This document shows, piece after piece, positions 1-60,297 of a stretch of DNA of 60,297 bases (positions are counted from its first letter, which is position 1; the number at the start of each line of letters is the position of its first letter). Source of the stretch: an uncultured Oligoflexia bacterium. GTDB lineage: Bacteria; Bdellovibrionota; Bacteriovoracia; Bacteriovoracales; Bacteriovoracaceae. Position numbers and translations under genes: made by a program. The notes under the pieces are model-generated. The model was not told the DNA's origin. It did no database searches and saw nothing but the letters and a program-made list of their open reading frames with translations. Where the stretch lies: positions 1 through 60,297 of the forward strand of contig CAJXPQ010000016.1 of the NCBI GenBank assembly GCA_913058265.1, written 5' to 3'.

Positions 1-204
1 CAAAACGTATTGAGGTTTAGCTATATTATGTATGGAATGTCGTTATTTTTTTGTATTCTAACGGGAAGGCCTTACTGTTAGACCTTTAGAACTTTATTTA
101 TTTTTGTGAAAAATCGTGAGTTAAAGTTTATATCCTTAAGAAAATCTTCAGAAATTAGTAGAAACTAGGTTTTTGCCAAGTTTTTGTGTGGGAGATGAAT
201 AGGT

Positions 205-804
205 TTATTCAAATGCTAAAATATAACTCAACGATAGATTTCCACCAGACTCTCTTATATTTTTTGTGAGTCCTTCCGTTTTTCCAGTATCGTCGTCTTC
301 AATCTGAGTGTACTGATTTCTGAATTCAGTATAGTTAAGCATAAGACCATTATGGATTCTATAACCTAGAGAGAGTGATACATACTGTCCAAAGAAGCGA
401 GTACTGTTATTGTCTATGGGCTCTAAGGATGAATTCATATAGCTTGTGAGGATACGAAAACGATCTAAAAAATGAAAACCTATAAAGGTGCCAATACCAC
501 CTCCGTCATATTGCTCATAAGAATTTGTGGTAAGTGTATCGTCATAGAAGTATTGGCCCTTTTCGATACTTAGGCCGGCCATAAAGTATTGACCAAGATA
601 GCCCGTGCGAAGGCCAAATGTTTTTCCATTAAAATCACCAGAGCGGTCAGCTACAGAGAAACTTCCCTGTGAATAAGTGATAGTTGGCTCAAGCATAAAT
701 TTTGCTTGGGCCAGGGGAATAGTCATAATGAAAAATAGAGAAAACTTAGCTAGCGCTATGACCGAAAACTCTTTCTTTATATTCTGGTAGTTCAAGGATT
801 TCAT
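205..804 (-). CDS. Exported outer-membrane beta-barrel-like protein
   Basis: Product of about 199 residues. It begins with a hydrophobic segment ending in an Ala-X-Ala site (LAQA then KF), which reads as a Sec signal peptide. The rest alternates polar and aromatic residues with many Gly, Tyr and Phe, as in small outer-membrane barrels, and ends in ILAFE. I chose the Met at 804 because it places a basic segment just before the hydrophobic core; the frame stays open to 870 and no strong ribosome binding site decides. The 5' end overlaps the 3' end of the upstream gene at 746-1024 in another frame, so the two are probably translationally coupled. No specific family was recognised. The barrel assignment is inference from composition. 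Confidence 0.6.
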   Translation of the reverse strand: MKSLNYQNIKKEFSVIALAKFSLFFIMTIPLAQAKFMLEPTITYSQGSFSVADRSGDFNGKTFGLRTGYLGQYFMAGLSIEKGQYFYDDTLTTNSYEQYDGGGIGTFIGFHFLDRFRILTSYMNSSLEPIDNNSTRFFGQYVSLSLGYRIHNGLMLNYTEFRNQYTQIEDDDTGKTEGLTKNIRESGGNLSLSYILAFE

Positions 805-1024
805 CTCTAAATAGAGCGACTCTGTAATTGGCCTGCTCTTGGTTAAGAACTTGTATGTCTTTTTTATCAAACATATTTGCCATTATAAGTAAGGGAATAT
901 TTTTTTGATCTAGTTCTTCTTCTAGTCTTAAAATAAAACCATTCTTCATTAAATAGTAAAATGCTGATGATTGAATTTGGGGGGATGTTGTTACTGCTGC
1001 TCGTGTTTCTAGTGCTACATTCAT
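746..1024 (-). CDS. Small hypothetical protein, 92 aa
   Basis: A 92-residue soluble-looking protein with mixed charge and no signal peptide. The start is well supported: a perfect AAGGAG lies at 1032-1037, seven bases before the ATG on the minus strand. It is the first gene of a probable two-gene minus-strand unit with the barrel protein that overlaps its 3' end by about 59 bp. I do not recognise a family. An open frame on the plus strand (961-1224) crosses its start region and is probably a shadow. Confidence 0.6.
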   Translation of the reverse strand: MNVALETRAAVTTSPQIQSSAFYYLMKNGFILRLEEELDQKNIPLLIMANMFDKKDIQVLNQEQANYRVALFRDEILELPEYKERVFGHSAS

Positions 1025-1237
1025 TGCTCTACTCCTTAAAGCTTACCGATCCTATCCTGGATCTAACTAAATTTTTCCATATTTTTTTAGCTTTTGCAAT
1101 TAAGTTTATAATCTTGAGAAGGATGCTCTATAAAAATTATATGGTCCTATGTGGTCACCTTTTTTATAGGGGCATAACGGCCAAATTGACCTCCAGTAGG
1201 GATGTTATGGCCATGATAAAGTAGATGCTATTTGTAA

Positions 1238-1510
1238 GTGCTTATTATTGTGTCTGGGCTTTTTGGCACGATTCCTGCTTATATATACCTGACAGTGACG
1301 GAGAGTTATCAGGAAGATACTCCAGCAGGCCAAGGATGGCCGAGAATATCTTTAACCTGTGAGGAAAACATGGAAGCACTAAACGCAGAAATTTTTATTT
1401 TATTACTTTGTTCATTAGCTTTTGGAAGCGCTCTTATTCATTACACCGCTTATGCAAAAGCAAAAGCAAGAGTCAAAATTAAGTCTGATCTTAGACACCC
1501 TATGAAATGA
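1238..1510 (+). CDS. Small two-helix membrane protein
   Basis: Ninety residues starting at GTG. Two hydrophobic segments (about 1-20 and 51-69) flank a polar loop that contains two acidic stretches and one Cys, and the tail is rich in Lys and Arg (residues 73-90). This predicts two membrane helices with a basic cytoplasmic end. The ribosome binding site is weak and the start is uncertain; a second GTG lies a few codons inside. The gene ends 25 bp before a hairpin followed by six T that overlaps the start of the next gene, so it may be terminated or attenuated there. Function unknown. It could be non-coding, but composition favours a real protein. Confidence 0.45.
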   Translation: MLIIVSGLFGTIPAYIYLTVTESYQEDTPAGQGWPRISLTCEENMEALNAEIFILLLCSLAFGSALIHYTAYAKAKARVKIKSDLRHPMK

Positions 1511-1534
1511 AGTAGACTATAATATCTAGTTAAG

Positions 1535-1566
1535 CTATATAGGAGGTATGAGAATCTCCTATATAG
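1535..1566 (+). promoter_or_regulatory. Hairpin plus T-run over the RBS and start codon of the MFS gene
   Basis: A perfect 11-bp inverted repeat has arms at 1535-1545 and 1556-1566 and a 10-base loop. The left arm contains most of the AGGAGG ribosome binding site (1541-1546) and the loop holds the ATG at 1548. Six T follow directly (1567-1572). The form is that of an intrinsic terminator, or of a hairpin that hides the ribosome binding site. As a terminator it would end the 1238-1510 transcript. Confidence 0.6.
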
Positions 1567-2678
1567 TTTTTTGCTATTCAACCCTTTTTATCTTAGGTTT
1601 CATTGATAATTCAAGAGGGCCTCTTTATCCCGAATTTTTAAATTACTTTCAAGTGAATCCCGGCAAGGGCTCACTAATATTCTCTCTTGCAAGTTTTATG
1701 GGCTTTATAGCAACTATAAGCTCTAAGTGGTGGCTAGGTTTACTTGGCGCTATAAACTCGACCAGAGTCGCCCTGGTTATCCACAGTGTTGCCTGTTTGA
1801 TTATGGGGCTTGCACCCGCTGATAATTTCTACTTATTTTTATTTGCAGCTGTTCTTTTTGGTACAGGTGTTGGGATAGAGACTATTTGTTTAAACTTGAT
1901 TCTGGCAGTTTCCACCGATAAAACTAAGCGTAGACGTGTTCTATCTGGTCTTCATGCTATGTACGGGATTGCCTCTTTTGCGGCACCATTTTTTATTTCG
2001 CTTTTAAAGACTAGATCTGAAAATTTTCAAGATATTTTTCTCTACGTATCAGTATTTCCCATTTTAATATTAATAACAACCTTTCGCCTCAAGCCTTTAA
2101 ACATCTCCAAGGAATCAAGTGATCCGTTCTCTTTGCCTTTAAAGCATATGCTAACTCTGGGAGTTATGATGGGCTTTTATGTAAGCTCTGAGATTGTTCT
2201 ATCCAGTAGACTTGTTTTCTATATTGAGAGTTTGGATATAATGGATAAGGTGATGTCTAAAAATATGCTAACTTTATTCTTCTTAGGGTTACTAAGTGGG
2301 AGAGTGCTATTCACGTTCAAGCACTTTGATATCGATAATAGAAAGCTTCTGATTATGTCTATTGCAGCTTCGCTTCTTGTGACCCTAGTTGGTATCTCTT
2401 TTTATCCTCCGCTATTAGTCTTAAATGGTTTTACACTGTCTTATTTCTTTCCTACAGCACTTGATATGTTGGGTGAGCATTTCCATGAGCACCTTGATAT
2501 TATTATGTCTCGTGTCTTTATTGGAGTAGGCGCCTTGCTCTTTATTGTTCACTGGGGCTTTGGATTACTTACTGAAACCTTTGGTATCTCCATCTCTATT
2601 TGGCTGATCCCAGTATTTATGACTATAGTCTTGTATTTATTACAATTTAGGCTCAAGTTTTTGCAAGAATACCGCTAA
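1548..2678 (+). CDS. Major facilitator superfamily transporter
   Basis: A 376-residue polytopic membrane protein with about 12 predicted helices. The first helix carries FIDNSRGPLYP, resembling the helix-1 region of FucP/NarK-like MFS sugar or solute transporters, and a basic KTKRRRV loop lies in the middle, as expected between helices 4 and 5. Substrate cannot be assigned. The ATG at 1548 is only one base after an AGGAGG, closer than normal, and both lie in a hairpin; no in-frame start further downstream would keep helix 1. The last 19 codons are duplicated at 4851-4907. Before the insertion described below this gene was probably directly followed by the polysaccharide deacetylase gene. Confidence 0.85.
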   Translation: MRISYIVFCYSTLFILGFIDNSRGPLYPEFLNYFQVNPGKGSLIFSLASFMGFIATISSKWWLGLLGAINSTRVALVIHSVACLIMGLAPADNFYLFLFAAVLFGTGVGIETICLNLILAVSTDKTKRRRVLSGLHAMYGIASFAAPFFISLLKTRSENFQDIFLYVSVFPILILITTFRLKPLNISKESSDPFSLPLKHMLTLGVMMGFYVSSEIVLSSRLVFYIESLDIMDKVMSKNMLTLFFLGLLSGRVLFTFKHFDIDNRKLLIMSIAASLLVTLVGISFYPPLLVLNGFTLSYFFPTALDMLGEHFHEHLDIIMSRVFIGVGALLFIVHWGFGLLTETFGISISIWLIPVFMTIVLYLLQFRLKFLQEYR

Positions 2679-2795
2679 ATTGATACCTCTTATTTAGTCT
2701 TTTTTTGGGGTAAATATGAAGAATCTTTTGTTTCTAGTCTTATTAATTAATAGTTCTTATGCTTTAGCTATTACCTTAAGCTCCAATCAAAATAT
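2622..2795 (+). repeat. Direct repeat R1, left copy (174 bp)
   Basis: This stretch recurs at 4851-5024 with a constant offset of 2,229 bp and two mismatches by eye. It contains the last 19 codons of the MFS gene, the spacer, and the first 27 codons of the polysaccharide deacetylase gene. Its right end marks where deacetylase sequence stops and unrelated sequence begins. Confidence 0.95.
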
Positions 2796-2811
2796 TAAGA
2801 TCAAAGCTTAG
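2716..2811 (+). pseudogene. Truncated 5' end of the polysaccharide deacetylase gene
   Basis: A 31-codon remnant that repeats the signal-peptide region of the complete gene at 4945-5970, with N13S and S20T changes. After the repeat ends at 2795 the reading continues for five foreign codons to a TAG. The same GGGG-containing ribosome binding site is present, so a short signal-peptide-like product could still be made. It is best read as a duplication scar, not a gene. Confidence 0.85.
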
Positions 2812-2813
2812 CT

Positions 2814-3058
2814 TTAAGGTCTTACTTCAACTTTATGAAATCCATCTCTTCCTGTATCAGGATTAATAAAATAGAAAGTGTACTCTTCAAGAGGCAGTGT
2901 TTTAGGGGACTACAGTCCAAGTATTCTCTCCAATAACATCAGTTTCAATGTTTTTGAAAATCAGGCGGAACGTACCATTTACATATGTAGCATCGTCTTT
3001 AATTTTTAAAGATTAGACGAAATGTCCCCTGTACATAAGTATGAGCACAAATAGTTAG
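2814..3058 (-). pseudogene. Decayed gene fragment with an internal repeat
   Basis: Read on the minus strand, this gap between genes contains protein-like stretches in different frames: two near-copies of a TYV-[QN]-GTFRLIFKN segment, then IETDVIGENTWTVV, then PLEEYTFYFINPDTGRDG ending VEVRP and TAA at 2814. At least two frameshifts separate the pieces and no start was found. It looks like the 3' end of a gene for a protein built from tandem repeats, now decayed. No family was recognised. The fragment lies inside the 2,229-bp inserted segment. Confidence 0.5.
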
Positions 3059-3068
3059 CAGAAACTCT

Positions 3069-3144
3069 GTAATTTTTAAACAGAAAGGGTTGTTTGGTAC
3101 TTTAGGGATTTAGGTGAATAGGGTACTAATTTGTCCTATACTTA
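3069..3144 (+). repeat. Direct repeat R2, left copy (76 bp)
   Basis: Nearly identical to 4777-4851; the only difference by eye is one extra A here. Together the two copies bracket the three genes at 3335-4703. The right copy joins R1 directly, sharing its last base. No clear internal dyad and no coding sense were seen. Confidence 0.92.
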
Positions 3145-3279
3145 AAGTTGTTGATGCGTAAAGTTGAGCAAAGGCTATTAAAAGCAGAGTAGATTACGCC
3201 ACTATCCTTCGGCATTACGAATCCCTATGAAAATTCATATTTTCAATTACTTATGAAGTATTTTTCTTACCTTCTTAAT

Positions 3280-3302
3280 TTATATCCTAAACTAGGATAT
3301 AA
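3280..3302 (+). promoter_or_regulatory. 10-bp inverted repeat upstream of lipoprotein gene
   Basis: Arms at 3280-3289 and 3293-3302 with a 3-base spacer form a perfect palindrome about 33 bp before the ATG at 3335. The right arm ends in TATAAT (3298-3303 region), so it could overlap a -10 element and act as an operator. The loop is too short for a good RNA hairpin. The rest of 3145-3334 shows nothing else that I can support. Confidence 0.35.
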
Positions 3303-3334
3303 TAATTACGATAAGCTATGTAAGGAATTTAATT

Positions 3335-3742
3335 ATGAACTTAAAAAGAACTATCAGTCTTTTGACCCTTTTATTTATAGTTGCCTCATGTCAACCACAA
3401 GCTGAATACGAGGAATACCAAGGTCCAGATTATCAGGGTAGCCGTAATTTTAGCATTGATAATTCAAAGGCAAAGGCAGAGGTCTCAGTGCACGGTGCAT
3501 TTATGGGAACTCCTGACTGGGGAAGCGTTAAAGATGAAGTTCAAAGGTTTCAAGATAGCGGTGATATAGAAAGTGTAAATGAGCACTCACTTGGAACAGA
3601 AGGTGGTTCAACTTTTTGTTTTGAATTTAGTTCAACAGGAGATAAGGGCCGTGTTTATAATGAGTTCAAAAATTTATCAACAGACTTAAAAGAAACAAAT
3701 TACAGTGTAACATCATTAGATAACTGCTCTGATTCTAAGTAA
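3335..3742 (+). CDS. Small lipoprotein in inserted segment
   Basis: A 135-residue predicted lipoprotein: short basic start, hydrophobic stretch, and lipobox VASC with the acylated Cys at residue 19. The mature part is polar and acidic, with two further Cys near residues 95 and 131 that could pair. An AAGGA precedes the ATG at normal spacing. It is the first gene of the cargo between the two R2 repeats, followed 12 bp later by the gene at 3755. The family was not recognised. Confidence 0.7.
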   Translation: MNLKRTISLLTLLFIVASCQPQAEYEEYQGPDYQGSRNFSIDNSKAKAEVSVHGAFMGTPDWGSVKDEVQRFQDSGDIESVNEHSLGTEGGSTFCFEFSSTGDKGRVYNEFKNLSTDLKETNYSVTSLDNCSDSK

Positions 3743-3754
3743 CACCTATTTAAA

Positions 3755-4342
3755 ATGCCCCGTAAACTCGCTCTTGCACCAGAAAATCTAAAAAAACAGT
3801 ACATGGTTATACAAGAAAGATATGGACGTGACATATTCTCTAAAGCCAGCAATCTCTACCACTTTTGTTTTTTCAACATTCATTCATACCAAATCTCAGA
3901 CCTTAAACAGAAAGTGAATGAAGCAAAAACCGAGGTTAACTTTCCCTTCCTTACTGGTGGAGAAAGAGAATGGCCGATGATTTACACATTCTTACTGGCG
4001 GAATTGCTCAAAGACCATCATCATAACTATTGGGGTGATGCCATCTACATTATCTATTTCACTTATTATACTGGTTTTAACAACGACTCATGGACACATC
4101 TTAATTATGAAACGCTCTATTTAATCGACAATATTGAAGAGGGCATGGCAAAAGATAACTTCAAGAAAGCCTTCCAAAAAGTTTCAAAATATAACTTCAA
4201 TACTAAGGTCAACACCAAAAATGATAAGGTTAAACGCTTTCTTGTTGAGAAGGTTAAAAGTTTTAAGAAAAAATATTCAGAACCTGAAAAAGTAGAAATT
4301 TTCTTAGAACATGCCCACGATATTATAAAAAATGGGCTTTAA
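3755..4342 (+). CDS. Hypothetical soluble protein, 195 aa, in inserted segment
   Basis: A Lys- and aromatic-rich protein with no signal peptide or membrane helix. A central part rich in Tyr, Phe and His (about 85-115, with DHHHNYW) is followed by a basic C-terminal third with a probable helix ending in an HAHD segment. It starts 12 bp after the lipoprotein stop, so co-transcription is likely, but there is no clear ribosome binding site. I recognise no family. With the lipoprotein it forms the main cargo of the insertion, which makes a two-gene function worth considering. Confidence 0.6.
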   Translation: MPRKLALAPENLKKQYMVIQERYGRDIFSKASNLYHFCFFNIHSYQISDLKQKVNEAKTEVNFPFLTGGEREWPMIYTFLLAELLKDHHHNYWGDAIYIIYFTYYTGFNNDSWTHLNYETLYLIDNIEEGMAKDNFKKAFQKVSKYNFNTKVNTKNDKVKRFLVEKVKSFKKKYSEPEKVEIFLEHAHDIIKNGL

Positions 4343-4427
4343 CTCTTTGAAACTTCGTATGGTCTAATTCAAAAAATCCATTTTCACCCCACAATAAATT
4401 AAACCTGAGTAATGTTTTAGTAAGTTC

Positions 4428-4703
4428 ATGAATGGAAATGAACCTTTATCAACATTAACTGACATAGAACGTTTAAGAGTAGTAAACTTCACTCAACTTC
4501 TCTGCAAAGTATCTCCTAGAGTATCAAGGCAAAAAACTACGTCACATGATACTCCTGTGCAGCTTGGTAGAGGTCTAATTGATAAGTTAGAAATATACTT
4601 ACCAACTACACTATTATTAAGTGACACAATCTCAAAGTGTAATGAGCTAGGTCTAAAATATAAGGACAAATATCTAGGTAAGCTATTCACTCTAGAGATC
4701 TAA
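4428..4703 (+). CDS. Hypothetical protein, 91 aa, in inserted segment
   Basis: A short open frame, soluble and without signal peptide, just inside the right R2 repeat. An LLCKVSPRVSR segment with basic residues follows a helix-like start. The ribosome binding site is weak. A hairpin at 4706-4739 follows directly. It could be a truncated gene or chance; the opposite strand also has a short open frame here, which I regard as a shadow. Confidence 0.35.
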   Translation: MNGNEPLSTLTDIERLRVVNFTQLLCKVSPRVSRQKTTSHDTPVQLGRGLIDKLEIYLPTTLLLSDTISKCNELGLKYKDKYLGKLFTLEI

Positions 4704-4705
4704 TT

Positions 4706-4739
4706 AAGAAAGATTAGCTTTTCCTTCCAAATCTTTCTT
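4706..4739 (+). terminator. Possible terminator after the cargo genes
   Basis: A 10-bp AT-rich inverted repeat (arms 4706-4715 and 4730-4739) with a 14-base loop, followed by a loosely T-rich stretch. It sits two bases after the stop of the 91-aa frame. The stem is weak. Confidence 0.35.
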
Positions 4740-4776
4740 GTTTCAAACATTTTTCATATTATATTGAGTAATAGAA

Positions 4777-4851
4777 GTAATTTTTAAACAGAAAGGGTTG
4801 TTTGGTACTTTAGGGTTTAGGTGAATAGGGTACTAATTTGTCCTATACTTA
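4777..4851 (+). repeat. Direct repeat R2, right copy (75 bp)
   Basis: Second copy of the R2 element at 3069-3144, one base shorter. Its last base is the first base of R1 right copy, so R2 and R1 abut precisely here, whereas on the left they lie 273 bp apart. Confidence 0.92.
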
Positions 4852-5024
4852 CTATAGTCTTGTATTTATTACAATTTAGGCTCAAGTTTTTGCAAGAATA
4901 CCGCTAAATTGATACCTCTTATTTAGTCTTTTTTTGGGGTAAATATGAAGAATCTTTTGTTTCTAGTCTTATTAATTAATAATTCTTATGCTTTAGCTAT
5001 TAGCTTAAGCTCCAATCAAAATAT
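4851..5024 (+). repeat. Direct repeat R1, right copy, with orphan MFS tail
   Basis: Second copy of 2622-2795. Positions 4851-4907 repeat the last 19 codons of the MFS gene, including its TAA, with no gene attached upstream. The remainder is the native spacer and 5' end of the intact deacetylase gene. Confidence 0.95.
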
Positions 5025-5970
5025 ATACGCTAATATCTATGCGGACTTTCTTATTGATGCCTATGATACCAGGTTAAGTATTGCTACATCTCACGATGAT
5101 GCTGTCTTAATGGATTTATATAGTAAAATTCTCGCCGCCAGAGATATTTTGGAACACGAGGGTAGTATTAAGAGTATGTCTACGTACTCTGTTGTTGAGA
5201 TTGTAGACTCAGACGAGTTCTCTTCTATTGTTGCCAAGGTTCATAAGAGATCAAGTGAGATTGCTTTTGATATAAAGGTTATAAGGGATAAGCAAATGCT
5301 TGAACCGGTAATTTATCCCTCATTAGGAGCAACTGGGAATCTAACAGGTAATACTTTTCCTAAACATATATGGTCTCTTACTTTTGATGACGGGCCACAT
5401 GCATTTAGAACAAATTCAGTGGTAGATAACCTACATTTTTATGACATGAAGGCGACCTTCTTTATGCTTATGAAGCAAGTTAATAGTTATCCTAAAGCAT
5501 TAGAATACGTTTTGAGTAATGATATGGAGCTTGCGCTACATAGTTATAATCATCTTAACCTAGTGAAGCACGATCCAGATACGGTTTTGTACGAGATTGC
5601 CACAGCTAAAAAAGAACTTGAAGAAGTATCTAATCAAAGTATTAGTCTTTTTAGGTTACCCTATGGTTCAGGCATGAGAAATAATGACTTGCGCTTAGTA
5701 ATAGCAAACGAGAAAATGCTACATATTTTTTGGAATGTAGATACTCTCGACTGGAAGGATAAAGATCCTCAAAGTATCTTTGAGAGAACAACCAGGCTGA
5801 TGAAATTAACACCCAACCAAAGTGGTATAATACTATTTCACGATATTCATCCCCAAACAGTAATTGCTTCAAAGATGGTTATGGAGTTTCTTAAAGAAAA
5901 CGATAAAACGGTCTGCTTATTGGATGAAATAGTAAAGTATCATAACGGCATTGATCAGGACTGCTTGTAA
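4945..5970 (+). CDS. Exported polysaccharide deacetylase (NodB domain)
   Basis: A 341-residue protein with signal peptide (cleavage probably near residue 18, ALA) and a C-terminal NodB homology domain. The metal-dependent carbohydrate esterase family 4 motifs are all visible: TFDDGP at 146-151 (catalytic base and metal Asp), H199-x3-H203 (metal His pair), R237 with PYG at 239-241, D266 in DTLDW, and FHD with H299. Members remove acetyl groups from N-acetyl sugars in peptidoglycan, chitin or capsules. For a likely predator, peptidoglycan of the host or its own wall is a reasonable substrate, but that is inference. The first 27 codons are duplicated at 2716. It was probably the direct neighbour of the MFS gene before the insertion. 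Confidence 0.92.
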   Translation: MKNLLFLVLLINNSYALAISLSSNQNIYANIYADFLIDAYDTRLSIATSHDDAVLMDLYSKILAARDILEHEGSIKSMSTYSVVEIVDSDEFSSIVAKVHKRSSEIAFDIKVIRDKQMLEPVIYPSLGATGNLTGNTFPKHIWSLTFDDGPHAFRTNSVVDNLHFYDMKATFFMLMKQVNSYPKALEYVLSNDMELALHSYNHLNLVKHDPDTVLYEIATAKKELEEVSNQSISLFRLPYGSGMRNNDLRLVIANEKMLHIFWNVDTLDWKDKDPQSIFERTTRLMKLTPNQSGIILFHDIHPQTVIASKMVMEFLKENDKTVCLLDEIVKYHNGIDQDCL

Positions 5971-5998
5971 TATTCCTATAATTTATTAAACTATTACC

Positions 5999-6550
5999 AT
6001 GAAACTATTTAATCTTATTATTTGTCTCAGTATTACCTCATGTGCAGTTCAGTTTAAAAAAGCTGCTAAGGATCCAAGTTCACCAGCTACGAACTTAGAA
6101 CCTGTTAGTACTATTGAGAGGGACCCTATTAGGATCGCTCAAATTCAATATGATAAACCAGATAATTGGGCCAATTATTATTATAAAAAAACATATTTTA
6201 AAGTTAAGAACCCAATTGTGGTTGATAGCTATAAGCAATTAGTAAAAGTTTGTAAGAGTGATGATAAACCATTTTTGGCCGACTACCAGCTTGTAGAGCC
6301 TTCACCGGTTGAATATAAAGTGAGTCCTATTTCTATCAAGTCACCAGCTGGGTTCAATGAGAAAGTTTATCTCTCTCGGGGAGCATGTCGCGAGCTTTCT
6401 TTGTATAAGTCACCTAAGATTAAACGGAAAGATCAATTTAGAAGAAAGATTAAATCTATGACTCTTATCTATGTCTATAATATGGCGACTTATATTAAAG
6501 ATATTACCTTCTCGACTCAGTACTCTGATGTTGAATTTTATGTAGAGTAG
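5999..6550 (+). CDS. Predicted lipoprotein, 183 aa
   Basis: Short signal with lipobox ITSC (Cys 15), then a proline-rich linker and a Lys/Tyr-rich mature domain with Cys at about 85 and 130. It lies 28 bp after the deacetylase on the same strand and may share its transcript. No family recognised. Envelope location is inferred from the lipobox only. Confidence 0.7.
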   Translation: MKLFNLIICLSITSCAVQFKKAAKDPSSPATNLEPVSTIERDPIRIAQIQYDKPDNWANYYYKKTYFKVKNPIVVDSYKQLVKVCKSDDKPFLADYQLVEPSPVEYKVSPISIKSPAGFNEKVYLSRGACRELSLYKSPKIKRKDQFRRKIKSMTLIYVYNMATYIKDITFSTQYSDVEFYVE

Positions 6551-6652
6551 TTTTGCAATAAGCAGATATGACTATTTTTTTAACACTCTAAATCTCCTAA
6601 CTCTTTGATATTACTACCGTGCTAGTGGCATTATTCATGCAACTATATTTAT

Positions 6653-6940
6653 ATGAAATACTTAACTTTAATTATGATGGCGATGCTATTTATCTCTTGT
6701 GGTAAAGATACAGCACTATGGCCCAAGCAAGAAGTGACTATTCAGAAAATTGCTCCTGCTGTTGAGGAAGAGTACTCCTATGAACTTCGTGGCAATTCTT
6801 GTACTACTGGAGTCCATAGCTCTGAGAGCTTTTTTAAAATATGTGATAGATTACTTGATCATGGTGAAAATAATGACTGTGCTGAAGAGAAGCGTAAAGA
6901 GTTATTTGAAGCATCAAAGTGTGCAGGAGAGTTTATTTAA
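6653..6940 (+). CDS. Small predicted lipoprotein, 95 aa
   Basis: Begins with a hydrophobic segment and lipobox FISC (Cys 16). The mature part has four further Cys (SCTT, ICDR, DCAE, KCAG) in about 45 residues, enough for two disulfides in the periplasm. Its last four bases overlap the end of the convergent barrel gene at 6937. Function unknown. Confidence 0.65.
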   Translation: MKYLTLIMMAMLFISCGKDTALWPKQEVTIQKIAPAVEEEYSYELRGNSCTTGVHSSESFFKICDRLLDHGENNDCAEEKRKELFEASKCAGEFI

Positions 6941-7698
6941 AATAAGGCCATACTAGGAAGCAATGTATGATTAATTCTGAGAATAGCAACTGCACCTGGA
7001 TCATAGTCGCTTGAATGAAAGCTTCCAATCCCAGTTAGAATATCAAACATCGAATATCGAATTTTATAAATTCCTAAAGTCATTTGCGAATTTTTCTCAC
7101 TTCTTTGAAAGTGATGCTGATCGCTGACAAGTCCTATGAGATCTTCACCCATTTTATAACCTAAAAAAGTACTTCTTTGAATAACTTCTTCGTTGAGTGG
7201 ATTTGCAATAGTTACAGTCTCATATTCTGCAACACCATAATTATTATCATCTACTTGTTCGTATCCATTCCGATATTCTGTATAGGTATATGATGTCAAA
7301 ATATTTGATAGCGCCAGTGCAACTTTACCAAAATTATAGTCTTTCTCCATATCTCCCGTACAGCGGACTTCGTCTTCACAGTTATAGTACTCAAAATCTT
7401 CATAGGTCGACTTATAAGATTTATGTCCGGCACCAAAGCCTATAAAAGATATTGGAAAAAATGTTATCTTAGAATCTGTCGCTGAAACGACTCCGGATGT
7501 ATCATAGTTGATGCTTGGTCTGATAAGACCGTACATAAGATTGTCTCCACCAGCTGTTCCCCATAACATCTGAGAGTAACCCGCTTCTGCATTCATTGAA
7601 CCACCAGTAGGGTAAGACCTTGCTGAAGCTGCATATTTAAAGTCTACTTGAGCGTAAGCTTGTCCAATTATGAGAATTAGTGAACAAAAAAATTTCAA
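6937..7698 (-). CDS. Outer-membrane beta-barrel-like protein
   Basis: A 253-residue protein with signal peptide (cut after QAYA, about residue 16), alternating hydrophobic/polar strands, abundant Tyr, Gly and Ser, and a C-terminal Phe, the usual final residue of outer-membrane barrels. It starts with TTG, overlapping the stop of the FAD oxidase gene upstream (TTGA overlap), so the two genes are translationally coupled. The specific role is unknown. Confidence 0.7.
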   Translation of the reverse strand: MKFFCSLILIIGQAYAQVDFKYAASARSYPTGGSMNAEAGYSQMLWGTAGGDNLMYGLIRPSINYDTSGVVSATDSKITFFPISFIGFGAGHKSYKSTYEDFEYYNCEDEVRCTGDMEKDYNFGKVALALSNILTSYTYTEYRNGYEQVDDNNYGVAEYETVTIANPLNEEVIQRSTFLGYKMGEDLIGLVSDQHHFQRSEKNSQMTLGIYKIRYSMFDILTGIGSFHSSDYDPGAVAILRINHTLLPSMALF

Positions 7699-9017
7699 GG
7701 TTCACCCGCTAAATTCATAAAACCCTGTGGGAAAAATTGATTATGGGGATCATGAGTTGATTTCAAATTTTTAAATACTTTGTATTGAGAATCTGTCCAA
7801 AAGTCTGTGATGTATTTTTGTTTTAAGATGCCTATCCCGTGTTCTGCAAAAGGAGATCCACCGATCTTGATGACTTCTTTGTATAAGAACTCTAGTTCCT
7901 TTTGACATAGGTCTTCTTGTTCAACTGTAGGCATGAAATTAAAATGCAGATGTGCATCTCCAAAGTGTCCAAAGAGATTATACTTAATGCCCTTTGAACT
8001 CATTTCTTTGTAGATGTTCAGTAAGCTTTTAAAGTCTTCGATGCTTACTTGTACGTCGGTACCTTTTTTAACAACTCCCATATGGGAATTCGCTTCAAAG
8101 ACAGCACGAGGAATAGATGCTCTAATATTTTGAAACTTTGTCTCGGTAAGCTCAAAGACTTGTTCTTCATCTAGAAAGGAGAGTTTTTGTAAGTAATCTT
8201 CATAAAACCTTTCAAACGCATCCATTTTAATTTCAAAGAATAAGGCGTCCATTTCCATATTGGGTCTTTCTTCTTTTGGTAGATAAGAAAATGAATTTGA
8301 ATCGATGAATTCACAAACGATGACATCGTCTCTAAAGTTTTGAATAAGGTTGCAAGCTTCTATATGAGCTGAGTTATCTTCTTCCCATTTGGGCAGTAAC
8401 ATAAATAAGTGCTGAACTGGTTCATCTTTAGTCGTTTTTATTGATAGCTCAGTAATAACTCCAAGTTGCCCCTCAGTTCCGATTAAAAGATCTGTTGCTT
8501 TTTCAAAACGAGGAAACGGAGCATTTTTAAATTCAGAATACTTTGCATACTCTTTATTATAGTCAGCATCTATCTGACCAAAGTTTTGGTCAGCTGCTAA
8601 AGTTATTTCAACACCTTCATGGTTGAGATATTTAATTTCTGTAATTTGAGATCTTAGAGTTCCAAAGTGAAAACATCTTTCACCTGTGGCACTTGTGGCG
8701 GCACCAGAGCTTATAAGTGCAAGGTTCTCTGTCGGGGCCGTCATAAGGTTATGCCCTTTAGATCGCAAGTAAGCTTTGGCATCTTGCCAGTTTACAGGGC
8801 CTTCTATCTTTAAAATTCCATCATCACTTAGCTCCATTGATGATGGAAGCTGAGATAGATTTCCTAGAAAAAAATCCTGGTCTTTATATATTTCTTCTAA
8901 TTTATCGTAGGGGATAACTGTTGATGTTTGGGATGAAAAATAAAACGTAGGTTCATGTGATTGAATATGTTTCTTTAACTCATCAAGGTTCTTAAATGTA
9001 ATTTTTCTTAAACTCAT
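7695..9017 (-). CDS. FAD-linked oxidase, D-lactate dehydrogenase/GlcD-like
   Basis: A 440-residue flavoprotein of the FAD-binding type 4 plus FAD-linked oxidase C-terminal architecture. Visible motifs are the loop TGERCFHFGTLR near residue 112, LIGTEGQLGVITE near 178-190, GHFGDAHLHFN near 350 and the C-terminal AEHGIGILKQKYI, typical of D-lactate, glycolate and related 2-hydroxyacid dehydrogenases. Such enzymes oxidise a 2-hydroxyacid and pass electrons to quinone or another acceptor. The exact substrate cannot be read from sequence. It has no signal peptide. It follows yaaA by one base and overlaps the next barrel gene by three to four bases, forming a minus-strand unit yaaA, oxidase, barrel. 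Confidence 0.85.
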   Translation of the reverse strand: MSLRKITFKNLDELKKHIQSHEPTFYFSSQTSTVIPYDKLEEIYKDQDFFLGNLSQLPSSMELSDDGILKIEGPVNWQDAKAYLRSKGHNLMTAPTENLALISSGAATSATGERCFHFGTLRSQITEIKYLNHEGVEITLAADQNFGQIDADYNKEYAKYSEFKNAPFPRFEKATDLLIGTEGQLGVITELSIKTTKDEPVQHLFMLLPKWEEDNSAHIEACNLIQNFRDDVIVCEFIDSNSFSYLPKEERPNMEMDALFFEIKMDAFERFYEDYLQKLSFLDEEQVFELTETKFQNIRASIPRAVFEANSHMGVVKKGTDVQVSIEDFKSLLNIYKEMSSKGIKYNLFGHFGDAHLHFNFMPTVEQEDLCQKELEFLYKEVIKIGGSPFAEHGIGILKQKYITDFWTDSQYKVFKNLKSTHDPHNQFFPQGFMNLAGEP

Positions 9018-9018
9018 A

Positions 9019-9777
9019 TTATCTCGTAAAAACTAGTTCATTATTATCTGACAGCTTTTCATTAAATTTATAGTTATCAAGGTCAAAATTCTTGATATCG
9101 TCTATAGTTTTGACTTTGTTTTGAATAATATATCTTGCCATCATTCCGCGAGCTCTTTTTGCGGAAAAACTAATGATCTTATATTCTCCATTTCTAAGCT
9201 CTTTAAAAACAGGAGTAATGATTTCCCCAGCTAGTTTACTCTGATCTATAACTCCAAAGTATTCGTTTGATGCACAATTGACTAGGTACTTATGTTTCTT
9301 TAGATCTTTATTTACTTCTGTTGTGACATCCTCTTTCCAGTAGTCATAGAGGTTTTTAAATGTCGAGAATGTAAACTTAGTTCCCATCTCCAGTCGATAG
9401 GCCTGAATCAAATCCATAGGTTTTAAAATACCGTATAGGCCTGAGAGAATTCTTAATCTTTGCTGAGCATTCTTTAAGTCTGTTTTATTAAAACTCTTAA
9501 TATCTAGGCCAGTATAAGTATCACCATTAAAGGCAAAGACTGCTTGCTTACTGGTTGTAGGATTATATGTTTGTTTAAAATTTTGAAAACGTTTGAAATT
9601 TAATTCAGACAAGGGGAGACTAAGCTTCATAAGCTTCCCGATATCTGGGGTTGTGAGTTTTCTTAGCTCTTTTGATAATGTATTGGTTTTTTTTATAAAA
9701 GCTGGCTCTGTTTGTTCTGTGTGGGAACACTCTGATTCAAAATCAAGCTTCTTTGCGGGGGATACGACTACTAGCAT
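9019..9777 (-). CDS. yaaA: Peroxide stress protein YaaA (UPF0246)
   Basis: Starts MLVVVSPAKKLDF, the hallmark of the YaaA family, with the later family segments FAFNGDTYTGL, LRILSGLYGILKPMDLIQAYRLEMGT, NCASNEYF and ISFSAKRARGMMARYI. In Escherichia coli YaaA lowers free iron and limits hydroxyl-radical damage during peroxide stress. Length (252 aa) is normal. I chose the Met at 9777 because a GGAG lies seven bases upstream; an ATG four codons earlier (9789) contains that GGAG and lacks its own. First gene of a minus-strand unit with the FAD oxidase. Confidence 0.95.
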   Translation of the reverse strand: MLVVVSPAKKLDFESECSHTEQTEPAFIKKTNTLSKELRKLTTPDIGKLMKLSLPLSELNFKRFQNFKQTYNPTTSKQAVFAFNGDTYTGLDIKSFNKTDLKNAQQRLRILSGLYGILKPMDLIQAYRLEMGTKFTFSTFKNLYDYWKEDVTTEVNKDLKKHKYLVNCASNEYFGVIDQSKLAGEIITPVFKELRNGEYKIISFSAKRARGMMARYIIQNKVKTIDDIKNFDLDNYKFNEKLSDNNELVFTR

Positions 9778-9830
9778 AATAAACTCCATGTGTTTTTATA
9801 ATGCTAGCGAAAATCTGCCATTTTGGCATT

Positions 9831-9854
9831 AAAAAAGGGCCCAATTTGGGCCCC
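9831..9854 (-). terminator. Intrinsic terminator of the gene at 9881-10702
   Basis: On the minus strand a GC-rich inverted repeat (GGGCCC on both sides of a short AT loop) is followed directly by six T. It lies about 27 bp after the stop of the exported protein gene and just before yaaA. Confidence 0.85.
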
Positions 9855-9880
9855 ATCTTTACTATATAATTAATGATTAA

Positions 9881-10702
9881 TTAGAATGCTGTAAAAAGCT
9901 GAACTCCAGCTCCAAGCTGGTCAGCTGCAACAACTCTACTTGGATCGTGTTGAGTATAAGCATAAACGTTTACCCCAAGGATATCCATGTTAACACCTGC
10001 TAGAATTCTTTCTTCTCCAGCTGATGCGGCCATGTTTAAGTCGTCACCACCTGCTTGATGTCTAGAAGTTAACTCTACATCAGCTTGAAATTTGTATTTC
10101 TCAGATAGCTTACTGTTTGTGTAGCTTGCCCAGATCGTACCATAATGTCTTGAAGTTTCATCTACAGATGCAGGAGCACTTGGATAGATATCTTTATTAA
10201 ATCCAACTGCAGCAGCAACACTGTTTACATCATCAATTTTGTGACTAACGTCAACCGCTGGTTTAAATCTCATGATTTTATTAGCGTCTCTTGAAGCTTC
10301 AGTAGTTGGTAATTCAACTGTTTGTCTAAATCTTACTCTCGTAGATGCTGTTTTTGATAGAACTTTTGACCATCTAATTCTTTGGTCTAGTTCTTGATAT
10401 CTATCACCTTGACCAATACCTTTGTTAGCATCAGTAAGGTACATTCTAAAAGTTGTATCTATTACACTTGTACTGCTTAGTTCATAAGCAACATAAAGAT
10501 AGTTTAAAAATTCTGTTTCTCTTTCGCCTTTAGTTTGTGCTGAAGTCGTAAGAGCATCAGTATCCATCTCACCGTAGTAAGACATGCTTACTCTTTCAGA
10601 AAGTGGTTTTGCTGATACATCAATGTCAGTTGTTGTTGTAGTTGTTTGTGACATTGCCCCTGTCGCTGCGATCATGGTCGCAACTGCGATTAGTTTTTTC
10701 AT
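9881..10702 (-). CDS. Outer-membrane protein, porin- or barrel-like
   Basis: A 273-residue protein with a classical signal peptide (MKKLIAVATMIAATGAMS, cut near residue 18-19), a Thr-run, long stretches of amphipathic beta pattern with YGEMDTD, RFRQTVEL and YKFQADVEL, and a C-terminal Phe. The pattern fits an outer-membrane barrel of 10-12 strands. It stands alone between a promoter region at 10703-10860 and a strong terminator, so it is probably expressed on its own. Family not recognised. Confidence 0.7.
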   Translation of the reverse strand: MKKLIAVATMIAATGAMSQTTTTTTDIDVSAKPLSERVSMSYYGEMDTDALTTSAQTKGERETEFLNYLYVAYELSSTSVIDTTFRMYLTDANKGIGQGDRYQELDQRIRWSKVLSKTASTRVRFRQTVELPTTEASRDANKIMRFKPAVDVSHKIDDVNSVAAAVGFNKDIYPSAPASVDETSRHYGTIWASYTNSKLSEKYKFQADVELTSRHQAGGDDLNMAASAGEERILAGVNMDILGVNVYAYTQHDPSRVVAADQLGAGVQLFTAF

Positions 10703-10867
10703 AACTGCTTAACTCCTATAGTATGTGTAAATTTATTTATTTCCCTTCACCTATATAACTCGATTTTCTATACTTTTGTAAACTAATAAACTATTACTGG
10801 AAAGTTTACATAGAGCATTAAATTTCGTTGTGTAAGTGTTTGATATTATGTTCTGTCTAAGAAAATG

Positions 10868-10891
10868 GCAAGTGCGTTTTGGCACTATTGC
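10868..10891 (-). terminator. Possible terminator after rluE operon
   Basis: An imperfect hairpin (arms about 10868-10875 and 10882-10891, with a two-base bulge) lies just after the 85-aa gene on the minus strand and is followed by a short ATTTT. Weak evidence. Confidence 0.35.
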
Positions 10892-10897
10892 GTATCA

Positions 10898-11155
10898 TTA
10901 GTCTTCAAAGTCGAGCTCAAGCCCATCTTCAGATATAAACAGGGCCAATTTGGCCTTACCTTTTTCAATCGCCATGGAAATAAAGCCTTTCAAATCTTCA
11001 ACTTCGATCTCAGGATCAAGAGCATAGTCTCCTGCAATCATAAATATTATCGCCAATGACTCTTTTATTTTATGATCATTATCAAAGTCACTTAGTTTAA
11101 ATATCGCCTTTGTATGTATCTCTGGTTTCTCAATTATTTTAATATCCACTAGCAT
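10898..11155 (-). CDS. Small acidic hypothetical protein, 85 aa
   Basis: A soluble acidic protein: N-terminal beta-like segment (LVDIKIIEKPEI), a helix with HKIKESLAIIFMIAG, and an acidic end (GLELDFED). It starts 11 bp after the rluE stop on the same strand and probably shares its transcript. Family not recognised. A plus-strand open frame across it is a shadow. Confidence 0.6.
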   Translation of the reverse strand: MLVDIKIIEKPEIHTKAIFKLSDFDNDHKIKESLAIIFMIAGDYALDPEIEVEDLKGFISMAIEKGKAKLALFISEDGLELDFED

Positions 11156-11166
11156 ATTCTTGTCCT

Positions 11167-11754
11167 CTATCGATTTTTATTTATTATTTCTTTGGGGTCA
11201 ATATACTTCCACATTCCAGGCAGCAAGTCATCCATTTGATAATCTCCCATAGAGAGTCTTATGAGTCTCAATGTCGGGTATCCTATCGCAGCTGTCATTC
11301 TTCTTACTTGTCTGTTCTTGCCTTCAGTTATTGTGAGTTCTATCCAGGCGGTGGGGATGTTCTTGCGCTCTCTAATCGGTGGCTCCCGGTCAGTGATACC
11401 GGTAGGTTCCACTAGTTTTACCTTTGCCTTTTTGGTGAAATAATCCTTTATTTTTATAACACCATCACGAAGTTTTTGTAGATCTGCCTCCGTGGGTTTC
11501 TTTTCAATTTGAACCAGGTATGTTTTCTCTTTATCATTTTTAGGATTAGTCAGTTTCTGATTAAAGACACCATCATTAGTTAGAATCAATAGGCCTTCAC
11601 TATCTTTATCAAGTCTTCCGGCGGCATAGACCTCTTTTGGTAGATCATAATCAGCGAGTGTTTTGTCACCTGGCTCACCAGTGAATTGAGTGAGTACTCC
11701 ATAGGGTTTATTGAAGGCAATGTATTTGTACTTATTCATAGAGCTTTGATACAT
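11167..11754 (-). CDS. rluE: 23S rRNA pseudouridine synthase, RluE type
   Basis: About 195 residues of the RsuA/RluB/E/F family without an S4 domain, as in RluE. The catalytic motif AAGRLDKDSEGLLILTN carries the nucleophile Asp in GRLD. The signature PPIRERKNIPTAW and ITEGKNRQVRRM followed by PTLRLIR matches E. coli RluE closely. RluE makes pseudouridine 2457 in 23S rRNA. The start is either the Met at 11754 or the Met at 11739; neither has a good ribosome binding site. Divergent from the SUI1-like gene, followed by a small acidic gene. Confidence 0.92.
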   Translation of the reverse strand: MYQSSMNKYKYIAFNKPYGVLTQFTGEPGDKTLADYDLPKEVYAAGRLDKDSEGLLILTNDGVFNQKLTNPKNDKEKTYLVQIEKKPTEADLQKLRDGVIKIKDYFTKKAKVKLVEPTGITDREPPIRERKNIPTAWIELTITEGKNRQVRRMTAAIGYPTLRLIRLSMGDYQMDDLLPGMWKYIDPKEIINKNR

Positions 11755-11779
11755 TTAAATTATTGAAAAGGAAATATCC

Positions 11780-12139
11780 ATGGCAAAACTTATAAAGAAG
11801 GACGAAGAAGTTAATATCTTGTGGACCGATGACCCTGAGGTAGAAAAAAAACAAGCACTAAAAAATAAGAAGATGAAAATAGAAGTTATTCCTTCAGATT
11901 ATACATTATCTATTAGACCCGAAAAGAAAGGCCGTGGGGGCAAAACAGTAACCGTAATCTATGACTTTCCTGTGGGTGGAGACGATTACTTCAAAAAACT
12001 AACCAAAAAGCTTAAAAGAGAGTGTGGTACTGGCGGGACCTATAAAGGGGATTCTATTGAAGTTCAGGGGGATCATATTTTAAAGCTTAAAGATTACCTT
12101 TTAACGCTAGGTTTCAAGGTTAAAATTACTGGTGGATAA
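11780..12139 (+). CDS. SUI1/eIF1-family translation factor (YciH-like)
   Basis: A 119-residue basic protein whose C-terminal two thirds form a SUI1 domain: KKGRGGKTVTVIYDFP, LTKKLKRECGTGGTYKGDSIEVQGDH. This is the fold of eukaryotic eIF1, archaeal aIF1 and bacterial YciH, which affect start-codon selection. The bacterial role is not essential and is poorly defined. AAGGAA precedes the ATG. The presence of a possible AUA start elsewhere in this window (15849) makes a start-selection factor of some interest, but no link is shown. Confidence 0.9.
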   Translation: MAKLIKKDEEVNILWTDDPEVEKKQALKNKKMKIEVIPSDYTLSIRPEKKGRGGKTVTVIYDFPVGGDDYFKKLTKKLKRECGTGGTYKGDSIEVQGDHILKLKDYLLTLGFKVKITGG

Positions 12140-12166
12140 TATTTATTAAAAGTATAAAATAGACCT

Positions 12167-13135
12167 ATGAAGACTATTAGCAAATCTGAAAACATTGATG
12201 ACATGAAGTCTTTCTTTAAAGATTTATTAGATGAGCAATCTGTGCTGACAACATGGCAGGCAGTTGATTCTGGTAGAATGATCCAGAAAACAAAAATCAG
12301 TAATTTCAATCAAGATGATATTGTTCAATATATATTGGCGGCTGATGACAGAGTTAAATTTGTCCCAGGTCATATCTTTTTCTATGAGCCAATCAAAAAA
12401 GTTATTTTTAAGTCCACAGTCGAAGTTATTGAAGGTGTTAACTTTGAGAGTATTTTGCCAAATGAAGTAAAATTTATGGATGAAGAAGAAGAGAGAAACT
12501 TAGGTCATATGCTTAATGCCTTTCATGATGATATGCACTTTGTTGAAGGGGAAGGCCGCTCGAGTCAAAATAGTGACAATATCTTTGTTGCTGGAAGTGG
12601 TGAAGCAAATATACATACTGAGAAATATCTCAAGGGATCTGTCGCCGGTACAGATACAGATAATGATAAAGAATCGGCCAGGAATTTATCAGAGCAATTT
12701 ATTGATAAGCGAATGGTAGCAAAGACTAATACTGAAAAAATCGAAACCAAGTGGGCTACATCATCAATGTCGTCTCATGATGCGGATTTATTTGCTACTG
12801 AACTGAGTTTTATTGAATTAGATGATGAAGATAAACTTTATGAAGGTCAAAGAGCTGCACCTAGGGCCAAGCCTCCTGAGGGAAAAATGGTGACGGTTCA
12901 AATTCATGATGAAACTCGTCCTCAATCTACACACTTATTATATGATCTCTCTCAGGGAGGGATCTCTTTCTTTGTTTTCTCTAGTGATGAGTTTAGTGCT
13001 GGAGAGACTTTGCATATAAAGGGCTTTGACTCCAAGAGCTTTGACCAGCCTATGGTTGCAGAAGTTAAGTCTGTGAGAGAAGCTGATGCTATGGGGATTC
13101 AGTTTAAAGTTGGCTGTGCTTTCTCTGGTCAGTAG
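12167..13135 (+). CDS. PilZ-domain protein with acidic N-terminal region
   Basis: A 322-residue soluble protein. Residues 1-110 form an unrecognised domain, 110-225 are a low-complexity acidic linker, and about 225-322 form a PilZ domain: RxxxR (RAAPR) followed by the D-x-S-x-x-G element YDLSQGGISF. These are the residues that bind cyclic di-GMP in PilZ proteins, so binding is likely. Cyclic di-GMP controls motility and the predatory cycle in Bdellovibrio, so a role as receptor or motility effector is a reasonable inference. It follows the SUI1 gene by 27 bp. Confidence 0.75.
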   Translation: MKTISKSENIDDMKSFFKDLLDEQSVLTTWQAVDSGRMIQKTKISNFNQDDIVQYILAADDRVKFVPGHIFFYEPIKKVIFKSTVEVIEGVNFESILPNEVKFMDEEEERNLGHMLNAFHDDMHFVEGEGRSSQNSDNIFVAGSGEANIHTEKYLKGSVAGTDTDNDKESARNLSEQFIDKRMVAKTNTEKIETKWATSSMSSHDADLFATELSFIELDDEDKLYEGQRAAPRAKPPEGKMVTVQIHDETRPQSTHLLYDLSQGGISFFVFSSDEFSAGETLHIKGFDSKSFDQPMVAEVKSVREADAMGIQFKVGCAFSGQ

Positions 13136-13141
13136 TCAGGT

Positions 13142-13480
13142 CTACCTTAACTTACCGTAAAACTCTTCGTCGTATCCAAATTGTATCACCTTGCCGTTCT
13201 TTTCAAGGATTGGTCTTTTAATCGCTGATGAATTTTCAATCAAAAGCTTATGCTTAGCTGCTGTAGTGGCGACCATATAATCGTCTTTGATCTTTCTAAA
13301 GGTAGGACCATTTTTATTTACGGGCCATTCGCCAAATACTTCTTTCCAGCTTGTTAGAAGCTCTTTAGTTGGAGGGCTTTTTTTGAAGTTTATGAATTCA
13401 TATGTGAGTTTCTTTTTATCAAGGTGTGTCAAAGCTTTTTTCACTGTTCCACAGTTGGGAATCCCATAAATCTTGTACAT
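13142..13480 (-). CDS. ArsC/Spx-family protein (YffB-like)
   Basis: A 112-residue thioredoxin-fold protein. The start YKIYGIPNCGTVKKAL has one Cys at residue 10 in place of the CxxC or the ArsC active site, as in YffB/Spx-like reductase homologues. The later segment KRPILEKNGKVIQFGY with Arg then Pro is the conserved cis-Pro region. It lies between two plus-strand genes. Function is unproved; YffB proteins are described as glutathione-dependent thiol reductases. Confidence 0.8.
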   Translation of the reverse strand: MYKIYGIPNCGTVKKALTHLDKKKLTYEFINFKKSPPTKELLTSWKEVFGEWPVNKNGPTFRKIKDDYMVATTAAKHKLLIENSSAIKRPILEKNGKVIQFGYDEEFYGKLR

Positions 13481-13555
13481 TTTTGATGCCTTTTGTATTA
13501 TAATCTTAAATATCTATTAAATTATGTTTTATCTAAATTGAAAAGGAAAGGTCTA

Positions 13556-15331
13556 ATGAATTATTACACAGACTCAGAGGAATGGAAGTGGCTATTTAAT
13601 AATGCTATTGATTGGGATAGTATTATTCCTTTATATTACCCTGAGTTCCCAACACCAGATGGCTTTAACTCAAAAGAAGATGTCATAAACTTTATTGAAG
13701 AGATGATTACAGCTACTGGAGAGTGGTCAGGAACTTCAATCACTGACCGTGCGAGACGTCTCGATGAAGAAGGTGCTGGTGATTTAGTCGATGGTAAAAC
13801 CATCCCAGGTCCGGCCTTAACTGAACTATATAATGAAGCAAAAGAGTTACAAATTCTTGGGCTTGCAGGGCCTACTGAATACGGCGGTATGGGTGCTCCA
13901 GCAATAGCCGGTTTATTGGCATTCACACAAATGAATAGGGCCTGTATCTCATCAGCAACTCAAGTGGGATTTTATACATCTATAATTGATATGGTGGAAA
14001 GATTTTGTGATGAAGATGATAGAGCAAGATTACTCCCGAAGCTTATTGCCGGAGAAATATCTGGTTCTATGTGTTTAACAGAGCCTGGTGCTGGTTCAGA
14101 TGTTGGCTCATTAAAAACATCTGCAGTTTTACAAGATGATGGAAGTTATCTTCTTAACGGATCTAAAATATTTATCACAAATGGTGGTGGGGGAATTGGA
14201 TTCGTTTTAGCTCGTATTAAAGACGGACCCGAGGGGTTGAATGGAATTTCACTTTTCTTATGTGAGCAAGAGCTTGATGGTAAAGCTAATTACTTTATAG
14301 GTAAAAATGAGCATAAAATGGGTCTGCATGGCTCGTTTACTTGTGAGGTTGTCTACGAAAACTCTAAAGCTAAGTTAATTGGTAAAGAGCACCAAGGTTT
14401 TAGGTATATGCTACACCTTATGAATGAGGCCAGAGTAGCTGTTGGATTGCAGGCACTTGGTGGTATTGAAGCAAGCTTACATGCAGCAAGAAAGTATGCT
14501 GAAGAAAGATCTCAGTTTGGTAAGAACCTACTAGAGCTTCCTTTATTTGCTAGGAATATGAAAGACTGGGATATTGAAAGAGATGCCTTTAGAGCACTTA
14601 TGGTTGATACGATTTCTTATTTCGATCAATATCAAAAATTAGATATGATAAAGCGGCATGGTACAGAGCTTACTGCTGATCAGCAGAAGCAATTACATAC
14701 CGCCAAGAAGTGGGTACGTAGACGTACTCCACTTGTTAAGGCCTATGGTGCTGAAACATTTACGACCTTATCTCAAAGAGGAATACAGGCGCTAGGTGGA
14801 TACGGCTTCATTGAGGAATATGACTCAGCTAGATTACATAGAGATTCTTTTGCACCTCTTCTGTATGAAGGGACAACGCAAATTCAAGCTCTAATGGCGA
14901 TGAAGGATCTCATGAAGTTTGTTATGAGAAGTCCTGCCAAGTACTTCACAGCGCTTGTTAATGCCAATCCAGTTGCAAATTTCTTTGGTGCAAACTCTGA
15001 GTGTGAATCACTGTTTAACCAAACACAATATGAATTTAAAAAGAACTTTGTAAAACTCCTTATTAAAACTCTTAAGCCCGGTACAAATACTGAAAATCCA
15101 GTTGAGCTTCGTAAGTTCTTTAATGCTAAAGAGTGGCTGAAAGAAGAGAATGTTATGAAGTTAATGGTCCATGCTGAAACTATTATGTATGCACTTTCTT
15201 ATATTGAAACTCTTAGAGTTCTGATGAAGCATGCTAATAAAGACAAAGCTCGTGCCACTCTTTATAATGATTACAGTATGTTAGTGGCACCAAGATTTGC
15301 CGGAATTTACACGGATTGGTCTATAAGATAG
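13556..15331 (+). CDS. Acyl-CoA dehydrogenase, large form
   Basis: A 591-residue flavoenzyme of the long acyl-CoA dehydrogenase subclass with an additional C-terminal domain. Motifs: CLTEPGAGSDVGSLKTSA (FAD and substrate loop), YAEERSQFGKNL, LGGYGFIEEYDSARLHRDS, and YEGTTQIQA with the probable catalytic base E438. It catalyses the first, FAD-dependent step of fatty-acid beta-oxidation, producing enoyl-CoA and passing electrons to ETF. The open frame runs to 13493, but I chose the ATG at 13556 because AGGAAAGG lies directly before it. A perfect hairpin follows. Confidence 0.93.
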   Translation: MNYYTDSEEWKWLFNNAIDWDSIIPLYYPEFPTPDGFNSKEDVINFIEEMITATGEWSGTSITDRARRLDEEGAGDLVDGKTIPGPALTELYNEAKELQILGLAGPTEYGGMGAPAIAGLLAFTQMNRACISSATQVGFYTSIIDMVERFCDEDDRARLLPKLIAGEISGSMCLTEPGAGSDVGSLKTSAVLQDDGSYLLNGSKIFITNGGGGIGFVLARIKDGPEGLNGISLFLCEQELDGKANYFIGKNEHKMGLHGSFTCEVVYENSKAKLIGKEHQGFRYMLHLMNEARVAVGLQALGGIEASLHAARKYAEERSQFGKNLLELPLFARNMKDWDIERDAFRALMVDTISYFDQYQKLDMIKRHGTELTADQQKQLHTAKKWVRRRTPLVKAYGAETFTTLSQRGIQALGGYGFIEEYDSARLHRDSFAPLLYEGTTQIQALMAMKDLMKFVMRSPAKYFTALVNANPVANFFGANSECESLFNQTQYEFKKNFVKLLIKTLKPGTNTENPVELRKFFNAKEWLKEENVMKLMVHAETIMYALSYIETLRVLMKHANKDKARATLYNDYSMLVAPRFAGIYTDWSIR

Positions 15332-15346
15332 TATTTAGTTGGCTTA

Positions 15347-15373
15347 AAATAAGGCCCAATGTGGGCCTTATTT
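15347..15373 (+). terminator. Terminator after acyl-CoA dehydrogenase gene
   Basis: Perfect 11-bp inverted repeat (arms 15347-15357 and 15363-15373, AAGGCCC core) with a 5-base loop. The right arm ends in TTATTT, giving a short T-rich tail. It would work in either direction. Confidence 0.75.
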
Positions 15374-15450
15374 ATGTGTAATATCTTCATAAGCCTCTTC
15401 ATTTTTAGGTATTGCTGTTAAGGTCTCTTTTCTTTAGGAGAATTAAATAA

Positions 15451-15798
15451 ATGAAATCGTTCGTCAATTCCGTATCCGAGTTTGCTTCACAATTTACGCA
15501 AACAAATTATGATATTAATATTTCTTGCCTTGATAGTTATAGTGAACTTGATAGTACTGAAACGAAAAAGCTTCTCAGCTTAATCAAACAAACTGTTACC
15601 AATGTTTATTTTAAGATGGGAAAAGAAGACTCCCTTTCTGTTGTTGAAGTGACTTACTCATGTACAGGTGCCCCGCTTAAAAATGTTTATTCTGTTGTTA
15701 CGATAGAGTCAGAAACCGGCTCTCTGGGGGCCTTATCTATTAAATATGATAGAAAAGCTGATTTACTCTCTATTCTAGATCAAACTTACGACCTCTAA
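15451..15798 (+). CDS. Hypothetical protein, 115 aa
   Basis: Soluble, no signal peptide. Helical start (SFVNSVSEFASQFTQ), then beta-rich segments. AGGAG precedes the ATG at normal spacing, which supports expression. The next gene's ribosome binding site starts about 40 bp later, so the two may be co-transcribed. Family not recognised. Confidence 0.6.
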   Translation: MKSFVNSVSEFASQFTQTNYDINISCLDSYSELDSTETKKLLSLIKQTVTNVYFKMGKEDSLSVVEVTYSCTGAPLKNVYSVVTIESETGSLGALSIKYDRKADLLSILDQTYDL

Positions 15799-15848
15799 AC
15801 TTTTAATAGTTAAATTTTTCTGCTAATAATCTCATATAAGGACTTACT

Positions 15849-17054
15849 ATAAGATTAATAATACTTTTTTGTTTATCAATATTACTTTCTGCATGCTTAG
15901 CCAGTAAAAAGTCATTTACTGGCACATGGAAGCTTGAAATAGCTCTTCAGGATCAAATACTACCAGTCATTATTAAACTTGATGAAGTCGATTCTGAGAT
16001 CTCGGGTACTCTATTTAATTCTGATGAAGAAATTATACTTACAGGTTCAGTACAAAATGAAGTGGCGATTATAGAAATTGGATCCCATTATGCGAAGTTT
16101 GAACTGGAGCATGCTACTGATAACAAGCTTAAAGGGAAGTGGATAAGAACTAATAAAGATGATTATATTGTTTCTTTGACTGGAGATAAGACTAATCTAA
16201 AGCTCTATTCAAAAAAATATGAACAAAAGTCCAGTGCTTTAAATCTTTCAGGTCGTTGGAAAATTAAGCTTAATGATGAAGGAAAGTATGGGCTGGGTAA
16301 TTTTATTCAAAAAGGAAGTCGAGTAAAAGGAAGTATTCTTACAACAACTGGTGATTATCGATTTCTAGATGGTGCTATTGAGAAGAATACTTTAACTCTT
16401 TACGGCTTCGATGGCGTCTTCTCCTTTGTGTTTAAAGTCGTTGTTCAAGCTGATCAGTTTACTGGCATGATGTACTCTGGAAATTCATACAATACAAAAA
16501 TATCGGCAGTGAGAGATGAGCTATTTGAATTGGAAAGTGCAACTGCTATGACCAAAAGTACTGCAAAAAAAATGGATAAGTTTGATTACGTAGATATTTC
16601 TGGTGAAAAAGTTAATTTTGATTCTGAAGAGTACAAAGGCAAGGCGAAAGTTATTCAATTATTTGGTTCTTGGTGTCCAAACTGTATCGATGAAACGAAT
16701 TTTTTTACAAAATGGATGAAACAGAATCCTGCTAAATTAAATCATGTTAAATTTATCGCACTTTCATTTGAAAATACAAAAACAAAGAAAGAGGCAATTA
16801 AAAATCTCGTAAAAGTAAAACGCAAGTTAGCTATGAATTATCCTCTAGTTTTAATTGATTTCGATAAGTCTGTTAAGACAACTGAGATTATTCCACTGGA
16901 TAAAGTTCGATCTTTTCCCACAACAATTTTTCTCAATAGAGAAAATGAAATTATTAAGATACATACTGGCTTTGCTGGCCAGGCAACTGGAGAATTCTTC
17001 TCAAATTTCGTTATCGATTTTAATGAAACGATTACGAATATGATTAAAGAGTAG
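15849..17054 (+). CDS. Thioredoxin-fold (TlpA-like) lipoprotein with apparent AUA start
   Basis: The frame encodes about 401 residues. N-terminal residues read RLIILFCLSILLSAC, a lipoprotein signal with lipobox LSAC, so it sits in the envelope. The middle part is beta-rich (GTWKLEI, LSGRWKIKL: lipocalin-like repeats, inference). Residues from about 245 form a TlpA/thioredoxin domain with GSWCPNC (CxxC) and the cis-Pro segment SFPTTIFL. An in-frame stop at 15837-15839 leaves no ATG, GTG or TTG before the signal; an AAGGA at 15838-15842 lies six bases before ATA at 15849-15851, where Met is expected. The first normal start in frame is a GTG at 16062, which would lose the signal. So either translation starts at AUA or an ATG was mutated. 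The 3' end overlaps the convergent symporter gene by 54 bp. Confidence 0.75.
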   Translation: MRLIILFCLSILLSACLASKKSFTGTWKLEIALQDQILPVIIKLDEVDSEISGTLFNSDEEIILTGSVQNEVAIIEIGSHYAKFELEHATDNKLKGKWIRTNKDDYIVSLTGDKTNLKLYSKKYEQKSSALNLSGRWKIKLNDEGKYGLGNFIQKGSRVKGSILTTTGDYRFLDGAIEKNTLTLYGFDGVFSFVFKVVVQADQFTGMMYSGNSYNTKISAVRDELFELESATAMTKSTAKKMDKFDYVDISGEKVNFDSEEYKGKAKVIQLFGSWCPNCIDETNFFTKWMKQNPAKLNHVKFIALSFENTKTKKEAIKNLVKVKRKLAMNYPLVLIDFDKSVKTTEIIPLDKVRSFPTTIFLNRENEIIKIHTGFAGQATGEFFSNFVIDFNETITNMIKE

Positions 17055-18410
17055 TGGGATAAAAGAGGAAAGCATGCCAATGTAGATTTCATCTAATTGG
17101 TAATACTCTTTAAAGCCACTTAGTCTCCATAAGATTGTTGCTATCGCACCTGAACTTGCGGCCACAAGAAATACATTATCACTAATTTTTCTCTTTGATA
17201 TATAACCAAAAACTACTGGTATTAAAAGTGCTGAACTAGAGATACTACCTAGAGTTTTCCATACCTTTTTTATATTTCCATCAAAGATAAGAGAAAGAAT
17301 AATCGCAAATATGGCCACACTTAAGATACCTAAGCTTTGTGCTTTAATACTCGCCTTAAACTTCTTTGGAACGAGGTCATAAGATATTGTTGATCCGGCC
17401 AAAAAGATATATGAATCTAGTGTTGATAATATTGTGGCACATATTCCTGCGAGAAAAAATCCCCTTAGTCCTTCTGGCAAAAGTTGAAGGGCATATAAGA
17501 AATATCCAAACTCCGAATTTGCCTCCGGTATAACAGCTCGAGCATAAATTGCGCCAAAAGTTAGACATAGATCAAAGATGATCCAAACAATTGTTGATAT
17601 TAGTATTCCTTTCTTTGCAATCTTAAAGTCTTTTGCTGCGAAACACCTTTGGTAGAAGTTTGGGTCTACCAGCGTACTTAAAGCTATGAGTCCCCAGGAG
17701 AGTGTTTCTAAGAAAGTGAATGTTCCCATCGGCTCAAAATATGATGCTGGCAGAGTATCAAATATTGCTGTGCCGTAGGTAAAGTAGGAGAGAAGATAAA
17801 CAACAATTACGGAAGACACCATTATGAAAAATTGAAATATATCAGAGTAGACTACAGATCTGAAGCCACCAATAAATGAATAACATAATACAAAACTTAC
17901 TCCTAGGATGATACCTATGGGTAGGCTTATACCAAAGATCATCTTTAATAAAAGTCCAAGGCTTATAGTGTAAACAATGGGGACGAGGTTTAAGATATTG
18001 AAAATGGCAGATAACTTTTCAGATTTTGGTCCAAACATCTGGCCGATTAAATCCGGCAAGGTGAGTGCCTTAAAGCGAGAAATCTTAGAGACTATAAAGA
18101 GCGCAAAGATTATATATGTTAGATACCAAAATATTCCTTGGCTTACAAAATTAAAAATACCATTATCGAATGCTATTTGTGACACACCAAAAATTCCTCC
18201 ATACCAAGTCGCAACTAAAGTCGCAATAAACATGGGTAGAGTAAGTTGTCTTCCCATAAGCATATGGTCTAGAAACTTATCTTTAATATCTTGTTTATTC
18301 TTCCTGTAATTACCCCACAAAACAAATGCAATTGTCATTACCATAATTAAGGCAAAGACCACATAGTCTAGCGTACTCAGAATATTCGAAATTGTTGGGT
18401 TTGAGAGCAT
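17001..18410 (-). CDS. Sodium:solute symporter (SSS family)
   Basis: A 469-residue membrane protein with about 13 hydrophobic segments. Early LVATWYGGIFGVSQIAF and the central IGGFRSVVYSDIFQFFIM correspond to the conserved helix 1 and the GG-x-x-x-V-x-x-T/S-D-x-x-Q segment of SSS transporters such as PanF, PutP and SGLT. Substrate not assignable. Its last 54 bases overlap the convergent thioredoxin-fold lipoprotein gene. It lies 10 bp after srkA on the same strand, so srkA and the symporter may be one unit. Confidence 0.88.
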   Translation of the reverse strand: MLSNPTISNILSTLDYVVFALIMVMTIAFVLWGNYRKNKQDIKDKFLDHMLMGRQLTLPMFIATLVATWYGGIFGVSQIAFDNGIFNFVSQGIFWYLTYIIFALFIVSKISRFKALTLPDLIGQMFGPKSEKLSAIFNILNLVPIVYTISLGLLLKMIFGISLPIGIILGVSFVLCYSFIGGFRSVVYSDIFQFFIMVSSVIVVYLLSYFTYGTAIFDTLPASYFEPMGTFTFLETLSWGLIALSTLVDPNFYQRCFAAKDFKIAKKGILISTIVWIIFDLCLTFGAIYARAVIPEANSEFGYFLYALQLLPEGLRGFFLAGICATILSTLDSYIFLAGSTISYDLVPKKFKASIKAQSLGILSVAIFAIILSLIFDGNIKKVWKTLGSISSSALLIPVVFGYISKRKISDNVFLVAASSGAIATILWRLSGFKEYYQLDEIYIGMLSSFIPLLFNHIRNRFIKIDNEI

Positions 18411-18420
18411 CTCTGAATCC

Positions 18421-19446
18421 TTAGTAAGGCATTGTTTGATTTAAGGCATCTTGAATATATCCTACTTGCTCTCTTAAATCAAAAAGCTCTTTCTCCCAGT
18501 ATTGCTGTGATCCATATGTTGGAAAAGTTCTTTTAAAAGACTGATCCTCATACCTGTGACCGATCCAGGCTGTAAAGTGAATGATTCTCAAAGAGCGTAA
18601 AACTTCAATAAGCTTAATCTCTCTGAAATCAAAGTCACTCATAGAACAATAAGCATCTAAGAGAACATCTTTTTGCCGAAGTGAATAGTCATCTCTACCA
18701 GGTGTAATCATCCAGATATCTTGAACTCTAGGCCCTATACTCATATCATCAAAATCTATAAGAAAGGGATTGTTATTATTGAGAACTATATTTCCATGAT
18801 GGCAGTCACCGTGAATTCTTTGATAATTAATATTTTCGAACAAAGGCTTAGATATTGCTAAAAGGTCTCTACAGGTGCTTTCATATTGTGAGCGATATTC
18901 GTCAGGTAAATACTTTGATTGCAAAATAAGTTCTAAATTTTGTGCTCCAAAAGTATTGAGGTCAAGCTTCAGTCTATTTTCTGCTTTACGCATAAGGCCC
19001 GTATTATGAAGTCTTGCTAGCAGTCTACCCATCTGACCAAGTAGTTCATCATTCCATTCGTCACAGGCCCTACCACCTTTCTTGGGAAAGATAGTAAAGA
19101 ATAATCCTTCCTTTGTTTCAAAGACAGTCTCACCATCAATTTTTAACGGTGCAATGGCATGAATATCGTTTTCGACAAGATCAAAAAGAAAATCATGTTC
19201 ATCTTGAATTTGAGCTTTTGTCCATCTTCCAGGTCTATAGAATTTTAATATTCGAAACTGATCACTTACATTATTAATTTCTACATCATCAACTTCTACT
19301 TCAAACACTCTGTTTTCCATTGAGCCAAGTTGCATAACTCTACCAGTGGTAGAGAAGCCTAATGACTCAATTGAATTCAGAACAGTTTCAGGTGATAGGT
19401 GATTAAAATATTCGGTATTTTCGTTTCCCCAAACACAAGTTGTCAC
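18421..19446 (-). CDS. srkA: Stress response kinase A (SrkA/YihE)
   Basis: A 341-residue protein kinase-like protein of the aminoglycoside phosphotransferase fold. Catalytic loop RIHGDCHHGNIV and metal-binding LIDFDDMSIGPRVQDIWM match SrkA/RdoA. In E. coli SrkA is a Ser/Thr kinase that protects against stress-induced death, in part by countering the MazEF toxin. Normal length is about 328, so this is full length. It lies six bases after the YchJ-like gene and upstream of the symporter on the minus strand. Confidence 0.92.
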   Translation of the reverse strand: MTTCVWGNENTEYFNHLSPETVLNSIESLGFSTTGRVMQLGSMENRVFEVEVDDVEINNVSDQFRILKFYRPGRWTKAQIQDEHDFLFDLVENDIHAIAPLKIDGETVFETKEGLFFTIFPKKGGRACDEWNDELLGQMGRLLARLHNTGLMRKAENRLKLDLNTFGAQNLELILQSKYLPDEYRSQYESTCRDLLAISKPLFENINYQRIHGDCHHGNIVLNNNNPFLIDFDDMSIGPRVQDIWMITPGRDDYSLRQKDVLLDAYCSMSDFDFREIKLIEVLRSLRIIHFTAWIGHRYEDQSFKRTFPTYGSQQYWEKELFDLREQVGYIQDALNQTMPY

Positions 19447-19452
19447 TTGTGA

Positions 19453-19941
19453 TTAAGCTCCACAACATTTTTTTGATTTTTTACCTGATCCACATGGGCA
19501 AGGCTCATTTCTTCCAACTTTTGGCGCTGATCTTTTGATAGGACCTGTTCCCACAATCTGGCCTTCATCGTAGTGCCAAGCACCATCAATTTTTTTAAAA
19601 GTAGATATTTCGTGGTGAAGGTAGTCAGTATTTTCTTTATCTGAGTATAGTGCTTGAAATTCTACAACACCTTTATCGTGTTCTGCCTGGCCCTGTTTTG
19701 TATTAACAATTTTAAGACCCTTCCAGGTACTTGTTGTGGCCCATTCAGCTGCTTCATCAGCATTAAAGTCTTTTGTTCCAGGAATATGGGTATCTGCAAT
19801 ATATTGGACTTGATTCTTAGCGAATGCTGAATACCTTGCTCTCATGAGTAATTCCGCCGTTTCGGCCTTAGATTCACCTTTATGATATTTCTCACAGCAA
19901 TTTTCGTACTCTTTTTCACTTCCGCAAGGACATGGATTCAT
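19453..19941 (-). CDS. YchJ-like SEC-C motif protein
   Basis: A 162-residue protein with SEC-C zinc motifs at both ends: [13 protein letters not shown] at residues 3-16 and [13 protein letters not shown] near the end. Between them lies an NTF2-like domain ([26 protein letters not shown]). This is the UPF0225/YchJ architecture. Molecular role unknown; SEC-C motifs bind zinc and, in SecA, interact with SecB. First gene of the minus-strand run ychJ-like, srkA, symporter. Confidence 0.9.
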
Positions 19942-20110
19942 ATATTTCTCCTTAATATGGCTTTATAATTGGTTGTATTCTGCAATTATAGCTTAAAATA
20001 CACAAAATATTGGCAATAATAGTCATTATATTGCCTAAATATTCTTATAAATTCAAGTATTTAACATTATATAAATCTGACCGATAAAGAACTCATATAA
20101 AATGGAGATT

Positions 20111-23100
20111 ATGAAAAAGCTATCTTTATTAATATTTATCTTGTTGAGCTCCAATGCACTTGCTTGGGATATCAAATACCTTGAAGCCCAGATGGCGCTT
20201 GCACCTCAGAGTGTCTTTGTCATGCCTAAAGCTGAGTCAGATAAAACATTTGCTGAAATTGAATTAATATTTAAAGTTCCAGAAGGAACGAATGCTCAAA
20301 TCGATTTTCTTCCAAAGCAACTTGAAGATAATTTTTATAGAAAAGTTCAAGTACACTTTAAGGCGGGTTATGTTTCAAAGGATAATAAGAAATTTTGGGA
20401 AAATGAATATAAAAAACTAATTGAATTAGAAGAATCAACAACTGCTGCTAACTTAGTAAATAAAGATCTATGGAAACAAAAGTATACGAGTTTGTTTCAA
20501 TCATATTTTAATAAAATTAAATCTCTTCCTAATAAATGTGCACGGATGAATGATAATGCAACTTCAAAAATTTGTTGCCAAGGAACGTTTAGAGTCACTA
20601 ATAATTATCTCGTTGAAAACAATCAATGTGTATTTCGCGGAAATGAATGTACTCAGGATAGTAATTGTTGTTCTGGTGTTTGTAATAAGGCTTCAATTGC
20701 TGAAGCTGGCGTATGTGCACCAACGCTTAAATGTACAAGAGGTTATCAACTAAATGAGCAATGTTCAAAAAGAGGAGATCCTTGTTTAGAAGGTATCTGC
20801 TATAAAGAATCAATATCTAGCGATAAGTATAAATGTCAAGATTGTAAGATTTTTGGTGACGATGTACTTCCGCAAGATAAATGTTGTCCAGGCTTCTATA
20901 AAGAAGGGTTAAAGTGTTTGATGCTTAGGCCTGTTGATAATTCAACTTCATATATCAATAGTGTAAAGAATATTTTTAAAACTCTTTCACATAATCTAAA
21001 TCCTTTTAACTCTGCTTATGCTGCAGGACCAGAGTCAGAGTCAACTCTTACTGATGAACAACAAGCTCAGATAGATAAAGGGTTCGCCGATTGTACTGCT
21101 AATCACCCCAAAGTAGATAATATACCAAGTCCTGCATATGAGGCTTGTGTTGTTGTTGTTGATGAATTGAAAGCTTCTTTCTTGGCGACTGATACTGTTG
21201 GTGACAGTGGTACCGAAATAAACACGAAAGAATATGCTGAAGAATATGGTTATCCTGAAGTAACTTCAAAGACTTATTCAGATATCAAAAAATGTGAATT
21301 TAATGCATTTAATGATTCTTGGAGAGATGCTTCATATGAACTTAGGAATGCAGAAATTTTTCTGAGAGGTTTTGAATTTAATTACTCACATAAGGGGAAT
21401 TCAGATCTATGGTATTTAGATTTTGATTATCAATCTACCGAGAGTGGTGGAAAAGAAAAGTACCAAGGTAATATTTTTGAAGGTGCGAATAAAATAGCAC
21501 AAAGTTTTAGATCAAATCGTTCTGATTATGAGCGTGAATTAGTAGATATTAATAAAAGACTTGGTTGTAAGTGTATTGCCATATTTGGCCCGAGTAGTTT
21601 TTCAGCAGAGAAACAAGCATTCTTTGAAAATAGTTGTATCGAGGAAGCTGCTCAACTGCGATCAGAGCTGGCGTTTAAAGCTGGACAAGGTGAAAGTAAA
21701 ATTGATGGTACATCCATTAAAACCGTTAATGATGCAGCTGGGGAGCAAAGACAGTCCGAAGCTGAAATTGAAGAAGTTGATAAGGGAGCGATTGGCCTTT
21801 CTCATCAAAAACTTTTGATTGACTACCTTACTTTTAGACGTGAAGCCTTAACAAGTAAATTTCTGGATACTTATAAAGATGAAATGTTTTTAGAGGAACT
21901 GAGTAAAAATATTGATGAAATCAATTTTCATAAAGTTTATATGGATCGTGTGGAGAATGGTGATGTCGTAAAATTATATCCTGAGGCAAATACGGTTACT
22001 TTGTATAAATGGGGAATGATTAAGAATGTTTCGTTCTTTACAGCTTTCTTGGAAGCCTTAACTTTTAAAATGTTCAATATGGTTAAGTTTAAGAAACCTC
22101 AAGGTGTTAATGGTTTTGCAACCGTTGCGGACGCACTTGAAGCAGCTTGGCATGAATATGAAGACAACCCAACACCAATTGATGCTCAACCTAAGTTCGC
22201 TGATATTGTAGAAGAGCCAAAATGTATTAGGAAGCTTCTTGGTGTATGTAGAAAAATGTTTTTTCGCTTTGAACGAATTTTCGTAGGTCCAAGATTTACA
22301 AATAAAAGGTCAGATAAATATAGTTGTGATGTATTTTCTAGAGCATCAACTTGTATTAAATCTGGATACCTTGTTAAAAAAGAAGACCCAACAGAAAAGA
22401 GTACTTATATTATTGACCCAACACTACCTCTTTTTGTGGACTCTAAACATGTATCATTAGAAGTTATGCATAATTATAATTCTAGCTTTGATGAAATGAT
22501 GAATCATGGAAGTATAGATGCTCTTACATTTTTACGAGGGGATATAAAAGTTCAGACAGGTAACTCTAAAAGAGGTGTCTATCATACTTTCTCTTATGGA
22601 GCGGGAAAAACTTGGATGAATACATATAACCCACTTGATATTGCCATGGATGCTGGTTATTTTTATCCAAGACCAAAAAACGATGGTGTATTCCAAGAAG
22701 TCACATTTGATGATGATAAAATTAACGCCGTTATTGCAGCCTCTAAGAAATATGCTATGTGTGATAGCTTAGCAGAATGTGGTGCTCCAGCTGGATCTTT
22801 TAAAGAAAATGATATTGGTTTTAAACACTTATTTGAAACAGATGAAGATGCTCAAAATTTTGCACAGTATGTTCATGATATTCACTTCCAATGGAGTCGT
22901 GTTACCACTGAAAACTATATGGGGTATCCGTTAGCAAACCTTTCAGAGTATTTCCGTATGGTTGCTGACTCAATGAAGACAATTAGAAAGTTAACTGCGA
23001 ATAAGGTTCAAGAAGTTAATGAAGTTTTGACACTTTATCAAAACAACCAAGATCAGTTAGCAAGCGAGTATCAATCACTTGGTGATGCTGGGGTTGCTTC

Positions 23101-23875
23101 AGGATCTAGTAATATTACTTTTAGAAAACCTTTTTATGATATGTTTGCAAAACTAGACTTTAATGGAGATGTGGATGTAAAAGCATTTGAGTCCCAATTT
23201 GCAGAAGCAAAGAAATCTGGAACATTCAATGATGCCGAGCTTAAAGCATTAAATGCTGGTCTAAGTTCTGCTATAACGAATAAATCAGAACTCACAAAAA
23301 ACTCTGAAATTGCTGATAGAGTAGGTAGTTTAAGTAAAGCGGATCAGCTTTCACTTAATTCTTCTGGGAAAGGTAATTTAAATGCTTCTAAACCTTTGAA
23401 CACATTTGCTGTTAAAGGTTTTGGAGGATCTAGAGGAAGTGCCTCGACTCCGGAACCTGCTGCTGTAGCATCAACTAACTCTACTCCTAGTTCTAGTTCA
23501 GGAGGTGGTGGAAGCGATATTACACCTTTTACTTTTAAAAAGTTTGATGCTGCCAATAGAAGAAGATCTCTTCGTGCCGGTATGAAGAAAGTCGCAGAAC
23601 AGGCTGAAAGTCTCGGCTCTATGGATGATAGCGGTTTAAATAGATACGATATGAATAACATACTTGTTAATTCTAGGAATAATAGGGCACTGCTTGGAAA
23701 TGATGCAGATGGTATTTTTGCAAAAGTTTCTAAGGCTTACCAGAGAAACTATTCTAGAGTTTTAGAAAGATCTCAGCCTGTAAGTTTAGCTCCAGCACCT
23801 GAAAAGGTGGATGAAAAGATTTCTGATCAGGAAAAACAGGAACTAAAAGAGTTACTTGAAAGTGGCGGCATCTAA
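20111..23875 (+). CDS. Very large Cys-rich exported protein, 1,255 aa
   Basis: Signal peptide MKKLSLLIFILLSSNALA. Residues about 140-275 are a Cys-rich module with about 20 Cys, including CTQDSNCCSGVC, a knottin/Dickkopf-like spacing, so extensive disulfides are expected outside the cytoplasm. The middle (about 280-960) has no recognised domain; near residue 1018 DFNGDVDVKAFE fits a 12-residue EF-hand-type calcium loop. About 1115-1140 is a Ser/Gly/Pro linker, followed by a helical tail rich in Arg and Glu. The start at 20111 has GGAG seven bases upstream; an ATG three codons earlier contains that GGAG. It stands alone and is followed by a convergent gene overlapping by 24 bp. Function unknown; a surface or secreted protein used in prey contact is one possibility. 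Confidence 0.8.
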   Translation: MKKLSLLIFILLSSNALAWDIKYLEAQMALAPQSVFVMPKAESDKTFAEIELIFKVPEGTNAQIDFLPKQLEDNFYRKVQVHFKAGYVSKDNKKFWENEYKKLIELEESTTAANLVNKDLWKQKYTSLFQSYFNKIKSLPNKCARMNDNATSKICCQGTFRVTNNYLVENNQCVFRGNECTQDSNCCSGVCNKASIAEAGVCAPTLKCTRGYQLNEQCSKRGDPCLEGICYKESISSDKYKCQDCKIFGDDVLPQDKCCPGFYKEGLKCLMLRPVDNSTSYINSVKNIFKTLSHNLNPFNSAYAAGPESESTLTDEQQAQIDKGFADCTANHPKVDNIPSPAYEACVVVVDELKASFLATDTVGDSGTEINTKEYAEEYGYPEVTSKTYSDIKKCEFNAFNDSWRDASYELRNAEIFLRGFEFNYSHKGNSDLWYLDFDYQSTESGGKEKYQGNIFEGANKIAQSFRSNRSDYERELVDINKRLGCKCIAIFGPSSFSAEKQAFFENSCIEEAAQLRSELAFKAGQGESKIDGTSIKTVNDAAGEQRQSEAEIEEVDKGAIGLSHQKLLIDYLTFRREALTSKFLDTYKDEMFLEELSKNIDEINFHKVYMDRVENGDVVKLYPEANTVTLYKWGMIKNVSFFTAFLEALTFKMFNMVKFKKPQGVNGFATVADALEAAWHEYEDNPTPIDAQPKFADIVEEPKCIRKLLGVCRKMFFRFERIFVGPRFTNKRSDKYSCDVFSRASTCIKSGYLVKKEDPTEKSTYIIDPTLPLFVDSKHVSLEVMHNYNSSFDEMMNHGSIDALTFLRGDIKVQTGNSKRGVYHTFSYGAGKTWMNTYNPLDIAMDAGYFYPRPKNDGVFQEVTFDDDKINAVIAASKKYAMCDSLAECGAPAGSFKENDIGFKHLFETDEDAQNFAQYVHDIHFQWSRVTTENYMGYPLANLSEYFRMVADSMKTIRKLTANKVQEVNEVLTLYQNNQDQLASEYQSLGDAGVASGSSNITFRKPFYDMFAKLDFNGDVDVKAFESQFAEAKKSGTFNDAELKALNAGLSSAITNKSELTKNSEIADRVGSLSKADQLSLNSSGKGNLNASKPLNTFAVKGFGGSRGSASTPEPAAVASTNSTPSSSSGGGGSDITPFTFKKFDAANRRRSLRAGMKKVAEQAESLGSMDDSGLNRYDMNNILVNSRNNRALLGNDADGIFAKVSKAYQRNYSRVLERSQPVSLAPAPEKVDEKISDQEKQELKELLESGGI

Positions 23876-24457
23876 AGGAAACCTTTTATAAATCTTCTTA
23901 GGTCCAATCGATCTTACAAAGAGTTCTCCGCCTTTATGATTTTGAAGAGGATTAGCATCCATTGGGTTGAGATAGACGCCGTAACTTAAATTGAACTTTA
24001 TATCTTTCGTAGACTTTAGCAGCATATCTTGCATTTGAATCTTAAGTAATGGTTGATCCTCAAAAACGACTTCAAACTTCAGCTTTCCACTTATGGACTT
24101 TATTTCTTTTTGATTTTTTACAGTCAACTTTACTGGGAAGTACTGATCCATTTTCACTGTATACTTACCTGCGATATCACAATCTTTGTTATAGCTAATC
24201 ACTTCCGTAAATGGTTCTTTGGTAAGTACTATTGCTGGCCATTTTTCTTTTTGATAAGCACAGCCATGTGTCTTGATCATGCTCTTGGAGCTCGAGATGC
24301 CTGTTATAATTGCCTTTATAGTACTTAATGACGTATCTTTAATAGTACTCCCATAGCTTGATTTAGCTACTAGAAGAGTGAGCATTATAGATACTTTTGT
24401 CAGAGTTTGTAGAGGTATCTTAATAGGCTTCAGAGCTAGCTTCACTTGCTGATTCAA
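23852..24457 (-). CDS. Exported hypothetical protein, 201 aa
   Basis: N-terminal basic region then a hydrophobic segment (VSIMLTLLVAKSSYGS) consistent with a signal peptide. The mature part is beta-rich with two Cys (HGCAYQ, KDCDIAG) about 27 residues apart. The 5' end overlaps the 3' end of the response regulator gene by 38 bp, or starts at 24385 if the inner Met is used. The 3' end overlaps the large Cys-rich gene. Family not recognised. Confidence 0.6.
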   Translation of the reverse strand: MNQQVKLALKPIKIPLQTLTKVSIMLTLLVAKSSYGSTIKDTSLSTIKAIITGISSSKSMIKTHGCAYQKEKWPAIVLTKEPFTEVISYNKDCDIAGKYTVKMDQYFPVKLTVKNQKEIKSISGKLKFEVVFEDQPLLKIQMQDMLLKSTKDIKFNLSYGVYLNPMDANPLQNHKGGELFVRSIGPKKIYKRFPLDAATFK

Positions 24458-25118
24458 CAGCTTTGTCCGGGCGGTTATCTATAAACTTGAACAGTCCATT
24501 TCCTACAGCTTTTATAATGTAATTGTATGGCTTAAGTTTCTTTCTAAGATTATAAATATGCACGTCTAATGTATTTGGATGAATAGCGATATTTTTCCAG
24601 ATAACTTTTACGATCTCATTTCTGTGAAGTGTTTTTTCATCTTTAATATTAAAGCTTTCAATGATCTTGATTTCTTTATTGGTGAAGTCCGTAAGATCTA
24701 AGTTTAGCGCCTCAAGTGATTTTGATGATTCTTGATTTTTTTCATCTATATTCTGTAAGTGCCTTTCAACCTTTGCACGGATTTCGTTTTGATTAAATGG
24801 CTTTAAAATATAGTCTATCGCCCCAGCTTGATAAGCTGATCTTATAGTGTCTAAGTCATCTGATGATGAGATTACGAGATAAGGTACTGTTAATGTGATA
24901 TCGGATTCATTTAACAATTTAAAGAAGTGTCCATCTTCCAACATGATGTCAGCAATAATGAGGTCTGGATGATTTTTTTCATTTGAATAAGATTTTCTAA
25001 ACTCATCAAAGGACTTAAAGAAAGTAATGACATTTTCTTCTTGATCAAAAATATGCTTGTATATTGGTTGGAGATCTACCATGTCTTCAATAATCCATAG
25101 TTTTTTAATTAAAAGCAT
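24420..25118 (-). CDS. Response regulator, REC plus OmpR-type winged helix
   Basis: A 232-residue two-domain regulator. Receiver residues 5-122: acidic pocket IIEDMVD, phosphoacceptor Asp in LIIADIMLEDG, Ser/Thr position in VISSSDD, and Lys in YILKPF. The C-terminal domain (about 138-215) reads as a winged helix of the OmpR/PhoB family (DLTDFTNKEIKIIE, RNEIVKVIWK, HIYNLRKKL, VGNGLFKF). No histidine kinase gene is adjacent, so its partner is elsewhere. It lies 25 bp after maf and overlaps the exported protein gene that follows. Confidence 0.9.
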   Translation of the reverse strand: MLLIKKLWIIEDMVDLQPIYKHIFDQEENVITFFKSFDEFRKSYSNEKNHPDLIIADIMLEDGHFFKLLNESDITLTVPYLVISSSDDLDTIRSAYQAGAIDYILKPFNQNEIRAKVERHLQNIDEKNQESSKSLEALNLDLTDFTNKEIKIIESFNIKDEKTLHRNEIVKVIWKNIAIHPNTLDVHIYNLRKKLKPYNYIIKAVGNGLFKFIDNRPDKAVESASEASSEAY

Positions 25119-25143
25119 TCCATCTCCTCATATTGATCTTTGC

Positions 25144-25731
25144 TTAGACATCCCTTGGGATTGTTATACCGAGCTTACTCAAGTCCTTAGACAGAGATAA
25201 GATTGGGATGCCTATAATGGCCGTCTCATCAACAGTATTAATTTCTTCCATTAAAGATATGCCCTTAAGTTCTAGTTTATATGAACCTGCACAGTCAATG
25301 GGATTATCGGTACTTAAGTATTTCTTTAACTGTAATTCAGTCAAGTTTTTCATCTTTAATTTGGTAATATTGGTATGAACTATCTGTGTTCCCTGATAAA
25401 TGATGGCGTAACTGGTGTATAGCTCATGAGTCTTACCACTCATATTTGATAATTGCTCCAGTGACTTGTCATAACACCCTGTTTTTCCGAGTATTGTATC
25501 TTCAAAATAGCAGACTTGATCAGATCCAATAATAATCGATGTGGGAAAATCTTTTTCAATTGCTTTCGCCTTAGCTATAGATAATTGACGCGTAAGCTCA
25601 TATGGATCAGTGATTTCTCCTTTTAATGAACTTTCATCAAAATCAGAATTAACACAATCAAAGTCAAAATTTAGCCTTTCTAAGAGCTGTTTACGATAAG
25701 GAGATTTACTTGCTAGTATTACATTTGTCAT
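25144..25731 (-). CDS. maf: Maf family nucleoside triphosphate pyrophosphatase
   Basis: A 195-residue protein beginning MTNVILASKSPYRKQLLE, the Maf/YceF signature (ASxSPxRxxLL), with the central IIIGSDQVCYFED and catalytic-region residues DCAGSYKLE. Members hydrolyse canonical or modified nucleoside triphosphates to monophosphates. The frame extends 24 codons further upstream, but that extension would overlap the divergent carbonic anhydrase gene, and the family starts at the Met I chose (25731). Confidence 0.9.
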   Translation of the reverse strand: MTNVILASKSPYRKQLLERLNFDFDCVNSDFDESSLKGEITDPYELTRQLSIAKAKAIEKDFPTSIIIGSDQVCYFEDTILGKTGCYDKSLEQLSNMSGKTHELYTSYAIIYQGTQIVHTNITKLKMKNLTELQLKKYLSTDNPIDCAGSYKLELKGISLMEEINTVDETAIIGIPILSLSKDLSKLGITIPRDV

Positions 25732-25760
25732 ATTTTCTATATACATTGGAGTGATTAAAA

Positions 25761-26291
25761 ATGCCACTATATACTTACAAGGATTATAAGCCTGAAATTT
25801 CACCTTCTTCTTTTGTTGCCCCTTCGGCTGATATTATTGGACGTGTCTTATTGAATGACAGTGCTAATATTTGGTTTAACTGCGTTCTACGTGGAGACGT
25901 AAATGAAATTATTATTGGCAAAAATACTAATATTCAAGACCTCTCGATGCTTCATGTAACAGAGAAAGACTCTCTTCATATTGGAGAAAATGTAACCATA
26001 GGTCATAGTGTGATTTTACATGCCTGCAAGATTGGTGATGGCTGTCTAATCGGCATGGGAGCAAAAATTTTAGATGGGGCCGTCATAGGTGAAAATTCTT
26101 TGGTAGCAGCTGGAAGTGTCGTTCCTCCGGGGAAAATTTACCCAGATGGAAGCTTCATTATTGGAAGTCCTGCAGTTGTTAAAAGAGCTTTAAGTATTGA
26201 GGAAATAACTCAGTACTCAACACATTATAAATCTTACTTGGAATATGCTTTAGAATTTAAAAATGAAAACTATTTCTCAGAACTTAAATAA
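25761..26291 (+). CDS. Gamma-class carbonic anhydrase family protein
   Basis: A 176-residue left-handed beta-helix protein with hexapeptide repeats. The three metal-binding His are visible in SMLHVT, TIGHSV and ILHACK, as in YrdA/CaiE/gamma carbonic anhydrases, with the helix cap IIGSPAVVKRALS. A GGAG precedes the ATG. Activity as carbonic anhydrase is not certain for this subgroup. It is divergent from maf and overlaps the convergent speA gene by 22 bp. Confidence 0.92.
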   Translation: MPLYTYKDYKPEISPSSFVAPSADIIGRVLLNDSANIWFNCVLRGDVNEIIIGKNTNIQDLSMLHVTEKDSLHIGENVTIGHSVILHACKIGDGCLIGMGAKILDGAVIGENSLVAAGSVVPPGKIYPDGSFIIGSPAVVKRALSIEEITQYSTHYKSYLEYALEFKNENYFSELK

Positions 26292-28195
26292 GTGTAGCCT
26301 GTGATACTCTTCTCATAGAAGTCAGTGAGTTTAACACCTCGACGTGGCTTTATTTTTCCTTCTTTGATTTTTTTATCTACATCTACTTTAATGATTTTGC
26401 ACATCTCTTTAGAGTTATACTGCATTATTTCTAAAACATCCGAGGCGGAATTACCTTTGATAATCTCCTCAATATAAAAGTCTGTAGGATCTTCATCATC
26501 ACAGTAAACATGAACTTCATTAAGTCGTCCAAATAGATTGTGCATATCACCCATGATATCTTGATAGGCACCTGTGAGAAATAGGCCAAGATAATATTCT
26601 TCTTTATCTTTGAGGTCATGAACAGGTAGTGTTGATCTGTTTCCATCACTACCTAGGAAGTGATTAATTTTTCCATCAGAGTCACATGTAATATCTGCTA
26701 AAGTACATTCATTTGTGGGTTGCTCGTTTAGTCTTGTTATAGGAACAATAGGGAGAATTTGGTCAATTGCCCAGGCATCTGGTGCAGATTGAAATAAAGA
26801 AAAGTTACATAAATACTTATCTGCTAAAACAGATTTAAGACTTCTTATCTCATCTGGTACATATTCTTCATCTTGGGTCATTTCTATGATTCGATTACAT
26901 ATATTCCAATATAAAGACTCTACAATTGATCTTTCAGTTAGATTAATTAAGCCTAGTTTAAAACCTGAGATTGCCTCATCTTTTATGATACAAGCGTCGT
27001 TATAGATATCTTGATAATTTTTTTCATTTAGCTCTGTAGATAGCGCCTTTATTTTTTTGATAATGAGTTTATCTTTATCGTTAGGAGTCGTATCTACAAC
27101 TCTTTTATCTGTTAGATTAATTTTACCAAATACATTAGTTATGACACATGAGTGATGGGCCGCAATAGCTCTCCCTGTCTCCGATACTATATTGGGGTGA
27201 GGAGTATTATTTAAATCACAAATATCTTTTAAAATATAAACAACATCACCTATATAGTCATCCAATGTGTAGTTTGTTGAAGAGCTGCTATTTGACATTG
27301 TTCCATCGTAATTTATTCCAACCCCACCACCAACGTCGAAGTATTCAATAGGTGCACCTAGTTCTCGTAGATTTGTATAAATCCTTGCACCTTCAGTAAG
27401 ACATTCTTTTATCATTCTGATATCTGGAATCTGAGACCCCACATGAAAGTGAAAAAGTTTAAGCCAGTGGAGCTTATCTTCATCTTTTAGTAGTTGAATA
27501 AGGTCTAGGATTTCAGGAACAGAGAGTCCAAATTTTGCAAAGTCTCCAGATGACTCAGACCATTTACCACCCGCCTTGGTACTAAGCTTTGCTCTAACGC
27601 CTATAACAGGTTCAACATTCATTTCAGCTGCAACAGACATTATAGTATGAATTTCACTAAGTTTCTCAACGACAATGATGACATCTCTGCCAATCTGTCG
27701 TCCTAGTAGTGCAAGTTCTATATATTCACGGTCTTTATAGCCATTAAGTATGGTAAGAGACCGGGGGTTTTTATTGTAAGCTAGTACTGTTAAAAGCTCT
27801 GGCTTTGAACCAGCTTCAAGGCCATAGCGATAATCCATTCCTATATCTGTTATTTCTTCAATGACTTCACGTAACTGATTAACTTTTATTGGGTAGACAC
27901 CGCAGTACTCACCTTGGAAGTTTGCTTCTTTTATAGTTTCGTTGAAAGTCTCATTAAGTTTTTTTACTTGTGATCGCAAGATATCGTGAAATCTAAAAAC
28001 GATAGGAAACTCTAAACCCTCTTTTTTGACCTCATCAATTATATCCTTGATATTCATGATGGGCCCAGCAGGGTTTTTATCTGGGTAGACACATAGGTTT
28101 CCAGAGTTATTGATACCAAAATAGCCTTCACCCCATCTAGGTATTTGATAGGTATTCAGTGAATCTTCGCTGGTCCAGGGATTATTTTGCGTCAT
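26270..28195 (-). CDS. speA: Biosynthetic arginine decarboxylase
   Basis: A 641-residue PLP enzyme of the alanine-racemase-fold decarboxylase class. PLP Lys is K104 in YPIKVNQ. Other SpeA segments are GLEAGSKPEL, GVRAKLSTKAGGKW, HFHVGSQI, DVGGGVGINYDG and SETGRAIAAHHS. It converts L-arginine to agmatine, the first step to putrescine by the agmatine route. Length matches the family (about 630-660). It is third in a tight unit with the SGNH-like gene and the cyclic-nucleotide-binding gene, with gaps of one and two bases, so all three are co-transcribed. Confidence 0.96.
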   Translation of the reverse strand: MTQNNPWTSEDSLNTYQIPRWGEGYFGINNSGNLCVYPDKNPAGPIMNIKDIIDEVKKEGLEFPIVFRFHDILRSQVKKLNETFNETIKEANFQGEYCGVYPIKVNQLREVIEEITDIGMDYRYGLEAGSKPELLTVLAYNKNPRSLTILNGYKDREYIELALLGRQIGRDVIIVVEKLSEIHTIMSVAAEMNVEPVIGVRAKLSTKAGGKWSESSGDFAKFGLSVPEILDLIQLLKDEDKLHWLKLFHFHVGSQIPDIRMIKECLTEGARIYTNLRELGAPIEYFDVGGGVGINYDGTMSNSSSSTNYTLDDYIGDVVYILKDICDLNNTPHPNIVSETGRAIAAHHSCVITNVFGKINLTDKRVVDTTPNDKDKLIIKKIKALSTELNEKNYQDIYNDACIIKDEAISGFKLGLINLTERSIVESLYWNICNRIIEMTQDEEYVPDEIRSLKSVLADKYLCNFSLFQSAPDAWAIDQILPIVPITRLNEQPTNECTLADITCDSDGKINHFLGSDGNRSTLPVHDLKDKEEYYLGLFLTGAYQDIMGDMHNLFGRLNEVHVYCDDEDPTDFYIEEIIKGNSASDVLEIMQYNSKEMCKIIKVDVDKKIKEGKIKPRRGVKLTDFYEKSITGYTYLSSEK

Positions 28196-28197
28196 TA

Positions 28198-28629
28198 TTA
28201 ATTATCTAGTAGTTGGTAGTAATGTCTTTGTTCATCGATAGTAAGTGGCTCGATAGAGTCTAAATTCTTTCTTTTGATTCCTTTATCTCTAATGACGTCA
28301 TCTAACAACCTGACTTTACCAGTCATACCTTTGGCCATAATTAATAACCAGGTAGGTAGGCTTTTTTGTTTAAGGCCACTTGGAATTTTTATTAGCTCTG
28401 TATCCTCAATTGCAATAACATCTGCTGAACGTGGCAGTTTATCAATAAATGACATTTCACCAAAATACTCATTATCAGATAGATAAGCTATCGGTGTAAC
28501 CATTTTTCCTGAACGAGAACAGACCATAAGCTGGCCTGTTACGACAAGGTAGAGGTCGTAAGACTCATCACCAGCACGACAAAGAACTTGATCTTTTTTT
28601 ATAGTAATTTTTGTTGTTTTATTGTCCAT
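28198..28629 (-). CDS. Cyclic nucleotide-binding domain protein
   Basis: A 143-residue stand-alone cNMP-binding fold. The phosphate-binding cassette is visible: NEYFGEMSFIDKLPRSADV, with Glu and Arg in the positions that contact the cyclic phosphate and ribose, preceded by AGDESYDLYLVVTGQL. There is no DNA-binding domain, so it is not a CRP-type regulator by itself. It sits two bases upstream of speA and one base after the SGNH-like gene. It may gate or modulate a partner; this is inference from position. Confidence 0.85.
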   Translation of the reverse strand: MDNKTTKITIKKDQVLCRAGDESYDLYLVVTGQLMVCSRSGKMVTPIAYLSDNEYFGEMSFIDKLPRSADVIAIEDTELIKIPSGLKQKSLPTWLLIMAKGMTGKVRLLDDVIRDKGIKRKNLDSIEPLTIDEQRHYYQLLDN

Positions 28630-28630
28630 A

Positions 28631-29749
28631 TTATAATTTTAGCAGGTTTTTGATTCTATCTGCAAGTGCATCTATTAAATTTTGATAATAAATATCTTGG
28701 GGGTAGACCTCATCTTGAAATACCCCAGCTTGAGCTATATTCTTATTGATCATTTCTTCGAAATCAAAGTAGGTAATATTGTATTTATCAGCGTATTTTT
28801 TGAGGATAGAATTATAGACAGGATTTCCATACTTATTTCCACAGTCAAAGGCAATGGCCTGCTTAAAGTACTTTATGGCCTGCTTTTGTTTTCCCGTCTT
28901 TAGCATTACTTGAGCATGGCCATGAAGTACTGCTGAATGACTTGGGTGGAGTAAAATTAGGTCTTTGGACAAAATTTCAGCATCCCTATATCGTCCAGAT
29001 TTTATGAGTTTTTGTAAGGCCTTCAGGTCCTTTGATCCGTCTTGATCAATGGCACCATAGCAACTTCTCTTTGGGAGTGTCCTATAATTTAATGGGCTTG
29101 TTATGGGGATAATGATTGAACCTTTCCGTTTACCTAGGTTAAACATCTCATTTAAAGCTGCCTCATATAGTCTAAAGTTTATTGACCACATATTTTGAAT
29201 ACGCGCGTCACTTAACTCTTTATCAAAATGCTTCGTATGGGGTCCAAGCTCTACCCTGGAAGTAGGATTGTAGATGAATCTCGATAAAAAGGGCGCAATG
29301 AGCATACCAGTTTTAGCGTAGTCATTATCAAAAAGTTTAAAATTACGCTTCACAAGTCCTGCGTCTTTAAACTGGTATAGGCGCTCATAGGACTCATCAT
29401 TATTTCCCATATATATAATGATAAGAGGCATTTTAGAGAGCTCTTTTAGCTTTTGCAGTGATCGATGAATGTTTTCTCCATCCTGTGCAAATGTCTTTAT
29501 TTTAATAGCTTTAGATAGTTTTACTGAAAGTTTCTCCGTAAGTTCTGGAATAAAGGAGCTAAGACGCTTTGAAAGACGGTCACCTATGATAACAATAGGT
29601 GCAAACTCAATATTTTTATCTAAAAGTGGCGCGGTGAACTCAAATGGATATGGTGTTATCTTTGTTAGATTTTTATTATATCGGTCCAAAAGAAAAGCTG
29701 AGCCGAGCACGAGTGGAAAAACTATGATAATTGTGAGTATTTTTTTCAA
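28631..29749 (-). CDS. SGNH-like protein with TPR segment, catalytic residues apparently lost
   Basis: A 372-residue membrane-anchored protein: N-terminal helix (residues 4-21) followed by an SGNH/GDSL-like fold. Block I reads IVIIGDRLSK where GDSx is expected, so the nucleophile Ser is replaced by Arg. Block III is present as IYMGNNDE. Block V reads DEVYPQD, with Tyr in place of the catalytic His. Residues about 255-315 look like one or two TPR helices (ILLHPSHSAVLHGHAQVMLK). It may bind rather than hydrolyse a substrate. The start codon is TTG. First gene of the speA unit. Confidence 0.65.
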   Translation of the reverse strand: MKKILTIIIVFPLVLGSAFLLDRYNKNLTKITPYPFEFTAPLLDKNIEFAPIVIIGDRLSKRLSSFIPELTEKLSVKLSKAIKIKTFAQDGENIHRSLQKLKELSKMPLIIIYMGNNDESYERLYQFKDAGLVKRNFKLFDNDYAKTGMLIAPFLSRFIYNPTSRVELGPHTKHFDKELSDARIQNMWSINFRLYEAALNEMFNLGKRKGSIIIPITSPLNYRTLPKRSCYGAIDQDGSKDLKALQKLIKSGRYRDAEILSKDLILLHPSHSAVLHGHAQVMLKTGKQKQAIKYFKQAIAFDCGNKYGNPVYNSILKKYADKYNITYFDFEEMINKNIAQAGVFQDEVYPQDIYYQNLIDALADRIKNLLKL

Positions 29750-29821
29750 TTTTCTAAACCTTATGCTTGTCTTATAGCCTATATTTTATATTATTGCCCC
29801 CTAATGTAAATGGATGAAATT

Positions 29822-31027
29822 ATGACAATAAATGTTCCGGAACTCTTATCACCTGCAGGTAATCTGGATAAATTAAAAGTAGCAATAAGTTACGGGGCTA
29901 ACGCGGTGTATCTTGGTGGACTTAAGTTTGGACTTAGATCAGCCGCAGACAATTTCACCGATGAAGAGCTCCTTGAGGGTGTGACCTTTGCTCATGATCG
30001 AGACGCTGTTGTTTATGTTGTGCTTAATGGTTTCCTCCACGATAAAGATTTAGATGAGCTCGTTCCATTTATAAAATATCTCGAAGAAATAGCGATTGAT
30101 GCGGTTATTGTTTCTGACTTAGGTGTTATCGAGACAATAAAAGCTCACACTAACCTTGAAATCCACTTATCTACTCAGGCCAGTTGCTTAAATAGCTATT
30201 CCGCAAAGCTTTGGAAAAAGATGGGGGTGACAAGAATCGTACTTGGACGTGAAGTCTCAATTGATGAAGCTGCAAAAATTAAAAAAGATGCTGACATAGA
30301 AATCGAAATGTTTGTTCATGGATCAATGTGTATGGCATTTTCAGGAAATTGTGTCATTTCTAATTTTACACAAGGTCGTGATAGCAATAGGGGTGGATGT
30401 GCTCACAGCTGCCGCTTTGAATATAGCTTGAAGTTTGAAGATATGGACTTTGAAAAAAAGAATCATTATTTTATGAGCTCAACTGATCTGAATGGACTTA
30501 GAGTTCTTGAAAAATTTATAGAAGCCGGAATTGATAGTATTAAAGTTGAAGGACGTATGAAGAGTCATCTGTATGCTGCAACGATGTCCAAAGTTTACTC
30601 AGAGGCCCTAAGATATTATAAAGAAAATGGTCATTTCTTATCCGACAAAATAGTTGAATGGGAGTCGGAGCTTAAAAAAGTGAAGCATAGAACTTACGCT
30701 CCAGCTAATCTAGTAGAGAAAGCTGCTACCGATACAATCTTTGACGAAAGAGTACATGACAAAGACTCTAACTATGCCATTGTTGGAAGAGTTTTGGACC
30801 GAGCAAATGAAGATGAAATTATTATTGAAGTTCGAAATGCTTTCAATATTGGTGATGAAGTTGAACTTATTCCTTTTAAGGGAGCGACTGCAACGATTAA
30901 AATAAATCAAATGCGCCTTATGAATAATACCGCTATTGAAAGAACTAATCCATCAACTTTAGTCAAAATACCTTTTAGTGGATTCTGTGAGGCGAATAAT
31001 ATCGTAAGATTGAAGGTTCTTTCATGA
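29822..31027 (+). CDS. U32-family protein, TrhP-like tRNA hydroxylation protein
   Basis: About 401 residues starting MTINVPELLSPAGN. U32 features are VYLGGLKFGLRSA, LSTQASCLNS, and the cysteine set HGSMCMAF, SGNC, GGCAHSCRFEY, which binds a 4Fe-4S cluster in characterised U32 proteins, then IKVEGRMKSHLYAA. Similarity along the length is to TrhP (YegQ), which with prephenate hydroxylates U34 of tRNA. The Met at 29822 has a GGA upstream; an ATG at 29810 is possible. The next gene overlaps the stop by four bases and encodes a second U32-like protein, as for the TrhP1/TrhP2 pair of Bacillus. Confidence 0.8.
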   Translation: MTINVPELLSPAGNLDKLKVAISYGANAVYLGGLKFGLRSAADNFTDEELLEGVTFAHDRDAVVYVVLNGFLHDKDLDELVPFIKYLEEIAIDAVIVSDLGVIETIKAHTNLEIHLSTQASCLNSYSAKLWKKMGVTRIVLGREVSIDEAAKIKKDADIEIEMFVHGSMCMAFSGNCVISNFTQGRDSNRGGCAHSCRFEYSLKFEDMDFEKKNHYFMSSTDLNGLRVLEKFIEAGIDSIKVEGRMKSHLYAATMSKVYSEALRYYKENGHFLSDKIVEWESELKKVKHRTYAPANLVEKAATDTIFDERVHDKDSNYAIVGRVLDRANEDEIIIEVRNAFNIGDEVELIPFKGATATIKINQMRLMNNTAIERTNPSTLVKIPFSGFCEANNIVRLKVLS

Positions 31028-32205
31028 ATCTTATAACTTACGCAAATTCAGTTCATGATTTATCTCTTATTAAAGATAGTAACTGCCAAGAGGTTATTAT
31101 CGGTCCTAAGGACCTTAATCGCAATTCAAAACTGAATCTAGCTGATACTACAGAGCTTTTAGTCCAGGCAAAAAAATTAGGCTTGAGGGTAACTCTTGAG
31201 TGGGATGTCCTTTATACTGAGAATCAAATCTATCAGGCCATAGATATATTTAAAACTATTGATGATTCTCTTATAGACTGTGTCAGAGTTCAAGATGAAG
31301 GAGTTCTTGAGTTTGTTCTTACTGAAACAAATTTTCAAATTCAATTTATTGCAGAAACAGGAAACCATAATCTACTTGGATTAAATAAGTGGGTTTCATA
31401 TATTGGGAATAGACTTGATCGCCTAGTCATTTCAATTGAACTTAGTAAGATCACTTTGGCGGAATATATAGATAAGCTTGACTGTGATATTGAATATCTT
31501 GTTCTTGGAAAAATTTTACTATTCTACTCACCAAGGAAACTATTGTCTCCACTTCTTGATGGTGAAAATGAGAAGGTTAATTATCATGCTGATCGACTTG
31601 AAGCTATTGGAGAGTCTGAAGAATCTCCCCATAAAGGTTTCCCGCTTGTAGAAAATGGCCATGGAACATTCATGTATCATATAAAGGATTTATTCCTGCT
31701 GGATAAACTAAAGGAGCTAAAAGAACTAGGTCTTAACTATCTGAGAGTAGACCTGAGGTTTGAAGAAGATCTGAGCTTACTTCCAAAGATAGCAGGTCTA
31801 TTATCAAGTACGGAAGTTGATCCCAATACAGATTCAATAAAAGCTGATTATAAAAATGACCTTATACGTGGCTACTATCAGATAAATAAATCTGATGTTT
31901 TATTCAAAAAACTTAAGAACTATAGAATTCAAAGAAAGGATTCAAGTTATATCGGTGAAGTGATTGAGATTTTAAAAGGCGAGTACCTTGCCATTAATAT
32001 TAAAGGACAAGCCTCTCTTATGACTAAGGATTGTAGTCTTAAATTTATAACCCCTGAAGGGAAAGAGCTTTTTTGTAAAGTTCATAAACTGCAGGATGCT
32101 GCTTTAAATGATTCTGAATCTAGTGATGGTCATGAGTTAATGTTGATGAATTATATGAGTGGTGTTTGGCCTAAGTCACAAGTCTATTTAGTAAATCCCT
32201 TATAA
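31024..32205 (+). CDS. Second U32-like protein, partner of the TrhP-like protein
   Basis: A 393-residue protein that starts inside the stop of the U32 gene (ATGA overlap), so translation is coupled. The fold resembles the U32 barrel: repeated LVI/EW-type strands, QFIAETGNHNLLGLN, YLVLGKILLFYSPRKLLSP, and LNYLRVDLRFEED. The last position group corresponds to the region where active U32 proteins carry Fe-S cysteines, but no C-x3-C cluster is present. The C-terminal half (after 300) is beta-rich, like the U32 collagenase-type tail. It may be a non-catalytic subunit of a two-protein tRNA-modifying enzyme. This is inference. Confidence 0.6.
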   Translation: MNLITYANSVHDLSLIKDSNCQEVIIGPKDLNRNSKLNLADTTELLVQAKKLGLRVTLEWDVLYTENQIYQAIDIFKTIDDSLIDCVRVQDEGVLEFVLTETNFQIQFIAETGNHNLLGLNKWVSYIGNRLDRLVISIELSKITLAEYIDKLDCDIEYLVLGKILLFYSPRKLLSPLLDGENEKVNYHADRLEAIGESEESPHKGFPLVENGHGTFMYHIKDLFLLDKLKELKELGLNYLRVDLRFEEDLSLLPKIAGLLSSTEVDPNTDSIKADYKNDLIRGYYQINKSDVLFKKLKNYRIQRKDSSYIGEVIEILKGEYLAINIKGQASLMTKDCSLKFITPEGKELFCKVHKLQDAALNDSESSDGHELMLMNYMSGVWPKSQVYLVNPL

Positions 32206-32216
32206 ACTAAAAAATA

Positions 32217-32238
32217 CGCAAGGCGAGAGCTCCTTGCG
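32217..32238 (-). terminator. Terminator of the lipoprotein gene at 32321
   Basis: Arms CGCAAGG (32217-32223) and CCTTGCG (32232-32238) with an 8-base loop. On the minus strand the stem is followed by TA and then six T, as expected for a terminator of the minus-strand lipoprotein gene. It may also stop plus-strand transcripts from the U32 pair. Confidence 0.7.
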
Positions 32239-32253
32239 CATTTAAGAGAGAGA

Positions 32254-32281
32254 TTCATGCAGTGGTTTATTACTGCATGAA
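32254..32281 (-). terminator. Second hairpin downstream of lipoprotein gene
   Basis: A perfect 10-bp inverted repeat (arms 32254-32263 and 32272-32281) with an 8-base loop, between the lipoprotein stop and the terminator at 32217. No T-run follows, so it may protect the 3' end of the messenger or be part of a double terminator. Confidence 0.45.
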
Positions 32282-32320
32282 AATTGTAATCTTTGTTCTT
32301 TTTGTCCGTTTTGATTTTTT

Positions 32321-32911
32321 TTAGTAATTACCTGGGTACTGATTCGCATTTTGACATAAACTCGATGGAGAACTAAGTCCTATCGGGAAGAATGCTAAAA
32401 GGTATGTTCCATAGTTTGAATTTAGATATACATTTAAAGCGCTGATCTCACTCACTTGACATGATTGAGAAGAGTTAATAATTGGTGATTGATTAAGTTG
32501 AGGTTGTTGACTCAAGTTAATTGAAGGTCTCTGACAAGCATAGACTTCTAGTATTGAGTTATTCCCTGATCTTGATATTACTGCAATATCGCCTTCCATT
32601 GTTACACCGACATGGATTGACCCAGCATTAACATTAACAGCACCTTGTAAACTCATTTGAGATCTAACTCTTGTGTTACGATTGCTTCCGCCATTGTATT
32701 GGGCATTCACACAAGGGTACTCATTTTGAAGTGTAGCTAACCAATTACTTGGTAAGTCTCCGCCTCCATTTCCTGCTACAGTGGTATTGCTGCTGTTGCT
32801 GCCGCTACCGCTACCGCCTGATTCGTTTTCTTTACCACAACTGGTAAATAGTGTTGCTAGCATTGTTACAGTTACTAGCAGTTTTAAAAATGATTTTGCT
32901 CTCGTTTTCAT
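32321..32911 (-). CDS. Predicted lipoprotein with Gly/Ser/Asn-rich linker
   Basis: 196 residues. Lipobox FTSC (Cys 25) after a basic and hydrophobic signal. A Ser/Gly/Asn linker (about 32-53) precedes a mature domain with several Cys (PCVN, ACQR, SCQV, LCQN), likely paired. AGGAG precedes the ATG. Two hairpins follow the stop. Function unknown. Confidence 0.7.
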   Translation of the reverse strand: MKTRAKSFLKLLVTVTMLATLFTSCGKENESGGSGSGSNSSNTTVAGNGGGDLPSNWLATLQNEYPCVNAQYNGGSNRNTRVRSQMSLQGAVNVNAGSIHVGVTMEGDIAVISRSGNNSILEVYACQRPSINLSQQPQLNQSPIINSSQSCQVSEISALNVYLNSNYGTYLLAFFPIGLSSPSSLCQNANQYPGNY

Positions 32912-33074
32912 TTCTCTCTCTCCTGCTTAAAGCATTAATTGCTTACCATTATATATACAATAGCTGTGCCAAGTTTCTAGATGTGATTTAGGGGTATTAG
33001 ATGGGGGGAGAGTGTCGTTATTATAAAGTTTGTGTCTAATTTTTAGACAGTTTTAGCATATTTACTTAGGAGAA

Positions 33075-33092
33075 GCCTATCAGATGATAGGC
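33075..33092 (-). terminator. Possible terminator after exported protein gene
   Basis: A 7-bp inverted repeat GCCTATC/GATAGGC with a 4-base loop lies about 32 bp after the minus-strand stop at 33124. The T-tract on that strand is poor, so termination is uncertain. Confidence 0.4.
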
Positions 33093-33123
33093 CCTATTAG
33101 TCAATTATATCTTTGTTTAAAGC

Positions 33124-33573
33124 CTATTTTTCAAATACAAATACTAGCTTTTTATTACATATATTTTTGTTTACCTTAAGCTCTGAGAAAAAGAACTCAA
33201 TCTTAGAACTTGTTACACTCTCAATTAGTAAGTCAGAACTATCTTTCATTCTGACAGTATTTGGACAACTATCTGGAAAGTTTACTAGTTTCTCACTTCT
33301 GAAGTGCATTCTAGTTGAGTACTCCCTGTCATTTATAGAGTAGATGGCCCTACTTGCGCTACATTCATCAACAGAGCTAAGTACAACATTATTGGCAGTT
33401 ATATTTAAGACTGTTAGATCATCATCCATTCTATCTAGTATACTGGCCTTAACATCTTGTTTGATTGGATTTCCATTACAATAAATATCAGTTAATTGGT
33501 ACTTGCCATTCTCTACTGCTGCAAAAGATGATAGTGAAGCGAGTAGTGTTATCGCTATAAATAGTCTTTTCAT
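33124..33573 (-). CDS. Exported hypothetical protein, 149 aa
   Basis: Signal peptide MKRLFIAITLLASLSSFA, cut near residue 18. The mature part is beta-rich with five Cys. AAGGA precedes the ATG. It stands alone with its own flanking gaps. It resembles the many small secreted proteins of this group in form only; no family was recognised. Confidence 0.65.
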   Translation of the reverse strand: MKRLFIAITLLASLSSFAAVENGKYQLTDIYCNGNPIKQDVKASILDRMDDDLTVLNITANNVVLSSVDECSASRAIYSINDREYSTRMHFRSEKLVNFPDSCPNTVRMKDSSDLLIESVTSSKIEFFFSELKVNKNICNKKLVFVFEK

Positions 33574-33674
33574 TAAGTTGTCCTTTTTTCTGAGTTTTAA
33601 ATTCTATTTGTGTGACAGATGAACTGATTATTTGGGAGAGGCTTTGTAAAATTTACTGTGGGTGAATAGATTAT

Positions 33675-34781
33675 TTACAGTTTTGTAGATATGATGAGAA
33701 ATTCAACCTTTATCCCATTTTGATTAAAAGGTATCCTTTGATCGGCCTTTATCTTGCTGGCAAAATCTCTCGGAATGATCATCCCTATGTCGATAGGTTT
33801 GTATTTGAGTTGGATCGCTTTTATAAGTTTTTTAAAGAACTCAATCTTATCTCCAGTAATTTTTACTCTTTTACCGTAGGGAGGATTTATTATAACTATA
33901 TTCTTTCCGCTTATAGTCTTCTCTGCATCTTCTTCAAGGATATTCTCAACTTGAAAGTCTATGGTGCTCTCTAAACTCTTATTTTTCTTAATAACCTCTG
34001 AATCGATATCTCTTCCAAACAATTTATTTGGCATAATATTCTCTGTTAGAGCGTTATCAAATTGCATTTCATTTTGCTTAAAGTAGTGACATAGGAACTT
34101 TCGTTTACTGGGCCTTTCAAAGTTTAAAGCTTCAAATAGAAAAGTACCCGTCCCACACATTGGATCAATAAGATTCGTATCGCTCTTATGATCAGCTAAT
34201 AATTTCAATAATAATAAGGATGCTATATTTTCACGAATTGAGGCATGTCCTCTATAGCTTCTATCTCCTCTAATGTGCATGAGATCGCCAGATGTATCAA
34301 GGCTTATAGTTAAGGTATCTTGATGGATGCGTATATAGACTCTCTGGGCAGGATAGTCTTTAGACTTAACTAATTGCTTCTCTTTTATTTTATTGGCTTC
34401 AAAATAGGCATTTAGAGCTTCTGTGCAGGTACTTTCAGCTCTACCTGTGTGAATAATCCTTGATTCAGAGGTGTGACAAACAAAGGTAATATTAGTCTGA
34501 AGAAAGATTTCCTTCCAGTTGATCTTCTTAATGATATTGAAAAGCTTGGGATAGTCACGGCACTTCTGCTCTTTTACTCGCATTAAGATCTTACTAGGAG
34601 TTTTAAGGGTTATATTAAGACCCAAACCTATGCTTGTCTCGGCGTGAACCTCAAGCCCTCCAGGATGTGCTTGTGCTATCTTGATTTGACCACTTTGAAG
34701 TAAACAGGGGTATTTTAGCTCAATTTCACGTGCAACAAGGGACTCAAGTCCAATGGGACAAACTAAGAAGAATTCTTTCAT
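33675..34781 (-). CDS. THUMP-domain RNA methyltransferase (RlmL-N/YpsC type)
   Basis: A 368-residue class I SAM methyltransferase. The N-terminal half resembles a ferredoxin-like plus THUMP RNA-binding module (VKEQKCRDYPKLFNIIKKINW, YIRIHQDTLTISLDTSG). The catalytic half has RGDRSYRGHASIRENIAS, the SAM loop LIDPMCGTGTFLFEA, FGRDIDSEVI, and motif IV INPPYGKRV with N-P-P-Y as in N2-guanine methyltransferases. The likely reaction is m2G formation in 23S rRNA, as for the RlmL N-terminal part. Full length for the single-domain type. Confidence 0.88.
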   Translation of the reverse strand: MKEFFLVCPIGLESLVAREIELKYPCLLQSGQIKIAQAHPGGLEVHAETSIGLGLNITLKTPSKILMRVKEQKCRDYPKLFNIIKKINWKEIFLQTNITFVCHTSESRIIHTGRAESTCTEALNAYFEANKIKEKQLVKSKDYPAQRVYIRIHQDTLTISLDTSGDLMHIRGDRSYRGHASIRENIASLLLLKLLADHKSDTNLIDPMCGTGTFLFEALNFERPSKRKFLCHYFKQNEMQFDNALTENIMPNKLFGRDIDSEVIKKNKSLESTIDFQVENILEEDAEKTISGKNIVIINPPYGKRVKITGDKIEFFKKLIKAIQLKYKPIDIGMIIPRDFASKIKADQRIPFNQNGIKVEFLIISTKL

Positions 34782-34843
34782 AAGTGCTTAATAATTTATT
34801 CATAGTCTCTTGTCATCAAGTAAGGGATTTTTTATAAGGTTAT

Positions 34844-35386
34844 ATGCATAAATTACATCAACATCATTCAAATATCTCAGATGAATACAGTGTTTCTGTC
34901 GCTATAAATTCAGACTCTAAATATTTAAAAATCACTTATAGAGTGATTTCCCCCAAACTCAATACCTCCAATGACTTTTCAACTACTGACCTTGATAATT
35001 GGGGACTATGGGAATTTGATGTCGTAGAGGCTTTTTTGCAGAAAGGGCAGGAATCTGGAGAGTACTTAGAGATACAAGCTTCACCCTTATCTCAAAGGTT
35101 TGCCTTAAGAGTTATTAAGCCTAGAGAAGAGACTATTAAGGTAGCTGAAGCTGAATTAGACTTTACAGTTAACGTTAAAGAATCTTCAGAATTTATTGAA
35201 ATCACTATCGCCATCGCTCTTGATGATATTCCAGGGAAATCAGATGCATTAATGTACGGTAATATTTTTACTTGTTTAGGCCCTAAGGGGAATCAACATT
35301 TTTTTGCTTTAAAAATTAATTCTGAGATCAAACCTGATTTCCATAGACCTGATCTCTTTTGTAATCTGCTAGAGGAGTTAGCATGA
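34844..35386 (+). CDS. DOMON/CBM9-like protein, first gene of the mevalonate operon
   Basis: A 180-residue protein with a jelly-roll pattern: LKITYRVI, DNWGLWEFDVVEAFLQ, YLEIQASPLSQRFAL, YGNIFTCLGPKGNQHFFAL, DFHRPDLF. This pattern is reminiscent of CBM9-like or DOMON-like domains that bind sugars or haem, but it has no signal peptide. Position, not sequence, is the main clue: it starts the run that continues with the RsmI-like gene (ATGA overlap at 35383) and the isoprenoid genes. Its role there is unknown. Confidence 0.55.
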   Translation: MHKLHQHHSNISDEYSVSVAINSDSKYLKITYRVISPKLNTSNDFSTTDLDNWGLWEFDVVEAFLQKGQESGEYLEIQASPLSQRFALRVIKPREETIKVAEAELDFTVNVKESSEFIEITIAIALDDIPGKSDALMYGNIFTCLGPKGNQHFFALKINSEIKPDFHRPDLFCNLLEELA

Positions 35387-36072
35387 GTGGAATACTGACA
35401 TTAATACCTACACCTATTGATGATATTAATACTCTCAACCCTGAGACAAAAGAAATTATCCTAAATAAGGTAAATAATGGGTGTATTATTCTTATTGAAG
35501 AAGAAAGAGTAGGGAGAAGACGTTGGCTTAATTACGGGCTTCCTAGAGATTGTATTGAGGAATTTGTTCTTTTTAATGAACATACCCAGGGGGAGTTATC
35601 TCCTCTTATGATTAAGGAGCTTAAAGCTGGAAAAGACATTATCCTCATGAGTGATTGTGGATTGCCAGCATTTTGTGATCCGGGACAATTACTTGTAGAT
35701 CTCTGTCATAAAAATAAAGTAAAGGTTACTGCTACGGCATTTTCAAACTCAATTGCTTTGGCAGTTGCTCTCAGCGGCTTTCCCCATGCACGCTTTATAT
35801 TTGAAGGTTTTATTCCTATTAAGAAGCCTGAAAGATCAAGTGCATTGAAGCGAATTCTAAAGCAACCTGAGATGAGTATTCTTATGGATACACCTTATAG
35901 ATTAGTTAGGGTTTTAGAGGAATTAGAGCTTTTAGGTGCAAAGCGACAAATATTTGTTGGACTGGACCTGAACAAGGTTGATGAGCAATTGTACAGAGGT
36001 GCTATAAGTGCTATTAAAGAGAAACTTAGTAATTCGAAGAGAGAATTTATCTTAATTATAGGACCCAAGTAG
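35383..36072 (+). CDS. RsmI-like tetrapyrrole-methylase-fold methyltransferase
   Basis: 229 residues. N-terminal TLIPTPID, then GKDIILMSDCGLPAFCDPGQLLVDLC (the conserved SDAG-type loop here SDCG, then DPG), FEGFIPIKKPERSSALKRI, and MDTPYRL. This matches RsmI, which makes 2'-O-methyl C1402 of 16S rRNA, but the roughly 50-residue C-terminal domain of RsmI is missing, as in shorter homologues known from Bacteroidetes. AGGAG precedes the start. It is linked by overlap to both neighbours, so it is transcribed with the mevalonate genes. Confidence 0.8.
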   Translation: MSGILTLIPTPIDDINTLNPETKEIILNKVNNGCIILIEEERVGRRRWLNYGLPRDCIEEFVLFNEHTQGELSPLMIKELKAGKDIILMSDCGLPAFCDPGQLLVDLCHKNKVKVTATAFSNSIALAVALSGFPHARFIFEGFIPIKKPERSSALKRILKQPEMSILMDTPYRLVRVLEELELLGAKRQIFVGLDLNKVDEQLYRGAISAIKEKLSNSKREFILIIGPK

Positions 36073-37070
36073 TGAGTAAAGATAGAAAGAAAGATCATAT
36101 TGAAATGGCATTTAACTCTGTACCCTCAGAACAGTTTTTAATGGATGGTTTTGCCTACGAGCCCTTAATGGAAGCTCACCCCACTGATAACGGACAACTG
36201 GATAGAGAGTTCCTTGGAATGAACTTTAAGATGCCCGTATGGGTCTCAAGCATGACTGGTGGTACAGAGATGGCCTCTGTTATTAATACCAACCTTGCTA
36301 AAGCTTGTGGTGAATTCGGTATGGGCCTTGGTCTTGGTTCATGTAGGCCTTTACTTGATGACAATAACCGCTTTGGTGACTTTGATATAAAGCACCTTAT
36401 GCCAGAAGCTCCATTATTTACTAATTTTGGAATTGCGCAAATCGAAGAGCTAGTTGACGCTAACTCGTTATCTGAAATAGACAATATAACAAAGTCCCTT
36501 AAGGCAGATGGAATTATTATTCATGTAAATCCGCTCCAAGAGTGGAATCAGCCTGAAGGAGACCGGTTTAAGCGAGCTCCTCTTGAGAGCATCAAAGCCG
36601 TACTTGCCCAAAGCTCTTATCAGATAATTGTAAAAGAGGTAGGACAAGGTTTTGGACCTAAGAGTCTGAAATCACTTATGGATCTTCCTCTTGCTGCTAT
36701 TGAGTTTGGTGCCTTTGGTGGTACAAATTTCACTTTACTAGAACAGGCTAGACTTTTAGGGGATGAATCAGGTAAAAGAGCACATCGGAATGAATTTGGA
36801 CATATAGGTCACAGTGCATTGGAAATGGTCACTTTCGTAAATGAGTTACGATCTGATGCAGATAAATGTCAGAGGTTTATTATCTCTGGGGGTGTTAAGT
36901 CACCACTTGATGCTTACAGATTACTTCAGCAGTTAAATGCAAACTCGGTTGTGGGCGTAGCTTCAGGATTTTTAAAGTATGCTATGAAGGACTATGATTA
37001 CTTGAGAGAGTATGTCGCTGAGTATAAAGATTGTCTTTTGATGGCTAACGCATTTTTAAAGAGGGTTTAG
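36072..37070 (+). CDS. fni: Type 2 isopentenyl-diphosphate delta-isomerase
   Basis: A 332-residue FMN enzyme. Motifs are WVSSMTGGTE, GMGLGLGSCRPL, LFTNFGIAQI, HVNPLQEWNQPEGDR, VKEVGQGFG, AIEFGAFGGTNF and ISGGVKSPLDAY, all typical of the Fni barrel. It interconverts isopentenyl and dimethylallyl diphosphate using reduced FMN. The GTG start overlaps the previous stop (TAGTG). Second enzyme block of the operon; it works downstream of the decarboxylase encoded at 39393. Confidence 0.95.
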   Translation: MSKDRKKDHIEMAFNSVPSEQFLMDGFAYEPLMEAHPTDNGQLDREFLGMNFKMPVWVSSMTGGTEMASVINTNLAKACGEFGMGLGLGSCRPLLDDNNRFGDFDIKHLMPEAPLFTNFGIAQIEELVDANSLSEIDNITKSLKADGIIIHVNPLQEWNQPEGDRFKRAPLESIKAVLAQSSYQIIVKEVGQGFGPKSLKSLMDLPLAAIEFGAFGGTNFTLLEQARLLGDESGKRAHRNEFGHIGHSALEMVTFVNELRSDADKCQRFIISGGVKSPLDAYRLLQQLNANSVVGVASGFLKYAMKDYDYLREYVAEYKDCLLMANAFLKRV

Positions 37071-38392
37071 TGAATAAAATTAGTGGATTTTCAAAGTTAT
37101 CAAAAGTTGAAAAAATAGAGTGGTTAAAGTCTCAGGTTGCTTCTGATGATCAGAAGTTTCTTAACTGCATCGAAAGTTATTGGCACCCAGACTCTGGTAA
37201 GCAAAAACTCTTTGATGAGTTCTCAGAAAACACAGTCTCAAATTTTATCTTTCCATATGGGCTTGCGCCAAATTTTTCTATAAATGATAAAATCTATACT
37301 ATTCCTCTTGTTATTGAGGAGAGTTCAGTAGTTGCTGCCGCTAGTAAGAGTGCTAAGTTTTGGCTAGATAGAGGTGGTTTTAAGACTCGTGTTCTCTCTA
37401 CTAATAAGGTTGGTCATATTCACTTTATTTGGAAGGGTGATAAGAAAAAATTATTTAACTTTTTTAATCTTAATAAATCAGCTCTACTCTTTTCCGTTAA
37501 AGACTTAGTCTCAAATATGGAGAAAAGAGGTGGTGGGGTTGTTGATCTAGTCCTAAAAGATAAAACTTCTGAATTGGATAACTACTTTCAAGTTGAAGGT
37601 AAGTTTGAAACTTGTGATGCAATGGGTGCGAATTTTATTAATTCTGTTCTTGAAGTTATGGCAGGGCGCTTACAAGAACTAGCTTTAGAGTATGAGTCTT
37701 TCAGTGACTCTGAGAAAGATCTTGAAGTTGTGATGAGCATTCTTTCTAACTATACTCCTGAATGTGTTGTTTCCGCTTATGTTGAATGTCCTGTCAGTGA
37801 ACTTGGAGACTTTCCAAATGGTATGAACGCTGAGATGTTTGCTAAGCGTTTTGAGCGAGCTGTAAAGATAGCCAAGGTCGATATAAGTAGAGCTGTTACT
37901 CATAATAAAGGCATTTTTAACGGTATCGACGCTGTTGTTGTTGCTACTGGTAACGATTTTAGAGCTATCGAAGCATGTGGACATGCCTATGCTGCTAGAG
38001 ACGGACAATATAGAGGTTTATCTAGTTGTACCCTTGATGATGGAATCTTTAGGTTTGAGCTGACTCTTCCAATGGCCTTAGGTACAGTTGGTGGTCTTAC
38101 TTCATTACATCCTATGGCCAAGACCACTTTAGAAATTTTGGGTCAACCGGATGCTAAAGAGTTAATGCAAATAGTTGCCGTTGTTGGATTAGCACAAAAT
38201 TTTGGTGCTCTTAGATCCTTAACAACGACTGGAATTCAACAAGGTCATATGAAAATGCATCTGCTGAATATACTGAATCAATTAGAAGCTTCAGATGAAC
38301 AAATAGCTTATGCTAAAGATTACTTTACAGACAAGACTGTCACGTTCTCGAATGTGAGAGATTTAGTTAATAGTACCAAACACTTGCAATAA
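37070..38392 (+). CDS. mvaA: Hydroxymethylglutaryl-CoA reductase, class II
   Basis: 440 residues. Catalytic residues are visible: Glu in VIEESSVVAAAS, Lys in HNKGIFNGIDA, Asp in TGNDFRAIEA and His in GHMKMHL; DAMGANFIN is the dimer/substrate segment. This is the class II (bacterial) enzyme. In operons of this type it makes mevalonate from HMG-CoA with NAD(P)H. The GTG start overlaps the fni stop (TAGTG). The enzyme's N-terminal segment is 40-50 residues longer than in Pseudomonas mvaA, so a small extension exists. Confidence 0.95.
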   Translation: MNKISGFSKLSKVEKIEWLKSQVASDDQKFLNCIESYWHPDSGKQKLFDEFSENTVSNFIFPYGLAPNFSINDKIYTIPLVIEESSVVAAASKSAKFWLDRGGFKTRVLSTNKVGHIHFIWKGDKKKLFNFFNLNKSALLFSVKDLVSNMEKRGGGVVDLVLKDKTSELDNYFQVEGKFETCDAMGANFINSVLEVMAGRLQELALEYESFSDSEKDLEVVMSILSNYTPECVVSAYVECPVSELGDFPNGMNAEMFAKRFERAVKIAKVDISRAVTHNKGIFNGIDAVVVATGNDFRAIEACGHAYAARDGQYRGLSSCTLDDGIFRFELTLPMALGTVGGLTSLHPMAKTTLEILGQPDAKELMQIVAVVGLAQNFGALRSLTTTGIQQGHMKMHLLNILNQLEASDEQIAYAKDYFTDKTVTFSNVRDLVNSTKHLQ

Positions 38393-38401
38393 AGAGAGAT
38401 T

Positions 38402-39409
38402 ATGAGTGAACAATATTTTTATGGACATGGAAAACTACTCTTAACTTCAGAGTACTTCGTGTTAGATGGTGCAAAATCTATTGCCCTGCCAACAAAGCTT
38501 GGTCAGAGAATGCATGTTAAGAATCGCCCATCAAATAATCCAAAACTTTATTGGAAAAGTTTTGATACTCAAAGCAATTGTTGGTTTGAAACTAGTTTTG
38601 AGTTATGGCATTTTAATGTCTTAAATGAGAGCGATGAAGGTCTACCTGAAGTTGTAACTCTACAGAAAATATTAAGACAAGCTAGAAAACAAAATATTCA
38701 TTTTCTAAGAGATGACCTTGATGTGTATGTTGAAACTGTTTTAGAATTTCCAATTACATGGGGGCTCGGCTCTAGCTCTACTTTAGTTTATAATATTGCT
38801 CAATGGGCCTATATTAGTCCTTTCGAATTACAGGCTAAAACTTTTAAGGGTTCAAGCTATGACATTGCTTGTGCCCAATCTATGGGACCTATAACTTATC
38901 AAGTTAGAAGCCGTGGACCTCACTGGGAAACGATTCTTTTTAATCCTGTCTTTAAAGATAATATCTACTTTGTTTATTCAAATAAGAAACAAAACTCTAG
39001 GGAGGGAATTCAAAGGTATAAGGATCTTGTAGGTGATAATAAAGATACACTTATTAAAGATTTAAATCGAATTACAGATGATATCCTTGACTGTGTTGAC
39101 CTCAAAGACTTTGAAGAACTCATTTTTGAACACGAATATATTGTTGCAAAAGCAATTGATCTTCCCCGAATTAAGGATGATCAGTTTACTGATTATTGGG
39201 GTGCCCTTAAGTCTTTAGGTGCTTGGGGGGGAGACTTTTTGATGGCCACCTCTCACAAATCAGAGCTTGAGACTAAAGAATATTTTCATCAGTTAGGTCA
39301 TGAGACTGTCTTTACTTTTGATGAACTGATTTTACAAAACTTTCAAAGACTTGGTGGGGTACTTTCCCTTACTGAAGGTGAACTATCCCATGTCGGATCT
39401 CAACAATAA
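38402..39409 (+). CDS. GYDIA-family GHMP kinase
   Basis: 335 residues. The start YGHGKLLLTSEYFVLDGA corresponds to GHMP motif 1, PITWGLGSSSTLVYN is the ATP-binding motif 2, and GSSYDIACAQSMGPITY is the variant of the GYDIA motif that names this subgroup. The C-terminal LKSLGAWGGDFLMATS is motif 3. Members are found beside mevalonate genes in Bacteroidetes. It probably phosphorylates mevalonate or phosphomevalonate; which of the two is not decided by sequence. GAGAG precedes the ATG. The decarboxylase gene overlaps its 3' end by 17 bp. Confidence 0.88.
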   Translation: MSEQYFYGHGKLLLTSEYFVLDGAKSIALPTKLGQRMHVKNRPSNNPKLYWKSFDTQSNCWFETSFELWHFNVLNESDEGLPEVVTLQKILRQARKQNIHFLRDDLDVYVETVLEFPITWGLGSSSTLVYNIAQWAYISPFELQAKTFKGSSYDIACAQSMGPITYQVRSRGPHWETILFNPVFKDNIYFVYSNKKQNSREGIQRYKDLVGDNKDTLIKDLNRITDDILDCVDLKDFEELIFEHEYIVAKAIDLPRIKDDQFTDYWGALKSLGAWGGDFLMATSHKSELETKEYFHQLGHETVFTFDELILQNFQRLGGVLSLTEGELSHVGSQQ

Positions 39410-40427
39410 CTTTAAAAAAATTACTTATAGAGCACCCTCAAATATTGCCTTTGTAAAATACTGGGGGAAGCACGGTCGCCAACTTCCGATGAATCCTTCT
39501 ATCAGTATGACATTGGATAAGTGCTACACTGAAACTTCAGTGTCTTTCCGCTATAATGAAGTGTGTCCTGGACTAAAGTCATTTAAATTTGATGGTGAAG
39601 AAAATGATCAATTTGCAAAAAGAATTAAGCTATTCACAGAATCTATTTATGATGTTCTGCCAATTCTTAAAAACATTGAGTTTAATGTTGAATCATCTAA
39701 TTCTTTTCCACATTCAGCCGGTATTGCTTCTTCTGCTTCTGCTATGGCGGCACTTGCTTGTTGTTTGATTGAGATTGAAGACAAGCATACACCCTTATCT
39801 GAGGACTTTTTAATTAAGGCGAGTACTGTTGCTAGACTTGGATCTGGTTCTGCTTCAAGAAGTGTTTATCCTAATTTTGCTATTTGGGGGAAAACTAAAC
39901 TTGATATAGGTACAGATGATTTTGCTATAAAGGCACAAGATATACATTCAAATTTTAACTCCTTATGCGATGCCATTGTTATTGTATCATCTGCCGAGAA
40001 GGAAGTTTCTAGCTCAGTTGGGCATGAACTTATGAATTCTCATCTCTTTAAAGAGGTGAGAGAGTTTCAGGCAAATGAAAATTTCCGTCAAATTCTGGGT
40101 TCTATGAAATCTGGAGACTTAGAGCTTTTTGGAGAAATTTTAGAGAATGAAGCACTCACGCTGCACGCCTTAATGATGACATCTTACCCTTCATTTATAC
40201 TTCTTCGCCCTGACTCCTTGGCGATTATTGAAAAAATTCGAGAATTTCGAGCTCAAAAGAATGTTCCTTTGTACTTCACAATTGACGCAGGTCCAAATAT
40301 CCATATGATTTACCCCGAGCATTCTAAAGACACTGTTGTTAGCTTTATTAATAATGAGCTTAGTCATTTATCTGAGCGAATTATATTTGATAATATTGGT
40401 AGCGGTATTACTAGAGTGAACAGCTAG
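39393..40427 (+). CDS. mvaD: Diphosphomevalonate decarboxylase
   Basis: About 344 residues starting MSDLNNNFKK; the frame is open to 39351 but this Met has GGTG upstream and fits family length. Motifs: RAPSNIAFVKYWGK, NPSISMTLD, SFPHSAGIASSASAMAALA (ATP loop), GSGSASRSVYP, and TIDAGPNIHMI with the catalytic Asp. It decarboxylates mevalonate 5-diphosphate to isopentenyl diphosphate, using ATP. All residues expected for the classical diphosphate enzyme are present. Last gene of the operon. Confidence 0.94.
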   Translation, partial: SDLNNNFKKITYRAPSNIAFVKYWGKHGRQLPMNPSISMTLDKCYTETSVSFRYNEVCPGLKSFKFDGEENDQFAKRIKLFTESIYDVLPILKNIEFNVESSNSFPHSAGIASSASAMAALACCLIEIEDKHTPLSEDFLIKASTVARLGSGSASRSVYPNFAIWGKTKLDIGTDDFAIKAQDIHSNFNSLCDAIVIVSSAEKEVSSSVGHELMNSHLFKEVREFQANENFRQILGSMKSGDLELFGEILENEALTLHALMMTSYPSFILLRPDSLAIIEKIREFRAQKNVPLYFTIDAGPNIHMIYPEHSKDTVVSFINNELSHLSERIIFDNIGSGITRVNS

Positions 40428-40550
40428 TCCTTTTTAACCTTAAGACTTCTTTACGATGCTTGCAGAACTGGCGAGTATGGCCTTTTTCTGATATATTCAA
40501 AGACTAATTGTTCTAATCATAAGGACTATACTTAAATAAATTGAGAATAT

Positions 40551-41216
40551 ATGCAGGGTGAATTTCGTTTAGCAGGTAGTATTGGTGAGTTTGTATCTCA
40601 GTTAAAACTTCCTCGGGAAGCCGAACATAAGTTACTTCTTTGGCAATCTGTCGGAGGATCTAAACGTAACAAAGTTGAGGGTGTATTTTGCTCAATTAAA
40701 AAAGAAAAAGATAGAGTCATTATTATCATTGAGCTCGACCAAACTTCTTCTTTTAACCAAAAAGAATCTATTTTTATTCTTGATGACGAATTTGGCTTAC
40801 TTTTTAAAGGTCAGTATGAATTTTGTGTAAATAAGAAACTACAACTTGTTGTAGATGATAAAGTTTTTCTTAGAGAAAAACGCAAACAAGATCGATATAA
40901 TTTTCACTACACTAAAGTCAATGTCAGTCTTGTGTATCAGGATTCTGTACCAATAGATAATGCGACAGTTCGAAATCTAAATGAAGCAGGAGCATCTATT
41001 ATCGTTAAAGATACGATTGGTAATAAGCTTAAAGTGGGTTCAGACATATCACTGACAAAGATTCATGGTATTACTCTACCTAGGCAAATTGATGGGACAA
41101 TCGCTCATATAACCTCGTCTAAAAATGTTAGAGGTCTTGAAGGAAGTTTTCTTGTTATAGGTGTTAAGTTTAACCAGAAGTCTAAACTGTTGTTAAAAGT
41201 ATTTCAATCAATGTAA
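40551..41216 (+). CDS. PilZ-like protein with altered ligand motif
   Basis: 221 residues, soluble. The N-terminal part resembles a YcgR-like flagellar brake N-domain in layout. The C-terminal part from about 105 resembles PilZ: REKRKQDRYNF supplies RxxxR, and VRNLNEAGASIIV corresponds to the (D/N)xSxxG element, but Ser is Asn here. It is therefore uncertain whether it binds cyclic di-GMP. It has its own promoter region (40428-40550) after the mevalonate operon. Confidence 0.6.
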   Translation: MQGEFRLAGSIGEFVSQLKLPREAEHKLLLWQSVGGSKRNKVEGVFCSIKKEKDRVIIIIELDQTSSFNQKESIFILDDEFGLLFKGQYEFCVNKKLQLVVDDKVFLREKRKQDRYNFHYTKVNVSLVYQDSVPIDNATVRNLNEAGASIIVKDTIGNKLKVGSDISLTKIHGITLPRQIDGTIAHITSSKNVRGLEGSFLVIGVKFNQKSKLLLKVFQSM

Positions 41217-41230
41217 ATTGTTTTTAGTTG

Positions 41231-41896
41231 CTAGAGCGAGATTTGCTTATAGTAGTTTGCATAGTTACTCACAAAGCTAGAACATACTGCTTGAGCGTAC
41301 TGATCAGCGGCCATAGAGCAGTTGTAATCCATCTGACAACCTGGGTAGGCATTTAAGTAATCAACTTTAGCTGACATACATTGCATATATGGTGTTAATG
41401 CATTTGCCTTTAATACCATGACACCATTAATAGTCTCAGACCTTTCTTTTGTAAGGATCATATCATAAACTTTATCAGCTTCATTGTGAACACACTCAGC
41501 AATTCCAAGCTTGAATGAATTACCATTGCTCTGAATATAAACAGGCACAAAGCATGTTCCCACTGAGAAATCACTATTTTGCAGTTTTACCTTAAATTGA
41601 GTTTCAACGTTATCACTTTGACATAAGGCCATATAACCAATCGCTGAGCCTGCGAAGTATTGATAGTTTGTATTACACTGCTCAAAACCAACATCTGTCA
41701 TATTGTCTTCTTCGCCGTCGCCATCACCTTCGTCTTCGCCATCTTCATTTTCTTTATCACTACCATCAGTAACGTTGCCGTCTCCACCTTGAATTATGCC
41801 AGAGCCTCCGGCGGAAACACCAGGATCCCGAGTTTTCATGGGAGTGTCACAAGAGATAAGTGAAAATAAGAATAGAAATAAAGTTAGTAAACGCAT
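41231..41896 (-). CDS. Lipoprotein with acidic repeat stretch
   Basis: 221 residues. Lipobox LISC (Cys 16), then a Gly-rich linker and about 30 residues rich in Asp, Glu and Gly (residues 36-67), followed by a Cys-rich domain (at least eight Cys). The acidic part could bind divalent cations. It is divergent from the gene at 42005 and convergent with the PilZ-like gene, 14 bp apart. Function unknown. Confidence 0.7.
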   Translation of the reverse strand: MRLLTLFLFLFSLISCDTPMKTRDPGVSAGGSGIIQGGDGNVTDGSDKENEDGEDEGDGDGEEDNMTDVGFEQCNTNYQYFAGSAIGYMALCQSDNVETQFKVKLQNSDFSVGTCFVPVYIQSNGNSFKLGIAECVHNEADKVYDMILTKERSETINGVMVLKANALTPYMQCMSAKVDYLNAYPGCQMDYNCSMAADQYAQAVCSSFVSNYANYYKQISL

Positions 41897-42004
41897 AATT
41901 CTCCTATCGTTCTGCTCTGCTAATCGGCATAATGTGCTAAATACTTAATGTTTTTTAAATTCAGAAAATTCTAATGTAAGTAACTAATATTACGATAAGA
42001 AAGT

Positions 42005-43231
42005 ATGCGAACAATTATTGTCATAACGGTTTTGTTTATATCTATTGTTTTATGTGGTTTTACTGCTGCTTATGTAGTCCCGCACTACTACTATCACAAA
42101 GTAGTGAATAAGAACTTCCAGTCAAAATGGTTTAGATTAAATAAATACTCACCAGTGTTATTACAAACAAAAAAAGATATAACTATAGATAGAGTTGTAC
42201 TTGAAAATGAAAATCTTTGGCAAAAGTTTCATTTCTCAACAGTTAATATTCCACTGCCAGTTAAGAATCCATTTTATTTTGTATCTCCAGAGCTTATTTA
42301 TAACAAAGATAGCAAGCAAACAAAATTTGGCGTCACAATTTTAAATGCAGAGAACACAAAAATATTTCAAGTCTACTTTCTGCCAAGTATGACATTCCCC
42401 AATCATTTATCAAAACAAAAAATATTCCAATTACCACTGGTAGAAAACGCCATTACCAGTAAATCCTCTCAGGAGATATGGAAAGATGTATTTCAAAAAG
42501 ATATAGATAGTTGGAATATTAGTTTTGAAGAAATGGTTTATAATATTTATCTCTTACAGTTTCGTTCAGATTTATTTAAGGATACTGTTAAAAGATTTGG
42601 ACTAGTTGAAAATACTAATAAGGCCATTATTGATCTCAAATATAGAGATTTGGATTATAATGCTGAACTTATTATGGAGCTTAGAGGGGAGTCTCTCTAC
42701 TCTTATATGCTCATAACACGTAAAGATAATCGAGAAGCAAAAATTATTAGAAATAAATATATCAATGAGACAGAATATATTGAATCGACTCCAACCCTTC
42801 AGGACATATTAATAAATGAATTTAAATCATTAAGCTATAATGAACAAGTTGATCATGAAGGTATGCTCTATCTGACTTCGGCATTAAGTCATAATATAGC
42901 GAATGAAGAGGTTCTTAAAAAGATTATTTTTTATCTCGAGAGAGGATATAAAAATGAAAAGCAGTTAGAGCCTTTTTATCGTTATGCATATTACCGATAT
43001 GATAAGGTCTTTTCAAAAAGACACGTAGATAATCTAAATCTTGGTTCAGATATTATGTTAAAACTTAAAATTGAGTTGGAAAAAAATAGACTGCAGCAAC
43101 AAAAGAAGCTTGAATCAACCATTCTAAAGTCTGAACCCTTACCAGAACTTTCTATTAAGCAGGAATATGACTTACTAATAAAACAGACAGAAAAAACGAA
43201 GGGCAATAAAAATCTTATTCGTATTGATTAA
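42005..43231 (+). CDS. Membrane-anchored hypothetical protein, 408 aa
   Basis: One N-terminal hydrophobic helix (residues 3-25) anchors a large, Lys-, Tyr- and Ile-rich domain. The C-terminal 70 residues are strongly charged and probably coiled coil (KIELEKNRLQQQKKLES). A segment near 280-310 (GMLYLTSALSHNIANEEVLKKII) looks helical. No family recognised. The 3' end overlaps the convergent N-formylglutamate amidohydrolase-like gene by 17 bp. Confidence 0.65.
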   Translation: MRTIIVITVLFISIVLCGFTAAYVVPHYYYHKVVNKNFQSKWFRLNKYSPVLLQTKKDITIDRVVLENENLWQKFHFSTVNIPLPVKNPFYFVSPELIYNKDSKQTKFGVTILNAENTKIFQVYFLPSMTFPNHLSKQKIFQLPLVENAITSKSSQEIWKDVFQKDIDSWNISFEEMVYNIYLLQFRSDLFKDTVKRFGLVENTNKAIIDLKYRDLDYNAELIMELRGESLYSYMLITRKDNREAKIIRNKYINETEYIESTPTLQDILINEFKSLSYNEQVDHEGMLYLTSALSHNIANEEVLKKIIFYLERGYKNEKQLEPFYRYAYYRYDKVFSKRHVDNLNLGSDIMLKLKIELEKNRLQQQKKLESTILKSEPLPELSIKQEYDLLIKQTEKTKGNKNLIRID

Positions 43232-44012
43232 ATAAATTTATGAGTGATCTGGTGAGGGCAGGCTTCAATTTTTTTATAAATACAGGGTTTAGTTCTTTTG
43301 TATTTTCATCCATATAAATTGCACGGTTAATTTCAATTTGAATATTATTAGTATTTTCAAATTCCTTATGCACATGTTGAGTAATATGGCCGCCAAAGTA
43401 GGGTGTATTGATTTTAACGTCTGCATAATCTTTACGAAGCTCTTCCGCAATATAATCTATAAACTCTTGAGTACAAGTAAGGCCTGTTTGATCACTAACA
43501 CAGAAGTCTGGCCGAAGTTTGTCTTGTTGAGGGTTAATCTTTAGATGGTATTCTTCCGCCACACCAGGCATAGAGTGCAGATCAACAAAGTTACAATGTC
43601 CTGTCTTAAGCTTTAGCTCGTTTATTAGAGTTTTAATCATTTCAAAGTAGGGGGAATAATACATTCCAAGTAATTCTTTTGCTTGAGATATATCAGGCTC
43701 TTTAAGAACTAATCGCCTATTCTTTGTGTTTTGCTTCCAGTTTAATAAGGCAGTTGCCTCTGTTCTATTAAGGTCAATTGCAACTCTTATAATATTTGAC
43801 TTGATTACAGCTATCCCAGCTTCCTGTAGCTGCTCAATATCAATAAGTTCATGGACTCTATAATCAATGTCTTGGATGAGGTCATCCCAATTATCTGTTA
43901 AAAAGCTGGTAAATACTGATGGTAAGTCTTCTCCAGAATGTGGTATAGACAAGACTCCAATGAATTTATTCTTAGGCGGATAAAAGTTAAATATGGGCGA
44001 TTTTTTATTCAT
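43215..44012 (-). CDS. N-formylglutamate amidohydrolase-family protein
   Basis: About 265 residues. Motifs: LSIPHSGEDLP, VAIDLNRTEA, FVDLHSMPG, RPDFCVSDQTG, TPYFGGHITQ and QIEINRAIYMDE, the pattern of the FGase (HutG2-like) zinc amidohydrolases. Such enzymes release formate from N-formyl-L-glutamate in histidine breakdown, though many family members have other or unknown substrates and no hut genes are nearby. The frame is open for about 96 codons upstream, but those lie in an intergenic region and across the divergent gsk start; a GGAA lies before the Met at 44012. Confidence 0.85.
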   Translation of the reverse strand: MNKKSPIFNFYPPKNKFIGVLSIPHSGEDLPSVFTSFLTDNWDDLIQDIDYRVHELIDIEQLQEAGIAVIKSNIIRVAIDLNRTEATALLNWKQNTKNRRLVLKEPDISQAKELLGMYYSPYFEMIKTLINELKLKTGHCNFVDLHSMPGVAEEYHLKINPQQDKLRPDFCVSDQTGLTCTQEFIDYIAEELRKDYADVKINTPYFGGHITQHVHKEFENTNNIQIEINRAIYMDENTKELNPVFIKKLKPALTRSLINLFNQYE

Positions 44013-44111
44013 TATACTGTGTTCCATAATGTAAAAAATACCATATTTTAGCCTGTTATGTCTAAAATACTTATTTACTTGGTATATATATAAGAAAATA
44101 TTGAGGCACTT

Positions 44112-45410
44112 ATGAAATTTCCAGGTCGTAGGAAAACGAAACATTACTTCCCTGTAACTGAGAAAGGGCGAATATCCCTTAGTGATATTGATAAGATTAA
44201 TGACAATGTCTACGTTGTAGGAATTGATCAACTTCTTGTAGATATTGAAATTAACGTAACAGATGAATTTCTGGAAGATTACAAGTTTCAAAAAGGTCAA
44301 TCATTTATTATTGAGGATGATCTTTGTGAAAAGGTTTATAAAGTTTGTCTTGATAATAATGCCATTAAAGGAGAGTTTCCTGGTGGTGCGATTGGAAATA
44401 CACTTCATAATTATTCAATATTATCTGAGGGACCATGTGTTGCTCTAGGTTCTATTAAGAGACAAATTGAAGTTGGAGACTACGCCTTTAAGTACTTGTC
44501 CAAAACTTCTGGACTCGTCGATATGGCCCACTTACAACCTTCTGAAAAAGCGATGGGTAGGGCGCTATGTTTTATCACTCCTGACTTAGAGCGTACCTTT
44601 GCTATTAGTAAGGGCTGTATGAATGAATACTATGCTGAAGGCTTACCTGAGCATATAATCGAGAAATCTTCTGCTTTACTTATTTCTGCCTATACACTTA
44701 GAGCTGAAGATGACCCTATCTATGAGGCTACGATTAAAGCCTGTGAGATTGCATCCAAGAATAATATACCAATTGTCATGTCTCTTGGAACCAGTCAGTT
44801 AGTAGAAAGTAGAGTTGAATATATAAAGTCTTTCTCTAAAAAATACGTTACTGCTCTTGCTATGAATCAGGAAGAAGCTTTAGCCCTAACTGGTTTAGAA
44901 GATCCTTTATTAGCAGCAGAGGAAATTCTTGAAATTGTTGATATTGCCCTTGTAACTGTAGGAAAAAAAGGTCTCTATTTGGCCAGCTATACAGATGATT
45001 CTGTTAAGAGAGAATCTAATGAGCCTTTGGTAACTAAGTCTATTGTGAATTATAACGAGTTTGAATATTCTAGAGGTATGCGTAAAAGAGACTGTGAAAA
45101 ACCAATTAAGATCTATACTCATATCAGTCCTTTTAACGGCGGTCCACTTGCAATCAAAAATACAAATGGTGCTGGAGACGCAGCTCTTTCAGCGCTTCTC
45201 CATGATATTTCAGCAAATTGTCATCACCATTATATAGTTCCAAATTCTCCTAAGCATGAGGCAAAATTTCTGACATACTCATCAATCTCTCAAATTAGTA
45301 AGTACGCTAATAGAGTTAGCTTTGAGGTTTTAAGCCAAAATTCTCCTAGACTTTATAAAGGTCTTCCCGATAGAGAAGATTCTCTTGAAGAAGCATATTG
45401 GAGTAAGTAG
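44112..45410 (+). CDS. gsk: Inosine-guanosine kinase
   Basis: 432 residues, very similar along its length to E. coli Gsk (434 residues). The start MKFPGRRKTKHYFPV, VVGIDQLLVDIE, GGAIGNTLHNYSIL, ISAYTLR, LAMNQEEALALTG and the PfkB-type catalytic loop NTNGAGDAALSALLHDI (base Asp in GAGD) are shared. It phosphorylates guanosine and inosine for purine salvage, which suits a predator living on prey nucleosides. The next gene begins one base after its stop. Confidence 0.96.
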   Translation: MKFPGRRKTKHYFPVTEKGRISLSDIDKINDNVYVVGIDQLLVDIEINVTDEFLEDYKFQKGQSFIIEDDLCEKVYKVCLDNNAIKGEFPGGAIGNTLHNYSILSEGPCVALGSIKRQIEVGDYAFKYLSKTSGLVDMAHLQPSEKAMGRALCFITPDLERTFAISKGCMNEYYAEGLPEHIIEKSSALLISAYTLRAEDDPIYEATIKACEIASKNNIPIVMSLGTSQLVESRVEYIKSFSKKYVTALAMNQEEALALTGLEDPLLAAEEILEIVDIALVTVGKKGLYLASYTDDSVKRESNEPLVTKSIVNYNEFEYSRGMRKRDCEKPIKIYTHISPFNGGPLAIKNTNGAGDAALSALLHDISANCHHHYIVPNSPKHEAKFLTYSSISQISKYANRVSFEVLSQNSPRLYKGLPDREDSLEEAYWSK

Positions 45411-45411
45411 T

Positions 45412-46392
45412 TTGTCTTCTTCAGATATTAGCCAGCTTGCACTTTTAAATGAATATAAGGGGAGTCTTTTTGAATACCTGGTTTCTTTAAAACTTGCTGA
45501 ACAATTAGATCTATCTCTTTCATTTTATAATTCAATGTCTGAGAATCAACTCTCAATTTTTGAACAACAAGAGAGCTTTGTAAGAAATTTCTTTCCAAAT
45601 CTTGTGTATGAACTTCCAAAGCTTGCAGGGACAACTGCGAATAAAATTCTTATAGACCTCGGAACCAAAGATATAGATAGGATAATCATTGTCGGTAAGT
45701 CTATGGCCTCAAATAATACAGAGTCTTACTCGGAAGCAGATATCGTCCTTGTGGGTCCAATTAAATCATATAATCTCTCATTGAAGCTTGCGAAAAAACA
45801 ATCCTTCGTTAATACAAAAAGTGCTGGTATTAAATCTTTTTTTTCAAAATACTTTGTGGACTTTAATGTTGATCCTATTCAAGCAAAGCTTAACTCCTTA
45901 GTTGATAATGCTTTTGAGAAAATGGCGATGAATATGCATCATGAAGCTGACATAGAGTATTCAAATGGCTTTGAGAATTGGGAACTTGAGAATCAAGTCG
46001 TCTTACCTGGAAAGCTTCCAGATGACCTAAAAGTATTTTTGTACCAATACTATAGTATTCTAAATAACTATATTTATGAAAATATATTAAAACTCATTGA
46101 GCTAGATCAGGAAATGTTTGTTAAGTCATGTGCTGCTCTTATAGGTCATAGCCAAGGTGATTTGATTTCAGTTATTTCTTTTTATGAACAAAAAGATGAC
46201 CTTTTTGTGAAGACTGAGACCTTAGTTACAAAATTTGATACTAACCAAAAGATTCTTGATGTGAAGCTAAGAGATAATAGCTTTGATATTATTTTTGAAA
46301 CTCTTATTTTACAACTTCGAATTAAACCAATGAATAAGTTTACATCAAAGTCATATAAAGTGAACTGTGCTGTTAAGTTTTTAACTAATTAA
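45412..46392 (+). CDS. Possible PD-(D/E)XK nuclease-like protein, 326 aa
   Basis: I placed the start at TTG 45412: a perfect GGAG at 45400-45403 lies eight bases upstream and inside the end of gsk. The N-terminal helix NEYKGSLFEYLVSLKLAE carries a conserved-looking Glu; later EADIVLVG and NLSLKLAKKQSFVNTKSAGIKSFFSKYF give D-x(14)-S-L-K, which resembles the PD-(D/E)XK core of some type II restriction enzymes (HaeIII-like ISLK). This is pattern reading, not a family match. No methyltransferase gene is nearby. Co-transcription with gsk is likely. It could be an orphan nuclease or an inactive fold. Confidence 0.5.
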   Translation: MSSSDISQLALLNEYKGSLFEYLVSLKLAEQLDLSLSFYNSMSENQLSIFEQQESFVRNFFPNLVYELPKLAGTTANKILIDLGTKDIDRIIIVGKSMASNNTESYSEADIVLVGPIKSYNLSLKLAKKQSFVNTKSAGIKSFFSKYFVDFNVDPIQAKLNSLVDNAFEKMAMNMHHEADIEYSNGFENWELENQVVLPGKLPDDLKVFLYQYYSILNNYIYENILKLIELDQEMFVKSCAALIGHSQGDLISVISFYEQKDDLFVKTETLVTKFDTNQKILDVKLRDNSFDIIFETLILQLRIKPMNKFTSKSYKVNCAVKFLTN

Positions 46393-47039
46393 GCAATTTT
46401 CTTTGCTTCCTGGTAGTGATCAATATCACTAGTCTGTTTCGATTTTGTACTCTCAATGGTTTTTTTGATATACGAGTGTTTCTCGTCTTTTGTTATAAGA
46501 TGAGTTGTAATATCCAACCATGTCTCTTTTTGGGATGGCTTAATCATAAACTTTCTTTGATGTGTATCAACCTCAAATAAAATACATTGCTTAAGTGTTG
46601 CAATAGTTTCATAACTATCAAAACTCTCAGGCTCAACTAAAAATACAAATTCACTTTTTGAAACCATTGCCTTAATAAGACTCGTTAGTTTTAATCTTTC
46701 AATAGATAAATTTGCTACTTTATCGTTCAGATTACCTAAGGCTTCAAATAATTTTATTAAATATGGGTTCTCTAAAGTTTTAAAAAACTCTTTAAGATTA
46801 TTTTCATTGTCACGTATAAGGCTTGTTGGAATTGAATCAAGTAAGAGGTTCTCTTTTATTGTTAAGTTACTATGTAGAGAATCCTTCTCCCATGAATAGG
46901 AAAAATCAATAATCCCTTTTTGACCTTCAAACTTTAAAAAATAGAGGAAATCCTTAAGTGGATTAACCTTGAGGTCACAGAGCGGTCCTGTATCGAATAG
47001 AAATATATGCTGATATTGAATTTTAAGTAAATTACTCAT
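46389..47039 (-). CDS. Hypothetical protein, perhaps a degenerate ABC-type ATPase
   Basis: 216 residues, no signal peptide. The segment NLTIKENLLL and, later, NLSIERLKLTSLIKAMVSKSEFVFLVEPES recall the order of an ABC ATPase after the Q-loop: a signature-like region, helix, and Walker B ending in hydrophobic-EPE. No Walker A (GxxGxGKS/T) is present, so ATP hydrolysis is unlikely. Basic C-terminal tail. It converges on the gene at 45412 with a 4-bp overlap and is divergent from the mnmA pair. Weak assignment. Confidence 0.5.
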   Translation of the reverse strand: MSNLLKIQYQHIFLFDTGPLCDLKVNPLKDFLYFLKFEGQKGIIDFSYSWEKDSLHSNLTIKENLLLDSIPTSLIRDNENNLKEFFKTLENPYLIKLFEALGNLNDKVANLSIERLKLTSLIKAMVSKSEFVFLVEPESFDSYETIATLKQCILFEVDTHQRKFMIKPSQKETWLDITTHLITKDEKHSYIKKTIESTKSKQTSDIDHYQEAKKIA

Positions 47040-47114
47040 ACTTCCTTATCGTTATTATTACCAAGTTTCTTAATTATTTGTTTTAGGATACAATTTACCT
47101 AGGGAGATTAATCT

Positions 47115-48335
47115 ATGAGTTTGAATACAGTTAATTATTCTGGTAAAAAGGTAGTAGTGGGGTTAACTGGTCGGGTAGCTTCTTGTGTGACAGCACTTTT
47201 GCTTAAGAAGCAGGGGATGAACGTTATTGGACTTACAATCGTGACTAACTCTAATGATAATTTTGCTGAAAAATCTTCCTATCCAACTTGTCATGTTGAA
47301 GATTTAGATAAGATCAAAGTTTTTTGTGAGGACTTAAAAATCCCGTTTTATGCTACAGATGGCAAATCTCAATTTGATAGTGAAGTGATGGATCCGCTAA
47401 TTTCCAATAAGCTCTCTGGTATGGCCAATGTTTCTTGTTTTAATTGTACAAAATTAAGACTTGATATTCTTTATCACAAAATGAAAGAGATTAAAGCTGA
47501 CTATTTTGCTACAGGGCATTTCTGTAAAGTTCAAAAGAATTTAACTACTAATGATTTCTATATCCATTCAAATAATGACGTTGATTCAGATCAAGCATAT
47601 TTACTTGCTGGTATTGATAATAAATATTTAAAGCATTTATTGCTACCTATAGGTGAACTTAAAACGAGTGAAGTTGATAAGATCGCTGAAAAATATCAAT
47701 TAGCGACTTTGCCTAACCGTGAAGCAACTGGGTTTTGCTTCCGTGATAAAGAGTCCTATATGAATGCTGCTAAAGCAAGAATACCAAAATCTATGAAAAG
47801 AGATGGTCAAGTTTATAATGTAGATACAGATTTAATCCACGGAGATCATGATGGGATTATCAGTCATTACGTAACCGAGCCAGGCACTATTTTTAAGGGT
47901 GTAAATACCAATGACAAGGATTTACAGATTGTTGGCTACGACTTTGTTAAAGCACGAATCCTCATTGGTGGTAGTGCAAATCTTTCAGGTAAGGGGATTC
48001 AGGCAATAGATTTACAATTAAGTTCTGGTCTAGATATGAAAAAACCAATTCATTGCTTTATCAAAAGTAAGTACTCAAAAGAATACGTAAAAGTGAATTT
48101 ATATTTTAAGAATAATAATTCCGCCTTACTTGAGCTTGATGCTGAGCTCTACCCTCTTATTGAGGGAGAATATATAGTTATATTTGATAAGAACTCCCGA
48201 AATGCCAAGGTCGTTGGGCTTGGGAAGATTGGAAAAATTGGTGAATTTGAACTTGTAGATAGAGTTGATGAGTTTAAAAGCACTGAGAGCATTGAATCAA
48301 GCTCTCAAAAAGCTTCAAGGCTATTTAAATTTTAA
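47115..48335 (+). CDS. MnmA paralogue lacking the PP-loop motif
   Basis: 406 residues related to MnmA over their length: ATGHF, VDSDQAYLLAGID, HLLLPIGELKTSEV, LPNREATGFCFRDKESYM. In active MnmA the N-terminal PP-loop reads SGGVDS; here the same place (residues 16-23) reads GLTGRVAS, losing Gly and Asp that bind ATP pyrophosphate. Cys at or near both catalytic positions remain (SCFNC near 107 and GFCF). The C-terminal 100 residues diverge. It lies directly before the intact mnmA, so it may be a partner or an inactive duplicate. GGGAG precedes the ATG. Confidence 0.8.
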   Translation: MSLNTVNYSGKKVVVGLTGRVASCVTALLLKKQGMNVIGLTIVTNSNDNFAEKSSYPTCHVEDLDKIKVFCEDLKIPFYATDGKSQFDSEVMDPLISNKLSGMANVSCFNCTKLRLDILYHKMKEIKADYFATGHFCKVQKNLTTNDFYIHSNNDVDSDQAYLLAGIDNKYLKHLLLPIGELKTSEVDKIAEKYQLATLPNREATGFCFRDKESYMNAAKARIPKSMKRDGQVYNVDTDLIHGDHDGIISHYVTEPGTIFKGVNTNDKDLQIVGYDFVKARILIGGSANLSGKGIQAIDLQLSSGLDMKKPIHCFIKSKYSKEYVKVNLYFKNNNSALLELDAELYPLIEGEYIVIFDKNSRNAKVVGLGKIGKIGEFELVDRVDEFKSTESIESSSQKASRLFKF

Positions 48336-48371
48336 TTGATTATCTCTCTTAACCTCGATATAACACACCGT

Positions 48372-49559
48372 ATGAAATCGATTACTGAAGCACTTAAATA
48401 TTTAAAAACCATAGGTATTGAACTATCTGAGGATGAATACCTAGCAAATGGAAAGAAAAAGTCCATCGTGGGTATGAGTGGTGGAGTTGACTCATCTGTT
48501 TGTGCCGTATTAGCCCAGCTAATGGGCTTTGAGACTATTGGTATTTTTATGCGTAATTGGGAAGAAATTGATGCCAGTGGTGTCTGTACCGCAGAAGAAG
48601 ACTATAAAGATGTCATTGGCGTCTGTGAACATTTAGATATTCCGTATTACTCATTAAATCTTTCGCAAGAGTACAAAGACTTAGTTTTTGATGAGTTCGT
48701 AGAAGAGTACAAGAAAGGGCACACGCCTAATCCTGATATTCTTTGTAATAGAGAAATAAAATTTAAAGTTTTTTTTGAAAAGGCGATTGAACTTGGCGGC
48801 GATTACTTAGTCACCGGCCACTACTGTAGAAAGTCTTTGAATGAGAAGAATCAGTTTCAATTGCTAAAGGGGCTTGATCATAACAAGGATCAATCTTACT
48901 TTCTCTATGCCATTAAGGGCGAAGTACTTAATAAAGTCTTATTTCCTATCGGCCATTTAGAGAAGCCAATTGTGAGAAAAGTTGCTGAAGACTTTAAGCT
49001 TGTGACAATGAAAAAGAAAGACTCCACTGGTATATGTTTTATCGGTGAGCGAAACTTCAAAAAGTTTCTTTCAGAATATATTAACTCCCAAAAAGGTAGC
49101 TTCATTCACTTAGATAATAGACGTGTTATGGGTTCACATGATGGAATGTGCTTTTATACTATTGGGCAGAGAAAAGGTCTTGGACTCGGTGGTCCTGGAG
49201 GCCCTTGGTTTGTTGCTAGTAAAGATATTTTATCCAATACCGTATTTGTTGTTGAGGGTGAATATCATCCAGCGCTTTATGCTGATGAATTGATTGCAGA
49301 TGAAATCACTTGGATCAATGATGCTCCAGAATTTCCAGTAAAGTGTCAGGTCAAGATTCGATATAGGCAGGCAGATCAAGCATGTACTGTTCACCAAGAA
49401 TCTGATGGAGAGTTGAGGATAGTATTTGATGCTCCTCAGAGGGCGATAGCAATCAAGCAGTCAGTTGTTCTATACCAAGGTGATGTATGTTTGGGGGGAG
49501 CTCAGATTAAGACTGTGGGGCCTTCTTACTATGAACAAGGTAAATTACCAGTACTTTGA
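48372..49559 (+). CDS. mnmA: tRNA 2-thiouridylase MnmA
   Basis: About 395 residues. PP-loop SGGVDSS at 36-42, catalytic Cys in NPDILCNREIKF and STGICFIGERNF, plus DQSYFLYAI, HLEKPIVRKVA, and YTIGQRKGLGLGG and GPWFVASKD of the C-terminal domains. It puts the 2-thio group on U34 of tRNA Lys, Glu and Gln with ATP and a sulfur relay (Tus or IscS). The N-terminal extension of about 30 residues before the PP-loop is unusual. A TTG at 48336 would begin right after the paralogue's stop; I chose the Met at 48372. The ribosome binding site is weak in both cases. Confidence 0.95.
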   Translation: MKSITEALKYLKTIGIELSEDEYLANGKKKSIVGMSGGVDSSVCAVLAQLMGFETIGIFMRNWEEIDASGVCTAEEDYKDVIGVCEHLDIPYYSLNLSQEYKDLVFDEFVEEYKKGHTPNPDILCNREIKFKVFFEKAIELGGDYLVTGHYCRKSLNEKNQFQLLKGLDHNKDQSYFLYAIKGEVLNKVLFPIGHLEKPIVRKVAEDFKLVTMKKKDSTGICFIGERNFKKFLSEYINSQKGSFIHLDNRRVMGSHDGMCFYTIGQRKGLGLGGPGGPWFVASKDILSNTVFVVEGEYHPALYADELIADEITWINDAPEFPVKCQVKIRYRQADQACTVHQESDGELRIVFDAPQRAIAIKQSVVLYQGDVCLGGAQIKTVGPSYYEQGKLPVL

Positions 49560-49745
49560 TTCTCTTAGGTCTTTTTCTTTTTTCTTTTGAGCTTTTGCTT
49601 CAAACCCCATACATTCCTGACCATTGTTGGCTGCTTTTATGGCAACCTCAGGAAGTCTGGCAGATTTAATCGAGAACGCCTTACATCCATAGGGTGTCTT
49701 TGGCTCATGAGTAATAAATAAGTGCTTACAATTTCTGCATTTCAT
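49545..49745 (-). CDS. Small Cys-rich protein, probably zinc-binding
   Basis: 66 residues with MKCRNCKHLF at the start, YGCKAF and ECMGFE later: C-x2-C...C...C, consistent with a single zinc site. A basic and acidic tail follows. The last 15 bases overlap the convergent mnmA end. Small proteins of this pattern occur in delta-proteobacteria, but function is not known to me. Confidence 0.7.
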   Translation of the reverse strand: MKCRNCKHLFITHEPKTPYGCKAFSIKSARLPEVAIKAANNGQECMGFEAKAQKKKEKDLRESKYW

Positions 49746-49830
49746 AAATACCTCTTATTTAGATTTTATCATATCTATTTAATTTTATCTGGTGGGGAAT
49801 TATTGCTTCAAGAATAAGAGCTGTATCTGA

Positions 49831-51179
49831 TTATGCAGCTTTATCTTCGGAATCCTTACTTTTATTATCAGATGCGCGCTTTTGATATATTTCATTATAT
49901 TTATCACCAAGCTGAGGATATTTTTCTATAACTGCTTGAAAATCTTCTTTCTTAAATGTGTAAAGGTCACAATACGTTGTACTTTTTACATCAGCAGTTC
50001 TGATGGTATCTTGCAGAAGTGCTATTTCTCCAAAGAATTGTCCTGGCTTCTGTCTGCTACAACTTTTTCACCAATGCTGACCTGAACATCGCCGTGACCT
50101 ATAATGAACATCTCTTCTCCTGTATCACCTTTATTTATAATGTATTCTCCAGGTGAGTGAAATGTTTGTTCGAGTTTTTCTGCAATCATCTTTAAACATG
50201 GTGTAGATGAATCTTTAAAGATATGTACGTTTCTTATAAGTTTAATCTCCATAAATATATTCAACTCATTTTGTAGCTCCTGAGGCATATCTTTTACAAT
50301 TTGAGTATCATCATCAGATAGACTTTTTTCTAGTATGTTATTGTAGAAGGAGTAAGCCTGTTTTGTAAGCTAAAAGGAATATTGTAATATTTTATAGAAT
50401 GACGAAGATTATTCATTTTTTCTTTGCGCTCTTGGGTATACTTACCTTTAAGCATCATAAGTCTCGAGAAATTGCCTATGATCATACCGTAAACACCGAT
50501 ACCTATTAACATCACTCCCATGGTAAACATCCTTGTAATATTTGGTGCAGGAGTAATATCATCATATCCTACAGTCGTTAGAGTCGTTACCGCCCAGTAT
50601 AAGGAAATATTGTAGAGGTAAGATTGTCTACAGCTGACCTTGGGCTTATCATCATCCAACCACAGGCAATACAATGAATCGCAATCATGACACCGGTTAT
50701 GACGAATATAACCTTTAGTGACTTAGGGAGAAGCTCACCAATATATATAAAAGATCTTAGTTTGATAAATCGAAGAAGCTTTAACATTCTTAACATATTG
50801 AAAAATCTAAGGACTGTTAGTGTTCAGTCGGTATAGATATTTATGGCATAGATTATAATGTCAAACGGGATAGAACTGATGCAATCTAGGTAAAACCATT
50901 TAGACTTGAAGTAAGTATGAGGTTGTTCATGCGGGCGATCACTCATCGCTCTATTTTGTGGTAATTTCAGTTTATTAGTCATTCTAAGGTAGATATCAAT
51001 GCAGAATATAAAGCTAAATAGGCCGTCCCACCATAAATTATGCTTTCTTCCACCTTATAATCTAGAGCAAGGCTTAGAGGCGTCTCAAAAGCTTTCCAGG
51101 TGACAATAAGGAATATGAGACCCGGCCATAGCATTGATGGCAAATTTTCCCTCTCTGTCGGGTTGTAATGGTAAATCAC
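49831..51179 (-). pseudogene. Broken potassium channel with cyclic-nucleotide-binding domain
   Basis: Pieces of one ion-channel protein lie in order on the minus strand in different frames. From the start: LPSMLWPGLIFLIV (helix S1), DGLFSFIFCIDIYLRMTNK, WFYLDCISSIPFDIII (S2-S3 region), LRMLKLLRFIKLR (charged S4-like helix), HCIACGWMM (S5), WAVTTLTTVGYDDITP (potassium selectivity filter TVGYD), then the C-linker and a cNMP-binding domain ending GEIALLQDT. Breaks: frameshift about 51030, TGA at 50824-50826, frameshift between 50600 and 50674, frameshift about 50365, frameshift about 50040. The C-terminal end is TAA at 49831. No functional product is expected. Confidence 0.85.
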
Positions 51180-51385
51180 CTAAATGCTTCTCTATAAGCA
51201 TTATCGGTTAAACAAAACTTAAACTTAGAGGATTTTCAATCATTTTAAGTGCTTAAAATTTAAACACTTTGAATAATAATTACAACTGCTGTGTCTATTT
51301 CTCTCAATCAAAGGTTTAATCAATATGTGGACAGTTGCTTGGAGCTGCTAAAGCGGAAGGTATTAAATTAAAGGAGTAATAGTTG

Positions 51386-51739
51386 ATGAAAAATGTTGTA
51401 AGTAGACCAGGCTCAAATATTATTGACGTCAGCTTTGGTGCTTCACAGGTGGGACAAGAGATTATCTCTGATTCTGAGCTTAGTAACTTAATTGAAGATT
51501 ATAAGCTTGAAGATGATCCCTTAGAAGATTTATTCAGTGAATTTGATGACCTAACAGATGAGATCGACCTCGATCACCATGATGTTAAGCTCGATTTACT
51601 TCCTAAACCGGAACTTAAACGTCTCTCTGTCAGTGATAATCCAGTTCAAATGGCAGATATGCTAATAGAACAAACAGGAATCATCAAAACAGACCTCGAA
51701 AAACTCAAATATTATTTAAATGAAATGAACTTAGACTAA
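51386..51739 (+). CDS. Small acidic hypothetical protein, 117 aa
   Basis: An acidic soluble protein: residues 35-70 are Asp/Glu-rich and low in complexity, followed by a predicted helix (QMADMLIEQTGIIKTDLEKL). AAGGAG precedes the ATG at 51386; a TTG one codon earlier is possible. It converges on menB, two bases apart. Family not recognised. Confidence 0.65.
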   Translation: MKNVVSRPGSNIIDVSFGASQVGQEIISDSELSNLIEDYKLEDDPLEDLFSEFDDLTDEIDLDHHDVKLDLLPKPELKRLSVSDNPVQMADMLIEQTGIIKTDLEKLKYYLNEMNLD

Positions 51740-51741
51740 GC

Positions 51742-52647
51742 TTAGTAATGCCAAGGGAAACCTGAAAAGTCTTTCTCTCTTTTCTCGACAAATGCATCTC
51801 TACCTTCTCTGGCCTCTTCCGTACCATAGGCAAGCCTAGTTGCTTCTCCTGCAAATAATTGTTGCCCAACTAAACCATCATCTTGCAAATTAAAACCAAA
51901 CTTTAGCATTCTGATTGCTGTCGGTGATTTAGTCGTAATCTCTTTTGCCCATCTTAAAGCTTCAACTTCAAGTTCTGCGTGGGGCACTGATTTGTTAATC
52001 ATACCCATTTGAAAGGCTTCATCTGCGGAGTAGTTAAAGCCACAGAAAAAGATTTCTCTTGCTCTTTTTTGGCCACATTGTTTTGCTAAGTATGCCGAAC
52101 CATAACCGGAGTCGAAGCTAGCAACGTCTGCATCAGTTTGTTTAAATATAGCATGCTCTTTTGAGGCAAGTGTTAGATCGCAGACTACGTGAAGCGAGTG
52201 TCCACCGCCAACGGCCCACCCTGGAACAACCGCCATAACAACTTTAGGCATAAATCTAATAAGTCTTTGAACTTCTAAAATATGTAATCTTCCAAGCTTT
52301 GCAGGGTCTACTTTATCTGGATCCATGCCTTCGTATTTATAGCCATCCTTGCCTCGGATTCTCTGATCACCGCCGGAGCAAAAGGCCCAACCACCGTCTT
52401 TAGGGCTAGGTCCATTTCCAGTTATGAGTACGACGCCGACATTTGAGGTCTGTTTTGCATGGTCTAGTGCTAGGTATAATTCGTCTACTGTTTTAGGTCT
52501 GAAAGCATTTCTACAATCTGGTCTGTTAAACGCTATTCTAACTGCACCGCCTTGTTTGGCCTTGTGGTAGGTAATATCGCTAAATTCAAAACCGCTAATT
52601 TTATCCCAAAGATTAGGATCAAAGATTTCAGAAACTTGCTCAGACAT
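51742..52647 (-). CDS. menB: 1,4-dihydroxy-2-naphthoyl-CoA synthase
   Basis: A 301-residue crotonase. MenB-specific segments are FNRPDCRNAFRPKTVDEL, the GGWAFCSGGDQRIRG oxyanion loop, VPGWAVGGGHSLHVVCDLTLAS, FKQTDADVASFDSGYGSAYLAK and the C-terminal EGRDAFVEKREKDFSGFPWHY. It closes the naphthoate ring in menaquinone synthesis. The rest of the pathway is not in this window. It is separated by about 200 bp from the CREST gene on the same strand and may have its own promoter. Confidence 0.96.
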   Translation of the reverse strand: MSEQVSEIFDPNLWDKISGFEFSDITYHKAKQGGAVRIAFNRPDCRNAFRPKTVDELYLALDHAKQTSNVGVVLITGNGPSPKDGGWAFCSGGDQRIRGKDGYKYEGMDPDKVDPAKLGRLHILEVQRLIRFMPKVVMAVVPGWAVGGGHSLHVVCDLTLASKEHAIFKQTDADVASFDSGYGSAYLAKQCGQKRAREIFFCGFNYSADEAFQMGMINKSVPHAELEVEALRWAKEITTKSPTAIRMLKFGFNLQDDGLVGQQLFAGEATRLAYGTEEAREGRDAFVEKREKDFSGFPWHY

Positions 52648-52847
52648 TTTAAACTCCTCAATTCAATATATTGAGGGCGAGAGTAATTTTTTATAAAGAG
52701 ATAGTCTAGTGAAAAAACGTGGCCTGTGAGTGACTCGGTCTATAAAGCTCAAAGGCCACAAGAATTTTATTCGTAACACCATTATAACACATAGCTTCAT
52801 GAGAATTAAGAGTTTTTATGAAAAATTGATTCCGCTTTGATTATTAA

Positions 52848-53579
52848 CTATTTAGCATGCTTCGTTTTGGGTTTGCGAATAGTAATAAGAAAATATACAG
52901 CAACTCCGGCCAATAGATGTTTTATACTATGCCCGCTATAGTCTATCGACTCAAAAATTTTAATATCTGAGCTCTCAGTCATCTTAGCTGCAACATAAAA
53001 AACGACAGCAAAAATGAGGTTTCTTGGACGCAGACTGCTAGAGGAAACAATGAATGCTATATAAAGCATCAATACTATCGGTGTGAATTGTACCCAAAGG
53101 TAGAACCTTAAATCATCGAATTTAACCCAGTAGAATAGAGTCGAGAGGCCAATAATTTGCGCCAGTAAAAGGTATAAATTTCTTTTAGTTTTCACATTAT
53201 GCATTTCAAAAAGAGCAAAACAGGTTAGAGAAATAAACCCCATTGTCATGGGCAGTCTATCCCAAAAAAGGGTTTGGTTATTAGGGGTGTAATGATAGTA
53301 AGCAGATCCAGGTCCTACAAGTAGAATACTTAGGATGAAGATGAGCCAGTTCAAGTCTTTTCTATTTGATTTTATATAATCTCTAAGGCCCATAGTCCCC
53401 AGAATAATAAAGACAATATTAGTCATAACATTATGAAAATTTTTAATGCCAAAGATTGTGTGTGCGTCAGCAAAGTTATGATAGGCAAGGCTTTGCGGCA
53501 TAGGATTAACAAAAAAGAAAATTACTATTAGTGGAACTAGTATTATAAATAGAGGCGCTAAGTTTTTTAGTTTATTCAT
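52848..53579 (-). CDS. CREST-superfamily membrane hydrolase (ceramidase-like)
   Basis: 243 residues with about seven membrane helices. VGPGSAYYHYTPNNQTLFWDRLPMTMGF and SIDYSGHSIKHLLAGVAVYF place Ser, two His near each other and an Asp in the arrangement of the CREST family (alkaline ceramidase, PAQR, Per1, SID-1), which are membrane hydrolases with a zinc site. The natural substrate is unknown; a lipid amide is likely. The gene follows the TauE-like gene by 25 bp on the minus strand. Confidence 0.75.
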   Translation of the reverse strand: MNKLKNLAPLFIILVPLIVIFFFVNPMPQSLAYHNFADAHTIFGIKNFHNVMTNIVFIILGTMGLRDYIKSNRKDLNWLIFILSILLVGPGSAYYHYTPNNQTLFWDRLPMTMGFISLTCFALFEMHNVKTKRNLYLLLAQIIGLSTLFYWVKFDDLRFYLWVQFTPIVLMLYIAFIVSSSSLRPRNLIFAVVFYVAAKMTESSDIKIFESIDYSGHSIKHLLAGVAVYFLITIRKPKTKHAK

Positions 53580-53604
53580 TCTTTAAGAATAACGACAATA
53601 GTAA

Positions 53605-54342
53605 TTATTGTCTATTCGATGATTCATTCACATCAGATGAACTAGTGAAAACATCTTTATTTTTATACATGATGAAAATGCTCATAAAAACTAAAAAGAT
53701 CGCAAATCCTTTTTTCAATTTATCCGCTGGAACATAATTAACCATCTCTGATCCCATTAAAATACCTATAACAGTAAAAAATGTATAGCTAAGCATAAAA
53801 CTCCAGTCGATAGCAACTAAGTTCAAATAACTAATAAACCCAGCAATCGAGTTAAAAGTAATGATTAGTAGAGACGTTCCAATAGCCTGTTTCATGGGAA
53901 TATTACCTAGCAGTACAAGTGCTGGAACGATGATAAAGCCACCACAAACACCAACGAGACCAGTGAGAATACCAACAAATAAAGCTTCTATAGTAATGAG
54001 TTGATAGTTCAACATTGCTGTGTTCACTTTATTCTCGATGATCTCCTTCTTACCCTTGAACATAGAAAGACTGGCAATGAACATAACAACGGAGAATAAA
54101 ATTAACTGAACTGGTGCACTCAAGAAAGCGGATATCTTTGCACCTAAAAAAGTACCCACCATCGCCTTTTCTTTGCCAAACCGACCAATTCTTTTTGTTC
54201 TATATCCAACGGTTATATGCTCATTTTTAAATCCCGTAATTTCAATATTATTTCTCGAGCATGTATAATCTATGAGAGGAAACTTCTTAGCTTTATTCTT
54301 CGGTATAAGAGTGATTGTGCCAATAATCTCTTTTGCACGCAT
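53605..54342 (-). CDS. TauE/SafE-family membrane protein, truncated and chimeric
   Basis: The C-terminal 165 residues contain one complete TauE/SafE four-helix unit ([51 protein letters not shown]) and the tail of the first unit ([12 protein letters not shown]). The first half of that first unit, including its own glycine-rich loop, is missing. In its place are about 75 residues unlike TauE ([20 protein letters not shown]), in the frame of the exported-protein remnant further upstream. The frame is open up to the heptanucleotide repeat at 54461. No good ribosome binding site precedes the Met at 54342. It is probably a non-functional fusion left by a deletion, though translation cannot be excluded. 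Confidence 0.6.
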
Positions 54343-54460
54343 AATTTTTATAGAATGATCCTTATATAATGAGATTTCTAGATCTGTGTAAGCTGCTTTC
54401 TTGGATTGCAGAAAAGAGATAGTTTTATTTTTGTATACTATGAACTCATTTGTATTAATA

Positions 54461-54502
54461 TTCTTAATTCTTAATTCTTAATTCTTAATTCTTAATTCTT
54501 AC
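54461..54502. repeat. Heptanucleotide tandem repeat (TTCTTAA)n
   Basis: Five perfect copies of TTCTTAA followed by one variant, TTCTTAC. Seven bases per unit means each gain or loss shifts the reading frame. On the minus strand the array lies between two stretches that read as one exported protein. With two units the frame would be open through the array; with six it meets TAA at 54485-54487. Confidence 0.95.
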
Positions 54503-54703
54503 TTTGAGTCTTGCTTGGGGTAATAGTAAAACTTCACTATAGGGTAGCCATACTAATGAACTACTATCAATAATAGCTTTTATCTTAATATCAAAGTCCT
54601 TTGTAGATAAATCATTTCTTTTTTGCGCTATTGTTGCATCTTTTAGATCAATGAAATTAGCAGCAAATAAGTTTGAATTCAGTAAGAAATTAATATTAAA
54701 AAA
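54485..54703 (-). pseudogene. Remnant of an exported-protein gene, ended by the tandem repeat
   Basis: Directly after the stop of the REC-CheX gene and in the same frame, the minus strand reads a hydrophobic segment (NFLLNSNLFAANF, signal-peptide-like), then IDLKDATIAQKRNDL, IIDSSSLVWLPYSEVLLL and RLKVRIKN, and stops inside the heptanucleotide array. No ATG, GTG or TTG starts it; the nearest near-cognate codon is ATT. The reading resumes beyond the array as INTNEFIVYKNK, in the frame of the chimeric TauE gene. Family not recognised. Confidence 0.5.
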
Positions 54704-55567
54704 TTAAATAGCTTTAACACAGATTTGCATCCAAAAATTTCCCAGGTCAGAATGAAATGGAACTAATAATATAGGTATACTTTTGTTATTTATAACTCTA
54801 TGTCCTCGACCTCTCATGACAGATGGAACAGCTCTATCTAAGTTATAGCCTCTTTCTCTTAGGACTTCTTTTGTTTGGCCAAAAATAATATTGATGATTT
54901 CAGCGGCGCCATCTTGATTCTCAAGACTTATATCTCCAACACTTTCTTTTACCATTTGACCTATAATAACTTTATATGCCTCATCTTCAAAGGAGATTCC
55001 GATAGTTCCTTTAAAATATGGAGATGAAATTTCCAAAGTTCCACTTATATCGATTTCTAGTTCTTCTTCACCCAATAAGTAAGGTTTTTGTGCCTTTATA
55101 TTACTGACACCACATAGTCCATTGAGTGTTTTCATTGATGAATCAATAAATGGATTTATAAAATCAACATCTAATCTAAAGCGCTTTAATCTAAAATCCA
55201 GTAAAGAAAGATCTTTTATTTTACTGGAAAGGTCTTCATATGAAGTTGTTTTCTCCATGTATTCAATACCTTTTATACCTCTTGTCTCTGTCTTAGCTTT
55301 TTCTATCTCTTTGGTATAAAAAATAATTGGTGTGTGCACATTATTACTTGTTTCTCTGAGAGCTGCGACTAGTTGAACTCCTGAAATCTTTGGTAAATTA
55401 AAGTCTGTAATGACTACGTCAAAACTTTGATTTTTTGTTTTTTGATATGCCTGTACTCCATCTGAAGCTGACACGACAATCATTTGTGTGAGATTGGTTA
55501 GTTCGTTGACTAGCTGTTGCCTAACCTCGTCATCATTATCAACAATTAATAAATACTTCTTAGGCAT
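54704..55567 (-). CDS. Receiver protein with CheX-like domain
   Basis: 287 residues. Receiver domain 1-120: DNDDEV acidic pair, phosphoacceptor Asp in VVITDFNLP, Thr in IIFYTKE, and Lys in YMEKTTS. The C-terminal domain (about 135-285) resembles CheX: DGAAEIINIIFGQTKEVLRERGY has the E-x-x-N phosphatase motif on its helix. CheX-type domains remove phosphate from CheY-like receivers. The fusion suggests a chemotaxis or motility sink for phosphate. AGGAG precedes the ATG. It follows the MltD-like gene by 21 bp on the minus strand. Confidence 0.82.
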   Translation of the reverse strand: MPKKYLLIVDNDDEVRQQLVNELTNLTQMIVVSASDGVQAYQKTKNQSFDVVITDFNLPKISGVQLVAALRETSNNVHTPIIFYTKEIEKAKTETRGIKGIEYMEKTTSYEDLSSKIKDLSLLDFRLKRFRLDVDFINPFIDSSMKTLNGLCGVSNIKAQKPYLLGEEELEIDISGTLEISSPYFKGTIGISFEDEAYKVIIGQMVKESVGDISLENQDGAAEIINIIFGQTKEVLRERGYNLDRAVPSVMRGRGHRVINNKSIPILLVPFHSDLGNFWMQICVKAI

Positions 55568-55588
55568 GAACTATATTCTCCTATATTT

Positions 55589-57097
55589 TTAAAGCATAGA
55601 AATTTTTACAACTAAGCTTTGGCCAGGATAGATTGCTGTCGATCTTAGATTATTTAATTTTTTCAATTCTTTAATATTTGTTTTTGTGCGATTCGAAATG
55701 GACGATAAATTATCTCCAGCCTTCACCGTGTATGTTTTCTTTGTATGGGCAGGTACTTTTAACTTTTGACCTGCATAGATTTGTTTCTTAGATAATTTAT
55801 TCAAATAAACCAATTTCTTTATTCCTGTGTCAAATAGAGTCGCAATTCTAGTTAAATTATCACCTTTTTTAACAATGTATGAATACTTCGTTGTTGCAGT
55901 TGATTTAGAAGGTAAATATATCTTTTGCCCAATAAAAATTTTACTACCATTGATCTTATTTAGTCTTTTTAGAGTCGAAATTCGTACATTATAACGTTTA
56001 CTAATTGAAAAAAGTGATTCGTTGCTCCTAACTTTGTGTACTTTTGAGGTCTTATAGTTCGTGATTCTTTTTGTTTTAGATATGGTTCTTCTTGCTTTAT
56101 TCTTCGAGTATTGCGCCAATTGTCTTTTTGTACTCTTGCTTATTGATTTATAGTCTGGGATATAAAGATCAAATCCTTGTTTACCCATATAAGGTAAGTA
56201 GTCGCCTTTAAGGTCATGATTTAGTTGCTTTAATGTGTGAGTCGGAACTTTTATCTTGTTAGATAGCTTGCTTAAACTAATCGACTTATTGATCTTTATG
56301 GACTTAGTGGCACTGTAGAAATTATTCTTTGGTTTGGCGATTTTGATATTATATTTTTTGGCATTCTTATAAACATACATCGCCGCTAGTACCTTAGGTA
56401 CATAATTTCTTGTTTCTTTTGGAATGATTTTTCTAGTACTTAACTCGTAATACTTACGTGTGTTAGCACCTCTGATTCTTCGTATGATTCCGTATTCACC
56501 TGCATTGTATGCTGCAAGTGCAAGCTCCCATGATCCAAAAATATTGTATAGATCTTGAAAATATAATGCTGCTGCCTGAGTTGATTTGTAGATATTTTTT
56601 CTTTCATCAATACTTCTAGTAACTTTTAATCCATACCTTCGACCAGTTTCTTTTATAAATTGCCACGGCCCTACAGCATCTGCGTGGCTTCTTGCATGAT
56701 TTAAGTATCCACTTTCAATTAGACCTACATAGTATAGATCTTTTGGAAGTCCATACTTCTCAAAAGTGTCTTCTATAATTTTTCTGTAGCGCTCGCCATT
56801 TTTGGCAAAACGCTCAAATCCATTTTTATTTCTTGTGGTAAAATAATTAACCCAAAATTTATACTTTTTACTTTGATGATTCTTTAGGAAGGATTCATCT
56901 TTTTTTTGAATGCTACCAGTTTCAATGGCGGAATCAAGGCCTCTTTTGGCAGTGCTATCTTTGTAATTATTTATTATCGTCGTTGGTGTCTGTTTTTTCG
57001 CTGAAACATTCTTCTCTCCAAGTGAATTACTCGGCTTTATGTGGGCACAACCATTAATAATGATTATCGTAAAAGTTAGAATAAGTGTGTAATACAT
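55589..57097 (-). CDS. mltD: Membrane-bound lytic transglycosylase MltD-like, LysM repeats
   Basis: 502 residues. Lipobox INGC (Cys 17). SLT domain about 105-240 with catalytic Glu in VGLIESGY (E128), GPWQFIKETGRRYGL and AAYNAGEYG. A degenerate LysM lies near 270-315, and three clear LysM domains follow at about 352-396, 403-449 and 454-500, each with the pattern V..GDNL..I. It cleaves peptidoglycan between MurNAc and GlcNAc with formation of the 1,6-anhydro end. In a predator it could act on its own wall or on prey wall. The basic linker at 320-350 is unusual. Confidence 0.92.
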   Translation of the reverse strand: MYYTLILTFTIIIINGCAHIKPSNSLGEKNVSAKKQTPTTIINNYKDSTAKRGLDSAIETGSIQKKDESFLKNHQSKKYKFWVNYFTTRNKNGFERFAKNGERYRKIIEDTFEKYGLPKDLYYVGLIESGYLNHARSHADAVGPWQFIKETGRRYGLKVTRSIDERKNIYKSTQAAALYFQDLYNIFGSWELALAAYNAGEYGIIRRIRGANTRKYYELSTRKIIPKETRNYVPKVLAAMYVYKNAKKYNIKIAKPKNNFYSATKSIKINKSISLSKLSNKIKVPTHTLKQLNHDLKGDYLPYMGKQGFDLYIPDYKSISKSTKRQLAQYSKNKARRTISKTKRITNYKTSKVHKVRSNESLFSISKRYNVRISTLKRLNKINGSKIFIGQKIYLPSKSTATTKYSYIVKKGDNLTRIATLFDTGIKKLVYLNKLSKKQIYAGQKLKVPAHTKKTYTVKAGDNLSSISNRTKTNIKELKKLNNLRSTAIYPGQSLVVKISML

Positions 57098-57257
57098 ATT
57101 GAACCCGTTTTTAAGTGTTGCTTTGTATGATCTATTTTAACACCTAGTTACATTTTTGATATCGGGAAATATTTGACCTGATTGTATTTCTTTCCAATAC
57201 CTTTAAAAATCATTATTATTTATTATATTCAATTGACATCCCATTTGAGGTTCATTA

Positions 57258-58997
57258 ATGAAATATTTTCTTATTTTAACTTTTCTAGTATCTAGTATTC
57301 TTTTTGGTTGTAGTGCATTTAAGGGCCTACGCAAAGCTGACCTGATTGAGGGCAAAGATAAAAATACTTATGAGAGTTTTGGTAAAAAATATATGATTTC
57401 TACTCAAGGAGAAGCCACTACTAAGGCGGCCAGATTTGTCTTTGAGAAGGGTGGGAATATATTTGACGCTGCTACAGCTGCATCATTTGCAATTTCTGTC
57501 GAGAGACCTCATTCTACTGGAATCGGCGGTGGGGGCTTTATGCTTATTCACCATGAAAAATCGAACCATAAAGAAGCATATGATTTTAGAGAGATGGCGC
57601 CGCGTATGGCACATAAAGGAATGTTTCTTGATGCTAATGGAAAGCAAATTAAAGAGAAGTCACTTACTGGTCCATTTGCGTCGGGGACTCCCGGTCTTGT
57701 TGCTGGTGTTTTAGAGGTTCATAAACAATACGGTAAATTACCCCTTGAAGTCGTTATGGAGCCTGCCATTAAAATGGCGGAAATGGGATTTAAAATTTAT
57801 CCAGCTCTTGAAGTTGCTACTAAAGCAAAAGCGAAAAAACTTTGTAGCTATCCATCATCGAAAAAAATATTTTTGAATGAGGACTGTACTGCTAGAAAGG
57901 CCGGAACAATTCTATATCAAAAAGATCTAGCATTAACACTTAGAAAAATTGCAAAAGAAGGTTTAAGTGGTTTTTATGAAGGAGACGTTGCTAAAAAAAT
58001 TGTTGCTTCTCAAAAAAAATACAAGGGTCTAATGACCTTGAAAGATTTAAAGAATTATAAAGTTAAGAAAAGAGAACCTGTTGTTGGAACTTATCGTGGT
58101 TATAAGATCCTTTCAATGCCACCACCAAGTTCAGGGGGAACACATATAGTTCAAATACTAAATATTTTAGAGAATTTTGACTTGAAAGGTTTTGGTGCTC
58201 AAAGTGCCAAGTCGATTCATTTAACTTCAAGTGCTATGCAAATCGCCTTTGCAGATAGAGCAGAATATATGGGGGATAGTGACTTTAAAAATGTCCCGGT
58301 AGATACACTTATTTCAAAGAAGTATGCTAAAAGACTTGCCAATAAAATACCCCATGCAAGGGCCTTAAGTTCAAAAGATTTTCCAGTTTCAATGAGTAAG
58401 ATTATGCGTGAGCCAGAACATACTACACACTTTACGATTATGGACGGTGAGGGGAATGTTGTGACTTCCACCCAAACAATTAATGGTTGGTTTGGATCTT
58501 CATTAGTTGCAGAGGGGACTGGTATTGTGATGAACAATGAAATGGATGACTTCGCAAGTCACGTGGGGGGAGTTAATTTATTTGGTGCTATTGGTGGTAA
58601 AAATAATCTTGTAGAACCTAGAAAGAGACCCCTTAGTTCAATGAGTCCAACTATTGTATACAATAAGGAAGATAAACCTTTTTTAGCACTGGGAACCCCT
58701 TCAGGAACAAGAATTCTAACTTGTGTCATGCAAACTCTACTTAATGTTTTAGAGTATGATATGGGACTTTGGGATGCTGTTGCTGCAACTCGCTACCATC
58801 ATCAATGGAAACCGGAAGAGATTAGAATTGGACCTCCATTTTTTGATAAAGATGTTGAAGCTGAGCTTAAGGCGATGGGGCATAAGATAAATCACAAAGC
58901 ACTAGGTTGTAAGATTCAAGCGATAATGAAAAATTCTGACGGAAATCTTCATGGTGTTTCAGATCCTAGAGAAGAGGGAATGAGCTTTGGGATTTGA
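57258..58997 (+). CDS. ggt: Gamma-glutamyltransferase, lipoprotein form
   Basis: 579 residues. The signal ends in lipobox LFGC (Cys 18), so the enzyme is envelope-anchored rather than free in the periplasm. Family motifs: ERPHSTGIGGGGFMLI, PPPSSGGTHIVQ, the self-processing site with Thr at 389-390 (TTHFT), RPLSSMSPT and LGTPSGTRI. The residue before the nucleophile Thr is His, where E. coli has Asn. It releases glutamate from glutathione and gamma-glutamyl compounds, which fits prey-derived glutathione use. It starts 160 bp after the divergent mltD promoter and ends one base before the convergent thrE-like gene. Confidence 0.93.
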   Translation: MKYFLILTFLVSSILFGCSAFKGLRKADLIEGKDKNTYESFGKKYMISTQGEATTKAARFVFEKGGNIFDAATAASFAISVERPHSTGIGGGGFMLIHHEKSNHKEAYDFREMAPRMAHKGMFLDANGKQIKEKSLTGPFASGTPGLVAGVLEVHKQYGKLPLEVVMEPAIKMAEMGFKIYPALEVATKAKAKKLCSYPSSKKIFLNEDCTARKAGTILYQKDLALTLRKIAKEGLSGFYEGDVAKKIVASQKKYKGLMTLKDLKNYKVKKREPVVGTYRGYKILSMPPPSSGGTHIVQILNILENFDLKGFGAQSAKSIHLTSSAMQIAFADRAEYMGDSDFKNVPVDTLISKKYAKRLANKIPHARALSSKDFPVSMSKIMREPEHTTHFTIMDGEGNVVTSTQTINGWFGSSLVAEGTGIVMNNEMDDFASHVGGVNLFGAIGGKNNLVEPRKRPLSSMSPTIVYNKEDKPFLALGTPSGTRILTCVMQTLLNVLEYDMGLWDAVAATRYHHQWKPEEIRIGPPFFDKDVEAELKAMGHKINHKALGCKIQAIMKNSDGNLHGVSDPREEGMSFGI

Positions 58998-60224
58998 TTA
59001 AAGCCCTTTTCTTGGTTTTAATATAACGTTTGAAAAGAATAAACCTGCGACTATAGAGATCGAGATAGTAAACATCTGAATTCCAGACGTAACACCATTT
59101 AAAAAATCATTTTGCATAAGGAAACTAAGTCCTTTAAGTCCAATACTACCTGGAACCATAAAGATCATTCCTGGTAGGAGCATTGTCATGGCAGGTCTAT
59201 TTTTAAATCTTGAGAAAATATTTGAACAGAGTCCAACCATGAAGGCAGATATAAACGTTGCTAAGGTAGGGCTAAGGTAAAATAGCCCGATCTTCAAAGA
59301 TGCAACCGCGATCACACCTGAGTATAATATCCATATGAAATCTGATTTAAGTGCCTTGAAAACAATATTAAATCCAATTGATGCCAGGAAGACTGAGAGT
59401 GGGAGGGCCCATTTTGCATTATTTATTTCTGCCAAGTAATCAATAGGGTAAAAGAAAATGGAAGCTGTTTCAAGTCCTATATAAATACCGAAGGCCAGTT
59501 TTAGTAAGTCAACTAATGATCCCATAAGCCTGGCGGTCCCAGATGCAAGGTTTTGAGTTGCTAATTCAATCATCGCTATGGTTAGACTAAGTCCTGGGAT
59601 TATAATAATTAAGGATGAGATCAAAACAGTTTGAAAATTAAAAGGCTTATAGAAGTTAAAGATGCAGTATAAGAACATGGTCACGGTAAAAGAGATAAAG
59701 AATTCATAGATATTATTAAAATGTTCATACTTTGTTTTGAAATAGTATCCGACTCCAACCCATAAGCCGAAGATTGCAGAAAGAATATTCTCGGTAAGCC
59801 CACCATTTAGTAGTAATGAGATTGCCATGGATACAAGCGAGAATGAAAAGAGAGTAATCGCCGTTGAATAATGATTCTTCTCAGATTCAATATGACTCAA
59901 TTCTATCAACGCATCTTTAATATCAAGGTTGCCGACACAAATTCTCTCTGCTAAAGAATCAAGTTTTTGTAGTTTTGAGAGATCGGCTTCACCTGGAAGT
60001 ACCCGTAGATGCTTGGTGACTTCAGTCTCATCTAGAGAGTCTGTAGGACTAAAGGCCATCGCTAGATAGGTAGGAGTACTAAAGAACTGCCCATTCATTT
60101 GTAATGCCGTGGATATATTTCGAAGTATTTCTTCTAGTCTGTAAGCATTGGTCCCATGTCTGTGTAGAGAGAGCCCCATAGAGGAGACAAGTTTCATTCT
60201 TAAATTTAAATCGGTTGAACTCAT
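58998..60224 (-). CDS. ThrE-family threonine/serine exporter
   Basis: 408 residues. The N-terminal soluble domain (MGLSLHRHGTNAYRLEEIL, FSTPTYLAMAF) and about 10 helices, including SLIIIIPGLSLTIAMIELA and MLLPGMIFMVPGSIGLKG, match the ThrE/ThrE2 fused exporter family. It exports threonine and serine by proton exchange in Corynebacterium. No ribosome binding site is clear before the Met at 60224. Ends one base from the ggt stop, convergent. Confidence 0.88.
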   Translation of the reverse strand: MSSTDLNLRMKLVSSMGLSLHRHGTNAYRLEEILRNISTALQMNGQFFSTPTYLAMAFSPTDSLDETEVTKHLRVLPGEADLSKLQKLDSLAERICVGNLDIKDALIELSHIESEKNHYSTAITLFSFSLVSMAISLLLNGGLTENILSAIFGLWVGVGYYFKTKYEHFNNIYEFFISFTVTMFLYCIFNFYKPFNFQTVLISSLIIIIPGLSLTIAMIELATQNLASGTARLMGSLVDLLKLAFGIYIGLETASIFFYPIDYLAEINNAKWALPLSVFLASIGFNIVFKALKSDFIWILYSGVIAVASLKIGLFYLSPTLATFISAFMVGLCSNIFSRFKNRPAMTMLLPGMIFMVPGSIGLKGLSFLMQNDFLNGVTSGIQMFTISISIVAGLFFSNVILKPRKGL

Positions 60225-60297
60225 ATATTGATTGTAGCATAGTATCTTATGAAATCTAAACTTCTAAGAAATATCCCCGTCATCCATACCTTTAATT

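Follow-up and report, generated by a model that had tools for sequence, protein, structure and literature searches.

IS1634 and IS1549 are on record with target duplications of 8-514 bp (PMC2266710), so a long duplication around an insert is, taken alone, not unheard of. Microdiversity loci between conserved genes are ascribed to homology-assisted illegitimate recombination and are mostly flanked by repeats shorter than 30 bp (PMC2884548). Campbell-type single-crossover integration and homology-facilitated illegitimate recombination leave an insert between direct repeats of host sequence, need no mobility genes at the site and keep the target genes. We examined a stretch of 60,297 nucleotides from an uncultured Oligoflexia bacterium, referred to here as the window, in which unrelated DNA separates an MFS transporter gene from a polysaccharide deacetylase gene. 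The locus resembles each of these systems in part. As with IS1634 and IS1549, a long direct duplication surrounds the insert; unlike them, the insert has neither a transposase nor inverted repeats and the genome has no DDE_Tnp_1 protein. As in microdiversity loci, a few kilobases of unrelated DNA lie between conserved neighbours and are flanked by direct repeats, although these are 174 bp long here. The likeness to Campbell-type integration extends to the host-sequence repeats, the lack of mobility genes and the preserved target genes, but that model leaves the join of an internal repeat to a truncated MFS tail unexplained, and neither a donor nor a circle nor an uptake system was seen in the present case. 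Both host-derived flanking repeats and an empty ancestral site (in other species), the marks of additive homologous integration, are found at this locus.

Comparison of the window with itself by BLAST confirmed an earlier note of two 174-bp direct repeats, here called A and A', that differ at two positions and lie at a constant offset of 2,229 bp; they are 98.9% identical (within-window E = 6.8e-85). The mismatches are 2753 G / 4982 A and 2774 C / 5003 G. Both fall in the deacetylase part and are predicted to change Ser/Asn and Thr/Ser. The open reading frames agree with the description in that note of a complete MFS end and a cut-off deacetylase in the left copy, and of an orphan MFS tail and a complete deacetylase in the right copy. 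The likeness between A and A' breaks off abruptly on both sides (left flanks TTATG versus TACTT; right flanks TAAGA versus ATACG), and the junctions with host sequence have at most about 1 base of visible microhomology. The spacing behind the reported 2,229-bp insertion is correct, but this figure counts one repeat copy and the inserted DNA proper is 2,055 bp long. It is plausible that the insertion is recent, which would fit the near identity of A and A'. The coordinates of all features are collected in Table 1.

Table 1. Features of the MFS-deacetylase junction and of the DNA inserted into it, in window coordinates.
Feature	Position	Strand	Remarks
Intact MFS transporter gene, 376 aa	1548..2678	+	ORF; PF07690 MFS_1 E=1.3e-14; G001 ortholog adjoins deacetylase
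Left copy A	2622..2795	+	Last 57 bp of MFS, 37-bp spacer, 80 bp of deacetylase start
Cut-off deacetylase start, 31 codons	2716..2811	+	MKNLLFLVLLINSSYALAITLSSNQNIKIKA, then a stop codon in insert DNA
Inserted DNA, 2,055 bp	2796..4850		Absent from G001; ends without inverted repeats
Decayed ORF fragment	2817..3012	-	Stops and frameshifts; within 2796-3068
B, left copy	3069..3144	+	Truncated on left side
Orphan 135-aa ORF	3335..3742	+	Lipoprotein-type signal LTLLFIVASC; sub-threshold LPAM_1 match, E=0.098
Orphan 195-aa ORF	3755..4342	+	One relative found, a broken gene in G075
91-aa ORF, possibly not a gene	4428..4703	+	No relatives in profile libraries
B', right copy, longer than B	4751..4851	+	Ends where A' starts
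Right copy A'	4851..5024	+	Orphan MFS tail, spacer, start of intact deacetylase
Intact polysaccharide deacetylase gene, 341 aa	4945..5970	+	PF01522 E=1.9e-25

Orthologs of the deacetylase are present in four related genomes (G001, G002, G018 and G021). In G001, from the same genus, the MFS and deacetylase genes lie 38 bp apart without the insert, and a lipoprotein gene of the 183-aa type then follows the deacetylase as it does in the window. The two genes are also adjacent without the insert in G021, which belongs to another genus. Their adjacency in both genomes indicates that this is the older arrangement and that the insert is derived. It had been predicted that relatives without the insert would have MFS, one junction and deacetylase, and that the two genes were formerly neighbours; G001 and G021, both of other species, bear this out. 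Judged by their sequence, A and A' stem from duplication of part of the original MFS-deacetylase junction.

The GC content of the insert (33.5%) is close to that of the window (35.2%). No part of it was matched elsewhere in its own genome except the short B repeat. Searches of its ORFs against Pfam, PHROGs, PADLOC and NCBIfam gave no match above threshold, and the statement that the insert holds no transposase or integrase withstood these same searches. An island integrated through att sites would be expected to bring an integrase gene, and the insert has none. Neither the 135-aa ORF nor the decayed minus-strand ORF has a relative among 129 family genomes, and the 135-aa ORF has none in viral contigs either. 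Within the decayed ORF, on the minus strand at 2866-3060, the motif TY-V-x-GTFRLIFKN occurs twice in different frames, the trace of an internal tandem duplication. The relative of the 195-aa ORF is found in G075, from another genus of the family, where it is 49% identical, broken by stops and a frameshift (L038 7681-8262), and situated between a putative tadA-type deaminase and a putative LD-carboxypeptidase. Beside it on the minus strand (L038 7277-7528) is a small ORF that by eye resembles a serine recombinase end and has no match in Pfam. AlphaFold models the 195-aa protein as mostly helical, with low confidence (pLDDT 50). A phage or plasmid origin was considered and rejected: there was no phage DNA match, and the 195-aa ORF had no protein match in plasmids, phages, viral contigs or the genome_contigs set. 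No known RNA family was found within the insert. The content of the insert thus appears to be accessory, orphan or partly decayed, and we infer that it is of foreign origin.

The insert also contains a second direct repeat that the earlier note had missed. This repeat pairs 3069-3144 with 4777-4851 over 76 bp with one 1-bp indel (E = 1.6e-31), and its right copy, B', directly abuts A', giving the order A, x, B, y, B', A'. B has diverged relatives at two further places in the genome. The 71 bp of B' that begin at 4751 are 87% identical to C1:342551-342621(-). A second stretch, C1:342400-342470, resembles C8:177344-177405 (90% over 59 bp). B, B' and the C1 copy have the right end TATACTTA in common and then diverge. 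The C1 type of B sequence had no match in 38 relatives at E <= 0.01. B' folds no better than shuffled sequences on either strand and has no attC-like fold, and an integron gene cassette was rejected.

We tentatively favor, with a probability of about 0.45, the addition of accessory DNA at the junction by homologous or homology-assisted recombination. This reading is suggested by neighbours that were ancestrally adjacent, by a repeat that consists of host junction sequence and by the survival of both genes whole. It is further suggested by an insert that is orphan or decayed and not found elsewhere in the genome, together with the lack of a mobility gene, inverted ends, Ku and DDE_Tnp_1. In the ancestor, MFS and deacetylase would have stood side by side. 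An accessory fragment corresponding to 2796-4850, already partly decayed and with its two copies of B, would then have joined the junction, with 174 bp of the junction being duplicated. The 174-bp junction sequence would already have been present on the incoming molecule, attached to B'. This molecule may have been a circle that integrated by a single crossover; alternatively, it may have been linear and derived from a strain whose locus had been rearranged, in which case homology would have served on one side and an illegitimate join on the other. We infer the recombination route itself. The earlier note had likewise started from two neighbouring genes, which was right; its proposed routes, a circle or a tandem duplication followed by cargo replacement, are unproved since no donor was found and capture in one step fits the same anatomy.

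Such a capture is a close rival of additive recombination, although we consider it somewhat unlikely in its own right. By this account, template switching, or end joining at a break whose nicks were staggered by about 174 bp, would have trapped a fragment, and fill-in or an upstream restart of copying would have duplicated 174 bp on either side of it. A precise direct duplication would follow from one event, and the abrupt, nearly homology-free junctions agree with this. The additive model presupposes a donor with B' fused beforehand to a truncated MFS tail, a demand that one-step capture does not make; no such donor, and no donor copy for the insert or the junction, was found in relatives, phages or viral pattern scans. 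Against one-step capture, the genome, rated 99.6% complete, does not contain the source of the fragment, and a search of it for a Ku homolog found none. The absence of Ku makes classical NHEJ unlikely and leaves room for template switching or for an alternative end-joining pathway. It is improbable that a non-autonomous element transposed here with a very long target duplication, in the style of IS1634 and IS1549. The geometry fits a target duplication, and the shared right end of B, B' and their C1 relative is like the defined end of an element. However, when the ends of the insert were compared for terminal inverted repeats, 849 of 1000 random pairs scored as high, and the whole genome gave no hit for the DDE_Tnp_1 transposase family; with no transposase in the insert, these results leave a classical transposon unsupported. 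Long flanking direct repeats are also lacking around the relatives of B on C1 and C8, and the left end of the insert has no relative.

If a larger segment with MFS and deacetylase had been duplicated in tandem, and its interior had then undergone deletions and been replaced, the outer genes would likewise be intact and an orphan MFS tail would be left. This history is distinctly improbable because it calls for two or more additional deletions, with a clean one inside each of the gene copies, and for unrelated DNA to have come in, with the repeats nonetheless remaining 99% identical. There is a slim chance, smaller again than that of the tandem duplication, that the insert represents one copy of a mobile unit of an undescribed type, which would have B at its end, possess neither inverted ends nor a transposase, and on insertion duplicate about 174 bp of target. 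Least probable of all, and very much so, is an assembly artefact or a join of strain haplotypes: the two mismatches between A and A' and the indel between B and B' make the copies distinguishable, the insert has open ORFs, and relatives of B occur elsewhere in the same genome.

The locus bears a recombination scar that is modest and for the most part ordinary, the product of a known kind of event. If the recombination reading is true, it is a clear example of a few kilobases of accessory DNA settling in an operon with the neighbours unharmed because the junction was duplicated. Its importance would grow only if a mobile unit came to light through additional inserts that have long host duplications.

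A scan of the genome with a core pattern of B returned four places and one site with three mismatches. The latter is probably due to chance, given that a control with the reversed pattern gave four. B belongs to a family of repeats of approximately 60-100 bp with four places in the genome, and the loci listed are the window, L004 1370-1575 and L003 1479-1540. The core pattern had no match in viral contigs. One match in a Flavobacteriaceae contig from the genome_contigs scan had only the core in common and was taken as chance. The C8 copy of B is bracketed by broken transposase ORFs with an integrase core (rve) and by a fragment of an IS110/IS116-type transposase (PF02371), at L003 246-990 (+) and 2003-2281 (-). 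A tRNA gene (L022 2488-2561; Rfam tRNA) lies about 3 kb from the same copy and is a possible hot spot for insertion.

Follow-up and report, generated by a model that had tools for sequence, protein, structure and literature searches.

In Haemophilus influenzae, heptanucleotide repeats in the promoters of hmw1A and hmw2A tune the expression of these genes, and in strain PittAA a heptanucleotide repeat of 14 units lies within the open reading frame of the 7.3-kb hmw1A gene, as described in PMC2651432. More generally, heptamers are over-represented among the simple repeats of many bacterial genomes, and polymerase slippage has been suggested as the cause in the account given in PMC4692102. The array reported here lies in what we call the window, that is, the whole stretch of 60,297 nucleotides analysed from an uncultured Oligoflexia bacterium (contig CAJXPQ010000016.1 of assembly GCA_913058265.1). 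Its closest published counterpart is the in-frame hmw1A heptamer of strain PittAA, with which it shares a heptanucleotide array within a surface-protein frame and an association with a frameshift (PMC2651432). Unlike H. influenzae, a species rich in phase-variable repeats, the window's genome showed no other such arrays in the sample surveyed; in addition, the window gene has six units rather than 14 and is without its start frame and 60% of its length. The promoter repeats of hmw1A and hmw2A, as characterized in the same report, also have a 7-bp unit that changes in length by slippage, whereas the window array lies in coding sequence and shows no promoter signal above shuffled sequences. Similarly, the heptameric intergenic repeats treated in PMC4692102 share the unit length and slippage as the suggested cause, but are described there as G-rich and as occurring many times per genome, whereas the window array is AT-rich and single.

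We consider the array, with a probability of roughly 0.85, to have expanded by slippage within a chimeric gene that is made of two truncated genes and died recently. Ordinary bacterial pseudogenes can form by frameshift plus partial deletion. The window locus resembles such pseudogenes in having several lesions in one gene, with intact relatives and intact neighbours, and differs from them in its unusually long, pure heptamer array and in its in-frame join to a second broken gene. The features of the locus are collected in Table 1.

Table 1. Features of the window around the heptanucleotide array (window positions; strand "." where none applies).
Feature	Position	Strand	Basis
Ceramidase-family membrane protein, tauE side of junction	52848..53579	-	Adjoins intact tauE in G003
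Truncated TauE/SafE exporter	53605..54165	-	Pfam TauE 73-236 of 237; aligns to residues 77-251 of intact G003 TauE (252 aa)
Fusion junction, codons AAG (as in X) then GCG (as in TauE)	54163..54168	-	Codons of 4 X and 3 TauE relatives compared
C-terminal part of X remnant, open, in frame into TauE fragment	54166..54477 (match 54163-54480)	-	Frames, relatives
Heptanucleotide tandem array, six perfect period-7 units	54460..54501	.	Tandem Repeats Finder, own-genome search, survey, random expectation
N-terminal part of X remnant, 72-codon open frame, TAA end inside array	54485..54703	-	Frames, relatives, start-codon check
X start frame, from a GTG that overlaps the end of the regulator gene, closed by TGA after 13 codons	54679..54720	-	Frame comparison with L019 protein, alignment
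Response regulator-CheX gene, intact, neighbouring X in relatives	54704..55567	-	Family scan, relatives' loci
LysM/SLT transglycosylase gene, intact, neighbouring X in relatives	55589..57097	-	Family scan, relatives' loci

The array and the reading frames across it

Tandem Repeats Finder placed the array at 54460-54501, with period 7, 6.0 copies, a 100% match and the consensus ATTCTTA. The unit reads TTCTTAA on the plus strand and TTAAGAA on the coding strand. The initial annotation had described six units with a variant last one; the six units are indeed present as a perfect period-7 array, and the variant unit appears in the register TTCTTAA from 54461, one base after the Tandem Repeats Finder start, in which the sixth unit ends in C. 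At 42 bp, the array is far longer than the longest period-7 runs obtained when the window was simulated 60 times with a first-order Markov model (maximum 18 bp, mean 15.6 bp). At least three exact units of the array word occurred at a single place in the whole 3.23-Mb assembly. Further, in a survey of 460,297 bases, comprising the window and 20 stretches of 20 kb, no exact period-7 array reached three units apart from that of the window. The array is pure, its unit is not a multiple of three, and it lies within a gene, all of which would be expected of a contingency locus. Neither a hairpin nor a promoter element was retained as an explanation of the array, as its single-stranded DNA folded no better than shuffled sequences (z 0.75) and the four promoter-like matches at the locus equalled the shuffled mean of 4.0. 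The top-scoring tandem array of the survey sample lay elsewhere in the same genome (contig C7, L109 8283-8506) and consists of AAG/GCT codon-rich units of 12/27 bp; it is probably an ordinary lysine/alanine-rich repeat protein.

On the minus strand, the array separates two frames that match one protein, and the frame arithmetic of the initial annotation was correct. The upstream frame, ending in RLKVRIKN, meets a stop at 54485-54487, inside the array, and the downstream frame, which contains INTNEFIVYKNK, begins past another stop, at 54478-54480. Whichever frame is read through the array, a TAA recurs every 21 bp; the initial annotation had remarked that longer arrays contain this stop even where they restore the frame. 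The continuous frame predicted for a two-unit form also bore up, since it aligns with relatives without gaps and at the ancestral length: the repeat site comprises 18 residues in the two-unit reading of the window, and 18 in 20 of 28 relatives, 19 in six and 17 in two. In the coding strand, the seed is a near-duplicate within the codons for K-V-R-I-K-N. This near-duplicate and the ancestral length of the two-unit reading suggest, as the simplest account, an origin of the array from about two units. Two further properties of these frames had been overlooked. None of the 72 codons of the upstream frame is an ATG, GTG or TTG start, and the downstream frame continues into a different gene, tauE; between the array and the TauE end, 290 codons are open.

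Protein X, its conserved locus and the lesions in the window

The joined halves match the N-terminal approximately 170 residues, or 40%, of a protein of about 430 aa from Halobacteriovoraceae/Bacteriovoracaceae that is here called X. Matches to X were found in 16 of 58 other genomes searched. Fifteen of these matches are uninterrupted frames of at least 410 codons, and the sixteenth is weak (E 2e-4) and contains stops. A scan of named genomes yielded 23 X loci, all in genomes or MAGs labelled Halobacteriovoraceae, Bacteriovoracaceae, Halobacteriovorax, Bacteriovorax, Oligoflexia, Deltaproteobacteria, Bdellovibrionota/Bdellovibrionales or simply bacterium. Together with the 15 loci from the search of 58 genomes, and after removal of duplicates and of one locus with too short a match, these gave 29 distinct X frames, of which 28 were aligned, one partial frame being dropped.

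At E<=1, two of three X members tested had no match in Pfam and two of three had none in NCBIfam; the remaining member had only sub-cut-off matches in Pfam, and one member had a sub-cut-off match in NCBIfam. An AlphaFold2 model of X based on 20 relatives was confident (mean pLDDT 89.2) and predicts an N-terminal helix corresponding to a signal peptide, beta-rich domains to about residue 241 and long strands from 251 to 431. The best Foldseek matches of this model were outer-membrane barrels, for example Ail, OmpX, OmpA and OpcA, with low TM-scores by query length (0.13-0.28) and 7-14% identity, so that any choice of a closest barrel fold would be provisional. Thus, X is likely an exported protein with a predicted C-terminal outer-membrane beta-barrel. 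Its invariant cysteines correspond to C160 and C179 in L070 (X at L070 3140-4435). As a predicted outer-membrane protein family whose gene is conserved next to that of a LysM transglycosylase in several members of this group, X might merit a study of its own.

In relatives, the conserved gene order is gamma-glutamyltransferase, LysM transglycosylase, often a CheX regulator, and then X. The transferase gene (ggt), the transglycosylase gene and X occur together in eight of the 23 loci, and the regulator lies beside X in five. At L072 of genome G001, no regulator-CheX gene separates the LysM gene from X; the regulator gene is therefore a variable member of the cluster. The window shares this gene order, including at 57258-58997 a gene that, from its sequence, we take to encode gamma-glutamyltransferase, and the X remnant is accordingly an orthologue in its place. 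None of the 23 X loci from other species carries a period-7 array of at least 18 bp.

Against these intact orthologues at the same locus, the window gene shows frame disruptions as expected of a pseudogene. Relatives start X in the frame of a GTG that overlaps the end of the regulator. In the window, 13 codons of this start frame resemble VLKLFKFLAILSY of G003 and are followed by a stop at 54679-54681; homology resumes after them in another frame, which indicates that the signal peptide of X has been frameshifted.

The array is followed by another lesion at 54165/54166, where the match to X ends and a TauE/SafE exporter begins in frame. Comparison with four X and three TauE relatives places the junction between adjacent codons. 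The join removes the barrel of X (its C-terminal 60%) and the N-terminus of TauE, so that the C-terminal two thirds of TauE remain, covering Pfam positions 73-236 of 237 only rather than the full-length two-repeat membrane domain. Full-length X and TauE were used as queries against nine genomes, and neither an intact X nor either lost half was found elsewhere in the window's genome: a 432-aa relative of X aligned at the remnant only, and no orthologue of TauE residues 1-76 was found. The one other TauE match in this genome is a 30% paralogue on contig C3, covering residues 73-241. In relatives, X and tauE are 543 kb apart on one contig (G013), and they lie on different contigs in the other genomes in which both were detected. 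The ceramidase-family gene adjoins tauE in the window, as it does in G003. The other gene flanking tauE in G003, presumably a persulfide-dioxygenase-like metallo-hydrolase, has a relative on another contig, C1, of the window's genome, which does not date the event. At 53605-54342, the window reads as a TauE/SafE fragment fused in frame to a foreign N-terminus, and automatic annotation would probably call this a 245-aa gene.

Changes in the remnants themselves were also compared with relatives. Three of 12 near-invariant X positions are changed in the window (R54P, R63Q and C158Y in remnant numbering), as against a maximum of two in any of the 28 relatives. The X branch of the window is 0.64 long compared with 0.48 in its nearest relative, and the corresponding regulator values are 0.256 and 0.248, figures that make for weak tests of constraint. 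Invariant positions are changed at a similar rate in the TauE fragment (6 of 52) and in the intact regulator (10 of 89); relaxed selection on the TauE fragment was therefore not adopted as part of the explanation. The 290-codon frame is still open, and the decay would thus be recent or incomplete.

Probable gene decay and its alternatives

Since X is damaged in two places besides the array, the locus looks like ordinary gene decay and not like an on/off switch. In the ancestor, X, exported and with a predicted C-terminal outer-membrane beta-barrel, would have followed the LysM transglycosylase and the CheX-type regulator, and a chance imperfect two-unit stretch within its K-V-R-I-K-N codons may have served as the seed. 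In the lineage of the window, X would have lost the frame of its signal peptide, a rearrangement would have removed the barrel-coding 60% and joined X to the middle of the tauE gene, and slipped-strand mispairing would have enlarged the seed to six units. The array, the three lesions, the intact X of relatives and the lack of the lost parts elsewhere in the assembly are direct observations, and we infer from them that slippage was at work, that two units came first and in what sequence the events took place.

The initial annotation had proposed either a repeat expansion that killed the gene or a phase-variable switch now in the OFF state. The former comes close to what was found, except that the gene has at least two lesions besides the array, and these may have arisen in any order. 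The latter is not supported. According to it, the number of units would toggle an exported protein between ON (two units) and OFF (six), and the pure 42-bp array, with a unit that is not a multiple of three, does lie within a frame that in intact relatives encodes a predicted surface barrel, and genes for such proteins are often subject to phase variation. However, the ON product would comprise the N-terminal part of X only, with no standard in-frame start, no barrel and a TauE tail, and the frame could be open only at two units or below, which would be unusually short for an ON state. With the barrel-coding part lost and no start in the frame that is left, no change in unit number can restore X, and no unit number gives a complete gene that could be started. 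Because X is beyond restoration in this way, and given the absence of similar arrays from both the 460-kb sample and the 23 X loci of relatives, phase variation here is unlikely, and the proposed switch in particular highly improbable. A pure, out-of-frame array in the frame of a surface protein resembles a switch, and comparison of the whole gene with relatives shows otherwise, which calls for caution with arrays of this type.

The same absences weigh on a related proposal. X may have been a contingency locus in the lineage of the window that later died by truncation, leaving the array as a relic; the lesions may have arisen in any order and the array is unusually long for this genome, yet the lack of such an array at the X loci of other species and of any other array of that kind in the genome sample makes this history improbable. 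It is very unlikely that the locus was or still is a slippage-prone site at which a marine relative of predatory bacteria switches a surface protein, the truncated fusion of X and TauE being either a late product or an alternative one. In the literature searched, which consisted of general phase-variation papers, no heptamer contingency locus was found for this bacterial family, and the present locus was not named.

An assembly artefact at the X-TauE junction would leave X and TauE whole and only the array, and perhaps the shift in the signal peptide, as real. The separation of X and tauE in relatives, on separate contigs or far apart, and the 25 contigs of the window's assembly speak for such an error. 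The missing halves would then be expected elsewhere in an assembly that is 99.64% complete, and neither was found; moreover, decay is indicated independently by the missense substitutions at near-invariant positions of X and by the frameshifted signal peptide, and we regard an artefact as improbable too. Least credible of all is that the 245-codon frame from 54342 encodes a new functional chimeric membrane protein with the array in its leader. The frame of 290 codons is open through the junction and an ATG is present at 54342, but TauE lacks its first approximately 76 residues there and the promoter-like matches do not exceed those of shuffled sequence.

The same heptamer in other genomes of the family

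Among 129 genomes of the family, (TTCTTAA)3 was present in three, including that of the window, and the four-unit form occurred in the same three. Two control words of the same composition were found in none of the 129, while their reversed forms were found in one and two genomes, respectively; hence, there is no clear enrichment of the array word in the family. The reversed control of the target word itself is uninformative, since it is a rotation of the same unit. A family-wide repeat element was therefore rejected as an explanation, the word being rare and not clearly special compared with the controls. In the two other genomes, G075 and G028, the arrays lie between genes, that is, outside coding sequence. 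The former (L122, G075:C70:7936-7963) is a 5.1-unit array just upstream of a gene that is presumably ribosomal-protein-L9-like, and the latter (L124, G028:C22:59368-59395) is a 4.6-unit array just upstream of another gene. In both, the coding-strand word is (GAATTAA)n.
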